From the NCBI GenBank assembly GCA_014800895.1, contig JAAVFG010000023.1, forward strand, positions 48,095 through 112,094: 64,000 bases of DNA, in the 5' to 3' direction. A program made the position numbers and the translations under genes. This DNA is from Bacteroidales bacterium (GTDB lineage: Bacteria > Bacteroidota > Bacteroidia > Bacteroidales > Muribaculaceae). Shown here in pieces: positions 1 through 64,000 of this stretch. The notes below the pieces were generated by a model. It was not told the DNA's origin. It searched no databases and was given only the letters and a program-made list of their open reading frames with translations. Each line of letters starts with the position of its first letter. The first letter of the stretch is position 1.

Positions 1-230
1 TCTGTATTGCAATTGTGAGCATATGCAGGGTTTGTTGGGCTCCATCCGGAGATGAAACATTAATAATAATTATTATTCCTTTTGAGAAGAGGTGTGGAAT
101 GTTTGCAAAGTTAACAATTTTCTTCTGAAATGTAAGGGTAATTTACCATAAAATAGCATAATGCTTCATTCACAGTATCTATAATGGCATTTTGGATAAG
201 GTTTCGCCCCTTGCGGCGCCATTCCTCCCC

Positions 231-1595
231 TTACATCTCCTTTCTCAGACGTGCCACCGGAATATTGAGGCGGTCGCGGTATTTTGCCACTGTTCGGCGT
301 GAGATGTCGTAGCCTCGTCCCACCATCTCCTCCATGAGATGCTGGTCGGAAAGTGGATGTTTCTTATCCTCCTGCTCTATCAATACGCGTATCTCCTCCT
401 CGATCTTCCTGTTGGTAAGGGGCGCGGTGCCCTCCTCAGCCTCGCCGATAGTGTCGCTGAAGAAGAAGCGGAGAGGGAAGAGCCCCCAGGGAGTGGAGAG
501 ATATTTACCGTTGGTGGCACGCGAAATGACAGAAAAATCCAGTCCTGTCAATTCCGCCACATTCTTGATAATCATCGGCTTGAGCTTATAGACATCCTGA
601 GTAAGAAAATACTCCTTCTGTATCTTCAGAATGGCGGTCATTACATCCATCATCACTCGTTGGCGACGTGTCAGCAAAGCCATAAATTCGCGTGCATCAT
701 TATAATTGCGCAGTATATACTCATTCTGGGTGGAATTTTTCAGTCTGCCGGATGCGGAGCGCTCCATATTTTTTACCGCCTGCTCGAAGCTGCTGTCAAT
801 CTGCAGCTCAGGAATATGGGAATTTAAGGATATGGATAATTCTCCATCCTCATTATTCAGAATGAAATCGGGTATGATGGCAGTCGCCCGGTCGGAATCT
901 CCCGAGAGCGAGGCGCCGGGTCGCGGATTGAGCGAGCGGATAAGATCAAGCGCCTCATCCACTTCGGCCGGAGTCAGATGCAGTCCGGAAATAAGACGAT
1001 GTTTATGTTTCATCGTGAACGCCTCATATCCCTCTTTGAGTATGCGGAGGGCGTTATTGCGTGTCGGCGACTCCGGCATTGCTTCCAGCTGCAGGATAAG
1101 AGTCTCCTGAAGAGTAAAAGCCCCCAGTCCCGGTGGATCAAGAGAGCGGATTATCCCTAACGCCTCCTTCGCTTCCTCCTCTGTGGCTTCGATACCTTCA
1201 TTAAACATCAGGTCGTCGAGCATGGCGGAGAGAGGGAGCACAAGATATCCATTGGAGTCAAGATTGCCTATGATATATCGCGCCAGCTCCTCCTGCTTGG
1301 GAGTGAGACTCCTTTCCGATAATTGCCTCAGAAGATTGTCATAGATAGATTCTTCCGTATCGGCGGGGGTGAAAGTCGAGGGCTCGTCATCGCTGAGGGC
1401 ACGCCTGTAATAGGGGAGGATAGGAGCGATCTCTGCCGGAGTGTCTTTCTCCTCGAGCGCCACATTCTCCTCCAACTCCTTATTGACCGCCTCTTCAAGT
1501 TCGGGCGCGTTCATCTCCAGCAACTTTACAAATCTTATTTGTTGCGGGGAGAGAGCAAGACGTTGCGACTGTTCGAGGTGGAGGTTCTGAGCCAT
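231..1595 (-). CDS. rpoN: RNA polymerase sigma-54 factor
   Basis: 454-aa ORF; N-terminal MAQNLHLEQSQRLALSPQQIRFVKLLEMNAPELE and C-terminal ISRRTVAKYRDRLNIPVARLRK (RpoN box-like) are typical of RpoN. Confidence 0.95.
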   Translation of the reverse strand: MAQNLHLEQSQRLALSPQQIRFVKLLEMNAPELEEAVNKELEENVALEEKDTPAEIAPILPYYRRALSDDEPSTFTPADTEESIYDNLLRQLSERSLTPKQEELARYIIGNLDSNGYLVLPLSAMLDDLMFNEGIEATEEEAKEALGIIRSLDPPGLGAFTLQETLILQLEAMPESPTRNNALRILKEGYEAFTMKHKHRLISGLHLTPAEVDEALDLIRSLNPRPGASLSGDSDRATAIIPDFILNNEDGELSISLNSHIPELQIDSSFEQAVKNMERSASGRLKNSTQNEYILRNYNDAREFMALLTRRQRVMMDVMTAILKIQKEYFLTQDVYKLKPMIIKNVAELTGLDFSVISRATNGKYLSTPWGLFPLRFFFSDTIGEAEEGTAPLTNRKIEEEIRVLIEQEDKKHPLSDQHLMEEMVGRGYDISRRTVAKYRDRLNIPVARLRKEM

Positions 1596-1658
1596 TTATT
1601 GAAGAGGATATAGGGGTTATAAAAAAAGCCGATGCTTAAGGAGCACCGGCAGATGAAG

Positions 1659-1743
1659 TACAGAAAGTGGGACTCGAACCCACACGGCCGGTAAGGGCCA
1701 AGGGATTTTAAGTCCCTCGTGTCTACCATTCCACCATTTCTGC
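1659..1743 (-). tRNA. tRNA-Leu (anticodon TAA)
   Basis: Reverse complement GCAGAAATGGTGGAATGGTAGACACGAGGGACTTAAAATCCCTTGGCCCTTACCGGCCGTGTGGGTTCGAGTCCCACTTTCTGTA; long variable arm, GGTTCGAGTCC T-arm, anticodon loop CTTAAAA. Confidence 0.93.
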
Positions 1744-1837
1744 AACAGATTCCAAGCACTTGACGAGCTAAGGAATACTTTGCAAAGGTAATTTCTTTTT
1801 TTCAACTTTGCAAATATTTTTCTCTTTAGTTGAGAAA

Positions 1838-2320
1838 TCAGGATGGATAATTCATATTCTCTTCCCTGATGTCGGAAAGTATATCCTCTAAAAAGATTGC
1901 CGCATCCTTTTTTGCCTGCGGAAGGTTCATGAATGAGTAGTTGCCGCAATCTTTTGGTGTGGCTCCCGGCACGTCGCCTTCATATGAGGCGATGAAACTG
2001 AAAGTCTCTTTAAGGAGAGGAACTATATCCGCCGGAGCAAGGTCTCCCTGCATAAGAAGATAATTGCCAGTGCAGCATCCCATCGGACCCCAGTATATTA
2101 CCTTCTCTTTCCATTCCGGATGATTGCGCAGGAATGTGGCTGCAAGATGCTCCATGGCATGAAGCGACTCGGGAGTGAGGGCGGGCGAGCGGTTAGGCTC
2201 CGTGAGACGTATGTCGAAGGTGGTGATTATATCTCCGGAGGGGGTGGTGTCTTTCCTGGAGACATATACGCCGCGCAGAAGACGGAGATGATCGATTGTA
2301 AAACTCGGAATCTTTTTCAT
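1838..2320 (-). CDS. luxS: S-ribosylhomocysteine lyase
   Basis: 160 aa with HAMEHLAATFLRN (HxxEH) and GPMGCCTGNYLL motifs of LuxS. Confidence 0.95.
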   Translation of the reverse strand: MKKIPSFTIDHLRLLRGVYVSRKDTTPSGDIITTFDIRLTEPNRSPALTPESLHAMEHLAATFLRNHPEWKEKVIYWGPMGCCTGNYLLMQGDLAPADIVPLLKETFSFIASYEGDVPGATPKDCGNYSFMNLPQAKKDAAIFLEDILSDIREENMNYPS

Positions 2321-2428
2321 TTTTGCATCATGATAATGAGAATGGAGAGAAAATTATGGAGGAAAGAGAGATGTATCGATACAAAAATAGTAAAAAAATA
2401 GATAATGAAAGAGATAGCAAGGGAATAT

Positions 2429-2459
2429 TTTGCTGAATCAAAAATAATTATTAATTTTG
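2429..2459 (+). promoter_or_regulatory. Bacteroidetes-type promoter (TTTG-N19-TAATTTTG)
   Basis: TTTG at 2429-2432 and TAATTTTG at 2452-2459, upstream of the 2522 ORF. Confidence 0.6.
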
Positions 2460-2521
2460 CGTGTTAAATAAAAGCAACAACAAAAGGGAGTGCTCACTCC
2501 CGACAATACTACTCATACAGA

Positions 2522-3196
2522 ATGGCATCAAACAACGAAAACGAGCAGAACGCAATCGACAAGCTCAACGAAAATCTTAGCAATGCAAGCGAGCGTATAG
2601 CTAACAATAAGAAAATTATTTATTGGGCTGTAGGTATAATCCTTGTAGCCGGCGTCTTTGCTTTGAGCTATTTCTTTATCTACCGCAATCCTCATTTGAA
2701 GGGCGCCGCCGAGGCGTATAATCAGGTAGAGGTCACTGCCGCCGGTAACGATTCGGTGGCTGCTGCTGAATATAAGAAGGTGGCTGATCAGTATTCAAAT
2801 ACTCCTTCCGGTCATCTTGCCGCTCTTGAGGCTGCCGAGAGTTTCTACGATCAGGGTAAATATAAGGATGCTTTAGCTTGTCTTGATAAGGCGAAGATCA
2901 GCGAGCCCGTGCTCAATGCCAATGCGATTATCCTTAAGGGCGACTGCTATGTCAACCTCAAGCAATATGACAAGGCTCTTGACGCTTATAAGGAAGCTGC
3001 AAAGAAGGGAGATAAGAACGAGCAGATTGTGCCCCGTGCCCTCCTTAAGGCGGCTAACGTTTATGACGAGCAGAAGAAATATGGCGAGGCTCTGAAATGC
3101 TATGAGGAGATTAAGAATGATTATCCTCTCTTCCGTCTCGGCACTACCTCTGTGGATGCTTATATAGAGCGTGAGAAAGCTCGTCTCGGCAAGTAG
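2522..3196 (+). CDS. Membrane-anchored tetratricopeptide repeat protein (YfgM-like)
   Basis: 224 aa; N-terminal TM IIYWAVGIILVAGVFALSYFFIY followed by TPR-like repeats. Confidence 0.75.
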   Translation: MASNNENEQNAIDKLNENLSNASERIANNKKIIYWAVGIILVAGVFALSYFFIYRNPHLKGAAEAYNQVEVTAAGNDSVAAAEYKKVADQYSNTPSGHLAALEAAESFYDQGKYKDALACLDKAKISEPVLNANAIILKGDCYVNLKQYDKALDAYKEAAKKGDKNEQIVPRALLKAANVYDEQKKYGEALKCYEEIKNDYPLFRLGTTSVDAYIEREKARLGK

Positions 3197-3297
3197 AAAA
3201 CATGATATGCAAATAACTTCCATAAAATAATAAAACATTTGCTTATTTTATGAAAAGGGGTTCCGGCTTTCGAGACGGGACCCTTTTCTTGTTTCTT

Positions 3298-3360
3298 GAC
3301 AGAAGGACAGGATTTTTTTGACAGGAGGACAGGATTTTTTTGACAGGAGGACGGGAAGAT
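3298..3360 (+). repeat. 22-bp tandem repeat GACAGGAGGACAGGATTTTTTT, 2 full + 1 partial copies
   Basis: Copies start at 3298, 3320 and 3342. Confidence 0.85.
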
Positions 3361-3800
3361 CCGGATGGTAGCCGCGGAGCGGCGAGTCCTTGTTTATCCC
3401 CCGGTAAGGGCATAGCCCGCAGCCGGGGGGTAAGTCAAGACGAGACTACTCGGCGGCGGAGCCGTCGGTCTTCCAACATTAAGAGGAAGGATTCGGCGGC
3501 GCACTGGGGGCGGGAGCCTCCCGGCTTCGGCTAAATTAATTCAGGCTCGATGCATGAATTAATTTAAACAAACCTATTCTTATAAATTAATACCACAGAT
3601 TTTCATAGATTTGCTCAGATGCCTCACAGATATTTAGATCTTTTCATGGCGCAAAAGATTTTTAATCCTTAAAAGGATTTGGATTTAGCACAGATACCTC
3701 CCGGCTTCCGCTATATAATATATGGCTCGAACGCCCTATATTAATCCTCGCCCTGACATCGAGCCCGTTGAGGTCAGCACAAGCCGGGAGGAGGCTGCAA
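3298..3800 (+). repeat. Composite GC-rich intergenic repeat element (copy 1)
   Basis: Modules AGCCGCGGAGCGGCGAGTCCTTGTTTA, GGCAYAGCCCGCAGCCGGGGGG, GGGGGCGGGAGCCTCCCGGCTTC, CACAGATATTTAGATCTTT and ATCCTTAAAAGGATTT all recur at 10.0-10.7 kb, mostly inverted. Confidence 0.8.
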
Positions 3801-4131
3801 AAAAAAGTATCGGCAGAACCCTTTCACAAGGACTCTGCCGAAGTGCGAATCTATTTAATTTTCTACAAACCTAACATTAGTGAATTTATCAGTTTTATAT
3901 TTATGCTCTAATCTTTCCGATTAACTTTTAAACCAACTGTGCTTCCGAAGAAGCCACTAACAACTCTAAACCATTTTTGCGAATTTCTTTCACCGCTCAA
4001 TCACTCTCGATGAGCTGAACGTTGCAGCAGTATCACTACTTCTGCGGGGAGACCGAAGTCTCAATACCTTTACAATCTTAATTACCATCAACAGATTCTT
4101 ATCCGTTATATCTTGTCGTCAGTAATTTCTT
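3800..4131 (-). ncRNA. Candidate orphan structured non-coding RNA (about 330 nt)
   Basis: Minus strand: TAATTTTG -7 box (plus-strand 4138-4145), then GAGAC-TTCG-GTCTC, GCTCA..TGAGC and GCTTC-TTCG-GAAGC hairpins, then terminator CGGCAGA..TCTGCCG followed by a T-run. No long ORF. Confidence 0.5.
3810..3841 (-). terminator. Rho-independent terminator of the candidate ncRNA
   Basis: Stem TCGGCAGA/TCTGCCGA with inner CCTT/AAGG, followed on the minus strand by TACTTTTTTTT. Confidence 0.75.
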
Positions 4132-4299
4132 ACATTGCAAAATTAATATCATTTTATTCCGTATGCAAGCGATATTCTTGCAATATGGTCAGTATATAGA
4201 TTATTATAGATATAACTACTTAAAAATAAATATATTATAATTTTCCAATATAGACTGTAGTTTAGATTGAATATAGGAATAAAAGCCCCGTAAAAGACA

Positions 4300-5907
4300 T
4301 TATTCTCCATCTTCCGACTCGTCGAGCTTCATAACATTCTCATCGAATTTCTCTCGGTCGATAGCTTTGTTACGCATACGGTTGCGATAAGAGTAAACGG
4401 TGTTGGCAGAGTAGTTAAGGATCTTCGCTATCTTCGCGCTCTCGGTCAGTCCCAGACGTACGAATGCGTAGATACGCAATTCAGGATTAAGAGTGTCGGA
4501 ATTTTTCTCAACATCAAAACGCTGGTCCTCCTCCAGAAGCTGATTTATATTTTGGATGAAGTTGGGATATAGGGTGAGGAATGCATGGTCGATGGTGCGG
4601 TAGAAATCTTCATTCTCGTTTTCGGATGCTTTACCCGTCTTTATGATTTTGAGCAGCTCCTGACTCTGACCGGCTGTAATTTTTCTCACTACGGTACGTG
4701 ACAGCGAATCATATTTCTCAGCATATGCGGAGCATAAGGATATGAAGTCGCGGATATATTCATCTTTCATTTTAGAGAGTGAGGCAAGATGCGTATGCGC
4801 CTGTCGTCTCCTTTTCATTTCTCGAAGGAGAAGAGCAAGTATTATCACAAGGATAATAAGAATGGCTGAAGTAAGGGCGGCGTAAAGAATATAGTCGGCG
4901 AGAGAAGAGCTGATCTCATCGCGGTACGCCTCGTCTATGTTCGGCACATAACTTGCAATCATTACCAGGCGCATCCTTGCATTGCCTTTGTTGGCGTCGC
5001 CGATGGCATAGTTGATATATTGGAACGCCTTCTGATAGCTTTTCTCTTTATATAGCCAGTCGGCAAGTGTGGGAAGCGCGAAGCCGTCGGATATTCCACC
5101 CTTGATATCGCTGATGGCGGCGAGCGAAAGATATTTAGCATATTTGGTCTGGTCCTCATGTTTCCATGATAGAGCCAGCTCAAACATTGTCATGCCATAT
5201 ATCTGATCGCCAATCTCCACTTTATCAAGATTTACCTGGAGAATGTCCTGTGCTTTCTTGTATTTTCCCTGCTCGAGATAAATCTGCGCCACCAATAGGC
5301 GGGTCAGCACATTGTCTTCCGGTAGATTGGCAATCAGACTGTCACGGCAGAGATCCTCTTTTCTCTTATATTCATCATAAAGCCTGTTCCCTTCGCCTAC
5401 ATAGCTGCAGAGGTTGGAGTAAAGCTGGCGCCCGATATACCAATAATTGAGGTGGTCATCGCGCGATTCCCCTTTCACGGAGACGCTGTCATATGTCAGC
5501 AATGCCGCGCTGAAGAAACCGGAGGCTGACTGGGCATCGGCGATAGCCAGGAGACCGCGGTTAAGTTTGGTGCGGTTGCCGCTCTTGAGGGCAAGGTCAT
5601 ATATCTTATGGGCATATACCAAAGAGGAGTCAGCCATGCGCGGACGATAGAAGCTCGTCAGCTCATGAAGAAGGAAGAATTTCCTTTCCAGGTCAATCCC
5701 CTTCATATCAATAAGTCTTTTTAGCGAATCGGCGGTGGCGTCGGCAGCGGCTGAATATTTCGGCGTTTCCTTGATGGCGTTATCCAGTTGTTTAAGTTCT
5801 TTGTCCGGAAGCGCCCAATAACCCTTTTCTTTTGATGTGCAACATGAGAGAATGGATGAAAAGGAGAGAAAGATAATCAGACCGACAATCCTATATAATA
5901 GTTTCAT
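4300..5907 (-). CDS. DUF6377-like TPR/transmembrane/HTH regulator
   Basis: 535 aa; lipoprotein-like N-terminus, TPR region, TM ILYAALTSAILIILVIILALLL, C-terminal HTH ESAKIAKILNYSANTVYSYRNRMRNKA. Confidence 0.8.
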   Translation of the reverse strand: MKLLYRIVGLIIFLSFSSILSCCTSKEKGYWALPDKELKQLDNAIKETPKYSAAADATADSLKRLIDMKGIDLERKFFLLHELTSFYRPRMADSSLVYAHKIYDLALKSGNRTKLNRGLLAIADAQSASGFFSAALLTYDSVSVKGESRDDHLNYWYIGRQLYSNLCSYVGEGNRLYDEYKRKEDLCRDSLIANLPEDNVLTRLLVAQIYLEQGKYKKAQDILQVNLDKVEIGDQIYGMTMFELALSWKHEDQTKYAKYLSLAAISDIKGGISDGFALPTLADWLYKEKSYQKAFQYINYAIGDANKGNARMRLVMIASYVPNIDEAYRDEISSSLADYILYAALTSAILIILVIILALLLREMKRRRQAHTHLASLSKMKDEYIRDFISLCSAYAEKYDSLSRTVVRKITAGQSQELLKIIKTGKASENENEDFYRTIDHAFLTLYPNFIQNINQLLEEDQRFDVEKNSDTLNPELRIYAFVRLGLTESAKIAKILNYSANTVYSYRNRMRNKAIDREKFDENVMKLDESEDGE

Positions 5908-6153
5908 GATTTATTAGCTGCTTTTTTGATTTGTTCTAATTTCACGGTATACCTGTGACTGTGAAGGTAAAGGTAATATTTTTTTTGCTTATATGAAATT
6001 AATGCAGTAAATTTGCTTACGATTAAGGAACGTTAAAAGCTGTTCAGATCTATTATTTCCGCATGAAAATTATTCCGGCAATAATGAAGGGAATGTAAAA
6101 GGGAGCAGAAAGAAGGTAATATACAGGTAAAATAAGGTAATAAATCAATTGCT

Positions 6154-7569
6154 ATGGTGAAATCTACAAAAAAGAGAACCATCGGTTGGGCAATAGTCAC
6201 CCTTCTGATAGTGTTGGTCGGTCTGCTCGGTCTGCGGGAAACAGTTGACAACGAATTATTCGGACTTGAATCCACCCATTTATGGGCAAACATAGCCTGG
6301 ATGATCACCGCCACGATTTTCGTGTTGATGATGACTCCAGGTCTTTCTTTTTTCTATGGAGGAATGGTGAGACCGAAGAATGTAATCTCCACCATGCTCC
6401 AGAGCTTCATCGTTATGGGTGTGGTGAGTGTGATATGGGTCGTATTCGGGTTCAGCCTTGCCTTCGGAAACGACATCTGGCATATAATAGGAAATCCTGC
6501 GGATTTCTTCATGTTCCATAATGTTGGAGTGACGAATGTCACTCTCGGGACAGACACCCAGATAGGGCTTGCGGTCACTACCATTCCTCTGGCACTTTTC
6601 GCTCTCTTCCAGATGAAATTTGCCATAATCACCCCCTCGCTAATCACTGGAGCATTTGCGGAGCGCGTGCATTTTACCGGTTATCTGCTCTTCATGGTGT
6701 TATGGACGATTATGGTATATTGTCCTTTGGCACATTGCACATGGCATCCTGAAGGGCTCTTCGGGATATTGGAGGTCCATGACTATGCGGGGGGAATAGT
6801 GGTGCATGCCGCTTCCGGAGTTGCCGCTCTTGCAGGCGCGATGTTCCTGGGACGCAGAGAGGTAAAAGGTCTCAACAAGCCGGCGAATGTTCCCTTCGTG
6901 CTTCTTGGCGCCGCCCTCCTATGGTTAGGATGGTTTGGATTCAATGGAGGCTCCTCATTGGCAGCCGACGGCATAGCCATCTCCGCGTTTCTGAATACGA
7001 ACACTGCGGCGGCTACCGCGATGGTGCTCTGGCTTGCTTTGGATGGTATGCGCGGACGCAAGCCCTCGGCTATGGGAGCCGCTATTGGAGCCGTAGTAGG
7101 GCTTGTAGCTATCACACCGTGTGCCGGCTGGGTTACATTGGGTCAGTCCATCTTCATTGCCGCATTCATCACCATCTGCTGCAACATGGCGGTATGCTGG
7201 AAAGGGTACTCACGGGTGCTTGACGATGCTCTCGATGTATTTCCCACTCATGGACTGGGCGGAATTATCGGCACGCTTCTCACCGGAATCTTCGCCTACG
7301 ATTACTTTGCATTGGAAGGCGGGGAGATGATAAGCCGCTGGCAATTCTTCTGGAATCATGTATTGGTGATGGGCGGAGTATTTGTATATACTTTCATCGT
7401 AAGCTATGCGTTATATTGGTTGACAGACAAGATAATACCGATGCGCGTCTCCGTCAAGGCCGAGCGAGAGGGACTTGATGCCTCCCAGCATGATGAGGAA
7501 TATGGGGAAGGCGGTTCATCCGATGCTCCGACTGTTTCCGAATGGTTTCAGGGGATAGAAGAAAATTAA
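6154..7569 (+). CDS. amt: Ammonium transporter (Amt family)
   Basis: 471 aa polytopic protein; MMTPGLSFFYGGMVRPKNVISTMLQS, FAERVHFTGYLLF, THGLGGIIGTLLTGIFA. Confidence 0.95.
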   Translation: MVKSTKKRTIGWAIVTLLIVLVGLLGLRETVDNELFGLESTHLWANIAWMITATIFVLMMTPGLSFFYGGMVRPKNVISTMLQSFIVMGVVSVIWVVFGFSLAFGNDIWHIIGNPADFFMFHNVGVTNVTLGTDTQIGLAVTTIPLALFALFQMKFAIITPSLITGAFAERVHFTGYLLFMVLWTIMVYCPLAHCTWHPEGLFGILEVHDYAGGIVVHAASGVAALAGAMFLGRREVKGLNKPANVPFVLLGAALLWLGWFGFNGGSSLAADGIAISAFLNTNTAAATAMVLWLALDGMRGRKPSAMGAAIGAVVGLVAITPCAGWVTLGQSIFIAAFITICCNMAVCWKGYSRVLDDALDVFPTHGLGGIIGTLLTGIFAYDYFALEGGEMISRWQFFWNHVLVMGGVFVYTFIVSYALYWLTDKIIPMRVSVKAEREGLDASQHDEEYGEGGSSDAPTVSEWFQGIEEN

Positions 7570-7578
7570 AATTAATAT

Positions 7579-9276
7579 ATGCGGATACTCTCTTACTGTG
7601 TATTGATACTTATTGCTGTCTATGGTCTGTACAGTTGTGCGGACCATAGACATAATGATATATTTGACCGGGCGGAGTCGATGATGGAGTCTCATCCCGA
7701 CTCGGCGTTAGCATTGCTTGAAAGTATAGATAGGGATGAGATAGGGAATAAGAAGGATAAGGCACGCTATGCACTGCTGATGTCGATGGCACTTGATAAG
7801 AACTTTATCGACACCACTTCTTTTGATGTGCTGCAGCCGGCGATAGACTATTATCTTCCCGGGAAGGATACTAAGGAAAAGTTACGGACATATTACTATA
7901 AAGGTGTCATTCATCTTAATCGCGGCGAGAGGGATCTGGCTTGGCAGAGCATACATCGTGGACTGGAGTTGATACCGGAAAGCAGGGATACACTCTATAT
8001 AGCCCGTATGCTTTCAATTAAAGGTTTTTTTTACTTTGAGATGTGGGAATTTGACCAGTATATGAATTATAATCTGGAGGCGTATAAATTATTCAGGAAG
8101 CATTCGTGTACGAGTCAGGAATACATATGTCTTCTATCAGCTTTTTGCGGAGCAATATTGTCTAAAGACAGAGCGATGGCGGATAGTCTGCTTCCTGTAA
8201 TGAAAAGTTATGAAGGACAGGATGGTTTGGATCAGGCAAGGCTATATGATAACCTGCTGGGATATAACATTAATTATGGTAGTGACTCCGCTCTCAGGAA
8301 AACGCTTCAGGATTGTGAGAGATTCACGTATCCTGATGAGGGTTTCAACCTTCGGCGTGCTCGTGCATACAGTCGGCTTGGATATCCCGAAAAGGGAAAG
8401 GAAATCCTTGACTCGATAGAAAGAACCGGGATAGTGGATAGCATTCAGTATGGCGCGATATTGTATAACGTGTTGGAAGCACAAGGTGATTATAAGGGAG
8501 CATATGAGTCCTATAAATATTATTCTCACCTTTTGGGTCGAATAGAAGGAGAGAAATTTGATGATAAGATATATAGCATAGAAAATACTCACACCCTTGA
8601 AAGCGAATTACGAACTAAGGAGGAGAGGAATCGCAGAATGACGCTTTATTGGTCGTTCGGTGTTGTTATTCTTATCCTATTGATTATATTGCTGTATGTA
8701 CGTTATCGTTTTGTCAGAAATAAGAGAAAACTGGCGGAGGCACAGACGTTATCATTAGATTTATTAGTAAAACAAATAGAGGCGGATGCTAAAAACCTAA
8801 GCCAACGTCTTATGATTGTAAGGGAGGAGCGCGACTACTTGAAAACACTTCTTGATAATAAGATGGCATTCCCATTGGAGTTGAAACAGAGGATCTATGA
8901 CCGTTTGCATTTACTGAATGATTTCCTGAAAGAATGTATTGTAAATGATAGCCGGGTTGCTGAGGATAATGATAGGATTTTGAGCAAGCTGATCGATCAT
9001 CCTGATGTCTTTATGACTAAAAACAGGGAGGTGATCGAGGCTGCCTATCCGGCGTTCATGGAGTATCTGAAAAATCATGGCTTGACTCCGGATGAGATTA
9101 ATTATGTATGTCTATATGCAACGGGATTAAATGGTAAGCAGGTAGGGGCTTTCCTCAAGAAGAAAGGTCATACTAATCTCAGTAGCAGGATTGGTAAGAA
9201 ACTTGGGGTGAGCGATTCCAATACCAACCTGCGTAGCTTCGTCTGGAAATTATTAAAGGAAGAAGAATCACGATAA
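7579..9276 (+). CDS. TPR/transmembrane/HTH (LuxR-like) regulator
   Basis: 565 aa; N-terminal lipobox-like LYSCADH, TPR region, TM WSFGVVILILLIILLYV, C-terminal HTH-like EINYVCLYATGLNGKQVGAFLKKKGHTNLSSRIGKKLGVSDSNTNL. Confidence 0.75.
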   Translation: MRILSYCVLILIAVYGLYSCADHRHNDIFDRAESMMESHPDSALALLESIDRDEIGNKKDKARYALLMSMALDKNFIDTTSFDVLQPAIDYYLPGKDTKEKLRTYYYKGVIHLNRGERDLAWQSIHRGLELIPESRDTLYIARMLSIKGFFYFEMWEFDQYMNYNLEAYKLFRKHSCTSQEYICLLSAFCGAILSKDRAMADSLLPVMKSYEGQDGLDQARLYDNLLGYNINYGSDSALRKTLQDCERFTYPDEGFNLRRARAYSRLGYPEKGKEILDSIERTGIVDSIQYGAILYNVLEAQGDYKGAYESYKYYSHLLGRIEGEKFDDKIYSIENTHTLESELRTKEERNRRMTLYWSFGVVILILLIILLYVRYRFVRNKRKLAEAQTLSLDLLVKQIEADAKNLSQRLMIVREERDYLKTLLDNKMAFPLELKQRIYDRLHLLNDFLKECIVNDSRVAEDNDRILSKLIDHPDVFMTKNREVIEAAYPAFMEYLKNHGLTPDEINYVCLYATGLNGKQVGAFLKKKGHTNLSSRIGKKLGVSDSNTNLRSFVWKLLKEEESR

Positions 9277-9406
9277 ACGAGCAATTTTTAGGAATTCTGA
9301 TTGCACGTTGAACTTTTTTATGTCAATTTTTTTGAAATATAGTTGTATTTTTCTGTAAATTACTGATAATTAATTAAATAAAAAGGATCAATATAGAACT
9401 GATATA

Positions 9407-9438
9407 TTTGGAGATTAAACTTTATACTATTACTTTTG
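9407..9438 (+). promoter_or_regulatory. Promoter TTTG-N20-TACTTTTG with embedded TTAAACTTT motif
   Basis: TTTG 9407-9410, TTAAACTTTA 9415-9424, TACTTTTG 9431-9438; spacing identical to the promoter at 10948-10979. Confidence 0.7.
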
Positions 9439-9467
9439 TGGCGTTGTAATATTATAAAGTAGTTGAG

Positions 9468-9833
9468 ATGAATAGAATCATATGTGTATTGATCGTGATT
9501 TTTGTGGTAGTATCAGCAGGGTATCCTTATGAGCTGCCAGCAGATGCGGATAAGGAGATAGAGATGACGTCAAGGGAAAAGCCCCAACAACCCGTTCGAC
9601 CACGCGCGCCTATGCGATTAGATCTTAAAGCCTATTATTATGCGGGTCCGGGTCTTATTGAGGTTGTATACAATGGAGCGGCGGAAGGCGTGGTGAATTT
9701 ATACTTGGACGGTATGTTGATCGACCATGCGGAGCAACTCAATTGTTCTTTTCAGGTAAATGGGGGAGGATTTTATGAAATTGAGGCAGTGACAGAGAGC
9801 TGGATTGCTGCAGGTCAGTTTACATTAAATTGA
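9468..9833 (+). CDS. Small secreted DUF3244-like protein
   Basis: 121 aa; signal peptide MNRIICVLIVIFVVVSAGYPYE, then a short beta-rich domain ending GQFTLN. Confidence 0.55.
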   Translation: MNRIICVLIVIFVVVSAGYPYELPADADKEIEMTSREKPQQPVRPRAPMRLDLKAYYYAGPGLIEVVYNGAAEGVVNLYLDGMLIDHAEQLNCSFQVNGGGFYEIEAVTESWIAAGQFTLN

Positions 9834-10009
9834 AATCCTTTGATATTACATTGATATTGACCATCATTAAGATCACGCTGTCAATGAAACTCTTCATTTG
9901 TTAATTTGGTTTAAAAGTAAACACACTCTAAGCCCTTGATAAAAGAGGGTGGATATATAGAGTAAAATCAGAAAAATAGGTTTTTAGTTGATATAATAAT
10001 GGAAGTATA

Positions 10010-10690
10010 TAGGTTCTTCCCCTTTGGTGGGGAGAGCCTATATATCTTTTTAGGCTCCTGCAATGCAAGCCGCGGAGCGGTGAGTCTTTGTTTAACCTTC
10101 GGTAAGGGCACAGCCCGCAGCCGGGGGGATAAGCCTAAGCAAGAGCACTCCGCCGCGGAGCGGTGGGTTCTTGTTACCGCATTAGCTGATGTAATGGAAG
10201 ACCGACCGCGCCGCGGCCGCGGAGACGCACGAGGTTTAGAACCGTGGGCTGCGGCGTTCCGCCTCACCCCCGGTTAAACAAGGACTCGCCGCTCCGCGGC
10301 TACCATCCGGATCCTACTGTCCTCCTGTCTAAAATATATTCTACTGTCCTCCTGTCTAAATTTTCTATAACACAGGTGAGTCTCGGATTCGCACGGATGC
10401 TTCACATATGGGGGATTTTTTCTTTGCATAGGTTTGTGGGATAGTCATTGATTGGATAGGTTGAAGATGTTAAATCCTTAAAAGGATTTCAAATCCCATT
10501 CCACTGTAAAGATCTAAATATCTGTGAAACATCTGCGCTAATCTCTGAAAGATCTGTGATATTATTTTTAATCAATATAATTATATTTAATTTTCTTCGG
10601 GCATCGAGCCCTCGAAATTTAGCGGAAGCCGGGAGGCTCCCGCCCCCAGTCGCCGCCATCTCCCGGCGGTCAGTCTATACGGAAATGAGG
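10010..10690 (-). repeat. Composite GC-rich intergenic repeat element (copy 2)
   Basis: Reverse complement shares several modules with 3298-3800, with modules partly permuted. Confidence 0.75.
10068..10302. repeat. Inverted repeat with about 30-bp arms inside composite element copy 2
   Basis: AGCCGCGGAGCGGTGAGTCTTTGTTTAACC (10068-10097) versus GGTTAAACAAGGACTCGCCGCTCCGCGGCT (10273-10302), near-perfect inverse. Confidence 0.85.
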
Positions 10691-10840
10691 ATAGAGCCGG
10701 GGATACCCCTCTTTGTAGAATCATCTGATGAAAATATAGACCCATTAACTCTATATGAAATAATCATAATAAAGCCATGTAAAGATAATATTAGTAAAAG
10801 TAAAAAATGATACCAATATATTGCCTTAAAAAGGTAGGTG

Positions 10841-10965
10841 TTAAACTTTTTCAGAGGTCGTTAAACTTTTATTTTCAAGAAATTTTGTAACTGATTGATA
10901 CATAGAAAAATAAAAATGTAAAAAGATATAAAATATTAAACTTTATTTTTGGTGATTAAACTTTT
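10841..10965 (+). promoter_or_regulatory. Two pairs of TTAAACTTTT direct repeats, exactly 20 bp apart within each pair
   Basis: Copies start at 10841, 10861, 10936 and 10956. Confidence 0.8.
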
Positions 10966-10979
10966 TCCGTCTAATTTTG
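10948..10979 (+). promoter_or_regulatory. Promoter TTTG-N20-TAATTTTG of the barrel/exporter operon
   Basis: TTTG 10948-10951 and TAATTTTG 10972-10979, upstream of the 11034 ORF. Confidence 0.7.
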
Positions 10980-11033
10980 CACTCAATAATTCCCTGGTAA
11001 AACAGACCATACTGTTGACAAACAATATAACAC

Positions 11034-13412
11034 ATGAATAGAATTGCATTAGTATTTTTTATCCTGTTTCTGAATGTTGCCACGATGGCGAGAGCCGAGT
11101 CGGAGAGTTGCGAAGGTACTCTCACGGGCAGAGTGACAAGTAAAGGTGGCAATCCAATCGAGGGAGCGTATGTTTTTATCTGGGATAATGCGGAGAATCA
11201 ACGTATTCTGACCGGCGAATTTACTGATGCAAACGGATTATTCAATATCTCTCTTCCATGTGGAAAGTATGTTATGGTAATCTCCTGTTTAGGATATGAG
11301 CCTGCGAGATATGATGTCTCGACAGAAGAGGGGAAGAAGTATGAATTAGGAGAGTTGTCACTTTTGGAGAATACTCAGGAATTGCAGACTGTTATGGTGA
11401 AAGGCAGCCGAATGAGGGTCAGGACTCTTCCTGACGGGTTCTCCGTGAATGTAAGTGAGTTGGCTAAGTCCAGTAATAACGCGCTCGACTTGTTAGGCAG
11501 ATTGCCACAGATAAGAGTTAAGGGAAATGACCTGAAAGTAATTGGTAAAGACAATATTATCCTTAGAGTGAATAACGTGACACAGCGCGTCAGCGCCGAG
11601 GAATTGCCCAACGTCTTAAAAGGTTATGATGCATCCTTGATAAAGTCAGTAGATGTGATCACGTCCCCGGCAGTAAAGTATGATGCGGATGGCAGCACTG
11701 CCATGATCATTCTCCATATGGATTCCAAATTCAATAAATATGTGGGCGGAAATATCGGAACGGAATTGATGAAAGGATCCGGGTATAACGGTAGATATGG
11801 AGTCTATGGATCAGTGGTATTCAACAACAATAAGTTATTTGTGGATGTCACACCGTCATATAACCATAATTTTTCACAATTCCATGAAAATACCACTCAT
11901 AAATATAATGATGGAAAGACCTACTCGAGCTATAGCCCTTCAAGAGGATTCAATAACTATGTAGGCGGGTATGCAACTCTACAATACCAGTATGATAAAA
12001 GCGGATATTTAGGGGTGAATTGTAATGTCAGCACCAAATCAACAAATAACAGTTTTATATCAGAGGAGGAATACGAGATTGCCACATTCAATCACAATAA
12101 GTTAGATATTCATACGCCACGTGTAAATGCTTCCATGTACGTGGAGCAGTCCTTGTCCAATTCGATGAGAGGCTGGCTCGAACTGACTTACTACAACTAC
12201 CGGGACAATTCTGATCAGAAATTCGAAGGAAGCTATGATAGGAATAGTAATCCTTTTATGGAATATTCAACTGAACAGAAACTGAGAACTAACGGACTGT
12301 CATTTGCCAATGACTACTCGTTGTCGGTAGGGGAAGAGAGAAATTTCAATGTGGATTTCGGAATCAAGGGATATTACACACGGATGAATAATTCACGCGA
12401 CAATGCATTGATGGAAGAGGGATTTGATTATTGGAGTCAGTTAGACCGTCTGACCTTGGATGAGACAAAGATTAATCCCTATGTGAGTCTTACTTACCGT
12501 CCCAATCCTATACTTTTTTTCCGGCTTGGCGCACAGGTGGCATATACCAATAGAAAGGTATCAAATGAAAATATTGATAGAAAGAGCCTGAACTACACCA
12601 ATTTTCTGCCGGATTTCATCGCATCCTGGTCTCCTCGTTATGATACAAAGCTTTCTCTTATAATTAACTCCGGGTCGGTCGAGCCGAAATTCAATCAGAT
12701 TAATCCCTTTGAATGGAGAGGAAGTCAGTATACGTATTATAGAGGTAATCTGGATTTGAAGAGTGAGAGCCGGTATTTCTATCGTGCCATATATACATAT
12801 CGCGAAAGTCTGTCAGTCACCGCCTATGCAAACCATAAGCGCAATCAGATATCATCAATAAGCCAGCTTATTGACGGGAATCTCTATTATACTACACAAA
12901 ACGCGCAGAACAGCACAGAGTATGGTATCCGTCCGTCATATTATTTTGACAGATTGGATTGGATGGAATTGTCGGTTGAGGCATATTGGGCTTATGGCAT
13001 TTCCAAAGGAATAGTAGAAGGGATAAGGGACCGAAGCACATCCAATTTGTGGGGAGGTAATCTTTATGCGGGTTTCGTGTTCAATAAGTCCCGCACGTTT
13101 ACGGGGTATATAAATATGGATTATACCGGTAGACAGCGTACAACGATTGCCACGATTGACCCCAGATTTGATTTAGGAGCAGGAGTATCATGGGCATTGC
13201 TTGACAGAAAAATGAATATTTCACTCTCCGGACTGAATTTATTCTCCAGCGCCTATAAAGGTAAGAGCTACAGGTCCGGATATACAACCTACTTTAATAA
13301 TAGATATGATGTCCCGACTTTATATCTGTCTATCACTTATAAATTCAATAATGTTAAAGATGTATCTTCTCGCCGTCAGAAGAGTGTAAGAAATGTGGAG
13401 CAAAGAATGTAA
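11034..13412 (+). CDS. Outer membrane beta-barrel protein with CarboxypepD-like domain (PF14905-like)
   Basis: 792 aa; signal peptide, GRVTSKGGNPIEGAYVFI regulatory-like domain, plug-like DLLGRLPQIRVKGNDLKV, C-terminal barrel. Confidence 0.85.
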   Translation: MNRIALVFFILFLNVATMARAESESCEGTLTGRVTSKGGNPIEGAYVFIWDNAENQRILTGEFTDANGLFNISLPCGKYVMVISCLGYEPARYDVSTEEGKKYELGELSLLENTQELQTVMVKGSRMRVRTLPDGFSVNVSELAKSSNNALDLLGRLPQIRVKGNDLKVIGKDNIILRVNNVTQRVSAEELPNVLKGYDASLIKSVDVITSPAVKYDADGSTAMIILHMDSKFNKYVGGNIGTELMKGSGYNGRYGVYGSVVFNNNKLFVDVTPSYNHNFSQFHENTTHKYNDGKTYSSYSPSRGFNNYVGGYATLQYQYDKSGYLGVNCNVSTKSTNNSFISEEEYEIATFNHNKLDIHTPRVNASMYVEQSLSNSMRGWLELTYYNYRDNSDQKFEGSYDRNSNPFMEYSTEQKLRTNGLSFANDYSLSVGEERNFNVDFGIKGYYTRMNNSRDNALMEEGFDYWSQLDRLTLDETKINPYVSLTYRPNPILFFRLGAQVAYTNRKVSNENIDRKSLNYTNFLPDFIASWSPRYDTKLSLIINSGSVEPKFNQINPFEWRGSQYTYYRGNLDLKSESRYFYRAIYTYRESLSVTAYANHKRNQISSISQLIDGNLYYTTQNAQNSTEYGIRPSYYFDRLDWMELSVEAYWAYGISKGIVEGIRDRSTSNLWGGNLYAGFVFNKSRTFTGYINMDYTGRQRTTIATIDPRFDLGAGVSWALLDRKMNISLSGLNLFSSAYKGKSYRSGYTTYFNNRYDVPTLYLSITYKFNNVKDVSSRRQKSVRNVEQRM

Positions 13413-13462
13413 CGCTTCATTATTCCCACGATAAGAAGGATAAGGTCATTAAATAATCGGTT

Positions 13463-15826
13463 ATGAGAAAATCATGTGTTTTCCTGTTTGTGGTTCTCAG
13501 CATATTGGAAATATATGCTGAGAGCGTGACATTAAAGGTAGTGGAGAAAGAGAGTGGGGAAGTCATCCCCTTTGCTGCGGTAACAGCGGAGTATAAGGAC
13601 AGTATTGTCAGCGGAATGACAGATGAAGCGGGAATATACAGCTTCACTCCACTCTCTTTACCAGTAAATATAAAGGTCAACTCTTTCGGGATGAATAGTT
13701 GGAGCGGCAGGATTAATGCCGTTAATGATACGGTCTTTATCGTAGGGATGGAGAGTGCCGGCACGAGACTGCAGGAGCTGACTGTAACCGGGCGTCTGAC
13801 GCGCCAGACCGATTCGGGAATCTCATATAATATGTCAGCCAATAAGCGTGCGCAACAGGAAAACAGCCTTCAGGCGTTATCCTATGTGCCGTTGGTAAAT
13901 GTCACTCCGGAGGGTATGATAAGTGTACAGGGTTCTCCGAGCTATAGTCTATATCTGAACGGCAGACCTTACGATATGGCACAGACCTCGCCGAAAGTCT
14001 TTCTCGAATCTCTTCCGGCATCGGATATAATGAGAGTGGAGGTGATCACGCGTCCGGATAATAGGTATGGAGCCGACAACCGTTATATCCTTAATATTGT
14101 CCTGAAGCAACCTATGCTGGATGGCTATGTTGTCAATCTGGGAGGAGGCGGTTCTACGCAGCCTACTGCCGACGGCTCTTTTATGGGAATGATCAGAAGA
14201 AACAGAGTCAATGCCGCAATCAGTTATAAATACGGATTCAACGGTCAGCACGACCAGCCATCGGATATCACCTATACGGAACGTGATGCGCAGAATGATG
14301 TGAGTCATATCTGGAAGAATGATCTTAAGGGAAACGGATCATGGCATACACATACAATACGCGCGATGATGAAATGGGAAATTGACAGTGTGAATTCTAT
14401 CTATGGAGATGCACATGGGGAAATCTTACGTAATAATTTTACAACGCATGCAATAGAATCCGAGATTTTTCCCGAATTGACCGAACCGCTTATCAGATAT
14501 ACTGATCGCTCTCATTATACATCCGGGGCAGCCGAAGCAAATATCATTTACCGTAATTATTTCAGGGATGCAAAGACTACGGAAAGATTCACTCTCGGTT
14601 ACCGCTATACATATAATCCGGACAAACGGGACATATTGCAAAATATAGAATATGGTAATCCCCAAGCCGGTACGAACCGCCAGCGCACGAGCGGAGGACT
14701 GAATGCACACAGCGGTGTTGTTTCCTATCTTTTACGTCCCGCTGCATATCAAACGGTACGTTTCACGCTGACCGAGAATTATCGTGCAGGCCATACAGAG
14801 TCATTTTATAGTGATGATGGTTCAGAAGAACGGAGTGGTCTTAGCATGCGTTACCGCAATAATATCGTCGGACTGAAAGCCGCCTATTCGGGCTGGGTAA
14901 AGCGAGTGTATTGTCAGATAAGTCTGCAGGGAGACTATGATTATATCTCGATGAAATTACCGTCGGCAGAGGGTCTCGACTATATCCGCAGACGCTTCTA
15001 TTTATTGCCTTCCGCTACTTTCTTCTGGTATCCGCAACAGGAAAATGTGGTGATGCTAAGCTATGCCGCTACGCTGACGCGCCCCGGTATTGAAATGTTG
15101 AATCCATTTGAAAGCAGCTCCAACCAACATTCGGCAAGTAAGGGAAACCCGAATCTGAAAGCTCAGTATAATCATGACGTTAACCTTATGTGGTATTGGA
15201 CTCAAGTGAATAATCTTGTATTGGTAGCAGGGCTACAGTATGGATTTATGGATAATCTCATACTGGAGGACTACAGCGTTGAGGCAGAAAAGATGATATA
15301 TTCCTATTCCAATTTCGGAAAGGCTCATCAGATAGAGGGAAGTTTCGACATAAGGTATAATCCGAAGAATTGGCTTTCTTTCTCCATAAACGGCGGTGTC
15401 GGAAAACGATGGCTCAGCAGTGATCACCCTATGCTCCGACAGGATAATATTTTTTACAGGATAACACCCAGGATTGATTTTTATTTACCGAATCATTTCA
15501 GGGTGGGCGGTCATTATGGACTGTACAAGAATCTGCCTGATCCATGGAGTAGCCGATCTTCATTGAGTCTTTATTCATTCTATGTAAGTAAGAGTTTCGT
15601 GAGAGGGCGTTTGAATGTTACATTGACTGCAAATTCTCCTTTCACCAGGTATAATCTGAATCATGTCCATACCTCATTGCCCACAATGGAGAGAGAGCAG
15701 AATAATTATATTACCGCTCGCTCATTCGGAGTGAATATTTCATATTCCTTCGGAGGAGGAAAGCGTGTGAATGTGGAAAGAGACCGTTCTCTTGAGACAA
15801 AAGACATTTCCACGGGCGTGAGGTAA
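13463..15826 (+). CDS. Outer membrane beta-barrel protein (PF14905-like)
   Basis: 787 aa; signal peptide, QALSYVPLVNVTPEGMISVQGSPSYSLYLNGRPY plug, TRPGIEMLNPFESSSNQHSASKGNPNLKAQYNHDVNLMW barrel motif. Confidence 0.85.
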   Translation: MRKSCVFLFVVLSILEIYAESVTLKVVEKESGEVIPFAAVTAEYKDSIVSGMTDEAGIYSFTPLSLPVNIKVNSFGMNSWSGRINAVNDTVFIVGMESAGTRLQELTVTGRLTRQTDSGISYNMSANKRAQQENSLQALSYVPLVNVTPEGMISVQGSPSYSLYLNGRPYDMAQTSPKVFLESLPASDIMRVEVITRPDNRYGADNRYILNIVLKQPMLDGYVVNLGGGGSTQPTADGSFMGMIRRNRVNAAISYKYGFNGQHDQPSDITYTERDAQNDVSHIWKNDLKGNGSWHTHTIRAMMKWEIDSVNSIYGDAHGEILRNNFTTHAIESEIFPELTEPLIRYTDRSHYTSGAAEANIIYRNYFRDAKTTERFTLGYRYTYNPDKRDILQNIEYGNPQAGTNRQRTSGGLNAHSGVVSYLLRPAAYQTVRFTLTENYRAGHTESFYSDDGSEERSGLSMRYRNNIVGLKAAYSGWVKRVYCQISLQGDYDYISMKLPSAEGLDYIRRRFYLLPSATFFWYPQQENVVMLSYAATLTRPGIEMLNPFESSSNQHSASKGNPNLKAQYNHDVNLMWYWTQVNNLVLVAGLQYGFMDNLILEDYSVEAEKMIYSYSNFGKAHQIEGSFDIRYNPKNWLSFSINGGVGKRWLSSDHPMLRQDNIFYRITPRIDFYLPNHFRVGGHYGLYKNLPDPWSSRSSLSLYSFYVSKSFVRGRLNVTLTANSPFTRYNLNHVHTSLPTMEREQNNYITARSFGVNISYSFGGGKRVNVERDRSLETKDISTGVR

Positions 15827-15979
15827 AAGTGTGAAAATAATTTACTCGCCCTTTCTATGTAAGAATCTATATAGAAAACTAAATAAATATGAGGGAAGAA
15901 ATCTCGAAACATGCCACCTGCTTAAAGATGGCATGGAAGATATGTTATATTGTCATTTTTTAACTAAAAACTTAGAGAA

Positions 15980-16420
15980 ATGAGGAGAATTTTATTTTTT
16001 CTTGTAGTTGTGTGTAGTGGTCTGCTTCCATTTATATCACTGGATGCAGAGACAGTACAGCCCAAGACACCAAAGGAGAAATGGTATCGTGTCCGTACGG
16101 ATGTTATAGATTCCGTGACCTTAAAGCCGGTGGCTGTGAAGTATCGACTGATATCAGAAAAGGATTCAACAGAGATACTGACCGGAGAGTCTGAATATGA
16201 ACGTTGGCTCTCTTATGACGGTGAGCATGAGGTTGAAAAAATAAATCTGATTCTTCCGGATTACGATGAACGATACTTGCTTGAGGTAAAAGGAAAGAAC
16301 TATGTGCCAAAGATTATTCCTTTGGACTTCACGCATCTTAATTTTGACGAGATTCCATTGGATAAAAGATGGAGTAGAATAGATGATGTATTATTAACCA
16401 AGCAATCAAAAAAGAAATGA
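15980..16420 (+). CDS. Secreted 146-aa protein resembling the isolated N-terminal domain of the neighbouring barrel
   Basis: Signal peptide; YLLEVKGKNYVPKIIPLDFTHLNFDEIPLD resembles YIIEIFKEGYTPHYINLGTDRLKNVSLNLG of the 16587 ORF. Confidence 0.6.
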   Translation: MRRILFFLVVVCSGLLPFISLDAETVQPKTPKEKWYRVRTDVIDSVTLKPVAVKYRLISEKDSTEILTGESEYERWLSYDGEHEVEKINLILPDYDERYLLEVKGKNYVPKIIPLDFTHLNFDEIPLDKRWSRIDDVLLTKQSKKK

Positions 16421-16518
16421 AGATTCAGTTGATTGAAAAACCTCAGGCGGGTATTTTATCCTCCGAGGAGACCGCGGCTATCTTTGGCGCCCGGTCATTC
16501 TTTCCACTAATCCAATAA
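16417..16518 (+). CDS. Candidate double-glycine-leader precursor peptide (33 aa)
   Basis: MKIQLIEKPQAGILSSEETAAIFGARSFFPLIQ; LSSEETAAIFGA fits LSxxExxxIxG(G/A). ATGA overlap with the upstream stop. C39-peptidase exporter in the same gene cluster. Below the ORF-track length cutoff. Confidence 0.6.
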   Translation: MKIQLIEKPQAGILSSEETAAIFGARSFFPLIQ

Positions 16519-16529
16519 TGATATTCACG

Positions 16530-16556
16530 GGAGCTTCGGCTGTAAGCCGAGGCTCC
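16530..16556 (+). terminator. Hairpin after the small peptide ORF (partial terminator/attenuator)
   Basis: GGAGCTTCGGCT-GTA-AGCCGAGGCTCC (12-bp stem with one G-U), followed by TCAATAGCATTTTTATAA. Confidence 0.6.
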
Positions 16557-16586
16557 TCAATAGCATTTTTATAATTAATCTAACAG

Positions 16587-19418
16587 ATGCGATTAAATTC
16601 CCTGACTTTATTTATCCTGTTTATATCAATCCTTATGACGCCCTGTCATGTTAACGCTAAGGAAGTTTATATCACCGGTCAGGTATTTGACCAACGCAGT
16701 AAAGGGAAGCTTCCGGGAGCAGAAGTTAAACTGCGGAATATGAATGATAGCTCCATAGTGGCATCTACAAAGGCTGAGGGATTGATAATCAATACCGGCG
16801 ACACGACCGTTACATCTACATTTAGATTATATACGCCTGATAATAAGACCGAGTACATTATTGAGATTTTCAAGGAAGGGTACACTCCACACTATATTAA
16901 TCTGGGCACTGATCGTCTTAAGAATGTAAGCCTGAATTTAGGAAATCTTTATCTGCGCCCTGAGGTCAATACCTTGTCGGAATTAACCGTGACCGCATCC
17001 AAGGTAAAATTTTACAATAAAGGGGATACGATAGTCTATAATGCAGATGCCTTCATCTTGCCGGACGGAAGTATGCTGGATGCATTAATCCGCCAGTTGC
17101 CCGGAGTGGAGCTCCGTAGCAACGGGCAGATATATGTGAATGGGAAATTTGTGGATAATCTTGTACTCAATGGCAAAGATTTCTTCAAGGGAGATAAAAA
17201 TGTGATGCTTGAGAATCTCGGCGCCTATACGGTAAAAAATATCAAGGTATATGAGGAGTTGACAGGGGTCGATAAGTTGATAGGAGTTTCCACAACAGGC
17301 AAGAAGAACTTAGTCATGGATGTAAGGCTTAAGAAGGATTACATGGATTCATGGCTTGGAAATTTTATGGCAGGATATGGAAGCTCGAAGAGATATACGG
17401 GCAGATTGTTTCTTTCGCGTCTGACCCCGAGAAGCCGTGTCTCTCTGTTTGGAAATTTCAACAATATAAATGAGACCCGAAAACCGGGAGAGAGGGATCC
17501 GGAGTGGAATCCTTCGAAAATAGAGACCGGTATCAGGGAAACGCTGGCAGGAGGTATAGATTATTTTTATGACTTCCCGGATAATAGGTGGAAAGTGTCC
17601 GGCAACGCTATGGTGAAGCATGTAGATCTTAAGGATGGCACATCAACTGCCAATACCATTTTCCTTGAGCCACGATTCAATTACGACTATTCGCACACAG
17701 ATATCCATAACCGGGATCTGGATGTCACCACAGAGCATAAGGTCAAACTGGAGACTGAGAAATTAATGTGGTCGTTGACTCCAACATTCACATATCAGCA
17801 CCGTAGAGGGAAAGTGAATAATACAGAGGCATTATTCTCAGAAGAACAGTCGGATTGGAGCAAGGATTTCATAAGAAATATTTATGCGGGAGGTGATAGT
17901 GTCCGAAATATGATAAATAGAAAGATTTCTGATGAGGAGAATCATTCCAATAAGATAGAGTATGACCTTTCATCAAGCATGGTATGGAAAATACCCAATA
18001 CGCTTAATGTCCTTATCGTGCAAGGGGGTATAAACGGAAGATATCAGAAAGAGGAGAATAATGAATATTATTTGCTTGACTTTCCTAATCAGCCGGAGAT
18101 GAACAGTGCACTGTTAAGAAACTTTAATTACGAGCCGAATAAGAATTAAGCTTATAATTTAGGGGTGGGCTATTCGCATAGGTTGCGACGAGGTATATAT
18201 TTGCGCTTTACATATGATTTCAAGAACAACATAAAGCATATGGGGCGGACGATATATGATTATGAAGATGCGGATGACGGAAAATTTAAAGCTCCCTCTT
18301 ATCATGAGCAATCAGATGGAAGAGAAGATGTCAACAATAGCTATCGTTATAGGCTAACGAATATGATACATTCACTGTCGCCGGGATTAAATATTTCGCT
18401 TGGAAACTTATGGGTACAGTTGTCATGGCCTTTCATAATAGCCACAGATAATCTGCATTATTGGAGAGGTGATTATTATAAGTCGATACGCAGGACGAAT
18501 TTGTTATTTGAGCAGAGTAATAATTCATTCGTGCAGTATCAGTATAAGGGGAATACATGGTTTGCTACCGCGACGTATACTACCAAAGCTCCCGATCTCC
18601 TGGATGTGATTGATGTGACAGATACATCTAATCCTCTTGTGATAGAGAAAGGCAATCCGGATCTTAAGAAGAGCGGTCTGCTCAAAGTGAGTGCTTCCTA
18701 TAGCTTCTCTAAACCTCGAGACAGATTTAGTGTCGACCTGTTATTTGATTACAACGCTGTACATAATGCTTTGGCTAAAGGGGCTGTCTATGACGAGGCT
18801 ACCGGCGTGAAGACTGTCAGCACATATAATGTAAATGGTAACAGGTCAATGGTATTGCGTAATTACCTTAACTATGAATTCGGACCTATGAAAATGTTTT
18901 CTATCAGGCATCTCTTATCCGCTACTTATCGCAAGAGCGTTGATGTGATTGGCATAACCAACAGTATAGGTCTGAACACGGTATATAGTCATGGTATCGG
19001 AGAGGATTTATCTTTTGGTGTCACACATTCCGGACAGAAAATCTCCCTGACAGGAAACATAGACTATTCCCGCTATTCGGGAGATGCGCGCTTCAATCCC
19101 CTTGAGTTTCATTATGGAGTGCTGGGAGTGTTCAAGCTTCCGTTCGGATTGGGGATAAATACAGATTTCACCATCTATAGCAGGAGACATTATCAGGATA
19201 AAGCATTGAATACGAATAATTATATCTGGAATATGCGTCTGACTTACGGATTCCTGAAGGGAAGTCTTCTCTTGACGGTCGACGGCTTTGATATATTGCA
19301 TGATTTGAGCAATGTTTTCTATACAGTTAATGCTCAGGCACGAACTGAGACTTATCGTACTGTACTCCCACGCTATATTATGGTTGGACTGCAGTGGAAA
19401 TTCAATACAAAGAAGTGA
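16587..19418 (+). pseudogene. Outer membrane beta-barrel protein interrupted by an in-frame TAA (or split gene)
   Basis: The 520-aa ORF (16587-18149) and 417-aa ORF (18165-19418) are in the same frame, separated by TAA at 18147-18149 and AYNLG. The second half starts at a GTG and completes the barrel. Confidence 0.8.
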
Positions 19419-19471
19419 GATAAAATTCAGATACAATGACTAACTTTGTAGGGAAATAATGAATTAAAGAG

Positions 19472-21667
19472 GTGAGAAAGCGATTTGAATGGATAAAACA
19501 GCATGACTCGATGCAATGCGGAGTGGCGTGTCTGGCAATGATATGCCGCCATTATGGACGAGAATATGACATTGACTATCTGGATGAGTATTGTCATGCG
19601 AGTAATACCGGCGTTTCGCTTCTCGGGATAAAAGAGGGCGCTGAGGCTGTCGGTCTGGAGGCGACCGGTGTGGCTCTCTCCATAAATCAGCTCAAGGAAC
19701 TGACACTGCCATGTATCCTTCATTGGAATCAGAATCATTTCGTGGTTCTATATGGCATTTCTAAAAATGGAAAGAAGTACCATATAGCCGATCCGGGAAA
19801 AGGATTGAGAGATGTTGATGCCGCTGAGCTGGAGCAGCACTGGATAAGCACTGTGAGACACGATGTGCCGGCAGGAGTGGCGATGCAACTGATACCGACA
19901 GAGGAATTTTACAGTCATTCAGCTCCTCCGAAGAGCCCGAAACGCTCATTCCGTTTTCTTTTGGGGTATATCCTGCAATATAGGAAATACTTTGCGCAAA
20001 TCATTCTCGGTCTTGGACTCGGATGTGTGCTACAGCTGATCATGCCCTTCTTGACACAATGGATCGTCGATATCGGGATACGCCACAGCGACATAAGATT
20101 TATCTGGCTCGTCCTGTTGGGCGAGCTTATGATAGTGGTCGGGCGTACCGCCACCGACTTCATCCGCCGCTGGCTTCTGCTTCATATTTCGATGCGCATC
20201 AACATCTCGCTTGTGAGCGACTTCTTCATAAAGCTTCTCAAGCTCCCGATGTCCTTTTTCGACACCAAGCTTATGGGGGATCTTCTGCAGCGGATAGGCG
20301 ACCACTCGAGAGTGCAGAATTTTCTGACAGGGCAGACACTCAACATCATCTTCACGTTATTGAGTTTCCTGATATTCGGGATAGTGCTGTGTGTCTACAG
20401 TCCGCTTATCTTCGGAGTCTTTCTTGCAGGGAGCCTGATTTACGGGGCATGGATCTCGACCTTCCTGCGGCGGCGGAAGGTATTGGATTACGAGCTCTTC
20501 GAGCAGCAGGCGATAAATCAGAACAAGACCTATGAATTCATCACCTCGATGCAGGAGATCAAGCTTCAGGACTGTGAGCGTCGTCGCCGGTGGGAATGGG
20601 AGGACACTCAGGCAGATCTGTTTGCAGTGCAGATGAAGGTGCTTAAGCTTCAGCAGAGTCAGGAGGCAGGGTCTGTATTCATCAACGAGATAAAGAATAT
20701 CCTCATCACGGTCCTTGCTGCCACCTCCGTGATCCGTGGAGAAATGACGTTGGGAGCGATGCTTGCCGTTCAGTATATCATCGGACAGCTCAACTCCCCG
20801 GTGGAGCAGCTTATGAGCTTTATCTATTCCCTTCAGGATGTCAGGATCTCCCTCGAGCGCATCAACGAGATTCATGAGGGGAGGAATGAGGAGAACAGCG
20901 ACAATCGTCTGACAGATTTTGAGGGTGAAAAAGATATAGAGATAGAAGGAGTGAATTTCAAGTATGACAGACATTCCTTGAAAAAGACCCTTGATGATGT
21001 CAGCTTCACTATCCCTTCGGGTAAGGTTACGGCGATAGTTGGTGCGTCGGGTAGCGGCAAGACGACCCTGATCAAACTGATGTTAGGCTATTACGGACCG
21101 CTCGGAGGGCGTATACTGATATCGGGAAAGGAAATCGGCTCATATAATCTGAAATGGTGGCGGCGTCATTGCGGGGTGGTGATGCAGGATGGCGTCATCT
21201 TCTCGGAATCAATAGGCCGCAACATAGCTGTAGATGACAGGGATATCGATATGGCTCGTCTTGAGAAAGCCGCGAGGATAGCGAATATCCATGATTATGT
21301 CATGGGGTTGCCGTTGAAGTATAACACGAAGATAGGGCGGGACGGGAACGGGCTTAGCCAGGGCCAGAAACAGCGGATACTGATAGCGCGAGCCGTCTAC
21401 CGCAATCCTGACTTCATCTTCCTTGACGAGGCGACGAATGCGCTTGATGCCGGAAACGAGCGTGTGATAGTGGAGAATCTCGATGCGTTCTACCGTGGGC
21501 GGACAGTAGTAATAGTTGCACACCGTCTCTCTACAGTAAAGAATGCGGACCGTATCATCGTATTGGATGGAGGCAGGATAGTGGAGGAGGGCAATCATGC
21601 CACATTGATAGAAAAGAGAGGATATTACTATAATCTTGTAAAGAATCAGCTTGAGCTGGGAGAATAG
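19472..21667 (+). CDS. Peptidase C39-containing ABC exporter (PCAT/bacteriocin type)
   Basis: 731 aa; C39 Cys motif HDSMQCGVACLAMICRHYG and catalytic HWNQNHFVVLYGI/IADPGKG; ABC VGASGSGKTTLIKL, LSQGQKQRILIARAVYRNPDFIFLDEATNALD. Confidence 0.95.
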   Translation: MRKRFEWIKQHDSMQCGVACLAMICRHYGREYDIDYLDEYCHASNTGVSLLGIKEGAEAVGLEATGVALSINQLKELTLPCILHWNQNHFVVLYGISKNGKKYHIADPGKGLRDVDAAELEQHWISTVRHDVPAGVAMQLIPTEEFYSHSAPPKSPKRSFRFLLGYILQYRKYFAQIILGLGLGCVLQLIMPFLTQWIVDIGIRHSDIRFIWLVLLGELMIVVGRTATDFIRRWLLLHISMRINISLVSDFFIKLLKLPMSFFDTKLMGDLLQRIGDHSRVQNFLTGQTLNIIFTLLSFLIFGIVLCVYSPLIFGVFLAGSLIYGAWISTFLRRRKVLDYELFEQQAINQNKTYEFITSMQEIKLQDCERRRRWEWEDTQADLFAVQMKVLKLQQSQEAGSVFINEIKNILITVLAATSVIRGEMTLGAMLAVQYIIGQLNSPVEQLMSFIYSLQDVRISLERINEIHEGRNEENSDNRLTDFEGEKDIEIEGVNFKYDRHSLKKTLDDVSFTIPSGKVTAIVGASGSGKTTLIKLMLGYYGPLGGRILISGKEIGSYNLKWWRRHCGVVMQDGVIFSESIGRNIAVDDRDIDMARLEKAARIANIHDYVMGLPLKYNTKIGRDGNGLSQGQKQRILIARAVYRNPDFIFLDEATNALDAGNERVIVENLDAFYRGRTVVIVAHRLSTVKNADRIIVLDGGRIVEEGNHATLIEKRGYYYNLVKNQLELGE

Positions 21668-21696
21668 GAGAGGGAAGTAAATTAAAAAAATAAGAT

Positions 21697-21915
21697 ATGG
21701 AGGAGAAAAACTCAGCTGAAACGGAGGGAAAGGATATGGATGTGCGTAGTGAGAAAGTAAGGAAACTTATAGAGGCGCGAGCACCTCTGATGGTGAGATG
21801 GGGAACGTTGGTAATATTCCTTGTCGTTGTAGCTCTTCTTGCCGCCGTGTCGCAGTTGCCCTATCCCTACTCGGAGGGGGAATCAATTTTAAGCCATATA
21901 TTTATGGGGAAGTAG
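21697..21915 (+). CDS. 72-aa single-TM protein resembling the N-terminal anchor of HlyD-family adaptors
   Basis: VRSEKVRKLIEARAPLMVRWGTLVIFLVVVALLAAVSQLPYPYSEG resembles Bacteroidetes HlyD N-termini; stops just after the TM. Confidence 0.6.
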   Translation: MEEKNSAETEGKDMDVRSEKVRKLIEARAPLMVRWGTLVIFLVVVALLAAVSQLPYPYSEGESILSHIFMGK

Positions 21916-21947
21916 TATGCATTAATCTTCCCTGATAAATGTAAAAG

Positions 21948-21981
21948 CACCCCAAAGGTTACATCTAAGACCTTTGGGGTG
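21948..21981. terminator. Bidirectional intrinsic terminator
   Basis: CACCCCAAAGGT ... ACCTTTGGGGTG 12-bp perfect stem between convergent genes. Confidence 0.85.
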
Positions 21982-21998
21982 TTGCCCATAACTATTTA

Positions 21999-23129
21999 TT
22001 ATTTCTTTGTTACTTCCACTTTCTCTGTAGCGGGGAGATCACGGTTGCGCTGCTCTACGGCTTCCACGACATTGCGTGCCAATTCGCCGAATGCACAGGC
22101 GTCAGCATTGGCTGTGGCAGGATCAGTCTCCAAAGCCACCGCTACCGGTTCACCGTCATCGGCATGTTCGCGGATATCCATTACCAATGGGATCTGTGCC
22201 AAGAGGCGTACCCCTAATTTATGAGCCAGCTCCTTGCCTCCCTCCTTGCCAAAGATATAATAACGTTCATCGGGATGTTGTGCAGGCGTGAACCATGCCA
22301 TATTCTCCACCAGTCCGAGGATGGGGACATTCACACCGGGATTCTGAAACATCGCTATCCCTTTGCGTGCATCAGCCAGTGCCACCTCCTGAGGTGTGGA
22401 GACTACCACAACTCCGGTGATGGGAAGTGTCTGAACGAGAGTGAGGTGTATGTCACTTGTGCCCGGAGGCATATCAATAAGGAAATAATCCAGATCGCCC
22501 CACCATGCATCGGTGATAAGCTGTTTGAGGGCATTGCTCGCCATCCCTCCACGCCAAAGCACAGCCTTCTCCTTATCCACCAGAAAACCGATCGAGAGCA
22601 TCTTGACGCCATATTTCTCAATAGGTTCGATATAATCATGATCATTCTTGTTTACCATGTATATTGGCTCATCCTCGACCCCGAACATTTTCGGCATGGA
22701 TGGTCCGAAGATATCAGCGTCCAGCAGACCGACCTTATAACCCATGGCGGCTAATGCAACTGCCAAATTGGCGGATACCGTTGATTTACCTACTCCTCCC
22801 TTGCCGGAGCTAATACCGATGATATTCTTTACTCCCGGAAGGACTTCAGGACGAGCCTCAGGTTCTTTCCGGAACTTAGTGGAGATATTTCCTTTGATCT
22901 CCACATCCGGAGATATGTAAGTATTGATCGCGGTCTCGGCTGCCCGCACGACGGAACGGATAAAAGGATCGGTTGGTTTATCGAAGATAAGGGAGAATGT
23001 CACTTTGTTGCCATCGATACGGATATCATCCTCTACCATCTCTTTCTCGACGATATTCTTACCATCGCCAGGGTAACGCACATTTTTCAATGCGTCAAGT
23101 ATAAGATTGGGATATAACGTCATAATCAT
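21999..23129 (-). CDS. mrp: Mrp/NBP35 (ApbC) family Fe-S carrier ATPase
   Basis: 376 aa; GISSGKGGVGKSTVSANLAVALA and DYFLIDMPPGTSDIHLTLVQ. Confidence 0.92.
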   Translation of the reverse strand: MIMTLYPNLILDALKNVRYPGDGKNIVEKEMVEDDIRIDGNKVTFSLIFDKPTDPFIRSVVRAAETAINTYISPDVEIKGNISTKFRKEPEARPEVLPGVKNIIGISSGKGGVGKSTVSANLAVALAAMGYKVGLLDADIFGPSMPKMFGVEDEPIYMVNKNDHDYIEPIEKYGVKMLSIGFLVDKEKAVLWRGGMASNALKQLITDAWWGDLDYFLIDMPPGTSDIHLTLVQTLPITGVVVVSTPQEVALADARKGIAMFQNPGVNVPILGLVENMAWFTPAQHPDERYYIFGKEGGKELAHKLGVRLLAQIPLVMDIREHADDGEPVAVALETDPATANADACAFGELARNVVEAVEQRNRDLPATEKVEVTKK

Positions 23130-23191
23130 ATGTTTTTATAAAATCAAATCATCTTCAGGAAAAGTATTTCCGAAAGATAGAAGCGTAATTA

Positions 23192-24490
23192 TCAGGAGAG
23201 TTTCTGGCGTTGCCAGGTATAATTCTTGTATCTTGCACCCCGTCTGCGACCTCTGAACAACATATTATTCAGCGGCTTGATGAGCCAGAAGAGGGGTACC
23301 TGCCATGAGAGAGGAGCAGTCTGTAATTTATTGGCTGCCCTATGATAATACCATGCCTCCAGAGATATGACTATAATCCAGACAATAGCGGCTGCGATCG
23401 ACGGGATTATATTGGGAAGAGCTGCCAGAGCGGAAGCAAGCCCGAGGAAGATAATAAGCCATTGGGAGGCAGACGCTGCTCCGGCACGGGCAAAGGGGGC
23501 GGAAGGAAGCCAGCGGGATGTGAAATCATATTGACTCCGCTGGAGATTCAGATTGCTTGAAGCTGTCGGACCCCATATGGTGGTGAGGATAGTTTCAGGC
23601 GATATTACGACCGCCGTATTATACCTGTCAGCCACATCATGGATGAAGAGATCATCTTCACCCGTATGGAGATGCATCGTTTTGGAATATCCCTTGCATC
23701 TGAAGAAAAGTTCGCGTCGGAAAGCAAGATTAAATCCGTCACCCCGGTAAGGCTTCCCTAAAAGTGCATATCCGATCCAGTTGGCATCGGTCAGAGTGCG
23801 GAAGAACTCCTTATATAGTCTTCCGGAAGAGGGGAGTTCCGAGAAGTCAGGATGTGAATAACCGAGCGATACCTCACGCAGATTGTTATGCACCAAAGGG
23901 AGGGTCAAAGCCGTGAGCCATTGTGTAGAAGGAATAACGGCATTGGCAACGGTAGTTACGATAATTTCTCCGGATGCCGCTTTTATTCCTAAAGTAAGAG
24001 CTAATTTGCGTCGGCTCAGATTGTGGGAGCCGGGCGGAATGAAAGTGATATAGACATTCGGGAATATGGCGGCAAACTTTTCCGAGAGCATGGAGGAGGT
24101 CTCCTGCGTGGCATCGCAAACCACGATTACTTCAAAATCCGGATAATCCTGAGATGTGATCTGGCGAAGAAATTCGGTAAGCACCTCTTCATTCACAGTT
24201 GAATACACCACAACAGAAACTTTGGGGTATTTCTTTTCAGTCTCCATTGAGCTTGACAGCTCCGCCCCTGTTATATCTGATTGTCCCGGCTCCGCTATTT
24301 CCGGTTGTTCCTCCGTATCACTTTCCTCCGATATCACATTCTTTCGCTCATTCATCTCCTCATATGGATTGAGAGGTAGCCTCTTGATAAGCCTGAGCGG
24401 GCGAATCAGGAAAAGGAGAAGGAGGAGACCGAGAATAATCTCTATCCCAAGGAGTATATAAGATGATATCGGTATTTCTAAATTAAACAT
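23192..24490 (-). CDS. Family 2 glycosyltransferase
   Basis: 432 aa; VSVVVYSTVNEEVLTEFLRQITSQDYPDFEVIVVCDAT, FNLAFRRELFFRCKGY, multiple TMs. Confidence 0.85.
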   Translation of the reverse strand: MFNLEIPISSYILLGIEIILGLLLLLFLIRPLRLIKRLPLNPYEEMNERKNVISEESDTEEQPEIAEPGQSDITGAELSSSMETEKKYPKVSVVVYSTVNEEVLTEFLRQITSQDYPDFEVIVVCDATQETSSMLSEKFAAIFPNVYITFIPPGSHNLSRRKLALTLGIKAASGEIIVTTVANAVIPSTQWLTALTLPLVHNNLREVSLGYSHPDFSELPSSGRLYKEFFRTLTDANWIGYALLGKPYRGDGFNLAFRRELFFRCKGYSKTMHLHTGEDDLFIHDVADRYNTAVVISPETILTTIWGPTASSNLNLQRSQYDFTSRWLPSAPFARAGAASASQWLIIFLGLASALAALPNIIPSIAAAIVWIIVISLEAWYYHRAANKLQTAPLSWQVPLFWLIKPLNNMLFRGRRRGARYKNYTWQRQKLS

Positions 24491-24651
24491 AAACAGTCTG
24501 TTGTCATTCTTGCCCCCGGCAGCCGACCTCTCTTTATAAAGGGAACACGGAGGCGCGGGGGATGGTTGAGGTATTATCTTGTTTTAACGGATGGGGTCGG
24601 AGACTCCATGAAATCAGGGGGCTAATATGAAGCCTCCATGAAACCCGGAGC

Positions 24652-25536
24652 CTAATATTCGGAGAAGAATTTAGGCTTGATCACCATACCTATACGTAAT
24701 CGTGAGTGGAATTGATTGTAGTCAAGCATATTCTCTCCGTAGCCGTTATAATACTGCGCAAAGAAGTATTGATTGTCATTGGGGAGAATCTTCCAGTTGA
24801 ATTCAAGAATCGTATTGAAGTTGAGGTTCCATCCCTTTCGTTTCACCAATGTCACTGCCCATCCTAATTTTTTATTGGGAGTGGTGACAGCGAGTCCGGT
24901 CTGGTAGATACCGCTATAGCGCAGTATATCCTTGTTATGTTCGCCGTCGACAATAGGAATCCAGAACTTGCAATTCACCGTCAGCCATTCATTTATCATC
25001 GTTGTGGCGCCGAAGGATATCTTATTCCAGCTGCGCGACTGGATACTGTCGCGCCCGTTGCTTTCGTGCTCAAGCATCAATGTGAATTTTCCGACATACC
25101 TGCCTTTGGAGAAGAAAGGGAACGACCATCCGATACCCGGATTGAAGTTCAGGTCGCGCATGGGGAGGGACTTTTCAAAGACATTCCACATCGTCTTCAT
25201 AGTGAAGGCAAGGAAAACGTAAGAATTAAGGGGGAGAGTGGTCTTGGTGATACGCTGAGCGACGGAGAGCTGGAATTTAACATCGGAGTTATGTCTGTCG
25301 GGCATTTTGCCTATGGTCGTTCCGACTGTAAAGTAGTTATCCTTATAGATTCCGAAATAGGGAGCATGAAGTAGATCATTCCTTATGGAGTCGTAATACT
25401 CCGTCTGGTTAGGGACGCCCAATATCTGAGCATCAGCCTTATGCGACGTAGCGATAAGGAAAGAGAAAAAGAGAAGAAGAGTGAAAATGTACTTGGTTTT
25501 CATGAAGGAAATAGCCTGTTGATGTCGTGAATGCAA
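24652..25536 (-). CDS. pldA: Outer membrane phospholipase A-like protein
   Basis: 294 aa; FTLMLEHESNGRDS and YFFAQYYNGYGENMLDYNQ match the OMPLA pattern. Confidence 0.8.
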   Translation of the reverse strand: MHSRHQQAISFMKTKYIFTLLLFFSFLIATSHKADAQILGVPNQTEYYDSIRNDLLHAPYFGIYKDNYFTVGTTIGKMPDRHNSDVKFQLSVAQRITKTTLPLNSYVFLAFTMKTMWNVFEKSLPMRDLNFNPGIGWSFPFFSKGRYVGKFTLMLEHESNGRDSIQSRSWNKISFGATTMINEWLTVNCKFWIPIVDGEHNKDILRYSGIYQTGLAVTTPNKKLGWAVTLVKRKGWNLNFNTILEFNWKILPNDNQYFFAQYYNGYGENMLDYNQFHSRLRIGMVIKPKFFSEY

Positions 25537-25637
25537 AATTAATAAAAAAAGCTCAAACTTGGCTATTTGTCTACTTGTTATTAACTTTGTAGTTCCACGG
25601 ACATATTTAACATTAAAATCGATCGCACAAAAAGATT

Positions 25638-27164
25638 ATGAATTTTACACCCCTCGCACGCTTGTTCTTTACCCGCATCTCACGCCGTACTGATTGTTGG
25701 GCAACTGATGAACCCGTTATCCAGACCGGTCAATTAATCTCCCTGCTGCGGCGCGGAGCCGACACCGAGATAGGGAAGAGATATGGATTCAGAGAGATGG
25801 CGGAGTGTGACGATCCATATGGTGAATTTCGCAAGAGAGTGCCGATGGTGGACTATGAAGATATACGCGCCGATGTGATGCGTATGATAGAAGGGGAAGA
25901 AGATGTGCTGTGGAGGGGGCGATGCTATAATTTCGCACAGTCATCCGGCACCTCCGGAGGGCGATCAAAATATATTCCTGTCACGAAAGAGAATCTCAGA
26001 CGCTGCCATTACAAAGGTTCGGCTGATTGTGTGGCTCATTATCTCCGTCATAATCCCAAGAGCCGTATTTTCTCCGGAAAAGGATTCATACTTGGCGGGT
26101 CATTCGCTTCCGAACTTAAACCGAAGGATAAGAAGGTGAGGGTAGGAGATCTCAGCGCGACACTGATAGAGAATATTAATCCGCTTGCCAATCTTTTCAG
26201 AGTGCCTTCCAAGAGAGTGGCGCTCATTCCTGATTGGAGCCGCAAACTCCCTGAGCTGGTGGATGCCTCGGTAAAGGAAAATGTCACTAATATATCCGGT
26301 GTCCCTTCATGGTTTCTGACGGTTATAAAGGAGGTGATGAAAAAGAGGGGAGCGGATAAAATTTCAGATGTATGGCCTGATCTGGAGGTATTTTTTCATG
26401 GTGGTATATCTTTCGAGCCGTATAGGGAGGAATACCACCGCCTGACCGACCCTGCCAAGATGCATTTCCTTGAAACGTATAACGCCTCCGAGGGCTTCTT
26501 TGCCGTGCAGAATGATCCCGCCGACCACTCCATGCTTCTGATAGTGGATAATGATGTCTTTTATGAATTCATTCCCGTCGATGATTTGGAAAGCGAACCG
26601 GTGCCTTTATGGGAAGTAGAGGAAGGCAAGGTATATGAGATGGTGATTACCTCCAGCAATGGGCTATGGCGTTATCGCTTGGGCGATACTGTAAGGATAG
26701 CTTCTGTCAATCCTGTGAAGATCACTATTGCCGGGCGCACGAAATGCTATATCAATGCCTTCGGGGAGGAATTGATGGAGGAGAATGCAGAGAAAGCTAT
26801 TGCTTCGGTATGCGCTTCTACCGGAGGATCGGTAAAGAATTACACTGCCGCTCCGGTCTTTGCGGAGGGTAACAGACACGGGCGTCATCAATGGCTTATA
26901 GAATGGGATATCAAGCCGGAGGATACGGAAAAATTTGCCGATCTTCTCGACAAGGCGCTGAGAGAGGAAAATTCCGATTATGATGCCAAGCGTACGGGAG
27001 ACATCTTCCTTGACCGGCTGGAGCTGAGGAGCGTTCCGGAGGGGACCTTTGACAGTTGGCTCCGAAGCGTAGGCAATCATAAATTGGGCGGTCAGCGCAA
27101 GATACCTCGTCTCTCCAATGACCGTCGCATCGCGGATGCTATTCTTGGGATGTTGGGAGAGTAG
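25638..27164 (+). CDS. GH3 auxin-responsive-promoter family (acyl-adenylate/amidosynthetase-like) protein
   Basis: 508 aa; FAQSSGTSGGRSKYIPVT, ETYNASEGFFAVQ, GLWRYRLGDTVRI. Confidence 0.85.
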   Translation: MNFTPLARLFFTRISRRTDCWATDEPVIQTGQLISLLRRGADTEIGKRYGFREMAECDDPYGEFRKRVPMVDYEDIRADVMRMIEGEEDVLWRGRCYNFAQSSGTSGGRSKYIPVTKENLRRCHYKGSADCVAHYLRHNPKSRIFSGKGFILGGSFASELKPKDKKVRVGDLSATLIENINPLANLFRVPSKRVALIPDWSRKLPELVDASVKENVTNISGVPSWFLTVIKEVMKKRGADKISDVWPDLEVFFHGGISFEPYREEYHRLTDPAKMHFLETYNASEGFFAVQNDPADHSMLLIVDNDVFYEFIPVDDLESEPVPLWEVEEGKVYEMVITSSNGLWRYRLGDTVRIASVNPVKITIAGRTKCYINAFGEELMEENAEKAIASVCASTGGSVKNYTAAPVFAEGNRHGRHQWLIEWDIKPEDTEKFADLLDKALREENSDYDAKRTGDIFLDRLELRSVPEGTFDSWLRSVGNHKLGGQRKIPRLSNDRRIADAILGMLGE

Positions 27165-28527
27165 CGGATCTTTTGATTTTGCGAATCTGCCATGTGAGAA
27201 GGATCGCCGCCAGGATAGAGGCTGCCGCGTCGCTGATAGGGAAGGCGTTCCATACGCCGTTCAGACCCCACATATCAGGCAGGAAAAGCAGGAGAGGAAT
27301 CATGAATATCACCTGACGTGTCAATGACAGGAATACGGATAAGCCGGCTTTGCCCAGAGCCTGGAAGAAGTTGGTGGCGACGGTCTGGAAGCCGACAAGC
27401 CAGAAGCATACGGTCACATGTTTCAGACAGTTGACCGCCACGGCTATCTGCTCGTCATTCTGCATGAACATCTTGGCGATATAGGTCGGTGCGAACTGAC
27501 CCACGATTGTGCCGGTAGTGGTGATTATCATTGCAGCGACAATGCCGAGGAAGAGGGTGCGGAAAAGACGGCTGTAACGTTTCGACCCGTAATTATATCC
27601 TATGATAGGCTGCATACCCTGACATATACCTATTACAATGAATATAAAGATAGTAGCGAATCTATTGAACACCACTATGGATGCGATCGCATTATCTCCG
27701 CCATGTTCAAGAAGCGTATTATTTACAATGGCATTAATCGTTGAGCCTGCTACATTTATGAGGAATGGTGCCATACCGATGTAAATCACTCCTCCGATTA
27801 TTTTCCATTGAAGCTTGAAGGTTCCCTTTACAAAATGGAGTGTATTCCTCTTGTCAAAGAAGTGAGCCATCACAAAGAAGCAGGTGACCGCCATGGATAT
27901 ATCAGTGGCAATCGCCGCCCCGCGGATTCCCCATTTGAAAATGAAAAGGAAGAGAGGGGCTAAAATCACGTTCATTCCCGCCCCGATCATATTCGTATAC
28001 ATCGCCTTCCCCGGATAGCCCGATGCCCTCATCACGTTATTATAGCTGAATGTGAGGTTCATGAGAATCATTCCGGGGAGCACCCACATCAGAAATTCAC
28101 GCGCATAAGGGAGCGAATTGGGAGAGGCACCGAATATGGCTAATATAGGATCTATGAATATGGCGAACAGCGAGACGTAAAGGATCCCTATCCCTAAGGA
28201 TAGGATGACGCAGTTTCCCAAAATTGTCTCAGCGGTTTTCTTATCATTCTGTCCTAATACGATAGAGACTCTTGTGGCGGCGCCGGCGCCGATCAACATT
28301 CCGAGAGCAGTGGCAAGGTTCATGACCGGGAAAGTCACGGCAATACCCGCCACGACATTCGGATCGTCGATGGCATGACCGATTACGATGGAGTCAATGA
28401 TATTATAAACAGCTGAAATAACAGTGCCGACCACTGCCGGCAGACTGTATTTAAGTAGAAGTTTACCGACGGGAGAAGAACCTAATTCCTTTATTCTCTC
28501 AGCCTGATCAATAGTAGAAGCCGCCAT
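27139..28527 (-). CDS. MATE family efflux transporter
   Basis: 462 aa; LGSSPVGKLLLKYSLPAVVGTVISAVYNIIDSIVIGHA; polytopic MatE architecture. Confidence 0.92.
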   Translation of the reverse strand: MAASTIDQAERIKELGSSPVGKLLLKYSLPAVVGTVISAVYNIIDSIVIGHAIDDPNVVAGIAVTFPVMNLATALGMLIGAGAATRVSIVLGQNDKKTAETILGNCVILSLGIGILYVSLFAIFIDPILAIFGASPNSLPYAREFLMWVLPGMILMNLTFSYNNVMRASGYPGKAMYTNMIGAGMNVILAPLFLFIFKWGIRGAAIATDISMAVTCFFVMAHFFDKRNTLHFVKGTFKLQWKIIGGVIYIGMAPFLINVAGSTINAIVNNTLLEHGGDNAIASIVVFNRFATIFIFIVIGICQGMQPIIGYNYGSKRYSRLFRTLFLGIVAAMIITTTGTIVGQFAPTYIAKMFMQNDEQIAVAVNCLKHVTVCFWLVGFQTVATNFFQALGKAGLSVFLSLTRQVIFMIPLLLFLPDMWGLNGVWNAFPISDAAASILAAILLTWQIRKIKRSATLPTSQE

Positions 28528-28613
28528 ATAGTGAAAATCTAAATAATATAAGCCTCCGGATTGCGGAGGATTAAGCAGAGGAGAGCTCCGGATAGTGGAG
28601 GTCTAAATTAAAA

Positions 28614-28641
28614 ATGGAGCGTTTCGATTGAAACGCTCCAT
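28614..28641 (-). terminator. Intrinsic terminator downstream of tRNA-Leu(CAA)
   Basis: ATGGAGCGTTTC-GATT-GAAACGCTCCAT 12-bp stem followed on the minus strand by TTTTTAATTT. Confidence 0.85.
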
Positions 28642-28645
28642 TCTG

Positions 28646-28727
28646 TACCCTGAGCCGGGGTCGAACCGGCACGGATTGCTCCACTGGTGTTTGAGACCAG
28701 CGCGTCTACCGATTCCGCCATCAGGGC
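28646..28727 (-). tRNA. tRNA-Leu (anticodon CAA)
   Basis: Reverse complement GCCCTGATGGCGGAATCGGTAGACGCGCTGGTCTCAAACACCAGTGG...GGTTCGACCCCGGCTCAGGGTA; loop CTCAAAC. Confidence 0.93.
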
Positions 28728-28845
28728 CTTTGCTTTTGCAAAGTTAAGCAATTATCCCGAATATTGCAAATAATCCGATGAAATAAAAAAATTATGGGTG
28801 GGTAAGGCGCGATTAGGCTTTGTTTACTCGGGATAAGTATAATTC

Positions 28846-30165
28846 TTATTCGAAGCGGATGCGGGATTTGCGGAGCACTTTCCAGCAGCCGTTTTCAAGG
28901 ATAGCTGTACCGGGCGTGTCTGTCACGATCTTATGTGCTTCCGGGGCATCCTCGAAATTTTCACATATACATCCTCCGGCAAGGAATTGCAGGGGATTGC
29001 TTTTTGCGAGTGCGAGAGCCTCCTGAGTGTCGGCAAAGCGGAATGTGCCGACAATTCCATCCTTGGTATTGAGACGATATACGGTATGTTCCGGGTTAGG
29101 ACGTCGGTCTCCTCTGACGAAAAGACCTTTGGGATTGGCGCGTCCGAGGAAAATCTCATTGATCACTTTAGGGGTAGCCTTGGGAGCCGGTGCGGCAGCC
29201 TGTTGCTGTCTTGCTGTCGGAGGCTCCGCAGCCGTGCGTGGCTTAGGAGCAGCGGATTTTGCTGATTTAAGAGCCGCATGGAGTTCGGAAATCTCTTTCT
29301 TGTATTGCTCGTTGTCTCTTTTTATCCTTTCATTCTCTCCTTTCAGACGCACATTCTCCTGGCGGAGACGCTCAAGAGATGATTCCAATGACTTGATCTC
29401 CTTAGAGGAGGGCTCAGGGTTGTTGGAACTGCGATCGGATACCGCATTATTCTGACGTTTCATCATATTTGCGGCATACACCATAAGACAGACCACAAGA
29501 ATGACAAGGACAATAAGGATAATCACATATATCCAGGTATTGCTCTTGGCTTTGCCGGGGTGGGGCTGCATGGCGACGCTCTCTTCCTCGGCTTGAAGAG
29601 TCGCCATTGAATCAAGAAGGGCAGCCTCTTCCTGATGTATCACCTCTTTAGGCTCGGGGATGGAGATAGCCTCGGAGTCTTCCGTCTTGTTTGCGCCGGT
29701 AGACGCAGTTTCGTTAGCTTCAGCAGTAGTCGGGGCTGTTTCAGCGGGGGCTGAGGTGGGGGCGGCGACATTCATTGATTTTACCTTCGCTTTCACTCTG
29801 TCTTTAGCTCTTTTGCCGTCGGCAGTGAGAGCAGGAGAGGTGAAGAATGTAGTGCCCCAGAATTGAACGAAACGTTCCTTATCCCAGGAATGGTAATCAG
29901 CTGGTATAGGCACAGACTTGAAAGCCTTAAGATTCTCTATTTCCTGAGTTTTTAATTTGGATTCAAGATCTGCCATAGAAGAGGCAGATACATCATCAAG
30001 GTATCCGGAGGCGTTGTTGGTCCATCGCAGATATAGTTTTGCGGCGGTCACCTTAGCCTGCTCCATATCTTTATCAGAAACTGCAAAGGAGGAGAGACTG
30101 CAGGAGAGAAGTAAGAGAAGGGAAAGAAAGCTCTTTAGTTTCATAATGACAGTCAAAATTTTCAA
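28846..30165 (-). CDS. Secreted/membrane coiled-coil protein of unknown function
   Basis: 439 aa; signal peptide, TM TWIYVIILIVLVILVVCLMVYAA, coiled coil, conserved-looking C-terminus. Confidence 0.6.
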   Translation of the reverse strand: MKILTVIMKLKSFLSLLLLLSCSLSSFAVSDKDMEQAKVTAAKLYLRWTNNASGYLDDVSASSMADLESKLKTQEIENLKAFKSVPIPADYHSWDKERFVQFWGTTFFTSPALTADGKRAKDRVKAKVKSMNVAAPTSAPAETAPTTAEANETASTGANKTEDSEAISIPEPKEVIHQEEAALLDSMATLQAEEESVAMQPHPGKAKSNTWIYVIILIVLVILVVCLMVYAANMMKRQNNAVSDRSSNNPEPSSKEIKSLESSLERLRQENVRLKGENERIKRDNEQYKKEISELHAALKSAKSAAPKPRTAAEPPTARQQQAAAPAPKATPKVINEIFLGRANPKGLFVRGDRRPNPEHTVYRLNTKDGIVGTFRFADTQEALALAKSNPLQFLAGGCICENFEDAPEAHKIVTDTPGTAILENGCWKVLRKSRIRFE

Positions 30166-30233
30166 TTGTATGTATGGTCTGCAAAGTTAATAAAAATTGC
30201 TGAATTGCGCCAAAGCTTTTATAAGTTGATATA

Positions 30234-30426
30234 GAAGTTGTTTAAACTAATTTACGAATGTTAAAATTAGAAATATTCTTCATTCTTTTATTTCCCTTTG
30301 CAGACCTTTTTGGCTGCTTCCGCCCCTCTCATCGGTACCAACCGAGAGGTTGCTACCTCTTCGAGTGACGAAATCAGCTCAAAAATCTCTCGCAAATGTG
30401 AATAAAAAATTAGTTTAAACAACTTC
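30234..30426. repeat. MITE-like element with 20-bp perfect terminal inverted repeats
   Basis: GAAGTTGTTTAAACTAATTT (30234-30253) and AAATTAGTTTAAACAACTTC (30407-30426). Confidence 0.75.
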
Positions 30427-30452
30427 ATATTCTGTTTTTTTCTATTCCTTTG

Positions 30453-31508
30453 TCACCCTTTTCGGGATCTTCTCTTACTTATCCATTTCTCTATCGCGAC
30501 AAGGAGGCGGGAAAGGATAAGAGTGATAAATAAGGATAGGAGGAATAGAATCAGGATGTTATGATGGCTTGATTGTGGAAACTGTGTCGTAATGAGTTGA
30601 ATCACCGGAAAATGTATGAGATATATGTTATAGGAAAAATTGTCATGTTTCCCCTCCCATGTGCCCCACTTTCCTACCATTGAAAACCATACTACTATTA
30701 TGGATAGAGCCGCGGGATGAAGAATGATCTGTCCGTAGGGAATCAGATAGCTCCCCATAAGGAGGATGACCCCGAATCCTAAGATATGCCATTTATATTT
30801 CAGAAATTTATCAAGAAGAAAATATATTGCCACTCCGGAATAGAAATATGAGAGCTGTCCGAAAAACTGTTTGCTCAAGAGGGCGTATATCTCTTTCCCG
30901 GTATGGTCATAAAGTTCAAGAAATCCTATACGGTAGATACAGGCGGCGATGTATATTCCCACGAAGGTTTTTATGGAAGATATCTTGAATCTGGAGATAA
31001 GCCATGCCACTGCCGGAACAGAAAGATACAGGCACCATTCCACTTTCATCGTCCATAAAGAGCCGTTGACTGCATCCGTCACACTTCCTGACTGAAACAC
31101 TCCGGGTAGCGATGGCTCTATGAAATTAAGGAAAGAGAGATTGGCGACCAGATATTTCAGGAAATGGGAGGAGGTGAAATATTGAATGGAAGCAAGAGTG
31201 GAAACAGCTGCAAGCAGAATTGCGAAAAATAAGACCGTAATCCAGTAGGCGGGCAGCAGCCGCCATGCTCTTGAGACAATATAACTCCGCAAGTCAGGTT
31301 TTCTAAGATAACTCCCATAAATCAGGAAGCCGCTTAGAGCGAAAAATCCTCCTACAGCCGAATAGCTGGATATAGGGAAATAAAGATTGGAGCCTGTCAG
31401 TTCGGAGAAATGAGCGATAAATACGGATATGGCTAAAATGTATCTTACCACTCCCATATTATTGGGAGTAGTGATTTTATAAGGTTTGAAGTCGGGATAA
31501 CTGATCAT
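30453..31508 (-). CDS. Acyltransferase 3 family protein
   Basis: 351 aa; NNMGVVRYILAISVFIAHFSELTG, VGGFFALSGFLIYGSY, WTMKVEWCLYLSVP. Confidence 0.85.
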   Translation of the reverse strand: MISYPDFKPYKITTPNNMGVVRYILAISVFIAHFSELTGSNLYFPISSYSAVGGFFALSGFLIYGSYLRKPDLRSYIVSRAWRLLPAYWITVLFFAILLAAVSTLASIQYFTSSHFLKYLVANLSFLNFIEPSLPGVFQSGSVTDAVNGSLWTMKVEWCLYLSVPAVAWLISRFKISSIKTFVGIYIAACIYRIGFLELYDHTGKEIYALLSKQFFGQLSYFYSGVAIYFLLDKFLKYKWHILGFGVILLMGSYLIPYGQIILHPAALSIIVVWFSMVGKWGTWEGKHDNFSYNIYLIHFPVIQLITTQFPQSSHHNILILFLLSLFITLILSRLLVAIEKWISKRRSRKG

Positions 31509-32422
31509 TTGCCGGAATTATCAGAAGGGAGCGCCTTGCTCATGGTGACGAGACGCACGCCTGTGAATATCAGGATGATTGCCACGCATTTCACTACCGT
31601 AAGATGATCAAGTCCTAAAGCTATGCCGGCGATAGTGGCGACTACGGGTTGTACATAGTTATACATCCCGACCACTGTAGGTCGCAGGCGTTTCTGACCG
31701 ATCATGATAAAAATATATGCTAAGAATGTGCTGCATACCACTATGAAGCCCACTCCTCCCCGTTCTCCGGGGGTAATGGCGTTCCAATCAGTGGAGGCGA
31801 GCCATTTTATGGAAGAGGGAAGGGCGACTATTGCAGCGGAGAGGAACATCCACTTCATGAGAGTGACCAAGGAATATTTCCGTATGAAGTTGCGGTAGAG
31901 AGTTAGATAAAGGGCGTAGCTTAATTGTGCCATAAGGACGATGAAGTCGCCCAATGCGGGATTGGCTCCTGAGCCGACAGTGGAGGTGCCTCCTAAGATA
32001 AGGATAAGAGCGCCGGCGGCACCGACGGCTATACCGCCTGCTTTCATAAAAGTGATCGGTTCGCGGAGTATCAGCCATGCCAGAAGCATGACCCACATCG
32101 GCATGGTGGTCGTCACAAGCGCAGCCTCGCCGGGGGAGGTGAGACTCACGCCGAAAATGTAGCAACCCTGATTAAGAAGGATACCTAACATCCCTGCCCC
32201 GAAAAGACGCAGGAGGTCTGCCGCCGGGACTTTCTCTTTAGGGAGGAATAGGGAAAGGATCCAAAAGAGGATTGCCGCGCCTCCCACTCTGAAATCCACC
32301 ATAATGAAAGGGAGGATCACGCCGGATGCGAATACCATCTTAGCCACGGGAGCCATCAGTCCCCACATCACGTTAGCCCCTAACATGGCAAGATGTCCCC
32401 CCACTTTTCCTTTATCTGTCAT
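31505..32422 (-). CDS. EamA/DMT family transporter
   Basis: 305 aa, about 10 TMs; GAGMLGILLNQGCYIFGVSLTSPGEAALVTTTMPMWVMLLAWLILREP. Confidence 0.88.
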   Translation of the reverse strand: MTDKGKVGGHLAMLGANVMWGLMAPVAKMVFASGVILPFIMVDFRVGGAAILFWILSLFLPKEKVPAADLLRLFGAGMLGILLNQGCYIFGVSLTSPGEAALVTTTMPMWVMLLAWLILREPITFMKAGGIAVGAAGALILILGGTSTVGSGANPALGDFIVLMAQLSYALYLTLYRNFIRKYSLVTLMKWMFLSAAIVALPSSIKWLASTDWNAITPGERGGVGFIVVCSTFLAYIFIMIGQKRLRPTVVGMYNYVQPVVATIAGIALGLDHLTVVKCVAIILIFTGVRLVTMSKALPSDNSGK

Positions 32423-32451
32423 CTAAGTAGTCAAGTAAGTATATTTTCGTT

Positions 32452-32988
32452 TTAAGGCATCTCAAAGAGATCTTTCAGGTGCTTGATATCAGTGTGATAT
32501 TCCTGGTCGATCATGTATCTCAATGAAGTGCCGAGATTACGGAGTTCCCGATTGTTTCTTAAAGCTTTGAAAAGCTCTTTAAAACGAGTATCAGAGTTTG
32601 ATGTTACTGATTTAGAAATCTTCGTGAAATCCTTGAGTTTAGAAGGGAGTCCAAAATCTGCGGGATTTACAGCTTCTTCAACAGCACAATCAAGAATAAA
32701 ACCATCAATGGCTGGAGAGACAGTTATAATAAAGTGATTAAGGGTGCGGTGCTTCAACAGAGTAAGATGTGCGGTTGATGAAATCACATCACACTCATTG
32801 AGATAACCTGACAATTTTTTGTCTCTATCAATTATGCCGATGGCAAATTTATCTTTATGAGAATTTTTTAAATTGCCGATAACTTTTGTGCAGGAATGTT
32901 GATGATTTACACGTCCATCAAGCAGATACTCAATAAGATTGGTGTCCACATAACATTCTGGCATTACTGACGGAATACGATTCTTCAT
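32452..32988 (-). CDS. Small protein paired with AAA ATPase; Toprim-like or PIN-like acidic motifs
   Basis: 178 aa; CYVDTNLIEYLL and FAIGIIDRDKK; overlaps the upstream ATPase by 4 bp. Confidence 0.45.
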   Translation of the reverse strand: MKNRIPSVMPECYVDTNLIEYLLDGRVNHQHSCTKVIGNLKNSHKDKFAIGIIDRDKKLSGYLNECDVISSTAHLTLLKHRTLNHFIITVSPAIDGFILDCAVEEAVNPADFGLPSKLKDFTKISKSVTSNSDTRFKELFKALRNNRELRNLGTSLRYMIDQEYHTDIKHLKDLFEMP

Positions 32989-34142
32989 ATATAAGCCTCG
33001 AAATTGAAGAATAAATCCACACCATTATCGTATATTTCCTGGATTTCCTCAGCATTGAGTTGTCTCACTGAGTAAAGGTTGCTTTTTTCATTCTCGCGAT
33101 GAGTAAAAAATATTGTAAGACCTTCCGGATCATCCTTGATGAATTGGTTAAGAATATACGGGCTATGAGTTGCTACAAAGAGCATGTCGTCGTGCTTTTT
33201 GATAGCTTCAATAAGCCAATTTACGAGTTGGCACTGAGTCGGAGGAAAGAGATTATCTTCCGGTTCTTCCAGGAAAATCTCACTGTGATCGACATTGGTA
33301 TATTTACTATATCTGCGATGGAAGGTATCCGCATCTTTCTTATTGAGGAAATTAAACTCTACACCCTCTATATAAATTTTTTCAGTCGGGATATTTTCAG
33401 GTATAGGATTCACAAAACGGTCATGTAGGATTTCAAGAATCTTTTTGCGTTCTTCTTTCTGCTCATATGATAATTTCGTATTTACATCTTCATACTGTTT
33501 CTTGGTAATATAATCGAGATGCACGAACATTGGAAAGAGAGATTGTATGCCACTTGAACTCTCTTTCAACATCAGAGACTGTCCGTCAGTCAGCTGTATA
33601 TGATCAGTATGAGATTGCTTATCGAAACGATATGACAAACCAAGACCCAGGATATTCTCTTCCTTGCCTATCGATTTTCGTGCCTGATCCCAATTTGACA
33701 TAAATTCCAGGAGGTTCATATCCAAGGGAAGTGCACTCCAACCAGGGATGGCGGCAGCAAGATTTCTATCGGCAGGTATATAGCTTACCTTAGGGCGTTT
33801 ATAATTCCAACGATTGGATTTCCAAGTCATTCTGAATGACCTGTCAGTATTATCATAACTAAATTTAATATGTCCCGTTTCATATTCAATAAAAGTATCG
33901 GATTTGATATACCCTGTCATATTGTAATAAGACACAAGACGGTCGATGAAGGCGGAGCCTTCTCGAAATGTCTTATCGCTTTGTTGTAGTTCAATCCTTT
34001 TTTCCACCCATGCACAATAGCATGCTGTCTTAAGTACGCAACTTTTACCCGAACTCTGCTGTCCGGTAATGACATTCACCTGCCCCAAATCAAGAATAGC
34101 GTCTTTGAGTGGTCCAAAGTTCTTTATGCACAAGCGTCTCAT
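32985..34142 (-). CDS. AAA family (OLD/SMC-like) ATPase
   Basis: 385 aa; FGPLKDAILDLGQVNVITGQQSSGKSCVLK (Walker A), EIFLEEPEDNLFPPTQ (Walker B), LFVATHSPYILNQF. Confidence 0.88.
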   Translation of the reverse strand: MRRLCIKNFGPLKDAILDLGQVNVITGQQSSGKSCVLKTACYCAWVEKRIELQQSDKTFREGSAFIDRLVSYYNMTGYIKSDTFIEYETGHIKFSYDNTDRSFRMTWKSNRWNYKRPKVSYIPADRNLAAAIPGWSALPLDMNLLEFMSNWDQARKSIGKEENILGLGLSYRFDKQSHTDHIQLTDGQSLMLKESSSGIQSLFPMFVHLDYITKKQYEDVNTKLSYEQKEERKKILEILHDRFVNPIPENIPTEKIYIEGVEFNFLNKKDADTFHRRYSKYTNVDHSEIFLEEPEDNLFPPTQCQLVNWLIEAIKKHDDMLFVATHSPYILNQFIKDDPEGLTIFFTHRENEKSNLYSVRQLNAEEIQEIYDNGVDLFFNFEAYI

Positions 34143-34328
34143 ATAAATTCTGATATTAAATTAACTCAGCAAGACAAAATTACAAAAAAAATGAACGCAA
34201 AAAAAACTGTATATAAAGAAGGATTATGATTTTTACAATATGGGTAGTCTCAATCAACACATTCCAACCATCACTAAACATTTTATTCTATAGATTAGAT
34301 TGACCTGATTTGAAAAAAGAGGTATGGT

Positions 34329-36923
34329 TTAGAAATTCCATTTAAATGACAGAAGAATTTCCAGCGGACGAAGAGCGTAGGAATATGTGGTGGTCTCCAG
34401 CGGTAAGACAGCAGAATATTGGTAATTTCGCGTATCAGTAAGATTTTTTCCGGATAATTCAATCTCATATCGGGATCTTTTGAATCTGCATCCGCCGTTG
34501 AGGAAAATGTAATTATGCATTCTTCTATCCTCCTTTTGGCTCTGGCGGCCATTAATTCCGCAATAAATTTCGAAATTAGAGAAAATAAACCATGATAATC
34601 TTAAATCCTCCATGAAATTAGATACTTCGGAAGCGGAGTCAAACAGTTTTATTCTCTGACCGGTATAGGAATATCCGCAATTCAAGTCTATGGACAATCT
34701 GTTGGAGAAGAGGCTTGCTATCCCCGTCATGTTGAGATTTACGGAGTTTGTAGTGACTGCCACTTTCCTGTTCTGCCTTATACTGTTATTATGATGTGAC
34801 AGACCATTGGCAAAGAGTTTGAACACTATCCCGGAGCCTGTAATTCTTTTAGAGATATCCAATGACCAGAAAACTGATTTTCCGTGATTCTTTAGAGATT
34901 CACTTGTAGAGGTCAGGTCGCCTGTCTCATTGATAAAGGAAGAGGTCAGGGAGTTCTTTTGGGATATGGAGAAGGTTGCGGCAGCGCGTCCCATAAGTCC
35001 TTCAAGAGGCCGTGAGAAAGTTAATCCGAGAGTTGTGCGCAGGGATTGTGCTATGGATAGATTCCCGTTCCCGAGAGTGACTTGAGTGCGATATGAGGAA
35101 TAGAGCGGAGATTCGATAAAATCCTTGATACCACCGAAAGTATGGTCTGTGCCGACAGAGAGATTTAAATGTAAGAATGGGGAAGTACGCCAGTATATGC
35201 CGGTCGAGCCATCTATATAAGGTTTGTTATGTCTGAATAATTTCTCCTCTCCGATTGATCGGTAGGTGATATATCGGTTATAGCCTTTAAGTTCGACACG
35301 CCAGGTGAAATTGTTGGCTTTCCATTCCCAGTAAGGCCTCAATATAGCGGAGTAGTCATGGCCTTGATCATGATTTGCCATCTTATTAAAGAAATCCTCA
35401 TCTGATTTAAAAAGATCATCCATGAATTCAAAGATAATCTCGCCTCCGAGCAGAGAGTTGTAAAAAGTATAGCCGTAGCGAGCTTTTACATTCCCTTTTA
35501 AAGCTTTACCGCTCAGAGTCTGATAAATGACAGGAGTCTGTTCGTAAGAAATTGTATAGATCAGATCTCCTTCCGGCATGTTGCCGATAGCGAGGTCGGA
35601 GGAGATCTCGAAAAGATTACTTCTTTTCTTAAAAATGGTATTAAAACGATTTGTTATGGAAATTTCCTTAAGGTTAATCTTCTCCTTTCCATCGGGAGAG
35701 ATAGCCAATAGAAAAGCGTTTCGTGAACGTAGAAAGGAAAAATGTAATATATTGTTGAGATATTGAGATGAGGAATTTCGTTCGATATTGGCTTCCGCAC
35801 CGAACTGTTCGGTATGATATATGGATTTCCCTCCTGAACGGGCTGATATCTCTTGATTATCCTCAATAATATACCGCCTTGTGACGGAATTGGAATAAGC
35901 CTTGTCTTCATGACCGTACATCACCCGGAGGGCGAGGGTAAGATCAGAAGGGAGTTTGAAAATAGTGCTTCCTTCCGCTTTCTGAGTCTTGTTGTCATAA
36001 TATTTATCTGCAGCAAAGTCGGCGCGTCCGAAAGGGAAAAGATCCGGCACAGTCGAAACTGCTGTTGAGCAGAACTCATTGTATCTGTTGATAGAAGGGA
36101 GGAAAGTCCCGCTGTTATTAAGGTTGGCGGATATGAGTGTCTGATTAAGGGGTGAGACCATCATCCCGTAAAGACTCCCTTGGTAGATTGCATCGCCTTT
36201 GCTGCTCATACCTCCTCCCGCAGTAATATAACCTATTGGACGCAGCAGGGAATTTCTTTTAAGTTTAAGGTTAAGAGCTGCCCTATCTGACTTTTCAATG
36301 TTATTAAGCAATTTTTTGGGCTGATGTCGCTCATAGATGCTTACAGAGGCTACATCGACGGGATTAATGTTTTTTGTGGCTACAGAATAGTCACCTCCAA
36401 GCATACTGAGCCCCTCGATATAGAAGCGGTTGATTGGTTCTCCGTCGTAGTAGATAGTTTCTCCTTCGATAGCCACCCCCGGAATTTTCCGGATAATATC
36501 ACCGATGCTTCTGTCCCCCTTAGCAGTGAGAGATGAAACATCATATACTATTGTATCACCTTTTACACGAGTATGAGGAGCCCGCACCACAACCTCTTTC
36601 AGTTCATTTGACTTAGGCAAAAGCATAACATTATAGATAGAATCGGCTGAAAGGGGTCTGGTCAGATTATCAAATCCGTATTTGGAAAATTTTATGATGG
36701 CATTATCATGAATTGAGTCAGCTGCAATCTTATACGCTCCGTCCGGTCCGGTTTTTGTAAATAAGATTGGGATGTCGTTGTTGATAACCTGTACAATTAC
36801 TTGCCGCAAGGGTATGGAGTCCTGATCCCTTACCTCACCTCTTATTATCTGACGTGCAAAGCCGGAGGAATGACAAAGGAGAGGAAGGAGGAAAGCTATG
36901 AAGCGGAGGGTATGTCTTATCAT
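34329..36923 (-). CDS. TonB-dependent-receptor-like outer membrane barrel with CarboxypepD-like domain
   Basis: 864 aa; IIRGEVRDQDSIPLRQVIVQV, DIIRKIPGVAIEGETIYYDGEPINRFYIEGLSMLGG. Confidence 0.85.
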   Translation of the reverse strand: MIRHTLRFIAFLLPLLCHSSGFARQIIRGEVRDQDSIPLRQVIVQVINNDIPILFTKTGPDGAYKIAADSIHDNAIIKFSKYGFDNLTRPLSADSIYNVMLLPKSNELKEVVVRAPHTRVKGDTIVYDVSSLTAKGDRSIGDIIRKIPGVAIEGETIYYDGEPINRFYIEGLSMLGGDYSVATKNINPVDVASVSIYERHQPKKLLNNIEKSDRAALNLKLKRNSLLRPIGYITAGGGMSSKGDAIYQGSLYGMMVSPLNQTLISANLNNSGTFLPSINRYNEFCSTAVSTVPDLFPFGRADFAADKYYDNKTQKAEGSTIFKLPSDLTLALRVMYGHEDKAYSNSVTRRYIIEDNQEISARSGGKSIYHTEQFGAEANIERNSSSQYLNNILHFSFLRSRNAFLLAISPDGKEKINLKEISITNRFNTIFKKRSNLFEISSDLAIGNMPEGDLIYTISYEQTPVIYQTLSGKALKGNVKARYGYTFYNSLLGGEIIFEFMDDLFKSDEDFFNKMANHDQGHDYSAILRPYWEWKANNFTWRVELKGYNRYITYRSIGEEKLFRHNKPYIDGSTGIYWRTSPFLHLNLSVGTDHTFGGIKDFIESPLYSSYRTQVTLGNGNLSIAQSLRTTLGLTFSRPLEGLMGRAAATFSISQKNSLTSSFINETGDLTSTSESLKNHGKSVFWSLDISKRITGSGIVFKLFANGLSHHNNSIRQNRKVAVTTNSVNLNMTGIASLFSNRLSIDLNCGYSYTGQRIKLFDSASEVSNFMEDLRLSWFIFSNFEIYCGINGRQSQKEDRRMHNYIFLNGGCRFKRSRYEIELSGKNLTDTRNYQYSAVLPLETTTYSYALRPLEILLSFKWNF

Positions 36924-37753
36924 TCTAATTCAATAGGATTGTAGAAGAGTTTCTGTTTTCTTCTTGGAGCGATAGTGCCATCCGCTTCTTTCACCTCTGT
37001 AACCATTGTCTCTGCCAGTTTCCACGGATCATTTTTATAATCAGCAAGTTCTCTGAGATATTTCTCTCGACTTGTCTTGACATATAATCGCTTTTCCCAT
37101 CCGAAAGGGATGGAGTTGGTGCGCAATTCAAAGGCTTCAATTATATGTTCGCTTTCTGAGTCTGTCAGTTTCAGTATCAGTCCGGGCAATCCTGTGAACA
37201 TCCATGGACCGTCACTGATCGGAGTTTCGGAATACCATGCAGTCCATTTCCGTCCACGGAAATCGCATGTGGCTTTCCTGCATTCCTGCTCTAAGATAGT
37301 ATCGGTTTCCTCACATATCTGCCAGTTTATCAGAGGAATTTCCTCCTCATATTTATATGAATTGGCAAAAATATGTCCTGCGTATCGGTATAAGCCGGTA
37401 TCAAAGTATTTTAACAGGGATTGAGGAAAAGTATCAAGGCTTTTATAATGTTGGCTGAACTCCTCACTACTCATTTCGGGATTGGCATTTACGAGAGAAT
37501 CCAGCATATATGCCCCATATGAGCCATACCAGCTATGATTGGAACCGATAAGAAGAATTTCATCCTCGCATTTAGTCTGCTCAAGTATAGGATCATATGT
37601 GCGGTGAAGATATCCGATACTTAAGGTACAGGTATCTACAATTTCTTTCGGAGAAAGTAATCTGTTTTTTGATGAGATTGTAAATTCCGGGCAGAGGCAC
37701 TCTAACAGGATTATTAGTGTAAATATGATGGTAGGGGCGGAAATAGATTTCAT
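36920..37753 (-). CDS. GLPGLI family protein
   Basis: 277 aa; signature DGPWMFTGLPGLILKLTDSE; overlaps the downstream barrel gene by 4 bp. Confidence 0.9.
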   Translation of the reverse strand: MKSISAPTIIFTLIILLECLCPEFTISSKNRLLSPKEIVDTCTLSIGYLHRTYDPILEQTKCEDEILLIGSNHSWYGSYGAYMLDSLVNANPEMSSEEFSQHYKSLDTFPQSLLKYFDTGLYRYAGHIFANSYKYEEEIPLINWQICEETDTILEQECRKATCDFRGRKWTAWYSETPISDGPWMFTGLPGLILKLTDSESEHIIEAFELRTNSIPFGWEKRLYVKTSREKYLRELADYKNDPWKLAETMVTEVKEADGTIAPRRKQKLFYNPIELE

Positions 37754-37863
37754 TGTATCGGTTTGAACTATGTGGAAAATTAGATATATTGAGTAATTGG
37801 ATTGTGGAATAGAATGTCAACAGGTATTGTGGATATAAGAGGGTATGTACTTATCTACACGAG

Positions 37864-37894
37864 CAAATTTAGTGAAAATAATTTTATGTGCAAA
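37864..37894 (-). promoter_or_regulatory. Promoter of the GLPGLI/barrel operon (TTTG-N19-TAAATTTG)
   Basis: Minus strand: TTTG (37891-37894), TAAATTTG (37864-37871). Confidence 0.55.
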
Positions 37895-38063
37895 ATAAAA
37901 TGGTGAAAAATTTTTAAATAAAGGCAATGACATATTCTTAATGTATCCATCAATGACATTTTATCTTCTGCCCGGGGTGATATGAAAATAAAAATGCGAC
38001 CAATGGGAATGAAATAGAGAAAATTAGTTATATTTGTAAGTAATAGCGTATTAAAATATAAGT

Positions 38064-39626
38064 ATGGAGGAGAAGAGAGTAAGATATCCGATAGGGGAGC
38101 AGTCGTTTGAGAGACTGCGTAGAGATGGTTTCCTTTATGTAGACAAAACAGAATACATAGAGAAAATCGTGGGTGGCAGCAAATATTTCTTCCTGGGTCG
38201 TCCCCGTCGTTTCGGAAAATCTCTTTTTTTATCTACTCTCAAGTGTTTTTACGAAGGGAAAAGGGAGTTATTCAAGGATCTATATATAGATACTGTTGAT
38301 TGGAATTGGGAGGTATATCCGGTTCTTTATCTTGATTTGAACACAAGTAAATATAAAAAAGATGGCGATCTTGAGGATGTGCTTGATCGTCAGCTGCGTA
38401 AATGGGAGAAAGAATATGATGTTGATGTAAAGGATAAGGCACATGCACAACGTTTCGCCACTATCATAGAGACAGTGAGTAAACGCACCGGAAAAGAAGT
38501 TGTCATCCTCGTAGATGAATACGATAAACCTCTTGTGACAAATCTCCATCATCCCAAACGTTTTGAGGAATATAGAGATGCCTTGGCGGATCTGTACTCT
38601 AATTTTAAGAGCGCGGCAGATTATATCAAATTGGTTTTTCTTACCGGTGTGACACGCTTTGCGAAATTGAGTGTGTTCTCCGGACTTAATAATATCAGCG
38701 ATATTTCATTTGTTGATAAATTCGCGGGAATATGTGGAATCACTGAAAGTGAACTAAAAAGCTATTTTATACCCGGAATCAAGGAATTGTCAGTAAAATA
38801 TAAACGTTCATTTGAAGAAGAGATTCAGGAATTAAAACGTAATTATGATGGTTATCATTTTTCGGAGGATTGTCCTGATATCTATAATCCCTATTCCCTT
38901 CTCCAGGTGATGGACTATAGTAAATATTCCAACTACTGGATTTCATCCGGTACACCTACTATTTTAGTGGAGCAACTACAAAAGATTGATGCGGATCTCG
39001 AGGAACTTCTGACCATAAGAGCATCTCAGAATATGTTGGAAGGGCTTGATATGGATTCGCCCCGACCAATAGCACTATTATATCAGACAGGATATCTTAC
39101 TATAAAGAAGTTTGATGAGAGACGCCGACTATATCATTTAGGTATTCCGAATGAGGAGGTGAAGCAAGGATTTTTCGAATTTCTACTTCCCTATTATACA
39201 TCTTTGGCAGAGGAGCGAGTAGCTCCATTTATATTTGATCTTATCGATGAAATAGAGAGTGGGGATGTTGATGCGTTCATGAAGCGCCTCCAATCCCTCT
39301 TTGCCGGTTACGGACATGATCTTAAATTTGATGAAGAGCGAAATGTTCAGAATGCCATGCTCCTTATTTTCTCCCTGGTCGGTATGCACGTTGATGCGGA
39401 AGTGAGAAATTCTGACGGCAGAATAGATATTCTTGTACGCACCAGGGAATATGTATATATCATGGAATTGAAATATGACAAGTCGTCCGAAGAAGCTTTG
39501 GCTCAGATCGAACGTAAGGAATATGCACTGCCATGGGGCATTGACTCCCGTTCTGTCATAGCAATAGGGATTAATTATTCATCCGTAAAGAGACGTATTG
39601 ACGGGTGGTCTGAAAAGCGGCTATAG
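38064..39626 (+). CDS. AAA-ATPase-like / PD-(D/E)XK nuclease-like protein (DUF1703 type)
   Basis: 520 aa; YPIGEQSFERLRRDGFLYVDKTEYIEKI, FLGRPRRFGKSLFLSTL, C-terminal GRIDILVRTREYVYIMELKYD. Confidence 0.9.
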   Translation: MEEKRVRYPIGEQSFERLRRDGFLYVDKTEYIEKIVGGSKYFFLGRPRRFGKSLFLSTLKCFYEGKRELFKDLYIDTVDWNWEVYPVLYLDLNTSKYKKDGDLEDVLDRQLRKWEKEYDVDVKDKAHAQRFATIIETVSKRTGKEVVILVDEYDKPLVTNLHHPKRFEEYRDALADLYSNFKSAADYIKLVFLTGVTRFAKLSVFSGLNNISDISFVDKFAGICGITESELKSYFIPGIKELSVKYKRSFEEEIQELKRNYDGYHFSEDCPDIYNPYSLLQVMDYSKYSNYWISSGTPTILVEQLQKIDADLEELLTIRASQNMLEGLDMDSPRPIALLYQTGYLTIKKFDERRRLYHLGIPNEEVKQGFFEFLLPYYTSLAEERVAPFIFDLIDEIESGDVDAFMKRLQSLFAGYGHDLKFDEERNVQNAMLLIFSLVGMHVDAEVRNSDGRIDILVRTREYVYIMELKYDKSSEEALAQIERKEYALPWGIDSRSVIAIGINYSSVKRRIDGWSEKRL

Positions 39627-39676
39627 GCAGGCTATAATATGAAAATACAATATTATAAATATACTTATTCTTTATT

Positions 39677-41056
39677 ATGAACCGAATTATTTTCAGTCTT
39701 TTGCTTTGCGGCGCCGCTTCAGTGTATGCGGCGGCTCCCTCCGGAGGGATTGACTCCGGAATGCTTGAGCGCCTCAGAAGCTCCTATCAGAATACCGCTT
39801 CTGACAAGGCTATTTCCAACGCTCTTAAATCTACAGATATCGATGTTCTCGCCACTAACGGCGAGAATAAGAATAATTTCGATGATAACTTTACTCATCG
39901 TGTGAAGAGCAAGGGAATCACCAATCAGAAATCGTCGGGGAGATGCTGGCTTTTCACCGGCCTCAACACCCTGCGCTCCCAGATGATGGAGGAGCATAAT
40001 CTTCCCTCTCTCGAGCTCTCCCAGAATTACAACTTCTTCTATGACCTTCTGGAGAAATCCAACCTCTTCCTGCAGGAGATCATCAATACCGCCGACCGTC
40101 CGATGGATGATAAGAAGGTGGAATTCCTATTCAAGAATCCTATCAGCGACGGCGGTCAATTCACCGGTCTTTCCGATAATCTTCTTAAGTATGGAGTGGT
40201 GCCTAAAAGCGTGATGGTGGAAACCCATTCCAGCTCCGCAACCTCCAAGCTCCGCAAGCATCTCAGCACCAAGCTTCGCGAGGATGGCGTGGCTCTGCGC
40301 CGTATGAAATCATCCGGAGCATCCAAAGCTGCATTGGAGAAAGAGAAGGAGCATATGCTTACCGATGTATATCGGATGCTTGCTCTGACATTGGGCGTGC
40401 CCCCCACTGAATTTACATGGACCCGTAAGGATAAGGATGGAAAAGTGGTCAGCACCAAGACTTACACTCCGCAGAGTTTCTATCAGGAATATGCAGGAAA
40501 CAATCTGAAGGATGACTATGTGATGCTTATGAACGACCCCACACGCGAATATTATAAGCTCTACGAGATCGATCTTGACCGCCATGTATATGACGGCAAG
40601 AACTGGACATACATAAATCTTCCTGTCGAGGATATCAAAAAGATGGCGATAGAAAGCATCAAGGACGGCAGGATGATGTATTTCTCTTGCGACGTGGGTA
40701 AATTTATAGACAGGGAGAAGGGCACATTGGATACCGATAATTATGACTATGAATCCCTCTTCGGAGTGAAATTCGGGATGGATAAGTCCGACCGTATCCG
40801 CACATTCGACAGCGCGTCTTCCCATGCCATGACCTTAGTGGCGGTGGATTTGGATGAGAATGAGAAGCCTAAGAAATGGATGGTGGAGAACAGCTGGGGC
40901 TCGGGAGCCAATGACGGTCACCTTATAATGACCGATAAATGGTTTGACGAGTATATGTTCCGTCTTGTGGTCAACAAGAAGTATGTGCCCTCCGGGATAC
41001 TCTCTATCCTCAAGCAGAACCCTGTTCTGCTACCTCCGACCGATCCTATGTTCTGA
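39677..41056 (+). CDS. pepC: C1-family aminopeptidase C / bleomycin hydrolase-like
   Basis: 459 aa; NQKSSGRCWLFTGLNTLRS, SSHAMTLVAVDLDENEKPKKWMVENSWG. Confidence 0.92.
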   Translation: MNRIIFSLLLCGAASVYAAAPSGGIDSGMLERLRSSYQNTASDKAISNALKSTDIDVLATNGENKNNFDDNFTHRVKSKGITNQKSSGRCWLFTGLNTLRSQMMEEHNLPSLELSQNYNFFYDLLEKSNLFLQEIINTADRPMDDKKVEFLFKNPISDGGQFTGLSDNLLKYGVVPKSVMVETHSSSATSKLRKHLSTKLREDGVALRRMKSSGASKAALEKEKEHMLTDVYRMLALTLGVPPTEFTWTRKDKDGKVVSTKTYTPQSFYQEYAGNNLKDDYVMLMNDPTREYYKLYEIDLDRHVYDGKNWTYINLPVEDIKKMAIESIKDGRMMYFSCDVGKFIDREKGTLDTDNYDYESLFGVKFGMDKSDRIRTFDSASSHAMTLVAVDLDENEKPKKWMVENSWGSGANDGHLIMTDKWFDEYMFRLVVNKKYVPSGILSILKQNPVLLPPTDPMF

Positions 41057-41741
41057 ACCGTGAGTTAAAAGCGTTAGTGTATGAGCGTCCCAAGGGAATG
41101 GGACGCTCATAATTTTTAAGGAATATCTGACGGTTATTGAATTTGGATATCTCTTTAAGATTGACAATATATGAGCGGTGGGTTCTTGCAAACCGATCGG
41201 CAGGAAGTTGGGCTTCCATCTCCTTCATAGTGATCTGCGGAATCAGAGTCTGCATACCCGGACGATATATCTTTACGTAATTGTCCATGGCTTCAATATA
41301 CGCTATATGCTCCACTTCCACAATGGTGGTTTTATAACCGAGCTTCAGTGTGATTGATTCCGCGGCGGGTATGGATTCCGCTTCTTTAGCATTGACAAGG
41401 AGGAGAGCTTTCTCAATCGCATGCTCGAAACGGGGGTAGAAAATCGGTTTATGAAGGAAATCCACCGCATCCACATTATAACTGTCAAGGGCATATTGGG
41501 AGAAAGCGGTGGTGAAGATAATGGCTATCCCCTCGGGCAGGGTCTTGGCTAATTCCACACCATTGTGAGAATTCATTTCAATATCAAGCAAGACAATATC
41601 GGGATGCAGAGTGTTGATACATTCCATTCCTTCAACGGGAGAAGTGAAACACTTCAGTTCTATATTTCCGAATCTTTTACAATATTCTTCAATAATGGAC
41701 AAGGCGATGGGTTCGTCATCGATTGCAACACACTTTATCAT
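41046..41741 (-). CDS. LytTR family response regulator
   Basis: 231 aa; receiver IKCVAIDDEPIALSIIEEYC, LytTR domain FARTHRSYIVNLKEI. Confidence 0.93.
   Translation of the reverse strand: MIKCVAIDDEPIALSIIEEYCKRFGNIELKCFTSPVEGMECINTLHPDIVLLDIEMNSHNGVELAKTLPEGIAIIFTTAFSQYALDSYNVDAVDFLHKPIFYPRFEHAIEKALLLVNAKEAESIPAAESITLKLGYKTTIVEVEHIAYIEAMDNYVKIYRPGMQTLIPQITMKEMEAQLPADRFARTHRSYIVNLKEISKFNNRQIFLKNYERPIPLGRSYTNAFNSRFRT
41080..41111 (+). terminator. Intrinsic terminator of pepC embedded in the antisense response-regulator CDS
   Basis: TATGAGCGTCCC-AAGGGAAT-GGGACGCTCATA followed by ATTTTTAAG. Confidence 0.7.
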
Positions 41742-42751
41742 GATTTCAGATTGATTTGAAGAGAAACTTTAAAAATATCGTTATTATTAAAAATACTTAG
41801 TCGGTATCTTCCCTCATAGAGGAGGTTAAGCCGCTTCCTGCAGTTATCTATACCCATGTGCTCGCCAATCCTTTTGATGGGGAATATCAGATTGGAAGTG
41901 GAGAAGAGCAGGGTGCCTTCATCTTCCGTCAGACTGATACGTATAGTGCTCGGTTCCACTGAAGAAATGCCATGCTTGAAGCAATTTTCCACAAATGTCA
42001 CTAATAGCATTGGGGGAATACGCAGATTTTCATTCCTTACGTCAATGTGAAGATATACGGAAGTCATCTTATTGAGGCGGAGAGACTGGATGTCGACATA
42101 TTGGCGTATATATTCAGTCTCGTCCCCCAGAGATACAAAATCTTTGTTTGAAGATAGATGCACATATCTCATCATGGAGATAAACTTCTCAAGGGAGGGA
42201 AGGGCATTCTCATTTCTTGTAAGAAAAAGACCGTATATGGAATTGAGGGTATTGAACATGAAATGAGGTTTGATCTGCGCCTTGTAGAGCTCAATTTCAG
42301 CTTTCTCTTTTTGAAACTCCGCTTCCTTCAGGCGTGCGATCTGACCGGTGGAATAGATCAGCGTGCTGACTGCAAAACTGAAAGCCTCCACGATCATGAA
42401 TGATGTCCATAACACCTGCCTGTATTGCGCCACCCGGGGAAGATATTGAGAGAACCCGTCATCAAAAACTACCGGTTTCGGAGTGTAAAGCTCAATGCCG
42501 GAGAATACTGCGGTGACTAAAACCGTGAGTAAGATAATAGCTATTCCTTTCACTCTCTCCCTCTTATTTACAAACAGGAGCGGGATAGCTATCCGGCGGT
42601 TGATAAAATAGAGAGCATATAACCATATCCCTGCCATTACAGTATAAGTCGTAAAATGATGTGCCCATCTTTCTATTGGAGAAAGAAGGAAGATTCCAGG
42701 CAGCACAATCAGGCAGAACACCAGGTCAATATATCGAGCGATATGCTTCAT
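41738..42751 (-). CDS. LytS/YehU-type sensor histidine kinase
   Basis: 337 aa; KAQIKPHFMFNTLNSIYGLF, IPPMLLVTFVENCFKHGIS. Confidence 0.93.
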   Translation of the reverse strand: MKHIARYIDLVFCLIVLPGIFLLSPIERWAHHFTTYTVMAGIWLYALYFINRRIAIPLLFVNKRERVKGIAIILLTVLVTAVFSGIELYTPKPVVFDDGFSQYLPRVAQYRQVLWTSFMIVEAFSFAVSTLIYSTGQIARLKEAEFQKEKAEIELYKAQIKPHFMFNTLNSIYGLFLTRNENALPSLEKFISMMRYVHLSSNKDFVSLGDETEYIRQYVDIQSLRLNKMTSVYLHIDVRNENLRIPPMLLVTFVENCFKHGISSVEPSTIRISLTEDEGTLLFSTSNLIFPIKRIGEHMGIDNCRKRLNLLYEGRYRLSIFNNNDIFKVSLQINLKS

Positions 42752-42921
42752 GGCGCAAAGATAGCTATTTTAGAAATAAGAGTATTTACTGTTTACCATT
42801 TTATTTTTTCTTTTCGCCATTATTTTTGGTCGTCAAGTGCAGCAAAATATATGCGGTCCTGACAGTTGAACGGTGATAGTATTGTGACTGGTCGGCGCAT
42901 AGTAATGTGAATAAAATAAAA

Positions 42922-42956
42922 AGGCTTTGAAAACAAGGTATTTGCTTTCAAAGCCT
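42922..42956 (-). terminator. Terminator of the poxB-like remnant
   Basis: AGGCTTTGAAA/TTTCAAAGCCT, followed on the minus strand by TTTTTATTTTATT. Confidence 0.75.
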
Positions 42957-42984
42957 GAGATCTTACTTTTATAAATCTTACTTA

Positions 42985-43290
42985 TCAGCTTCCTAAAGGG
43001 AGGAAGTTAGAGAGGGGATTGCCCGGCTTTGCCGACTCCATGAGTTTCTGAAAGAAACTGAAAGAGAGGCGGCAAGCCTACCGGTGAGCTGCGCTTCCGC
43101 ACTGGCGGCGAACGCTCCCGATTCCTCATGAAGCATATGTACGAATTTCACACGGCCGTCACGATCAAGAGCAATTGGTAAGATCATTAAGGCTATCGCC
43201 CGTGATGGCATAAATATGCTTTACGCCGGCGTCAGCAAGCATATCCGCTACCTGATCGGCTACCGTTACGCTTTCTTTTGACTGTTCCAT
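42985..43290 (-). pseudogene. Deletion/frameshift remnant of a pyruvate oxidase-like (PoxB, ThDP) gene
   Basis: MEQSKESVTVADQVADMLADAGVKHIYAITGDSLNDL, frameshift, then ALDRDGRVKFVHMLHEESGAFAASAEAQLTGRLAA, then a short tail in another frame. Confidence 0.75.
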
Positions 43291-43465
43291 ACTTTATATT
43301 TTTATACTATTGACTCCGGCTCTTACTGAGCTAAATATCAATAATATAAGAAATGTCTGATATTCGGAGGTGGTTCATGTGACCGAGTGATCCATTAGAT
43401 TATTTAGTGGATGGAGCCTTAACCTAAATGAATAAAATTTTTAGATGTTAATGAATGTTAATTAT

Positions 43466-43528
43466 TTTGCAAAAACGAGAATAATAGATACCTTTGCAGT
43501 GTTGTACTTATCTACAACACTGCAAAGG
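43466..43528 (+). promoter_or_regulatory. Promoter (TTTG-N19-TACCTTTG) overlapped by a 16-bp-arm palindrome
   Basis: TTTG 43466-43469; TACCTTTG 43489-43496; CCTTTGCAGTGTTGTA-CTTATC-TACAACACTGCAAAGG 43491-43528. Confidence 0.75.
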
Positions 43529-43580
43529 TTGATAAAGATAATACTTAACATTCAATATAATTATAAAAACCTGGTAATTT

Positions 43581-44459
43581 ATGAAAAAGATTCTTTCCTT
43601 CGCGATTCTCATGGTGTTATGCTTTACAACCAAGGTATCGGCACAGATACTTTGGAAAGTAGAGAAACCGGGAAATGAGCATGTGTCATATATCTTGGGA
43701 ACACACCATTTCGCCACACTCTCGGTGCTCGATTCATTGGTAAATCTTCCGGAGGCATTGCAGAGAGCAGATAAGGTATATGGGGAGCTGGATATGGCAG
43801 AGATGACTTCTCCCGCCTCCATGCAGGTCATGCAGATGGCACTTATGGCTCCTGCAGACAGCACACTTGATAAAGTCCTTACTCCTGCGCAGCTTGATTC
43901 TGTAAAGGCAGTGCTTGACCCCATGACAGGGGGGCAACTCCCTTTGGCTGCTCTTTATCCCATGAAGCCGGCGGCATTATCCACCCAGATAGCAGCCATG
44001 ATGTCGATGAAGCTTTTCCCCGATCTAAATCCTCTTGAAGGTCTTGACATGACAATGCAGCAGCGGGCAAAGGCACTCGGTAAGCCTGTGGCGGGCCTGG
44101 AGACTATGGAATTTCAGATGGATTGCCTTTATGGCACACCCATCTCCGAGCAGGCGGAAATTCTAATGAAGACAATCGCGGATATAGAGGGGGAGGAGAA
44201 GCGTGCCGTGGAATTAGCCGCCGCATACATGGATCATAATATTGATGCCATTTACAAGGCTATGATTGAGGAGGAGGATGAGCCGGAAGCTCTTGACCGT
44301 CTGATTTTCTCGCGTAATGATAACTGGGTTAATCAGCTTTCTAAGGAGATGTCGGATGCGTCGCTTCTGGTTGTAGTCGGTGCTGGTCATCTTCCCGGAG
44401 AGAGGGGCGTGCTTGAGCAACTCCGTAAGGCAGGGTATACAGTGACGGCGGCAGAATAA
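43581..44459 (+). CDS. TraB/GumN family protein
   Basis: 292 aa; ILWKVEKPGNEHVSYILGTHHFA, LLVVVGAGHLPGERGVLEQLRKAGYTV. Confidence 0.9.
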   Translation: MKKILSFAILMVLCFTTKVSAQILWKVEKPGNEHVSYILGTHHFATLSVLDSLVNLPEALQRADKVYGELDMAEMTSPASMQVMQMALMAPADSTLDKVLTPAQLDSVKAVLDPMTGGQLPLAALYPMKPAALSTQIAAMMSMKLFPDLNPLEGLDMTMQQRAKALGKPVAGLETMEFQMDCLYGTPISEQAEILMKTIADIEGEEKRAVELAAAYMDHNIDAIYKAMIEEEDEPEALDRLIFSRNDNWVNQLSKEMSDASLLVVVGAGHLPGERGVLEQLRKAGYTVTAAE

Positions 44460-44470
44460 TTTAAGAAAAC

Positions 44471-45313
44471 ATGATAGAGATAAAGAATCTGACATTCTCA
44501 TATAGCAAGAAGGGATCGCCGGTGCTCCATAATCTGGAGGGGTGTATCAAGCCGGGTATCTACCTTCTTGCCGGAGAAAATGGAGCGGGAAAGACTACTC
44601 TTCTGCATCTGCTTGCCGGCGTGGCTTCTCCATCTTCGGGAGCAATCCTTATAGATGGGATATATCCTGACTCTGATAATCCTGCTGAAAAGGGTGATAT
44701 ATTTTTACTTGAGGAGAATACGCTATTCCCCCTCAAAAGTATTCGTAAGTTTGCCAAATACCATTCACGTTTCTACCCCGCCTTTTCTGAGGAACGCTTT
44801 TTAAATAATCTCCATGCTTTCGGACTCACAGGAGATGAGCCGGCAAAGTCACTTTCATTAGGAAATCGTAAGAAGTCACTTCTTGCTTATGTTTTGGCAT
44901 TGGGTGTCAAGACATTACTTCTTGATGAGCCTACCAATGCTCTTGATATTGAGAGCAAGGATGTGCTGAGATCTCTGATAGCGTCAAATATCGGAGAGGA
45001 TCAGACTCTGATTGTCTCTACACATACTGTATCCGAACTGGAGAATCTCTTTGACGGAGCAATCATGATGCGTAAAGGGGATTTGCTATGGTGTGGCACT
45101 GCTGAGGATGCTTCTTCACGTCTCGCATTTGAAAAGAGCCGTTATTCTGAGCCCGACGCATTGTATGAGGAGTCGAAATTAGGATATTATGACTCAATAC
45201 TCCCTGTCGTAGGGGATGAATCAACAAACGTTGACTGGCTTCTCCTGTATTCAGCGCTCCATTCCCCCAAAAGCAATGAAGTTTTAAATCAACTTAAACA
45301 AACAAGCAAATGA
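44471..45313 (+). CDS. ABC transporter ATP-binding protein
   Basis: 280 aa; LAGENGAGKTTLLHLLAG, LSLGNRKKSLLAYVLALGVKTLLLDEPTNALD. Confidence 0.93.
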   Translation: MIEIKNLTFSYSKKGSPVLHNLEGCIKPGIYLLAGENGAGKTTLLHLLAGVASPSSGAILIDGIYPDSDNPAEKGDIFLLEENTLFPLKSIRKFAKYHSRFYPAFSEERFLNNLHAFGLTGDEPAKSLSLGNRKKSLLAYVLALGVKTLLLDEPTNALDIESKDVLRSLIASNIGEDQTLIVSTHTVSELENLFDGAIMMRKGDLLWCGTAEDASSRLAFEKSRYSEPDALYEESKLGYYDSILPVVGDESTNVDWLLLYSALHSPKSNEVLNQLKQTSK

Positions 45314-46119
45314 GTTCCGTCAATTCAATATCTTCCGGTTTCTCTTTTAATAGGGTTTGGAATTTTGCAATCTATTATATGCCCCGGCTAAAGTGCCAGT
45401 TGCTGATATACTTCTGTGTCTCCTTATTGGGAGCCATACTTTGTCTTCTTCCCGGTCCGGAGGGTGTGCAGAAGAGGCTGACGGTAGGGGTATGGGCGAT
45501 AATTCCCATTCTTTTCTATTGTGGCTCTTTAGTCTTCTCCAAAGGACCGGATACAAGAATTTTCGAGCGTCTGATGCCGATCAGCGCAGCTGAAAAACTG
45601 ACATTTTTCTATATCTATTCACTCATTATTCTCCCGATTGTCATCTATCTCTTGCCGACGGTTGCAGGATGGATATATATTTCCACCCCTTCCTTACAGA
45701 ATCCGGCGGTGGTGAGTCTCTATAAGATTAAATTTCATTATGGCGGGGTGATACTTATAATAAATGCTCTCGGAGGCATTCTTATAGCCGTCTCATGTCT
45801 CTACGGAGTTATGGCTTCGCGACAGAACCGTATGCTATTTGGATTTGTAGGAGTTGTTGTCTCCAATATAATAGTAGGTGTGTTAGGAGGAATAGTTGGA
45901 ATATTTACCGCTGTCAATGCTTTTGGTAAGGGTTTCGGAGATGGCTATGTGGGAAGAGAGCCTGACCCTGAACAGGTTGGTGAACTGATAGTCAAGACCA
46001 TGTTGGAGGATATGAGTCAGTATAATGCATTGACAATATCCATGATATGTGTGTCGGTTGTTCTGATTATGACGGTGGTGTATCTCACGTATCGTTCGCT
46101 TAAAAGACAGAATATTTAA
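45310..46119 (+). CDS. ABC transporter permease-like membrane protein
   Basis: 269 aa polytopic; overlaps the ATPase gene by 4 bp. Confidence 0.75.
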   Translation: MSSVNSISSGFSFNRVWNFAIYYMPRLKCQLLIYFCVSLLGAILCLLPGPEGVQKRLTVGVWAIIPILFYCGSLVFSKGPDTRIFERLMPISAAEKLTFFYIYSLIILPIVIYLLPTVAGWIYISTPSLQNPAVVSLYKIKFHYGGVILIINALGGILIAVSCLYGVMASRQNRMLFGFVGVVVSNIIVGVLGGIVGIFTAVNAFGKGFGDGYVGREPDPEQVGELIVKTMLEDMSQYNALTISMICVSVVLIMTVVYLTYRSLKRQNI

Positions 46120-46144
46120 AGGAAATAAATAGTGATAAGTTGGT

Positions 46145-46501
46145 ATGATAGAGTTTTCCGATAACAAGCCGATCTATCGTCAAATCGTGGATCACGCCTG
46201 CAATCTGATTCTCAACGGCAGCTGGGAGCCCGGTTCGAGGGTTCCCTCTGTCCGTGAGTTGGCTGCTGACTTGGGTGTGAACACCCGTACAATTTTGAAA
46301 GCAATGGAGGAGTTGCTGGATTCAGGTGTGATTTTCTCCCGTCGCGGCATGGGGTATATCCTTGCGGAAGATGCTCCTGAGAAGGTCAGGGAAGAGCTTC
46401 GTAAGGATTTTTTCAACACTACTGTTTCAAATCTCAAGTTAGAGATGAGGCTTCTCGGCATCTCCCCCGAAGAATTGTTTTCAGCTCTTCAGGAGAATTG
46501 A
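46145..46501 (+). CDS. GntR family regulator (YtrA-like)
   Basis: 118 aa; PIYRQIVDHACNLILNGSWEPGSRVPSVRELAADLGVNTRTILKAMEELLDSGVIFSRRGMGYIL. Confidence 0.92.
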   Translation: MIEFSDNKPIYRQIVDHACNLILNGSWEPGSRVPSVRELAADLGVNTRTILKAMEELLDSGVIFSRRGMGYILAEDAPEKVREELRKDFFNTTVSNLKLEMRLLGISPEELFSALQEN

Positions 46502-46554
46502 GAATATATCAGACTGATTTAGAAACGCGCATATAGGTGAAAAGGAAGAATTAA

Positions 46555-47223
46555 TTACCATTCATATGCCACTGTGACACCTAAGGAATTGAGAGTTGTG
46601 GAGCGTGAATAGCTGTTCCAATAATTTGAGGTCAATAATTTATAAGATACGCCGACATCTATCGCCTGTTTCGGATGATTAGTGCTTGTCGGAATCCTAA
46701 AGCCTAATGATGGACGAAGATAAAAATACTCACGGTTAGTGAGATAGCCGTCGCCTATCTCTATATATTTATCGCTGAGCAGAAATGAGCACCCGATGCG
46801 GAGGTCGATGTAGAAACCTACCTTGTCCGGCGCGCCGAATGTGGCTTTGAAATCTGTGAAGATAGGGAGCATTACCGCGGTCTTCGTGGAGGAATGGGCG
46901 GCGAATGAGGGATAATCCGGCGTCCAGCTCTCTCCCCAGTCATCATTCTGATGCGCGAAGAGGATGTCCGCACCCATACCGGCGCCCATATAGAACCATG
47001 AATTATACTGATACCCCTGGGAAGTGGATATTTCAAGAAAATCTGCATTCTTATTGCCGAGGGTCTTGCTCCAGCCTGCCTCCAGCGAACCTTTGTATGA
47101 GCCCGAGCCTGATAGGGCAGGAGAGAGAAGAGACGGAATCTGATTCACGATCTCATATATTTGAGACCGGGCATGGTTGAAGCCGGTAAATAAAAGTAGA
47201 AGGGGGAGGATAAGTTTTTTCAT
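46555..47223 (-). CDS. Outer membrane beta-barrel (porin-like) protein
   Basis: 222 aa; signal peptide, beta-rich, terminal aromatic VAYEW. Confidence 0.65.
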   Translation of the reverse strand: MKKLILPLLLLFTGFNHARSQIYEIVNQIPSLLSPALSGSGSYKGSLEAGWSKTLGNKNADFLEISTSQGYQYNSWFYMGAGMGADILFAHQNDDWGESWTPDYPSFAAHSSTKTAVMLPIFTDFKATFGAPDKVGFYIDLRIGCSFLLSDKYIEIGDGYLTNREYFYLRPSLGFRIPTSTNHPKQAIDVGVSYKLLTSNYWNSYSRSTTLNSLGVTVAYEW

Positions 47224-47387
47224 CGCGCTCTCTTTATGATTAGTGACTCATGAAGGCTGACAGCATCCGGAAGCAGACTTGGCTTCTCCGGCTATCTCCG
47301 TTTAATGATATAACGGAGTTAAATAAAGATAGTTTAAGGAAGATTCTTACCGTTTGCAATCATACAGTCGAGACCGGGGCTTAAAAA

Positions 47388-47450
47388 AGAACATCCTTGC
47401 AGCATCCGGAAGCTTGTTAATGTAAGCCCGTAATGACTGCAAGGATGTTA
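47388..47450 (-). terminator. Terminator of the SusC/D/E operon (13-bp stem, long loop)
   Basis: AACATCCTTGCAG ... CTGCAAGGATGTT; minus strand continues CTTTTTTAAG. Confidence 0.7.
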
Positions 47451-47485
47451 TTAAAGTATTATTTTATTGGACAAGAGCCTGAGCC

Positions 47486-49414
47486 TTATTTGGCTATCTG
47501 CATTCTGATGTCGGAAACGGTGATCTTGGACTTGCCGGGAGCGCCTGCATAGTCCATGCATACCTGAAGATTCTTGGTGTCGAAGCCTTGTACGCCCTTG
47601 AAGTAGTAGAGAGTAGGCACGCCTGCTTCAACGTTTACACGGTTTACTCCGAAAGAGGTCTCGTCATCTCCGTTGTCATCTCCGAGAGAATCACCCTTCT
47701 GGATCTTTACAGTGACGTTCTTTATGTCCTGATCAGACTCGATAGTGAGCATGAAGTCATATTTGTTTTCGGCTGATGTCTCGACGTTGGTCCATACATG
47801 CACCTGTCCCTGCCATTGCTCCGATCCGAAGTCTTCCGGCGCGGTAAAGGAGTAGCCGCCCTGGAAGAAATTAATCTCAGGCTGAGTCACCGCGCTGTCA
47901 TTCCAGTTGCTGTCAGCAAACCATGTAGAGTATTTCACTACTTCATAGTCGGCGAAGAGATTGTCCGCCTCGGAGATAGAGGGAGCAGCCGCAGCGGCGG
48001 GGATAACTGTGCCGTCATCATACTGATGCTCCTTGAAGACGATATTATTGACTGTGATATCGCAGTCGCCGAAGCCCGCAAAGTCAAAGGCAATCTTCAA
48101 TGTTCCGTCAAAGCCCTCCATGTCGGAGAACCATACTATCGAGCCGTTGGGATCCACCACTACCTTGTTGTCGGCTACATAATCAAAGAATGTATCATCA
48201 TCGCCCTCTTTGAAAAGCTTGACTGTAACTGAGCCGGATTTTGGCACATTCACATTGCATGAGAAGTCATAGGTCACGCCTGAATGAACTTCGATATCAG
48301 TGCCGACATGTACCTGTCCCTGCCACTGGGTGTTGCCCATGCCAGCAGGAGCATGGAGGGATATACCCTTATTCTCTGTCACTGTGACTTCAGGAGAGCC
48401 GATCTCGCTCCAGTTGTCATCTGCAAACCATGTGGAGGCTACAAAGACATTTGCGTTTTTCCAGAGATTGTGCTCAAAGTCATACTTGAAGCCGGAGGTA
48501 GTAACGTCCGCTCCCGCCTTGGGCGCGATGATATACTGCCATGATATACCATCAAGATCCTGCACGAGAGTGATCTCATTACGGTTGAAATTTGTGATAC
48601 GATACTTCGGAGCAGCGAAAGCGTCTTCAGAAGGAACGTATGGGAACGGAGTGTTGGCAGGGAGCGTGAGATAGAGGTTTGCTCCTTCCGGGACGAGGGA
48701 GAAAGAAGATTCCACCACGCCTGATTGAACACGGAAGTCAACTCCGTCATCTGGATTATTAACAGTGTATCCGGGAAGAGAGTGGATACCGGTGTTGACA
48801 TAGAATGTTCCCGCAGTGCCCGGGTCGAATACATACATCCCGGAAGAAGGGGATTCGGTCTTGCCGAAGATAAGGATATTCTGATATACCCCTTCCTGCT
48901 CTTTTGCTCCCGGACCTCCATTCCACCATTCAGTGGGATTGGAAGCGGGACCGCAACCCATATTGCCATCCTTTGTGCCATCCACAGCCCATTCCTTGGT
49001 CGAGCCATTGGTCAGAGCCTGAATATAGGGAGCGAAGTCGAAGATAGTCTTTGTCACAGTAATTGTGCCGGTTACCGAACCTTCCGAAACGCCGTTGGCA
49101 TTTCCTACCTTCATCTCTACGGGATAATCGCCGGCAATGGTGATAAGGTCCCGATAGGTGAGGGCAGTAGAGGGGCGGGTGCTCTCATTGACATACCAGA
49201 TAGGATACACACCCTTCGCAGGGTTGCCATGCTTATCAAGAATATTTAGCTCGACATTGTTCAGATCATCAACCGTGACACCGATCTGATAATCCGATGC
49301 CTGAGGGAGACCGGCAGCCGAGGGCTCGAAGATCTCTTCCTGAGCACACCCGGTCAACCCGAGTATCAGGGCGGCGAGAGCGCCGCCGTTGATTAATTTA
49401 TATAAAGTTTTCAT
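47486..49414 (-). CDS. SusE/SusF-like surface glycan-binding lipoprotein with duplicated C-terminal module
   Basis: 642 aa; lipobox LTGCAQEE; two STWFADxNW...QWQGQVHV modules. Confidence 0.75.
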   Translation of the reverse strand: MKTLYKLINGGALAALILGLTGCAQEEIFEPSAAGLPQASDYQIGVTVDDLNNVELNILDKHGNPAKGVYPIWYVNESTRPSTALTYRDLITIAGDYPVEMKVGNANGVSEGSVTGTITVTKTIFDFAPYIQALTNGSTKEWAVDGTKDGNMGCGPASNPTEWWNGGPGAKEQEGVYQNILIFGKTESPSSGMYVFDPGTAGTFYVNTGIHSLPGYTVNNPDDGVDFRVQSGVVESSFSLVPEGANLYLTLPANTPFPYVPSEDAFAAPKYRITNFNRNEITLVQDLDGISWQYIIAPKAGADVTTSGFKYDFEHNLWKNANVFVASTWFADDNWSEIGSPEVTVTENKGISLHAPAGMGNTQWQGQVHVGTDIEVHSGVTYDFSCNVNVPKSGSVTVKLFKEGDDDTFFDYVADNKVVVDPNGSIVWFSDMEGFDGTLKIAFDFAGFGDCDITVNNIVFKEHQYDDGTVIPAAAAAPSISEADNLFADYEVVKYSTWFADSNWNDSAVTQPEINFFQGGYSFTAPEDFGSEQWQGQVHVWTNVETSAENKYDFMLTIESDQDIKNVTVKIQKGDSLGDDNGDDETSFGVNRVNVEAGVPTLYYFKGVQGFDTKNLQVCMDYAGAPGKSKITVSDIRMQIAK

Positions 49415-49447
49415 CTTGTGTCAGATTTTAATGGATTGAACCTTTAA

Positions 49448-50968
49448 TTACATGAAATAATCTGTGTTCTGTTTGAGATGACCCTGACATTTGTCAATTT
49501 CACTCTGCGGGAAGGGGATATATTTCTTGTTGTCGGTGTAACGACCCTTTCTTCCGTCGGAAATCTCTGTATCCTCTACGAGATAATCCTTGGCAAGACC
49601 TGTGCGGATCAAATCCCAGTAGCGTTTTCCTTCGCCGAGGAATTCCCATGCGCGCTCACGGATGATGTTGTCAAGAGTGGCGGGTACTGAGGGGAGTCCT
49701 GCACGCTGACGCACGCGGTCGAGATACTGCTGTGCCTTCGGCGAGCCGAGTTCGGCTGCATAGAGGAGAGCCTCGGAGAAGCGATAGAGACGGAGGTTAT
49801 TGTTATAGTTGAGGATAGCGTCGGCAAGCTGTCCGGCGTTCCCCCCTATGCGACCTGCATATTTAGCGAGGAAATAACCTGTATCCTGATAAGCGGGATT
49901 GTAATTTCCTTCTCCCGGCTCCCAGATAGAGGCATCACGACGTGTATCGGCGGGATCATATGAGTCGTAAGTAGACTTACGAACGGTGCAGAATCCCCAG
50001 CCTGTATCGTCATGGATAAGGTCAGCCTTATTGTAGCCGCGAGGAAGAATCATACCGGGTACAACAGTACCGCCGGCAGTGCCGCCCCAGCTCCAGTTAC
50101 GTTTCGCCTGGAAGTCGGAGTAATTGATCTCCCAGATTGACTCCTGACACCATTCACCACTGACTTCCCAGATATCAGCGAAGTTCGGCATGAGGTCATA
50201 GAGACCGGAATTGATGATCTCCTCCATATAGCGGAGTGCGGTAGGCTTGCGTGACTCGTCATTCTGATACATCACGATATCGGTATAAAGCATATATACG
50301 AAGTGCTTGGTCACACGACCCAAATCAGCGCCCGAGCATTTGTCGGGAAGGTGATTGCCTGCGATGACCTCTTCGAGATCGGCTATCATCGCCTCATAGA
50401 CCTCTGTCGCGGTATACTGGGGAGCAAGGAAGTCGCCTGAGAGATTCTCGGTATAGTAAGCGATGTTGCCCCACCATTTCCAAAGCTGATTATAGAAGAA
50501 AACGCGGAGGGCGAGCACCTGTGCCTTATAGTATTCGCGGTTGTCGAGTTCCTTCTGAGTCTCCGGTTTCCAGTAATCTGTCATATACTTGATTGCATCG
50601 TTGCAGCGTTTCACGCCTGAATAGGCATTGCTGTAGTTATCGATCATGACCTGATTGGCTGTGGCGGAGAAGTTGAAGAGCACCTTCCACTGGTTCATGT
50701 CATTGACATCGCCGCCGCCCGGGAAACACTGGTCGGCGAGCACCTCGGGATATATGTTGAGACCTGTGTAGTTGTTGGCGTAGTCAAACCAATGCAGGGG
50801 ATCATACGCTGCAACAACAGCCTGCTGTATATTCGCCTCCGTGCTGAAATAATCCTCCACAGGATCCTGAGTGTTGTTGGTGATGTCGAGCCATTCGCTT
50901 GAGCAGGATGCCATGCATACGCCAAGGCTTATCGTTGCGGCGGAGAGAATGGATTTATATAGTTTCAT
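49448..50968 (-). CDS. susD: SusD/RagB family outer membrane lipoprotein
   Basis: 506 aa; lipobox MASCSSEWLD; RERAWEFLGEGKRYWDLIRTG; C-terminal YIPFPQSEIDKCQGHLKQN. Confidence 0.95.
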   Translation of the reverse strand: MKLYKSILSAATISLGVCMASCSSEWLDITNNTQDPVEDYFSTEANIQQAVVAAYDPLHWFDYANNYTGLNIYPEVLADQCFPGGGDVNDMNQWKVLFNFSATANQVMIDNYSNAYSGVKRCNDAIKYMTDYWKPETQKELDNREYYKAQVLALRVFFYNQLWKWWGNIAYYTENLSGDFLAPQYTATEVYEAMIADLEEVIAGNHLPDKCSGADLGRVTKHFVYMLYTDIVMYQNDESRKPTALRYMEEIINSGLYDLMPNFADIWEVSGEWCQESIWEINYSDFQAKRNWSWGGTAGGTVVPGMILPRGYNKADLIHDDTGWGFCTVRKSTYDSYDPADTRRDASIWEPGEGNYNPAYQDTGYFLAKYAGRIGGNAGQLADAILNYNNNLRLYRFSEALLYAAELGSPKAQQYLDRVRQRAGLPSVPATLDNIIRERAWEFLGEGKRYWDLIRTGLAKDYLVEDTEISDGRKGRYTDNKKYIPFPQSEIDKCQGHLKQNTDYFM

Positions 50969-50990
50969 GATACTGTCTTTTTTAGAAGAA

Positions 50991-53900
50991 TTATAATGTG
51001 ATGTTGAAACCGATAGAGAAAGTGCGTGCCTCCGGATAGTTGCCGTAATCGATACCGATATTCACGCCATCGCCCACCTCGGGAGTAAAGCCGTGATATT
51101 TGGTGGCGGTAAAGAGGTTTTCGCCCATTACGAAGACTCTCACATTTTCAAGACCGATCTTATTGACGATATTGAAGGGGAGGGTGTAGGAGAGTGTAAG
51201 GTTAGCCATGCGGAGGTATGCGCCGCTATGAACATAAATGTCGGAACTCTGCCAGTTGCGACCGTCGCCGAGACGATAGATAGGAATACGGTTGGAAGTT
51301 CCTTCTCCTGTCCAGCGGTTGAGCATCCATGCCGGGAGGTTCTTGGCGGGCGTGTCGCTTCGGAGTGAAGCGTCATAAATCTGGTTGCCCCATACTCCCT
51401 GGAAGTAAGCCGCCAGCTGGATGCCTTTCCATCCAAAGCCTACGTTGAAGCCGTAAGTCCAGTCGGGAAGACCTTTACCGATCTTGGTACGGTCATTGTC
51501 GTTGATAGTGCCGTCATTGTTTGTGTCAACAAATACCACGTCACCCGGCTGTGCATACCATGAGGTCATGCTCGGAGTAAGTCCATACTTGGCATTATAT
51601 GCATCCGCCTCAGCCTGATTCTGGAATATTCCGTTTGTCTTGTAGCCATAGAAGAAGGGGAATACCTCGCCATTCATAGAGCGGGCGATATCGCCGGCAG
51701 TACCATTGCTCACCTCAGATCTCCAGCCCTCGGAGTTACCGAGATTTACAAGGCGGTTTCTGACGTATGAGAGGTTACCGCTGAGGTTGACTTCAAATTC
51801 GCCGAAGTTACGCGCCCAACGAAGTTCCATCTCCACACCCGTATTATCCATTGTTCCGACGTTGCCGATAGGAGCTGTCTCGCCGATATATGTCGGCACC
51901 ATCATGGTCATAAGCATACCGGTGGTGCGCTTCTTATACCAGTCGAAAGTGAAGAGAAGTGAATTATTGAGGAAACCAAGGTCTAAACCTATATCAGTCT
52001 GGGTTGATTCCTCCCATTTGAGGTCGGGGTTGGCGATGCCTGATGCCTTTGAGCCGTAAGTGGGGCTTGAACCTTCGGGACCGAAATAGTAGTTGTTGTT
52101 ACCTTCTGTAAGGACAGTATAGGCGAAGTCACCGATAGCTTCGTTACCATTCTTACCCCATGATACGCGGAGCTTGGTATTATTCCACCATGTGGGACGA
52201 TTGCGGAGGAAGGGCTCGTTTGTAAGATTCCAACCTGCTGAGAAGGAGGGGAATGTCGCCCATCTGTGATTTGCACCGAAGCGAGATGAACCATCGCGGC
52301 GGATAGTCACCTGCGCCATATATCTGCCATCAAAGTCGTAAGATGCACGTCCGAAATATGAGAGAAGTTTAGGCCAAGCTGAATTGGGACCTGCGTTACC
52401 TGTACGGTTACCGCCATCTTCCTCACCCGGAGAACCCTGTGCAACGGTTACCCACGGTTTTCTGAAGTTGTAGAGTTTATTGGCAGAAGCATTCATCCAC
52501 CATCCTGTGCTCTGTTTTGCTGATTCGCCGAGCACGACGTTGACATGATGATCTCCAAACTGCTTGTCATAGAAAATCAAATTCTCAAGCTGCCATACCC
52601 AGCCGCGATTATGCTCTGAGTATGCACCGGCATGGATGGCATCCGTATTGTTAAGGTTGCTGTAATAGCTGGGTTCAGTGAAGCTGTTTGTTCCCCAGAA
52701 AGCCAGGTCGCCGCCGAAGCTGATACGATATTTGAGCGCGTCCCAGATCTGGAGCTCGCCGATGATGTTTGCCACGATCTTATGGCTCCAGTTTTTAGCT
52801 GCCTCGAACGACCATCCGTAGAAGGGGTTGGTCAGCTCCTGATATCCGCCTCCGAATGCTTCGGGAACAGTATAGAGATTGCCCTGTGCGTCATATCGAG
52901 GCACGTAGCTGCTGTTGCTGGCATAGAAATCCTGCTGATGCTGGAATTCGGCAGATCCGGGTTTGAGAGTAGGTGTCAGCATGGGAGACATACCGAGGGC
53001 ATTGGTGATAGGAGCGCCATAGTATGCGCCGCCGCCGCCGAAGCCTTTGGAATGTATGCGGGCGTAAGAGATATTGGTGGTCAATGTGAATTTGTTGAGC
53101 CAGTTGCGTTTAAGCTCATCGTCAAGGATGGTGTAGATATTGTTGGCGCGGAGAGTGAGACGGTTATAATTTGACTGATCATAGTTGCCGCCGATGATAC
53201 CATCCTGACTGTAATATCCGAAAGAAAGGAAATAATTTACCTTGTCGCTTGCGCCGGATACTGAAAGCTGATGATTCATCACCGGAGCGTTATCGTTGAA
53301 GATAGCTTTCTGCCAGTCGAAACCTGTGCCATAGCTGTAAGGATCAGCGTAGGGAGCGTTCTGACCTGTATTGAGATATGCCTCATTTTTCATTATGGCA
53401 TACTGAGTGGCGTCCAACATTTTTACGGATTTGAGTTTGGACTGCCAGCCGTAGGAGAAGTCATAGCTGATTTTGGCGCGACCTTTCACACCGGTCTTTG
53501 TAGTGACAAGCACAACGCCATTTGCTGCGCGCGCACCATAAACAGCGCCTGAAGCCGCATCTTTAAGCACCTCGATACTCTTGATATCGGCAGGGTTAAG
53601 ATAGTCGATACCTCCTTCGATAGGCATGCCGTCAACGATGTAGAGAGGGTTGGAGTCATTGATTGTGCCGACACCACGCACACGGATCTGTGCACCTGAG
53701 CCCGGCTCGCCGTTGGCTGTTGTGGCGGTAACACCGGCAGTGACACCTTTAAGAGCGTTCTGAACGTTTGTCGGGACCGTCTGCGCGAGTGTCTCTTCAC
53801 CCACCTGGGAGATAGCTGCGGTAACGACACTCTTTTTCTGTGTGCCATAACCCACTACCACCACGTCGTTAAGAATCTCTGAATCCTCAATCAGGATGAT

Positions 53901-54173
53901 ATTGAGATCGCTTTCAGCACGAGTCACTTTCATTTCATACGGGGTGTAACCGACATATGTGAATTTTAGTGTCGAGCCCGGTTTGACACTGAGTGAAAAG
54001 TTACCGTCGATGTCGGTAGATGTGCCGACAGCCGTCCCTTTCACCAAAACAGAGACACCGATCAGCGGCTCATCGTCAAGAGATGATCTGACTGTTCCGG
54101 AGACATTGACATTCTGGGCATACAGTCCCATGGATGTCAATACCATGAAGAGCAATAAGAAGAGCTTTTTCAT
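50991..54173 (-). CDS. susC: SusC/RagA family TonB-linked outer membrane protein
   Basis: 1060 aa; VSGTVRSSLDDEPLIGVSVLVKGTAVGTSTDIDGNFSL, LNDVVVVGYGTQKKSVVTAAISQV, DAASGAVYGARAANGVVLVTTK. Confidence 0.97.
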   Translation of the reverse strand: MKKLFLLLFMVLTSMGLYAQNVNVSGTVRSSLDDEPLIGVSVLVKGTAVGTSTDIDGNFSLSVKPGSTLKFTYVGYTPYEMKVTRAESDLNIILIEDSEILNDVVVVGYGTQKKSVVTAAISQVGEETLAQTVPTNVQNALKGVTAGVTATTANGEPGSGAQIRVRGVGTINDSNPLYIVDGMPIEGGIDYLNPADIKSIEVLKDAASGAVYGARAANGVVLVTTKTGVKGRAKISYDFSYGWQSKLKSVKMLDATQYAIMKNEAYLNTGQNAPYADPYSYGTGFDWQKAIFNDNAPVMNHQLSVSGASDKVNYFLSFGYYSQDGIIGGNYDQSNYNRLTLRANNIYTILDDELKRNWLNKFTLTTNISYARIHSKGFGGGGAYYGAPITNALGMSPMLTPTLKPGSAEFQHQQDFYASNSSYVPRYDAQGNLYTVPEAFGGGYQELTNPFYGWSFEAAKNWSHKIVANIIGELQIWDALKYRISFGGDLAFWGTNSFTEPSYYSNLNNTDAIHAGAYSEHNRGWVWQLENLIFYDKQFGDHHVNVVLGESAKQSTGWWMNASANKLYNFRKPWVTVAQGSPGEEDGGNRTGNAGPNSAWPKLLSYFGRASYDFDGRYMAQVTIRRDGSSRFGANHRWATFPSFSAGWNLTNEPFLRNRPTWWNNTKLRVSWGKNGNEAIGDFAYTVLTEGNNNYYFGPEGSSPTYGSKASGIANPDLKWEESTQTDIGLDLGFLNNSLLFTFDWYKKRTTGMLMTMMVPTYIGETAPIGNVGTMDNTGVEMELRWARNFGEFEVNLSGNLSYVRNRLVNLGNSEGWRSEVSNGTAGDIARSMNGEVFPFFYGYKTNGIFQNQAEADAYNAKYGLTPSMTSWYAQPGDVVFVDTNNDGTINDNDRTKIGKGLPDWTYGFNVGFGWKGIQLAAYFQGVWGNQIYDASLRSDTPAKNLPAWMLNRWTGEGTSNRIPIYRLGDGRNWQSSDIYVHSGAYLRMANLTLSYTLPFNIVNKIGLENVRVFVMGENLFTATKYHGFTPEVGDGVNIGIDYGNYPEARTFSIGFNITL

Positions 54174-54259
54174 TTGGTCTTTGATTAGGTTAATATTAAT
54201 TTAGTATTAAAGGTTGGTCGAGAATAGAATGTAAGGAATCGTCTGAAGTCAACGTCAGA

Positions 54260-55654
54260 TTATTTCTTCTGGAAAATTCTGACATAGTCGACCTTCATTG
54301 TCACGGGGAGGGCGTTGTCATCCACTCCCTTGTATCCGCCCCAGTCACCGCCCCATGCGAGATTGAGGATGGGATAGAAGGCATAATGGAAGGGCCATGA
54401 AGCATGATCCGTACCCATGGAAGCGCGTGTGGCGCGGAGCTGTACCTTTCCGTCAACGTAAGTGACAATCTCATCCTCCGTCCATTCGCATGAATATATA
54501 TGGAAAGATCCTTCAGCTCCGGGAAGATACATCTCATGTGTCTTCTGGGTATTCTTGGTGTGATTATAGTTTTCGGTATGTAGAGAGGAGGAGACATAAT
54601 TCGGGTTTGCCCCGACCTCTTCCATTATGTCGATTTCGCCACAGCGGGGCCAGCCGTTGGTCGACCAGTCTACATTGCACGGCATCATCCAGAATGCGGG
54701 CCAGGTTCCTTTCCCGGAGGGGAGCAGGATGCGGGCTTCAAAATAGCCGTAAAGCCATCCCTTGTTGGGAAGAGCGTTGACACGTCCTGAGTAGATTTTG
54801 CCGTCCGGACCCTTGAAGCAGTTGATATTAAGGAACCCATCCTTGACTTCAAGAGTATATTTCCCATCCACCGGATTTGAGGTGTAGGTCTGCAGCTCGT
54901 TATTGACATAACCCGCGGGCCAGTTTTCCGCCACCCAGTCGCTGCCGAGCCGCGGACCTCCGTTGAATTCGTCGCTCCATACCAATGTGTACCCTTCCGG
55001 AATGGTGATGGCATCGGTAAGCTGGGTCACTTTGATTTCTGATGATGATTCTCCGCATCTGAGCGTGAGAGACGCCACGCGCTCGGAAGCGGTAGTATTT
55101 TCCGTTGCTTTTAGAGAAACTTCCGTTTCCCCTTTGCCCCCTTTCGCCGGAGTGACTGTAAGCCAGTCGGAGGCATTATCTATAGTCCAGTCGCCGTTGG
55201 CAGTAACTTTCAGGGATGAGGAGCTTTCCGCTCCGCTCATTGCGATGGAAGAAGAGGAGGGGGAGGCTGACATTGTATATCCTTGCGATAGATGCACGCT
55301 CTTTATCACCTTCCCGCCTGATACTATTTCGATATCGGCTTCGCGTGGGTCGAGAGTGGCATTTGCTTTTACTGAAACCCTTATTTGGGAAGGTTTCCCC
55401 TTTACACCTCCCGAAGGTGTGAGAGATATCCAATCGGCATTGCAGCGCACAGCCCAGTCAACATTAGCCTCAACCGTAAGGGTCTCGACAGACGCATCGG
55501 GTGTGAGTGAAAATTTATCAGGCGACACACTTACCCTGATATCGCTCACCACTTGTCCCGCGGGCTCGGAGTCTTTGTCGCCGCAGCTTACGCAAATGGT
55601 CATCGAGCCGAGGCAGAAGAGAGAGGTGAGTGTTAGCAATACTGATTTTCTCAT
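54260..55654 (-). CDS. GH16 family beta-glucanase/laminarinase-like lipoprotein with BACON-like repeats
   Basis: 464 aa; GH16 catalytic motif CGEIDIMEEVG; VDWAVRCNADWISLTPSGG and GDWTIDNASDWLTVTPAKGG BACON-like domains. Confidence 0.9.
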   Translation of the reverse strand: MRKSVLLTLTSLFCLGSMTICVSCGDKDSEPAGQVVSDIRVSVSPDKFSLTPDASVETLTVEANVDWAVRCNADWISLTPSGGVKGKPSQIRVSVKANATLDPREADIEIVSGGKVIKSVHLSQGYTMSASPSSSSIAMSGAESSSSLKVTANGDWTIDNASDWLTVTPAKGGKGETEVSLKATENTTASERVASLTLRCGESSSEIKVTQLTDAITIPEGYTLVWSDEFNGGPRLGSDWVAENWPAGYVNNELQTYTSNPVDGKYTLEVKDGFLNINCFKGPDGKIYSGRVNALPNKGWLYGYFEARILLPSGKGTWPAFWMMPCNVDWSTNGWPRCGEIDIMEEVGANPNYVSSSLHTENYNHTKNTQKTHEMYLPGAEGSFHIYSCEWTEDEIVTYVDGKVQLRATRASMGTDHASWPFHYAFYPILNLAWGGDWGGYKGVDDNALPVTMKVDYVRIFQKK

Positions 55655-55853
55655 AATGGTTAGTCATTGAAATTCGTTATCATACAATCCTCCTGCCGGA
55701 GGTTGCAATGCAAAACTAATGAAATTTCAGACTACTAAAAGAGACGTGAACGCAAAAGTAAATAGTCAGAAGCTTAACTCATTTATAATCAGAGTAGCAC
55801 TGCCTCTCATAAGGTAAATAATAATTATAGGATGGATCCCTTTAAATAGGTGT

Positions 55854-57548
55854 TCATGCGTGGTTGTTATATACCGTCCGTATAGATACATTGAGCATTT
55901 TCGCGATATCTGCACTTTTTTCCACTCCTAATTTTCTAAGCGCGAATATACGTATCCGTGTATTTAGCGTGCGCGACTTATCTATAGTCTCGGGGTCGAT
56001 CTTGGATTCAGGAGAAGAGGAGCTGTTGTATTCCTGAATAAGATCGGGGAAGATGGAAAGCATGGTGTGATCAAAGGCGGCATAGAAGTTACGGTAAGGA
56101 TCCCGTATCAGCTCCTGATCCTGCAATTCGGCTCCTAATTCGGTATAGTTTTTAGCTTTAAATTTCTTGAGGAGTTTCTTGCGGTAATCGTCAAGTGCAT
56201 TTATATGTTCGGAGGCGAGACGGAAAGATAGAGCCACGAGCCCTTGCTTCACTTTGTTGGCCTCATGAAGGATATGGTTTGATTCAGCCAATGCGGCATT
56301 GGCATCTTCAAGAGCCGAGATAGCCTGATCGCGAGCCTCAAGACTCTTCTCCAACTGAGTGTTTGAGTCGGTAAGAGCCTTTCGGGTGGTGCGGAGCCGG
56401 CGATTCTCGCGTACTATTATCCCTGTTGCGGCAAGAATGATGACAGAAAGAGCGATAAGGGCGATCAAATAGTTGCGTAGACGTTTGTCGCGCTCTACGA
56501 TAGCTTTCAGATAGGCATCATGGACAGTGCCTAAAATTGAGCTGATATTCAACATTCGGGCGCGGTTACGATATGCGTTCGCCTGATCGCTGCTATAAAG
56601 AAGATAATTATATGCCCGGTCAATGTCTCCCTGCTCGAAGAGCCATGTGGCGAGTTCGGTTATGGCGGCTATCTCACGGTTTTCAATCTCCGCATCATAG
56701 ATTGATGCCATGGTCATATAGCGCAGCATCTTCTCATCATCCCCCATGCGTCCGTAATGTCTTGCCAGCCAGTAGGCGTTGATGGCATTCTCCCGCGAGG
56801 CATCGGTATGGCTCTCCACACCCTTTTCAAGAAGAGAAATCACCTCCGGGTCAACGTGATAATCATCGGCGTCATTATCAATCTGTCTTGCCACCGGAAC
56901 CCATAATGTATTTATTGTCCTGTTCGGGTCAAGCCTGAAGAGTGAGTCGCGGTAGGCATTCGACTTAGCCATCCAGGGATCAGACTTGAAATCTACCGTA
57001 TCATTGAATAGCGCGCGGCATGAATAGATATACTGGCCGGTCTGATAATACAGCACTTTATAGGGAGTCGAAAGAGAAGCGGGGTCTATTGATTCCAACA
57101 CCTCGACTGCCTCCGCCCCGAAACCCTGCGTGGCATTGATGAAAATCGTGAAGAGTTTACATTCCGCCTGCTTATGGGGGTCATCCGGAAAGCATTTCCC
57201 TGATATTCGGGAGGCTTCATCAGCATAAAACATCGCGGAGTCAGGATTATAGACCTGATATTCGTTATAAAGAGCTTTTACAAGATCAAATTTACGTTCG
57301 GGGGTGACGGAGTGTTTATATTCCTCCTTGAGTAATCCTATCCGCTTCTCCTTTGCCATGACAATTTTATCATGGTTCCGGATGAGCGAGTCCAGACGGG
57401 TAAGCAATCCCTTATTTGCTTTCAAGGCTTTCTTGCTGTCGGCATGCAGGGATAGCGGGAGCAGCATTGCCGCAATGAGAAGCGGGAATGCGAATATAAG
57501 TCTCTCACGGAGGAAAAATTGAGTCAGTTTAGTCTGTAGAGTTTTCAT
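55854..57548 (-). CDS. DUF6377-like TPR/TM/HTH PUL regulator, truncated after the HTH
   Basis: 564 aa; C-terminus KLGVEKSADIAKMLNVSIRTVYNNHA*. Confidence 0.8.
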   Translation of the reverse strand: MKTLQTKLTQFFLRERLIFAFPLLIAAMLLPLSLHADSKKALKANKGLLTRLDSLIRNHDKIVMAKEKRIGLLKEEYKHSVTPERKFDLVKALYNEYQVYNPDSAMFYADEASRISGKCFPDDPHKQAECKLFTIFINATQGFGAEAVEVLESIDPASLSTPYKVLYYQTGQYIYSCRALFNDTVDFKSDPWMAKSNAYRDSLFRLDPNRTINTLWVPVARQIDNDADDYHVDPEVISLLEKGVESHTDASRENAINAYWLARHYGRMGDDEKMLRYMTMASIYDAEIENREIAAITELATWLFEQGDIDRAYNYLLYSSDQANAYRNRARMLNISSILGTVHDAYLKAIVERDKRLRNYLIALIALSVIILAATGIIVRENRRLRTTRKALTDSNTQLEKSLEARDQAISALEDANAALAESNHILHEANKVKQGLVALSFRLASEHINALDDYRKKLLKKFKAKNYTELGAELQDQELIRDPYRNFYAAFDHTMLSIFPDLIQEYNSSSSPESKIDPETIDKSRTLNTRIRIFALRKLGVEKSADIAKMLNVSIRTVYNNHA

Positions 57549-57841
57549 GATTGGTAAATGCTTCCCAAATTTAATAAATAATTGTGACAGTAAGAATAAA
57601 AAGGAATGTATTGTATAACATAAAATTCTTTTTTGACTTCATTCGGATTTACTTATATCCACGTTTGAAAGAATTTATAAATAACTGGAGTATAAGAATA
57701 TAGGTAGTAAATCGATTTTGAAATTTTTACTTTTGCAATGGTGGATGGAGAAATGGGTATGCTTGAAGATTACTTTTATACTCAAATTCCGAAAGGAGTC
57801 AAACCAACTTCTTAAACTAACCAATTACATTCTCAGGCTTT

Positions 57842-60175
57842 ATGAAGAAATTCTTATGGATAGCGGCGATGTCACTCCTGACTATCGGATGCGCTCAAAA
57901 GGGAACGGTCTCTCCCGCCATTCCCGTTGACTCGGATATAGAGTCGCAAGTGAAGAAAATCGTTTCCAAAATGACTCTTGAAGATAAGGTCGGACAGATG
58001 TGTGAAGTCGTTGTCGATCTTGTATGTGCTGATTCGGTAGCAGACGGCTCCGTGCAGCTCGACTCTCTGAAGCTGAAATCCATCTTCGGAGAATACCGTG
58101 TAGGGTCGATCCTCAATACTCCTCAGGGTCATGCTCAGGATGCACAGACCTGGAATCGCGTTATCTCAGGTATTCAGGAGGCTTCAATGAAATATATCGG
58201 TATTCCGGATATATATGGCGTAGACCAGAATCATGGCACGACCTATACCGCCGGCGGAACGCTCTTCCCTCAGGAGATAAATATGGCGGCATCCTGGAAT
58301 CGTGACCTCGTGCGTGAAGGAGCCGCTGTCTGTGCTTACGAAAGCCGTGCGTGTGATATCCCCTGGGTATATAATCCCGTGATGGATCTTGGCAGAAATC
58401 CGGTGTGGAGCCGTATATGGGAGAGTTTCGGAGAAGACCCGTATCTGAATGGTGCGCTCGCCGTGGCAATGGTGGAGGGCTATCAAGGTAAAGATCCTAA
58501 TCATATCGGGGTGAACAATGTAGGGGCGTGTCTGAAACATTATATGGCATATGGTGCGCCCGTGAGTGGAAAAGACCGCACGCCGACCTCTATCAATCCG
58601 GTGGATCTTCGTGAGAAATATTTCCAGCCTTTCAAGATGGCTATAGAGGCGGGTGCTCTTTCCGTGATGGTCAATTCAGGAGTGAACAACGGTCTCCCTT
58701 TCCATGCAAACAAGGAGATGCTTACCGGCTGGCTCAAGGAGGGACTCAACTGGGACGGCATGATCGTCACCGACTGGGCTGATATCCATAATTTATGGCG
58801 CCGCGATAAGATAGCCGCCGATTATAAGGAGGCTATAATGCTTGCCGTCAATGCAGGCGTGGATATGTCGATGACTCCCTACGATGTGGAATTCTGCACA
58901 TTGCTTAAAGAACTCGTCGAGGAGGGGAAAGTATCAAAGGAGAGAATCGATGATGCTGTAAGCCGCATTATCCGCTTTAAACTCCGTCTCGGTCTCTTTG
59001 AGCGTCCCAACACTCTTCTTGCAGATTATCCTCTCTTCGGAAGCGCCGAGCATGCGCAGAAGGCTCTTGAGATGGCTATCCAAAGCGAGATATTACTAAA
59101 GAATGAGGAAAATATATTGCCTTTAAAGAATGGTCAGCGTATACTCGTGACCGGTCCGAATGCCAATTCCATGCGGTCGCTCAATGGCGGATGGTCATAT
59201 ACATGGCAGGGAACGGGAGAGAGCCGCTTCCATGAGAAATACAATACAATCTATGAGGCTATGTGCAACGAGTTCGGCAAAGAGAATGTCGTGCTTGAAC
59301 AGGGTATGGACTATGTGGAGGATTACGGTCAATGGGAGAAAGAGGATAATGTCCGAATAGAGAAGGCTGTGGCAGCGGCACGCGGTGTGGATGTAGTTGT
59401 GGTATGTATAGGTGAGAATTCATATTGCGAGACCCCGGGCAATACCAATGACCTTAACCTTTCGGCAAATCAGACAGCTCTGGTAAAGGCACTGGCAGCT
59501 ACCGGCAAACCCATTGTAATGGTGCTTAACGAGGGACGTCCTCGTATCATTCGTGAGATTGAGCCTTTGGCGAAGGGTATAGTGGATGTGCTCCTCCCGG
59601 GTAATTACGGAGGTGATGCTCTTGCGATGCTTCTTAGCGGAAAACGTAATTTCAGTGCGCGCCTCCCTTACACCTATCCGAAATGGATTAATTCCCTTGC
59701 AACTTACGATCACAAACCATGCGAGACTGTCGAGACAATGGCGGGAGCTTACGATTATAACGCCACTATCGATGTGCAGTGGCCCTTCGGCTTTGGCTTG
59801 AGCTATACAACATTTGAATATTCGGATCTGAAGGTAGACAAGCCTGAGTTCTCGTCTGACGATACGCTTAAAATCTCCGTGACCGTAAGGAATAGCGGTA
59901 ATGTGGAGGGTATGACTCCCGTGATTCTCTATTCAAAAGACCTTGTGGCGTCCATCACGCCCGATATGCTCCGCGTGCGTCGCTTCGAGAAGGTAAATCT
60001 TAAGCCCGGAGAAAGCACGAAGGTTGAATTCTCCCTTCCTGCCACGGATCTTGCTTTCGTCGGTTATGACGGTAATTGGATTATCGAGAAAGGTGAGTTC
60101 GAATTCATCGTCGGTGGCGAAAAAGTAAAAGGCAACTGCACTGATACCAAGCAGCTGACCGACTACGGCAAATAA
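57842..60175 (+). CDS. GH3 family beta-glucosidase-like lipoprotein
   Basis: 777 aa; lipobox TIGCAQ; KMTLEDKVGQMCE, DGMIVTDWADIHNLW, C-terminal Fn3-like domain. Confidence 0.93.
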   Translation: MKKFLWIAAMSLLTIGCAQKGTVSPAIPVDSDIESQVKKIVSKMTLEDKVGQMCEVVVDLVCADSVADGSVQLDSLKLKSIFGEYRVGSILNTPQGHAQDAQTWNRVISGIQEASMKYIGIPDIYGVDQNHGTTYTAGGTLFPQEINMAASWNRDLVREGAAVCAYESRACDIPWVYNPVMDLGRNPVWSRIWESFGEDPYLNGALAVAMVEGYQGKDPNHIGVNNVGACLKHYMAYGAPVSGKDRTPTSINPVDLREKYFQPFKMAIEAGALSVMVNSGVNNGLPFHANKEMLTGWLKEGLNWDGMIVTDWADIHNLWRRDKIAADYKEAIMLAVNAGVDMSMTPYDVEFCTLLKELVEEGKVSKERIDDAVSRIIRFKLRLGLFERPNTLLADYPLFGSAEHAQKALEMAIQSEILLKNEENILPLKNGQRILVTGPNANSMRSLNGGWSYTWQGTGESRFHEKYNTIYEAMCNEFGKENVVLEQGMDYVEDYGQWEKEDNVRIEKAVAAARGVDVVVVCIGENSYCETPGNTNDLNLSANQTALVKALAATGKPIVMVLNEGRPRIIREIEPLAKGIVDVLLPGNYGGDALAMLLSGKRNFSARLPYTYPKWINSLATYDHKPCETVETMAGAYDYNATIDVQWPFGFGLSYTTFEYSDLKVDKPEFSSDDTLKISVTVRNSGNVEGMTPVILYSKDLVASITPDMLRVRRFEKVNLKPGESTKVEFSLPATDLAFVGYDGNWIIEKGEFEFIVGGEKVKGNCTDTKQLTDYGK

Positions 60176-60221
60176 ACTAAATGGTTAAGTATTCAATATA
60201 ATTATTACGGTTAAGTATCCT

Positions 60222-61487
60222 ATGAAATTATCTCGTGTTAATAATAATCTGTTAGGGTTGTCACTCCTGTTGATAGGAGTGGCAGCCTGCCCTGTCATCT
60301 CTATGGCGGGAGAAACGGATTTCCTGCGTGTAAACGGTAAGGATATAGTGGATAGCAAAGGCAGCAAATTCTATATACAGGGCACGAATCTCGGGAACTG
60401 GCTGAATCCGGAGGGATATATGTTCGGGTTCTCAAAGATTAACTCCCCTCATATGATAAATGAGGCTTTCTCGCAGCTGGTAGGACCGACGGAGGCGCGC
60501 AAATTCTGGAAAGAATTTAAGGATAACTATATCACGGAGGAAGATTTCGATTTTATTGCCTCTACCGGAGCCAATACAGTGAGAGTGCCCTTCCATTACA
60601 AGCTCTTCACGTCAGAAGACTATATGGGAATGAACGATCCGCAAGAGGGTTTCCGCCGGATAGATGACTGCGTGAAGTGGGCGCGCAAGAATGGCTTGCG
60701 GCTCATATTGGATATGCACGATTGTCCCGGAGGACAGACAGGCGACAATATAGATGACAGCTATGGTTATCCCTGGCTTATGACCGATTCGGTTTCTCAG
60801 AATCAATTTGTCAATATCTGGAGCGATATCGCCGCCCATTATGCTGATGAGGATGTGATACTCGGTTATGAATTGGCTAACGAGCCTATTGCTACTTATT
60901 GGGAAGGGGAGGAGCGTGAGAGATTGAACGCCGCTCTCGAGCCCCTTTATAAGAAGACTGTTGAGGCCATCAGGAAGGCTGATCCTAATCATATCATCCT
61001 TCTCGGCGGTCCGCAATGGAATTCGGAATTCGGCAATTTCACCGACTGGACATTTGATAATAATATCATGTATACCTGCCATCGTTATGGCGGGGCGTCA
61101 ACAAAGGAGGCGATCGGCTCTTATATCGATTTCAGGGACAAGACCTCGTTACCGATGTATATGGGTGAGATAGGACATAACACTCTTGAATGGCAGTCTC
61201 AGTTTGTGGATGTGTTGCGCGATGCGAATATAGGGTATACATTCTGGCCCTATAAGAAGATAGCCGACAGCTCGATGACCGGAGTGGATGTGCCCGAAGG
61301 GTGGAAAGAGGAACTTGTGGAGTTTGTGGAAGCCCCGCGCGGCAGTTACGGGGAGATCCGCGAGGCACGCAAACATTGCAGTCAGGAGCGCGGAGTGCAG
61401 CTCTTGAATAAATATGTGGAGAACGCCAAGGCTGCCAATATGCTCAGGCATAATGATTACATCAACTCTATAAAATTAGGGAAATGA
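60222..61487 (+). CDS. GH5-like glycoside hydrolase
   Basis: 421 aa; GTNLGNWLNPEGYMF, NTVRVPFHYKLF, LGYELANEPIATYW, MYMGEIGHN. Confidence 0.9.
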   Translation: MKLSRVNNNLLGLSLLLIGVAACPVISMAGETDFLRVNGKDIVDSKGSKFYIQGTNLGNWLNPEGYMFGFSKINSPHMINEAFSQLVGPTEARKFWKEFKDNYITEEDFDFIASTGANTVRVPFHYKLFTSEDYMGMNDPQEGFRRIDDCVKWARKNGLRLILDMHDCPGGQTGDNIDDSYGYPWLMTDSVSQNQFVNIWSDIAAHYADEDVILGYELANEPIATYWEGEERERLNAALEPLYKKTVEAIRKADPNHIILLGGPQWNSEFGNFTDWTFDNNIMYTCHRYGGASTKEAIGSYIDFRDKTSLPMYMGEIGHNTLEWQSQFVDVLRDANIGYTFWPYKKIADSSMTGVDVPEGWKEELVEFVEAPRGSYGEIREARKHCSQERGVQLLNKYVENAKAANMLRHNDYINSIKLGK

Positions 61488-63742
61488 AGAAGCTTGTAAA
61501 TTTGACATTATTAGGCGCGGCTCTCCTGACCGGAGGATACATGCTGGCGGAGGAAACCGCGCGCCCCATATATCTTGATGAGTCCAAACCTCTCGAGGAG
61601 CGCGTGGAGGATGCCCTTTCGCGTATGACCTTGGCTGAGAAAGTGGGTATCATCCATGCCCAGAGCAAATTCAGCTCTCCGGGCGTGCAACGTCTTGGTA
61701 TCCCGGGTATATGGTGTACGGATGGACCTCATGGGATACGCCCCGATGTGCTATGGGATGAATGGGAGCAGGCAGGGGCGACGAATGACTCATGTGTGGC
61801 TTTCCCTGCCCTGACATGTCTTGCCGCCACATGGAATCCCGATATGGCTCTTCTCTATGGAAAGTCGATAGGGGAGGAGGCACGTTACCGTAATAAGAAT
61901 GTGCTTTTAGGTCCGGGTGTGAATATCTACCGCACGCCTCTCAACGGTAGAAATTTCGAATATATGGGAGAGGATCCCTTATTGGCGTCACGCATTGTCG
62001 TCCCCTATGTCAAGGGGGTGCAGGAGAATGGCGTGGCGGCATGCGTGAAGCACTACGCTCTTAACAATCAGGAGGTGGACCGCGATCATGTCGATGTCCG
62101 TGTAGACGACCGTACACTCCATGAGATCTATCTTCCGGCATTCAAGGCGGCGGTGATAGATGGAGGAGCGTGGAGCATCATGCCCGGATATAATAAATAT
62201 GACGGCGAGCATGCTTGCGAAAACCATACCCTCCTCCTCGATATCCTGAAGGGAGACTGGGGTTTTGACGGAGTGACAATAAGCGACTGGGGCGCGGTGC
62301 ATAATACAGAGAAAGTGGCTTCAAACGGTCTGGATATGGAGTTCGGCTCCTGGACCAACGGACTGAACTGGGGAGCGAGCAATGCATATGATGATTATTA
62401 CCTTGCCAAGCCATATCAGAAGCTCCTTGAAGAGGGTAAGCTGCCTATAGCGGATCTTGATGATAAGGCACGCCGCGTGTTGCGCCTTATCATGCGCACT
62501 GAGATGGACCGTAACCGCCCATATGGATCTCTCAACAGCGATGAGCATTATGACGCCGCCCGCCGTATCGGAGGGGAGGGTATCGTGCTCCTGAAGAATG
62601 AGGACAATCTTCTCCCTCTGCTTTCCGATAAAGTGAAGAAAGTATTGGTGGTCGGGGAGAATGCCATTAAAATGATGACTGTCGGCGGTGGCTCTTCATC
62701 CCTGAAAGTGCAAAGAGAAACGCTCCCTCTTGATGGGATCCGTAAATTGGCTGCTGAAAAGGGTATTGAAGTGGTATATGAGCGTGGATATGTAGGAGAT
62801 GTCACAGGAGAATATAATGGTGTCACTACCGGACAGGATCTTAATGATTCACGCAGCCCCGAGCAACTTATCGCCGATGCCGTGAAGGCGGCGCGGGAAG
62901 CGGATGCTGTAATCTTTATAGGCGGACTCAACAAGTCGGATCATCAGGATGCGGAGGGTGTTGACCGCCGGCAGTATTCACTTCCTTACGGACAGGATGA
63001 TGTGATCAGTGCTCTTGCAAACGCCAATCCCAATCTGATAGTGATGGGTCTGACCGGAAATGCCTATGCCATGCCGTGGTTGGATAAAGTGCCGGCTGTC
63101 GTGCAGGGATGGTATATCGGTTCGGAGGCGGGCAATGCTTTGGCAGATGTCGTATTCGGCGATGTGAATCCCTCCGGAAAATTGCCGATGACCTTTGCCG
63201 TCGCGCTTGAGGACTATGCTCCCCATGCCGCTGCGGATCAGGAGATGTATCCCGGAAAGGATGGAATAGTGAAGTATAAGGAGGGTCTCGGGGTAGGTTA
63301 CCGCCATACTGACCGGCTCAAACCGAGTCGTGTAAACTTCCCCTTCGGGCACGGACTCAGTTATACATCTTTTAAGCTCGGAAAGCCGGGGATAACACAA
63401 AATGGAGATTCTGTCACACTCCGTGTTCCTGTCACCAACACCGGCAAGCGCGCCGGCTCGGAAGTGGTACAGGTATATGTGAGTGATAGGAAATCCTCCG
63501 TGGAGCGTCCGGAGAAAGAGCTTAAAGGCTTTGCTAAGGTTAGTGTGGAGCCCGGTGAGACAGTAGAGGCAGTTATCAAACTTGGTAAAGAGGCTTTTGC
63601 ATTCTATGATCCGAATTCAAATTTATGGACTGTAGAGCCCGGTGATTTTGAATTACTTGTAGGTAATTCCTCTCGGAATATCACTTCGCGCAACCGTATC
63701 ACTCTCCACGACAGCATAACCTGGTCGGATGCCGTAAAATAA
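61484..63742 (+). CDS. GH3 family beta-glucosidase-like protein
   Basis: 752 aa; RMTLAEKVGIIHAQSKF, WCTDGPHGIRPDVLWDEW, FDGVTISDWGAVH; overlaps the GH5 gene by 4 bp. Confidence 0.93.
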   Translation: MKKLVNLTLLGAALLTGGYMLAEETARPIYLDESKPLEERVEDALSRMTLAEKVGIIHAQSKFSSPGVQRLGIPGIWCTDGPHGIRPDVLWDEWEQAGATNDSCVAFPALTCLAATWNPDMALLYGKSIGEEARYRNKNVLLGPGVNIYRTPLNGRNFEYMGEDPLLASRIVVPYVKGVQENGVAACVKHYALNNQEVDRDHVDVRVDDRTLHEIYLPAFKAAVIDGGAWSIMPGYNKYDGEHACENHTLLLDILKGDWGFDGVTISDWGAVHNTEKVASNGLDMEFGSWTNGLNWGASNAYDDYYLAKPYQKLLEEGKLPIADLDDKARRVLRLIMRTEMDRNRPYGSLNSDEHYDAARRIGGEGIVLLKNEDNLLPLLSDKVKKVLVVGENAIKMMTVGGGSSSLKVQRETLPLDGIRKLAAEKGIEVVYERGYVGDVTGEYNGVTTGQDLNDSRSPEQLIADAVKAAREADAVIFIGGLNKSDHQDAEGVDRRQYSLPYGQDDVISALANANPNLIVMGLTGNAYAMPWLDKVPAVVQGWYIGSEAGNALADVVFGDVNPSGKLPMTFAVALEDYAPHAAADQEMYPGKDGIVKYKEGLGVGYRHTDRLKPSRVNFPFGHGLSYTSFKLGKPGITQNGDSVTLRVPVTNTGKRAGSEVVQVYVSDRKSSVERPEKELKGFAKVSVEPGETVEAVIKLGKEAFAFYDPNSNLWTVEPGDFELLVGNSSRNITSRNRITLHDSITWSDAVK

Positions 63743-63788
63743 TTAATCAATCAAGATATTATATAAGATTTAGGTGTAGAAAAGAGAG

Positions 63789-63824
63789 CATCCCAAAAGT
63801 TGTATCTTCAACTTTTGGGATGCA
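63789..63824. terminator. Bidirectional intrinsic terminator at the end of the PUL
   Basis: GCATCCCAAAAGTTG-TATCTT-CAACTTTTGGGATGC, 15-bp perfect stem. Confidence 0.85.
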
Positions 63825-63892
63825 ACTTTTATTATTGCTCCTCTTCTCTTATTGCGGATATGAAGAGTATTGCGAATATGAAGAGATGAATA

Positions 63893-64000
63893 TCAATTTA
63901 CTGTCTTTCCAAACGGGAAGAGGGCTAATCTCATCAGTTTGAAATGCTGCAAACCGAATGGTATTCCGATAATTGTGATGCAGAAGAGTATACCCCAGCC
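63893..64000 (-). CDS. YccF domain-containing membrane protein (partial, C-terminal 35 aa)
   Basis: Minus-strand translation GWGILFCITIIGIPFGLQHFKLMRLALFPFGKTVN* to the window edge. Confidence 0.8.
   Translation of the reverse strand, partial: GWGILFCITIIGIPFGLQHFKLMRLALFPFGKTVN

Follow-up and report, generated by a model that had tools for sequence, protein, structure and literature searches.

Radical-SAM RiPP clusters with PCAT exporters and GG leaders have been described in the Bacteroidales, including RiPP clusters that carry PCAT and outer-membrane protein genes and lack an identified membrane-fusion protein (Fernandez-Cantos et al., 2023, PMC10352776). The locus examined here lies in a stretch of 64,000 nucleotides of a Bacteroidales bacterium of the Muribaculaceae (the window). 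Going by their description, the published clusters resemble it in the GG-type leader, in the C39 PCAT, in several cases in an outer-membrane protein gene without a recognised membrane-fusion protein and, as far as the ancestral form of the window locus is concerned, in the radical-SAM enzyme; the window locus differs from them in having neither the enzyme nor a modifiable core. TIGR04149 (GG_sam_targ_CFB), the NCBIfam model for radical-SAM-modified RiPPs of Bacteroidetes, represents peptides that are alike in their short GG-type leader, in their occurrence in Bacteroidetes and in the radical-SAM partner found in the relatives of our peptide. However, the window peptide does not match this model, and its relatives reach scores of only 9-11 bits, below the cut-off of 25. 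Double-glycine peptides of the ComC and lantibiotic types share with the window peptide the GA leader end, hydrophobic residues at positions -4 and -12 and an exporter in the operon, whereas the latter has Thr at -7 and a core much shorter than that of its relatives, and no receptor was identified for it. A further radical-SAM/SPASM-C39 cluster, for which no published description was found, is present in Heminiphilus faecis AM35 (NZ_VSMC01000001, loci L020 and L181). Its gene order from the regulator through to a mini membrane-fusion protein is that of the window, but its radical-SAM gene is intact, its precursor has a 38-residue core with four Cys, its outer-membrane protein is uninterrupted and the two outer-membrane genes inserted in the window, omp1 and omp2, are absent.

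In the H. faecis locus (L020) the genes encode, in this order, a regulator, a 122-aa secreted protein, a 425-aa radical-SAM/SPASM protein with a SPASM domain above the TIGR04085 cut-off, a 167-aa protein, a 64-aa precursor, a 961-aa outer-membrane protein, the exporter and a 65-aa protein. The window carries the regulator in the same place (7579-9276, + strand; 38% identity), as a 565-aa TPR/transmembrane protein with a probable C-terminal HTH. It is followed by a 121-aa secreted protein (9468-9833, +; 34% identity to the 122-aa protein that precedes the radical-SAM gene in H. faecis) and, further downstream, by a 146-aa secreted protein (15980-16420, +; 33% identity to the 167-aa protein), which has one clear homologue among 198 family genomes, namely that of H. 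faecis AM35. The C39 peptidase-containing ABC exporter that the initial annotation had placed downstream on the same strand was found at 19472-21667 (+); it is intact, has 69% identity to its Heminiphilus counterpart and matches Pfam Peptidase_C39 (E 1.8e-35) and ABC_tran (E 9e-32). The sequence TTAAACTTT occurs five times in the 64 kb (at 9415, 10841, 10861, 10936 and 10956; 0.55 copies expected), with one copy 5' of the gene for the 121-aa protein and two pairs, each with a spacing of exactly 20 bp, 5' of omp1. These copies are possible candidate sites for the cluster regulator; none was found in the Heminiphilus locus.

Between the genes for the 146-aa protein and the cluster outer-membrane protein lies an ORF of 33 aa, MKIQLIEKPQAGILSSEETAAIFGARSFFPLIQ followed by a stop codon, at 16417-16518 (+). 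As first described, its start ATG shares the tetranucleotide ATGA with the TGA of the preceding 146-aa CDS, and a hairpin follows, which on re-examination comprises 13 bp at 16529-16557 (+; -26.2 kcal/mol, z -5.9), is succeeded by a T-run and is probably a (partial) terminator 3' of a precursor gene. Pfam and NCBIfam searches with the 33-aa sequence gave no match, and with the same query against 297 family genomes the best E value outside its own genome was 0.04, the same core being found in no relative. The relatives of the ORF were reached via the neighbouring genes and not via direct searches with the 33 residues. Leader profiles were derived independently from these homologous precursors, with the window sequence left out of the building set, and placed the 33-aa ORF at the top of 1,833 open frames, with E values of 1.7e-4 (four leaders; runner-up frame E 3), 7.7e-5 (nine leaders; runner-up 2.9) and 2e-4 (two full precursors; runner-up 0.17). 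With its first rank among the 1,833 frames, the ORF is no chance frame and is a homologue of the radical-SAM RiPP precursors. In the comparison between species the 25 leader codons keep a protein-coding pattern with mostly silent differences (0.29-0.35 nonsynonymous versus 0.69-0.96 synonymous differences per site). Hence the equality of synonymous and nonsynonymous change that had been named as an argument against the frame was not seen in the leader, and the claim of a protein-coding frame with a double-glycine-type leader stood.

The arrangement of the ORF raises the alternative that the frame is kept as a translation-coupling or leader-type ORF which, together with the hairpin, sets downstream expression, with the peptide itself being inert. 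The ATGA coupling to the preceding gene and the strong hairpin with its T-run 3' of the frame are compatible with such a role, and the H. faecis precursor likewise has a 13-bp hairpin after it, at the same position. However, RiPP precursor genes ordinarily have hairpins behind them, so that no regulatory ORF is required, and the leader resembles the precursor family as a protein and differs mostly at silent sites; we regard this alternative as very unlikely.

The leader of the remnant precursor (16417-16491, +; profile E 7.7e-5) ends in GA, which is listed with GG and GS among the cleavage motifs accepted by C39 peptidases (PMC10885120). Ile at -4 and Leu at -12 agree with the rule for hydrophobic positions and Thr at -7 does not. 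The initial annotation had noted this Thr in the place of Leu; the window leader has it in common with the two closest intact precursors, so that within the family it would not be a deviation. The H. faecis precursor, MNRIKLIEAPQMIEMTREETDRILGG/WSCQTYTTFWYKSNECREYYKHGNGQCLNGNNYCGKYT, lies between the counterparts of the two genes that flank the 33-aa frame, and in the genus of the window itself one species (genome G354, loci L162 and L180) has a radical-SAM gene (75% identical), a precursor, MNKIQLIEEPLMAKMTMEETANTLGG/WHCGKYMDPFNGGGACTEYYSSGPGACSGTNNYCGVYN, and an outer-membrane protein gene in the same order. Among the family precursors found elsewhere, 11 of 11 have an intact radical-SAM gene next door and cores of 36-71 residues with 4-9 Cys. 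Conserved leaders with variable cores adjoining C39 exporters, as the initial annotation had anticipated, were thus seen in the relatives. Intact precursors were recorded in the Muribaculaceae and Hoylesella timonensis (loci L180, L181, L098, L108, L204, L166, L168, L169 and L209); they share a leader of the form K-[IF]-x-[LIF]-I-[ED]-x-P...GG, and their Cys-rich cores adjoin radical-SAM/SPASM genes. Neither an NCBIfam or Pfam model for these intact precursors nor, in the open-licence literature, a published description was found. Taken as a group, they delimit a precursor family of Muribaculaceae and Hoylesella in which many cores contain W-x-C.

Compared with these relatives, the window peptide has GA in place of GG and a shortened core, RSFFPLIQ (16492-16518 including the stop codon, +), of eight residues without Cys, which reads R-S-F where close relatives read W-x-C. 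When 52 loci with related exporters were searched by pattern, no precursor with an equally short core turned up. In the window DNA 3' of the leader no leftover core homology above that of shuffled sequences was detected; since the cores of the two intact relatives are themselves hardly alignable as DNA, this absence decides nothing, and the loss of the core is untraceable base by base.

The second difference from the intact clusters concerns the modifying enzyme. Within 9200-17000 no significant trace of a radical-SAM gene was found apart from its last ~33 codons. These lie in an ORF at 15831-15983 (+; homology 15873-15971), are identical to the C-terminus of the Heminiphilus protein (P0004) at 26 of 33 positions and lead by an ATGA overlap into the gene for the 146-aa protein. 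Over 30 comparable codons, the remnant and the H. faecis AM35 gene (genome G013) show 10 silent and 6 replacement differences, and the two intact genes show 13 and 3, respectively; these counts suggest that the radical-SAM gene was lost recently. A close radical-SAM homologue was not found elsewhere in the window's own genome. With a 31% partial match as the best in the genome, no close enzyme that could act in trans from another site came to light. A second C39 exporter of this genome (L101, G000:C20:1-10500), 37% identical, has a distant radical-SAM gene of its own.

The place of the radical-SAM gene is taken by a repeat mosaic and two outer-membrane genes. The mosaic of dispersed repeats (10053-10713), which matches its own genome at 134 places, counting itself, forms the left edge of the segment and is followed by omp1 (11034-13412, +; OMP_b-brl_3, E 7e-40) and omp2 (13463-15826, +; OMP_b-brl_3, E 1e-31), both encoding outer-membrane beta-barrel proteins, both intact and both probably inserted; omp2 has no counterpart in the H. 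faecis locus. Within the genus, 110 further genomes yielded no close homologue of omp1, and homologues with 50-56% identity are present in another genus. In a locus from another genus of the Muribaculaceae (L291, 8073-13689) a radical-SAM/SPASM gene, an omp1 homologue and a C39 exporter are consecutive and lie at a contig end. A locus of this type is the probable type of source for omp1 and omp2. With omp1 foreign to the genus and its homologue situated between a radical-SAM/SPASM gene and a C39 exporter, the insert has the appearance of a piece of a sister cluster.

A replaced segment bordered by a dispersed repeat, in an assembly of 57 contigs with an estimated contamination of 4.7%, could also arise by misassembly, in which case the organism would have the radical-SAM gene and a full core, and the window would join pieces of two clusters. 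However, homologues of a single cluster lie on either side of the replaced piece, which makes a chance join unlikely, and the radical-SAM tail continues unbroken into the gene for the 146-aa protein. The rest of the assembly has no close radical-SAM gene, and the short core, 0.5 kb from the junction, would require a separate error. We therefore give hardly any credence to a misassembly.

A third lesion affects the cluster outer-membrane protein (16587-19418, +), which is interrupted by an in-frame stop codon at 18147-18149. Like the radical-SAM tail, this stop had been overlooked initially. Each half shares 53-56% identity with the undivided 961-aa protein of H. faecis, and both are otherwise well conserved; a frameshift was ruled out as the nature of the lesion. 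The second half, judged from its sequence, would begin without a signal peptide. An error of assembly or variation between strains could account for this single stop. On the window branch the amount of amino-acid change is similar in the leader (0.28) and in the two halves of the outer-membrane protein (0.25 and 0.22), which gives no indication of prolonged relaxation; any decay would be recent.

Taken together, we consider it likely that the 33-aa ORF is what remains of the precursor gene in a recently wrecked cluster for a radical-SAM-modified, C39-exported RiPP. In the ancestral state, as in H. faecis, the leader (KIxLIExP...EET...LGG) would direct the radical-SAM/SPASM enzyme to a Cys-rich core, the C39 exporter would cleave after GG and release the modified peptide, presumably a radical-SAM cross-linked, Cys-rich product, and the outer-membrane protein would serve as its outlet or receptor. 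Recombination at the dispersed repeats may then have replaced the radical-SAM gene by outer-membrane genes of a sister cluster, leaving the last ~33 codons in place. Afterwards, the core would have been reduced to eight residues without Cys and the outer-membrane partner would have acquired its stop. At present such a locus would produce at most the unmodified leader with RSFFPLIQ, and a function is probably absent.

The intact exporter is a point against a wrecked cluster. It also agrees with the original proposal that the ORF encodes a working exporter substrate, such that C39 would cut after GA and the unmodified octapeptide RSFFPLIQ would be exported as a pheromone. The leader is homologous to those of C39-linked precursors and changes between species as a protein would, C39 peptidases are known to cut at GA (PMC10885120), the cluster includes a regulator, and the intact omp1 and omp2 could provide an outlet or receptor. 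On the other hand, the family contains no second precursor with such a short core or without cysteine, no relative with the same core was found among the 297 genomes, the enzyme that belongs to the cluster has been deleted and its outer-membrane protein is interrupted, and the nearby regulator belongs to the intact radical-SAM cluster as well. Of the original proposal, the reading of the leader and its connection with the exporter hold. The unmodified eight-residue pheromone would be at odds with relatives that are Cys-rich and accompanied by a radical-SAM enzyme; given the loss of enzyme and Cys and the interrupted partner, it has the intact exporter as its one support, and we judge it unlikely. 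We consider it distinctly unlikely that a RiPP system has here been caught losing its enzyme and becoming a system for secretion of an unmodified short peptide, with the outer-membrane genes from the sister cluster as outlet or receptor.

Directly 3' of the exporter, the window encodes a 72-aa single-TM protein (21697-21915, +) resembling a mini membrane-fusion protein. It belongs to a family of 65-72-aa single-TM proteins that is encoded directly 3' of the C39 exporter at 38 of the 45 loci where this could be tested, has further members in H. faecis (L020, 14189-14386) and at about 40 other loci, and gave no match in Pfam or NCBIfam. The short members have a conserved tail, PYPYSxGESI. In the related Hoylesella timonensis cluster the same place is occupied by a 437-aa HlyD-type protein (L204, 11045-12358; HlyD_3, E 4e-13), the N-terminus of which is matched by the profile of the short family (E 2e-15). 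Throughout the order the stretch occurs both in long open frames (about 440 codons) and in shorter ones (about 150-230 codons); the latter include frames of intermediate length, about 160-200 codons, one of which (L292, 4590-5078) likewise lies directly 3' of a C39 exporter. From these sequence comparisons, the short protein looks like a membrane-fusion protein shrunk to an N-terminal stub, and this stub may fill the place of the membrane-fusion protein missing from RiPP clusters with PCAT and outer-membrane protein genes. The family bears on those Bacteroidales peptide exporters that have no recognised membrane-fusion protein.

The locus illustrates that a small ORF may be a fossil even when its leader is convincing, since the leader can survive longer than the enzyme and the core. 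For this reason, pheromone calls based on motifs only need a check of the neighbouring genes for remnants.
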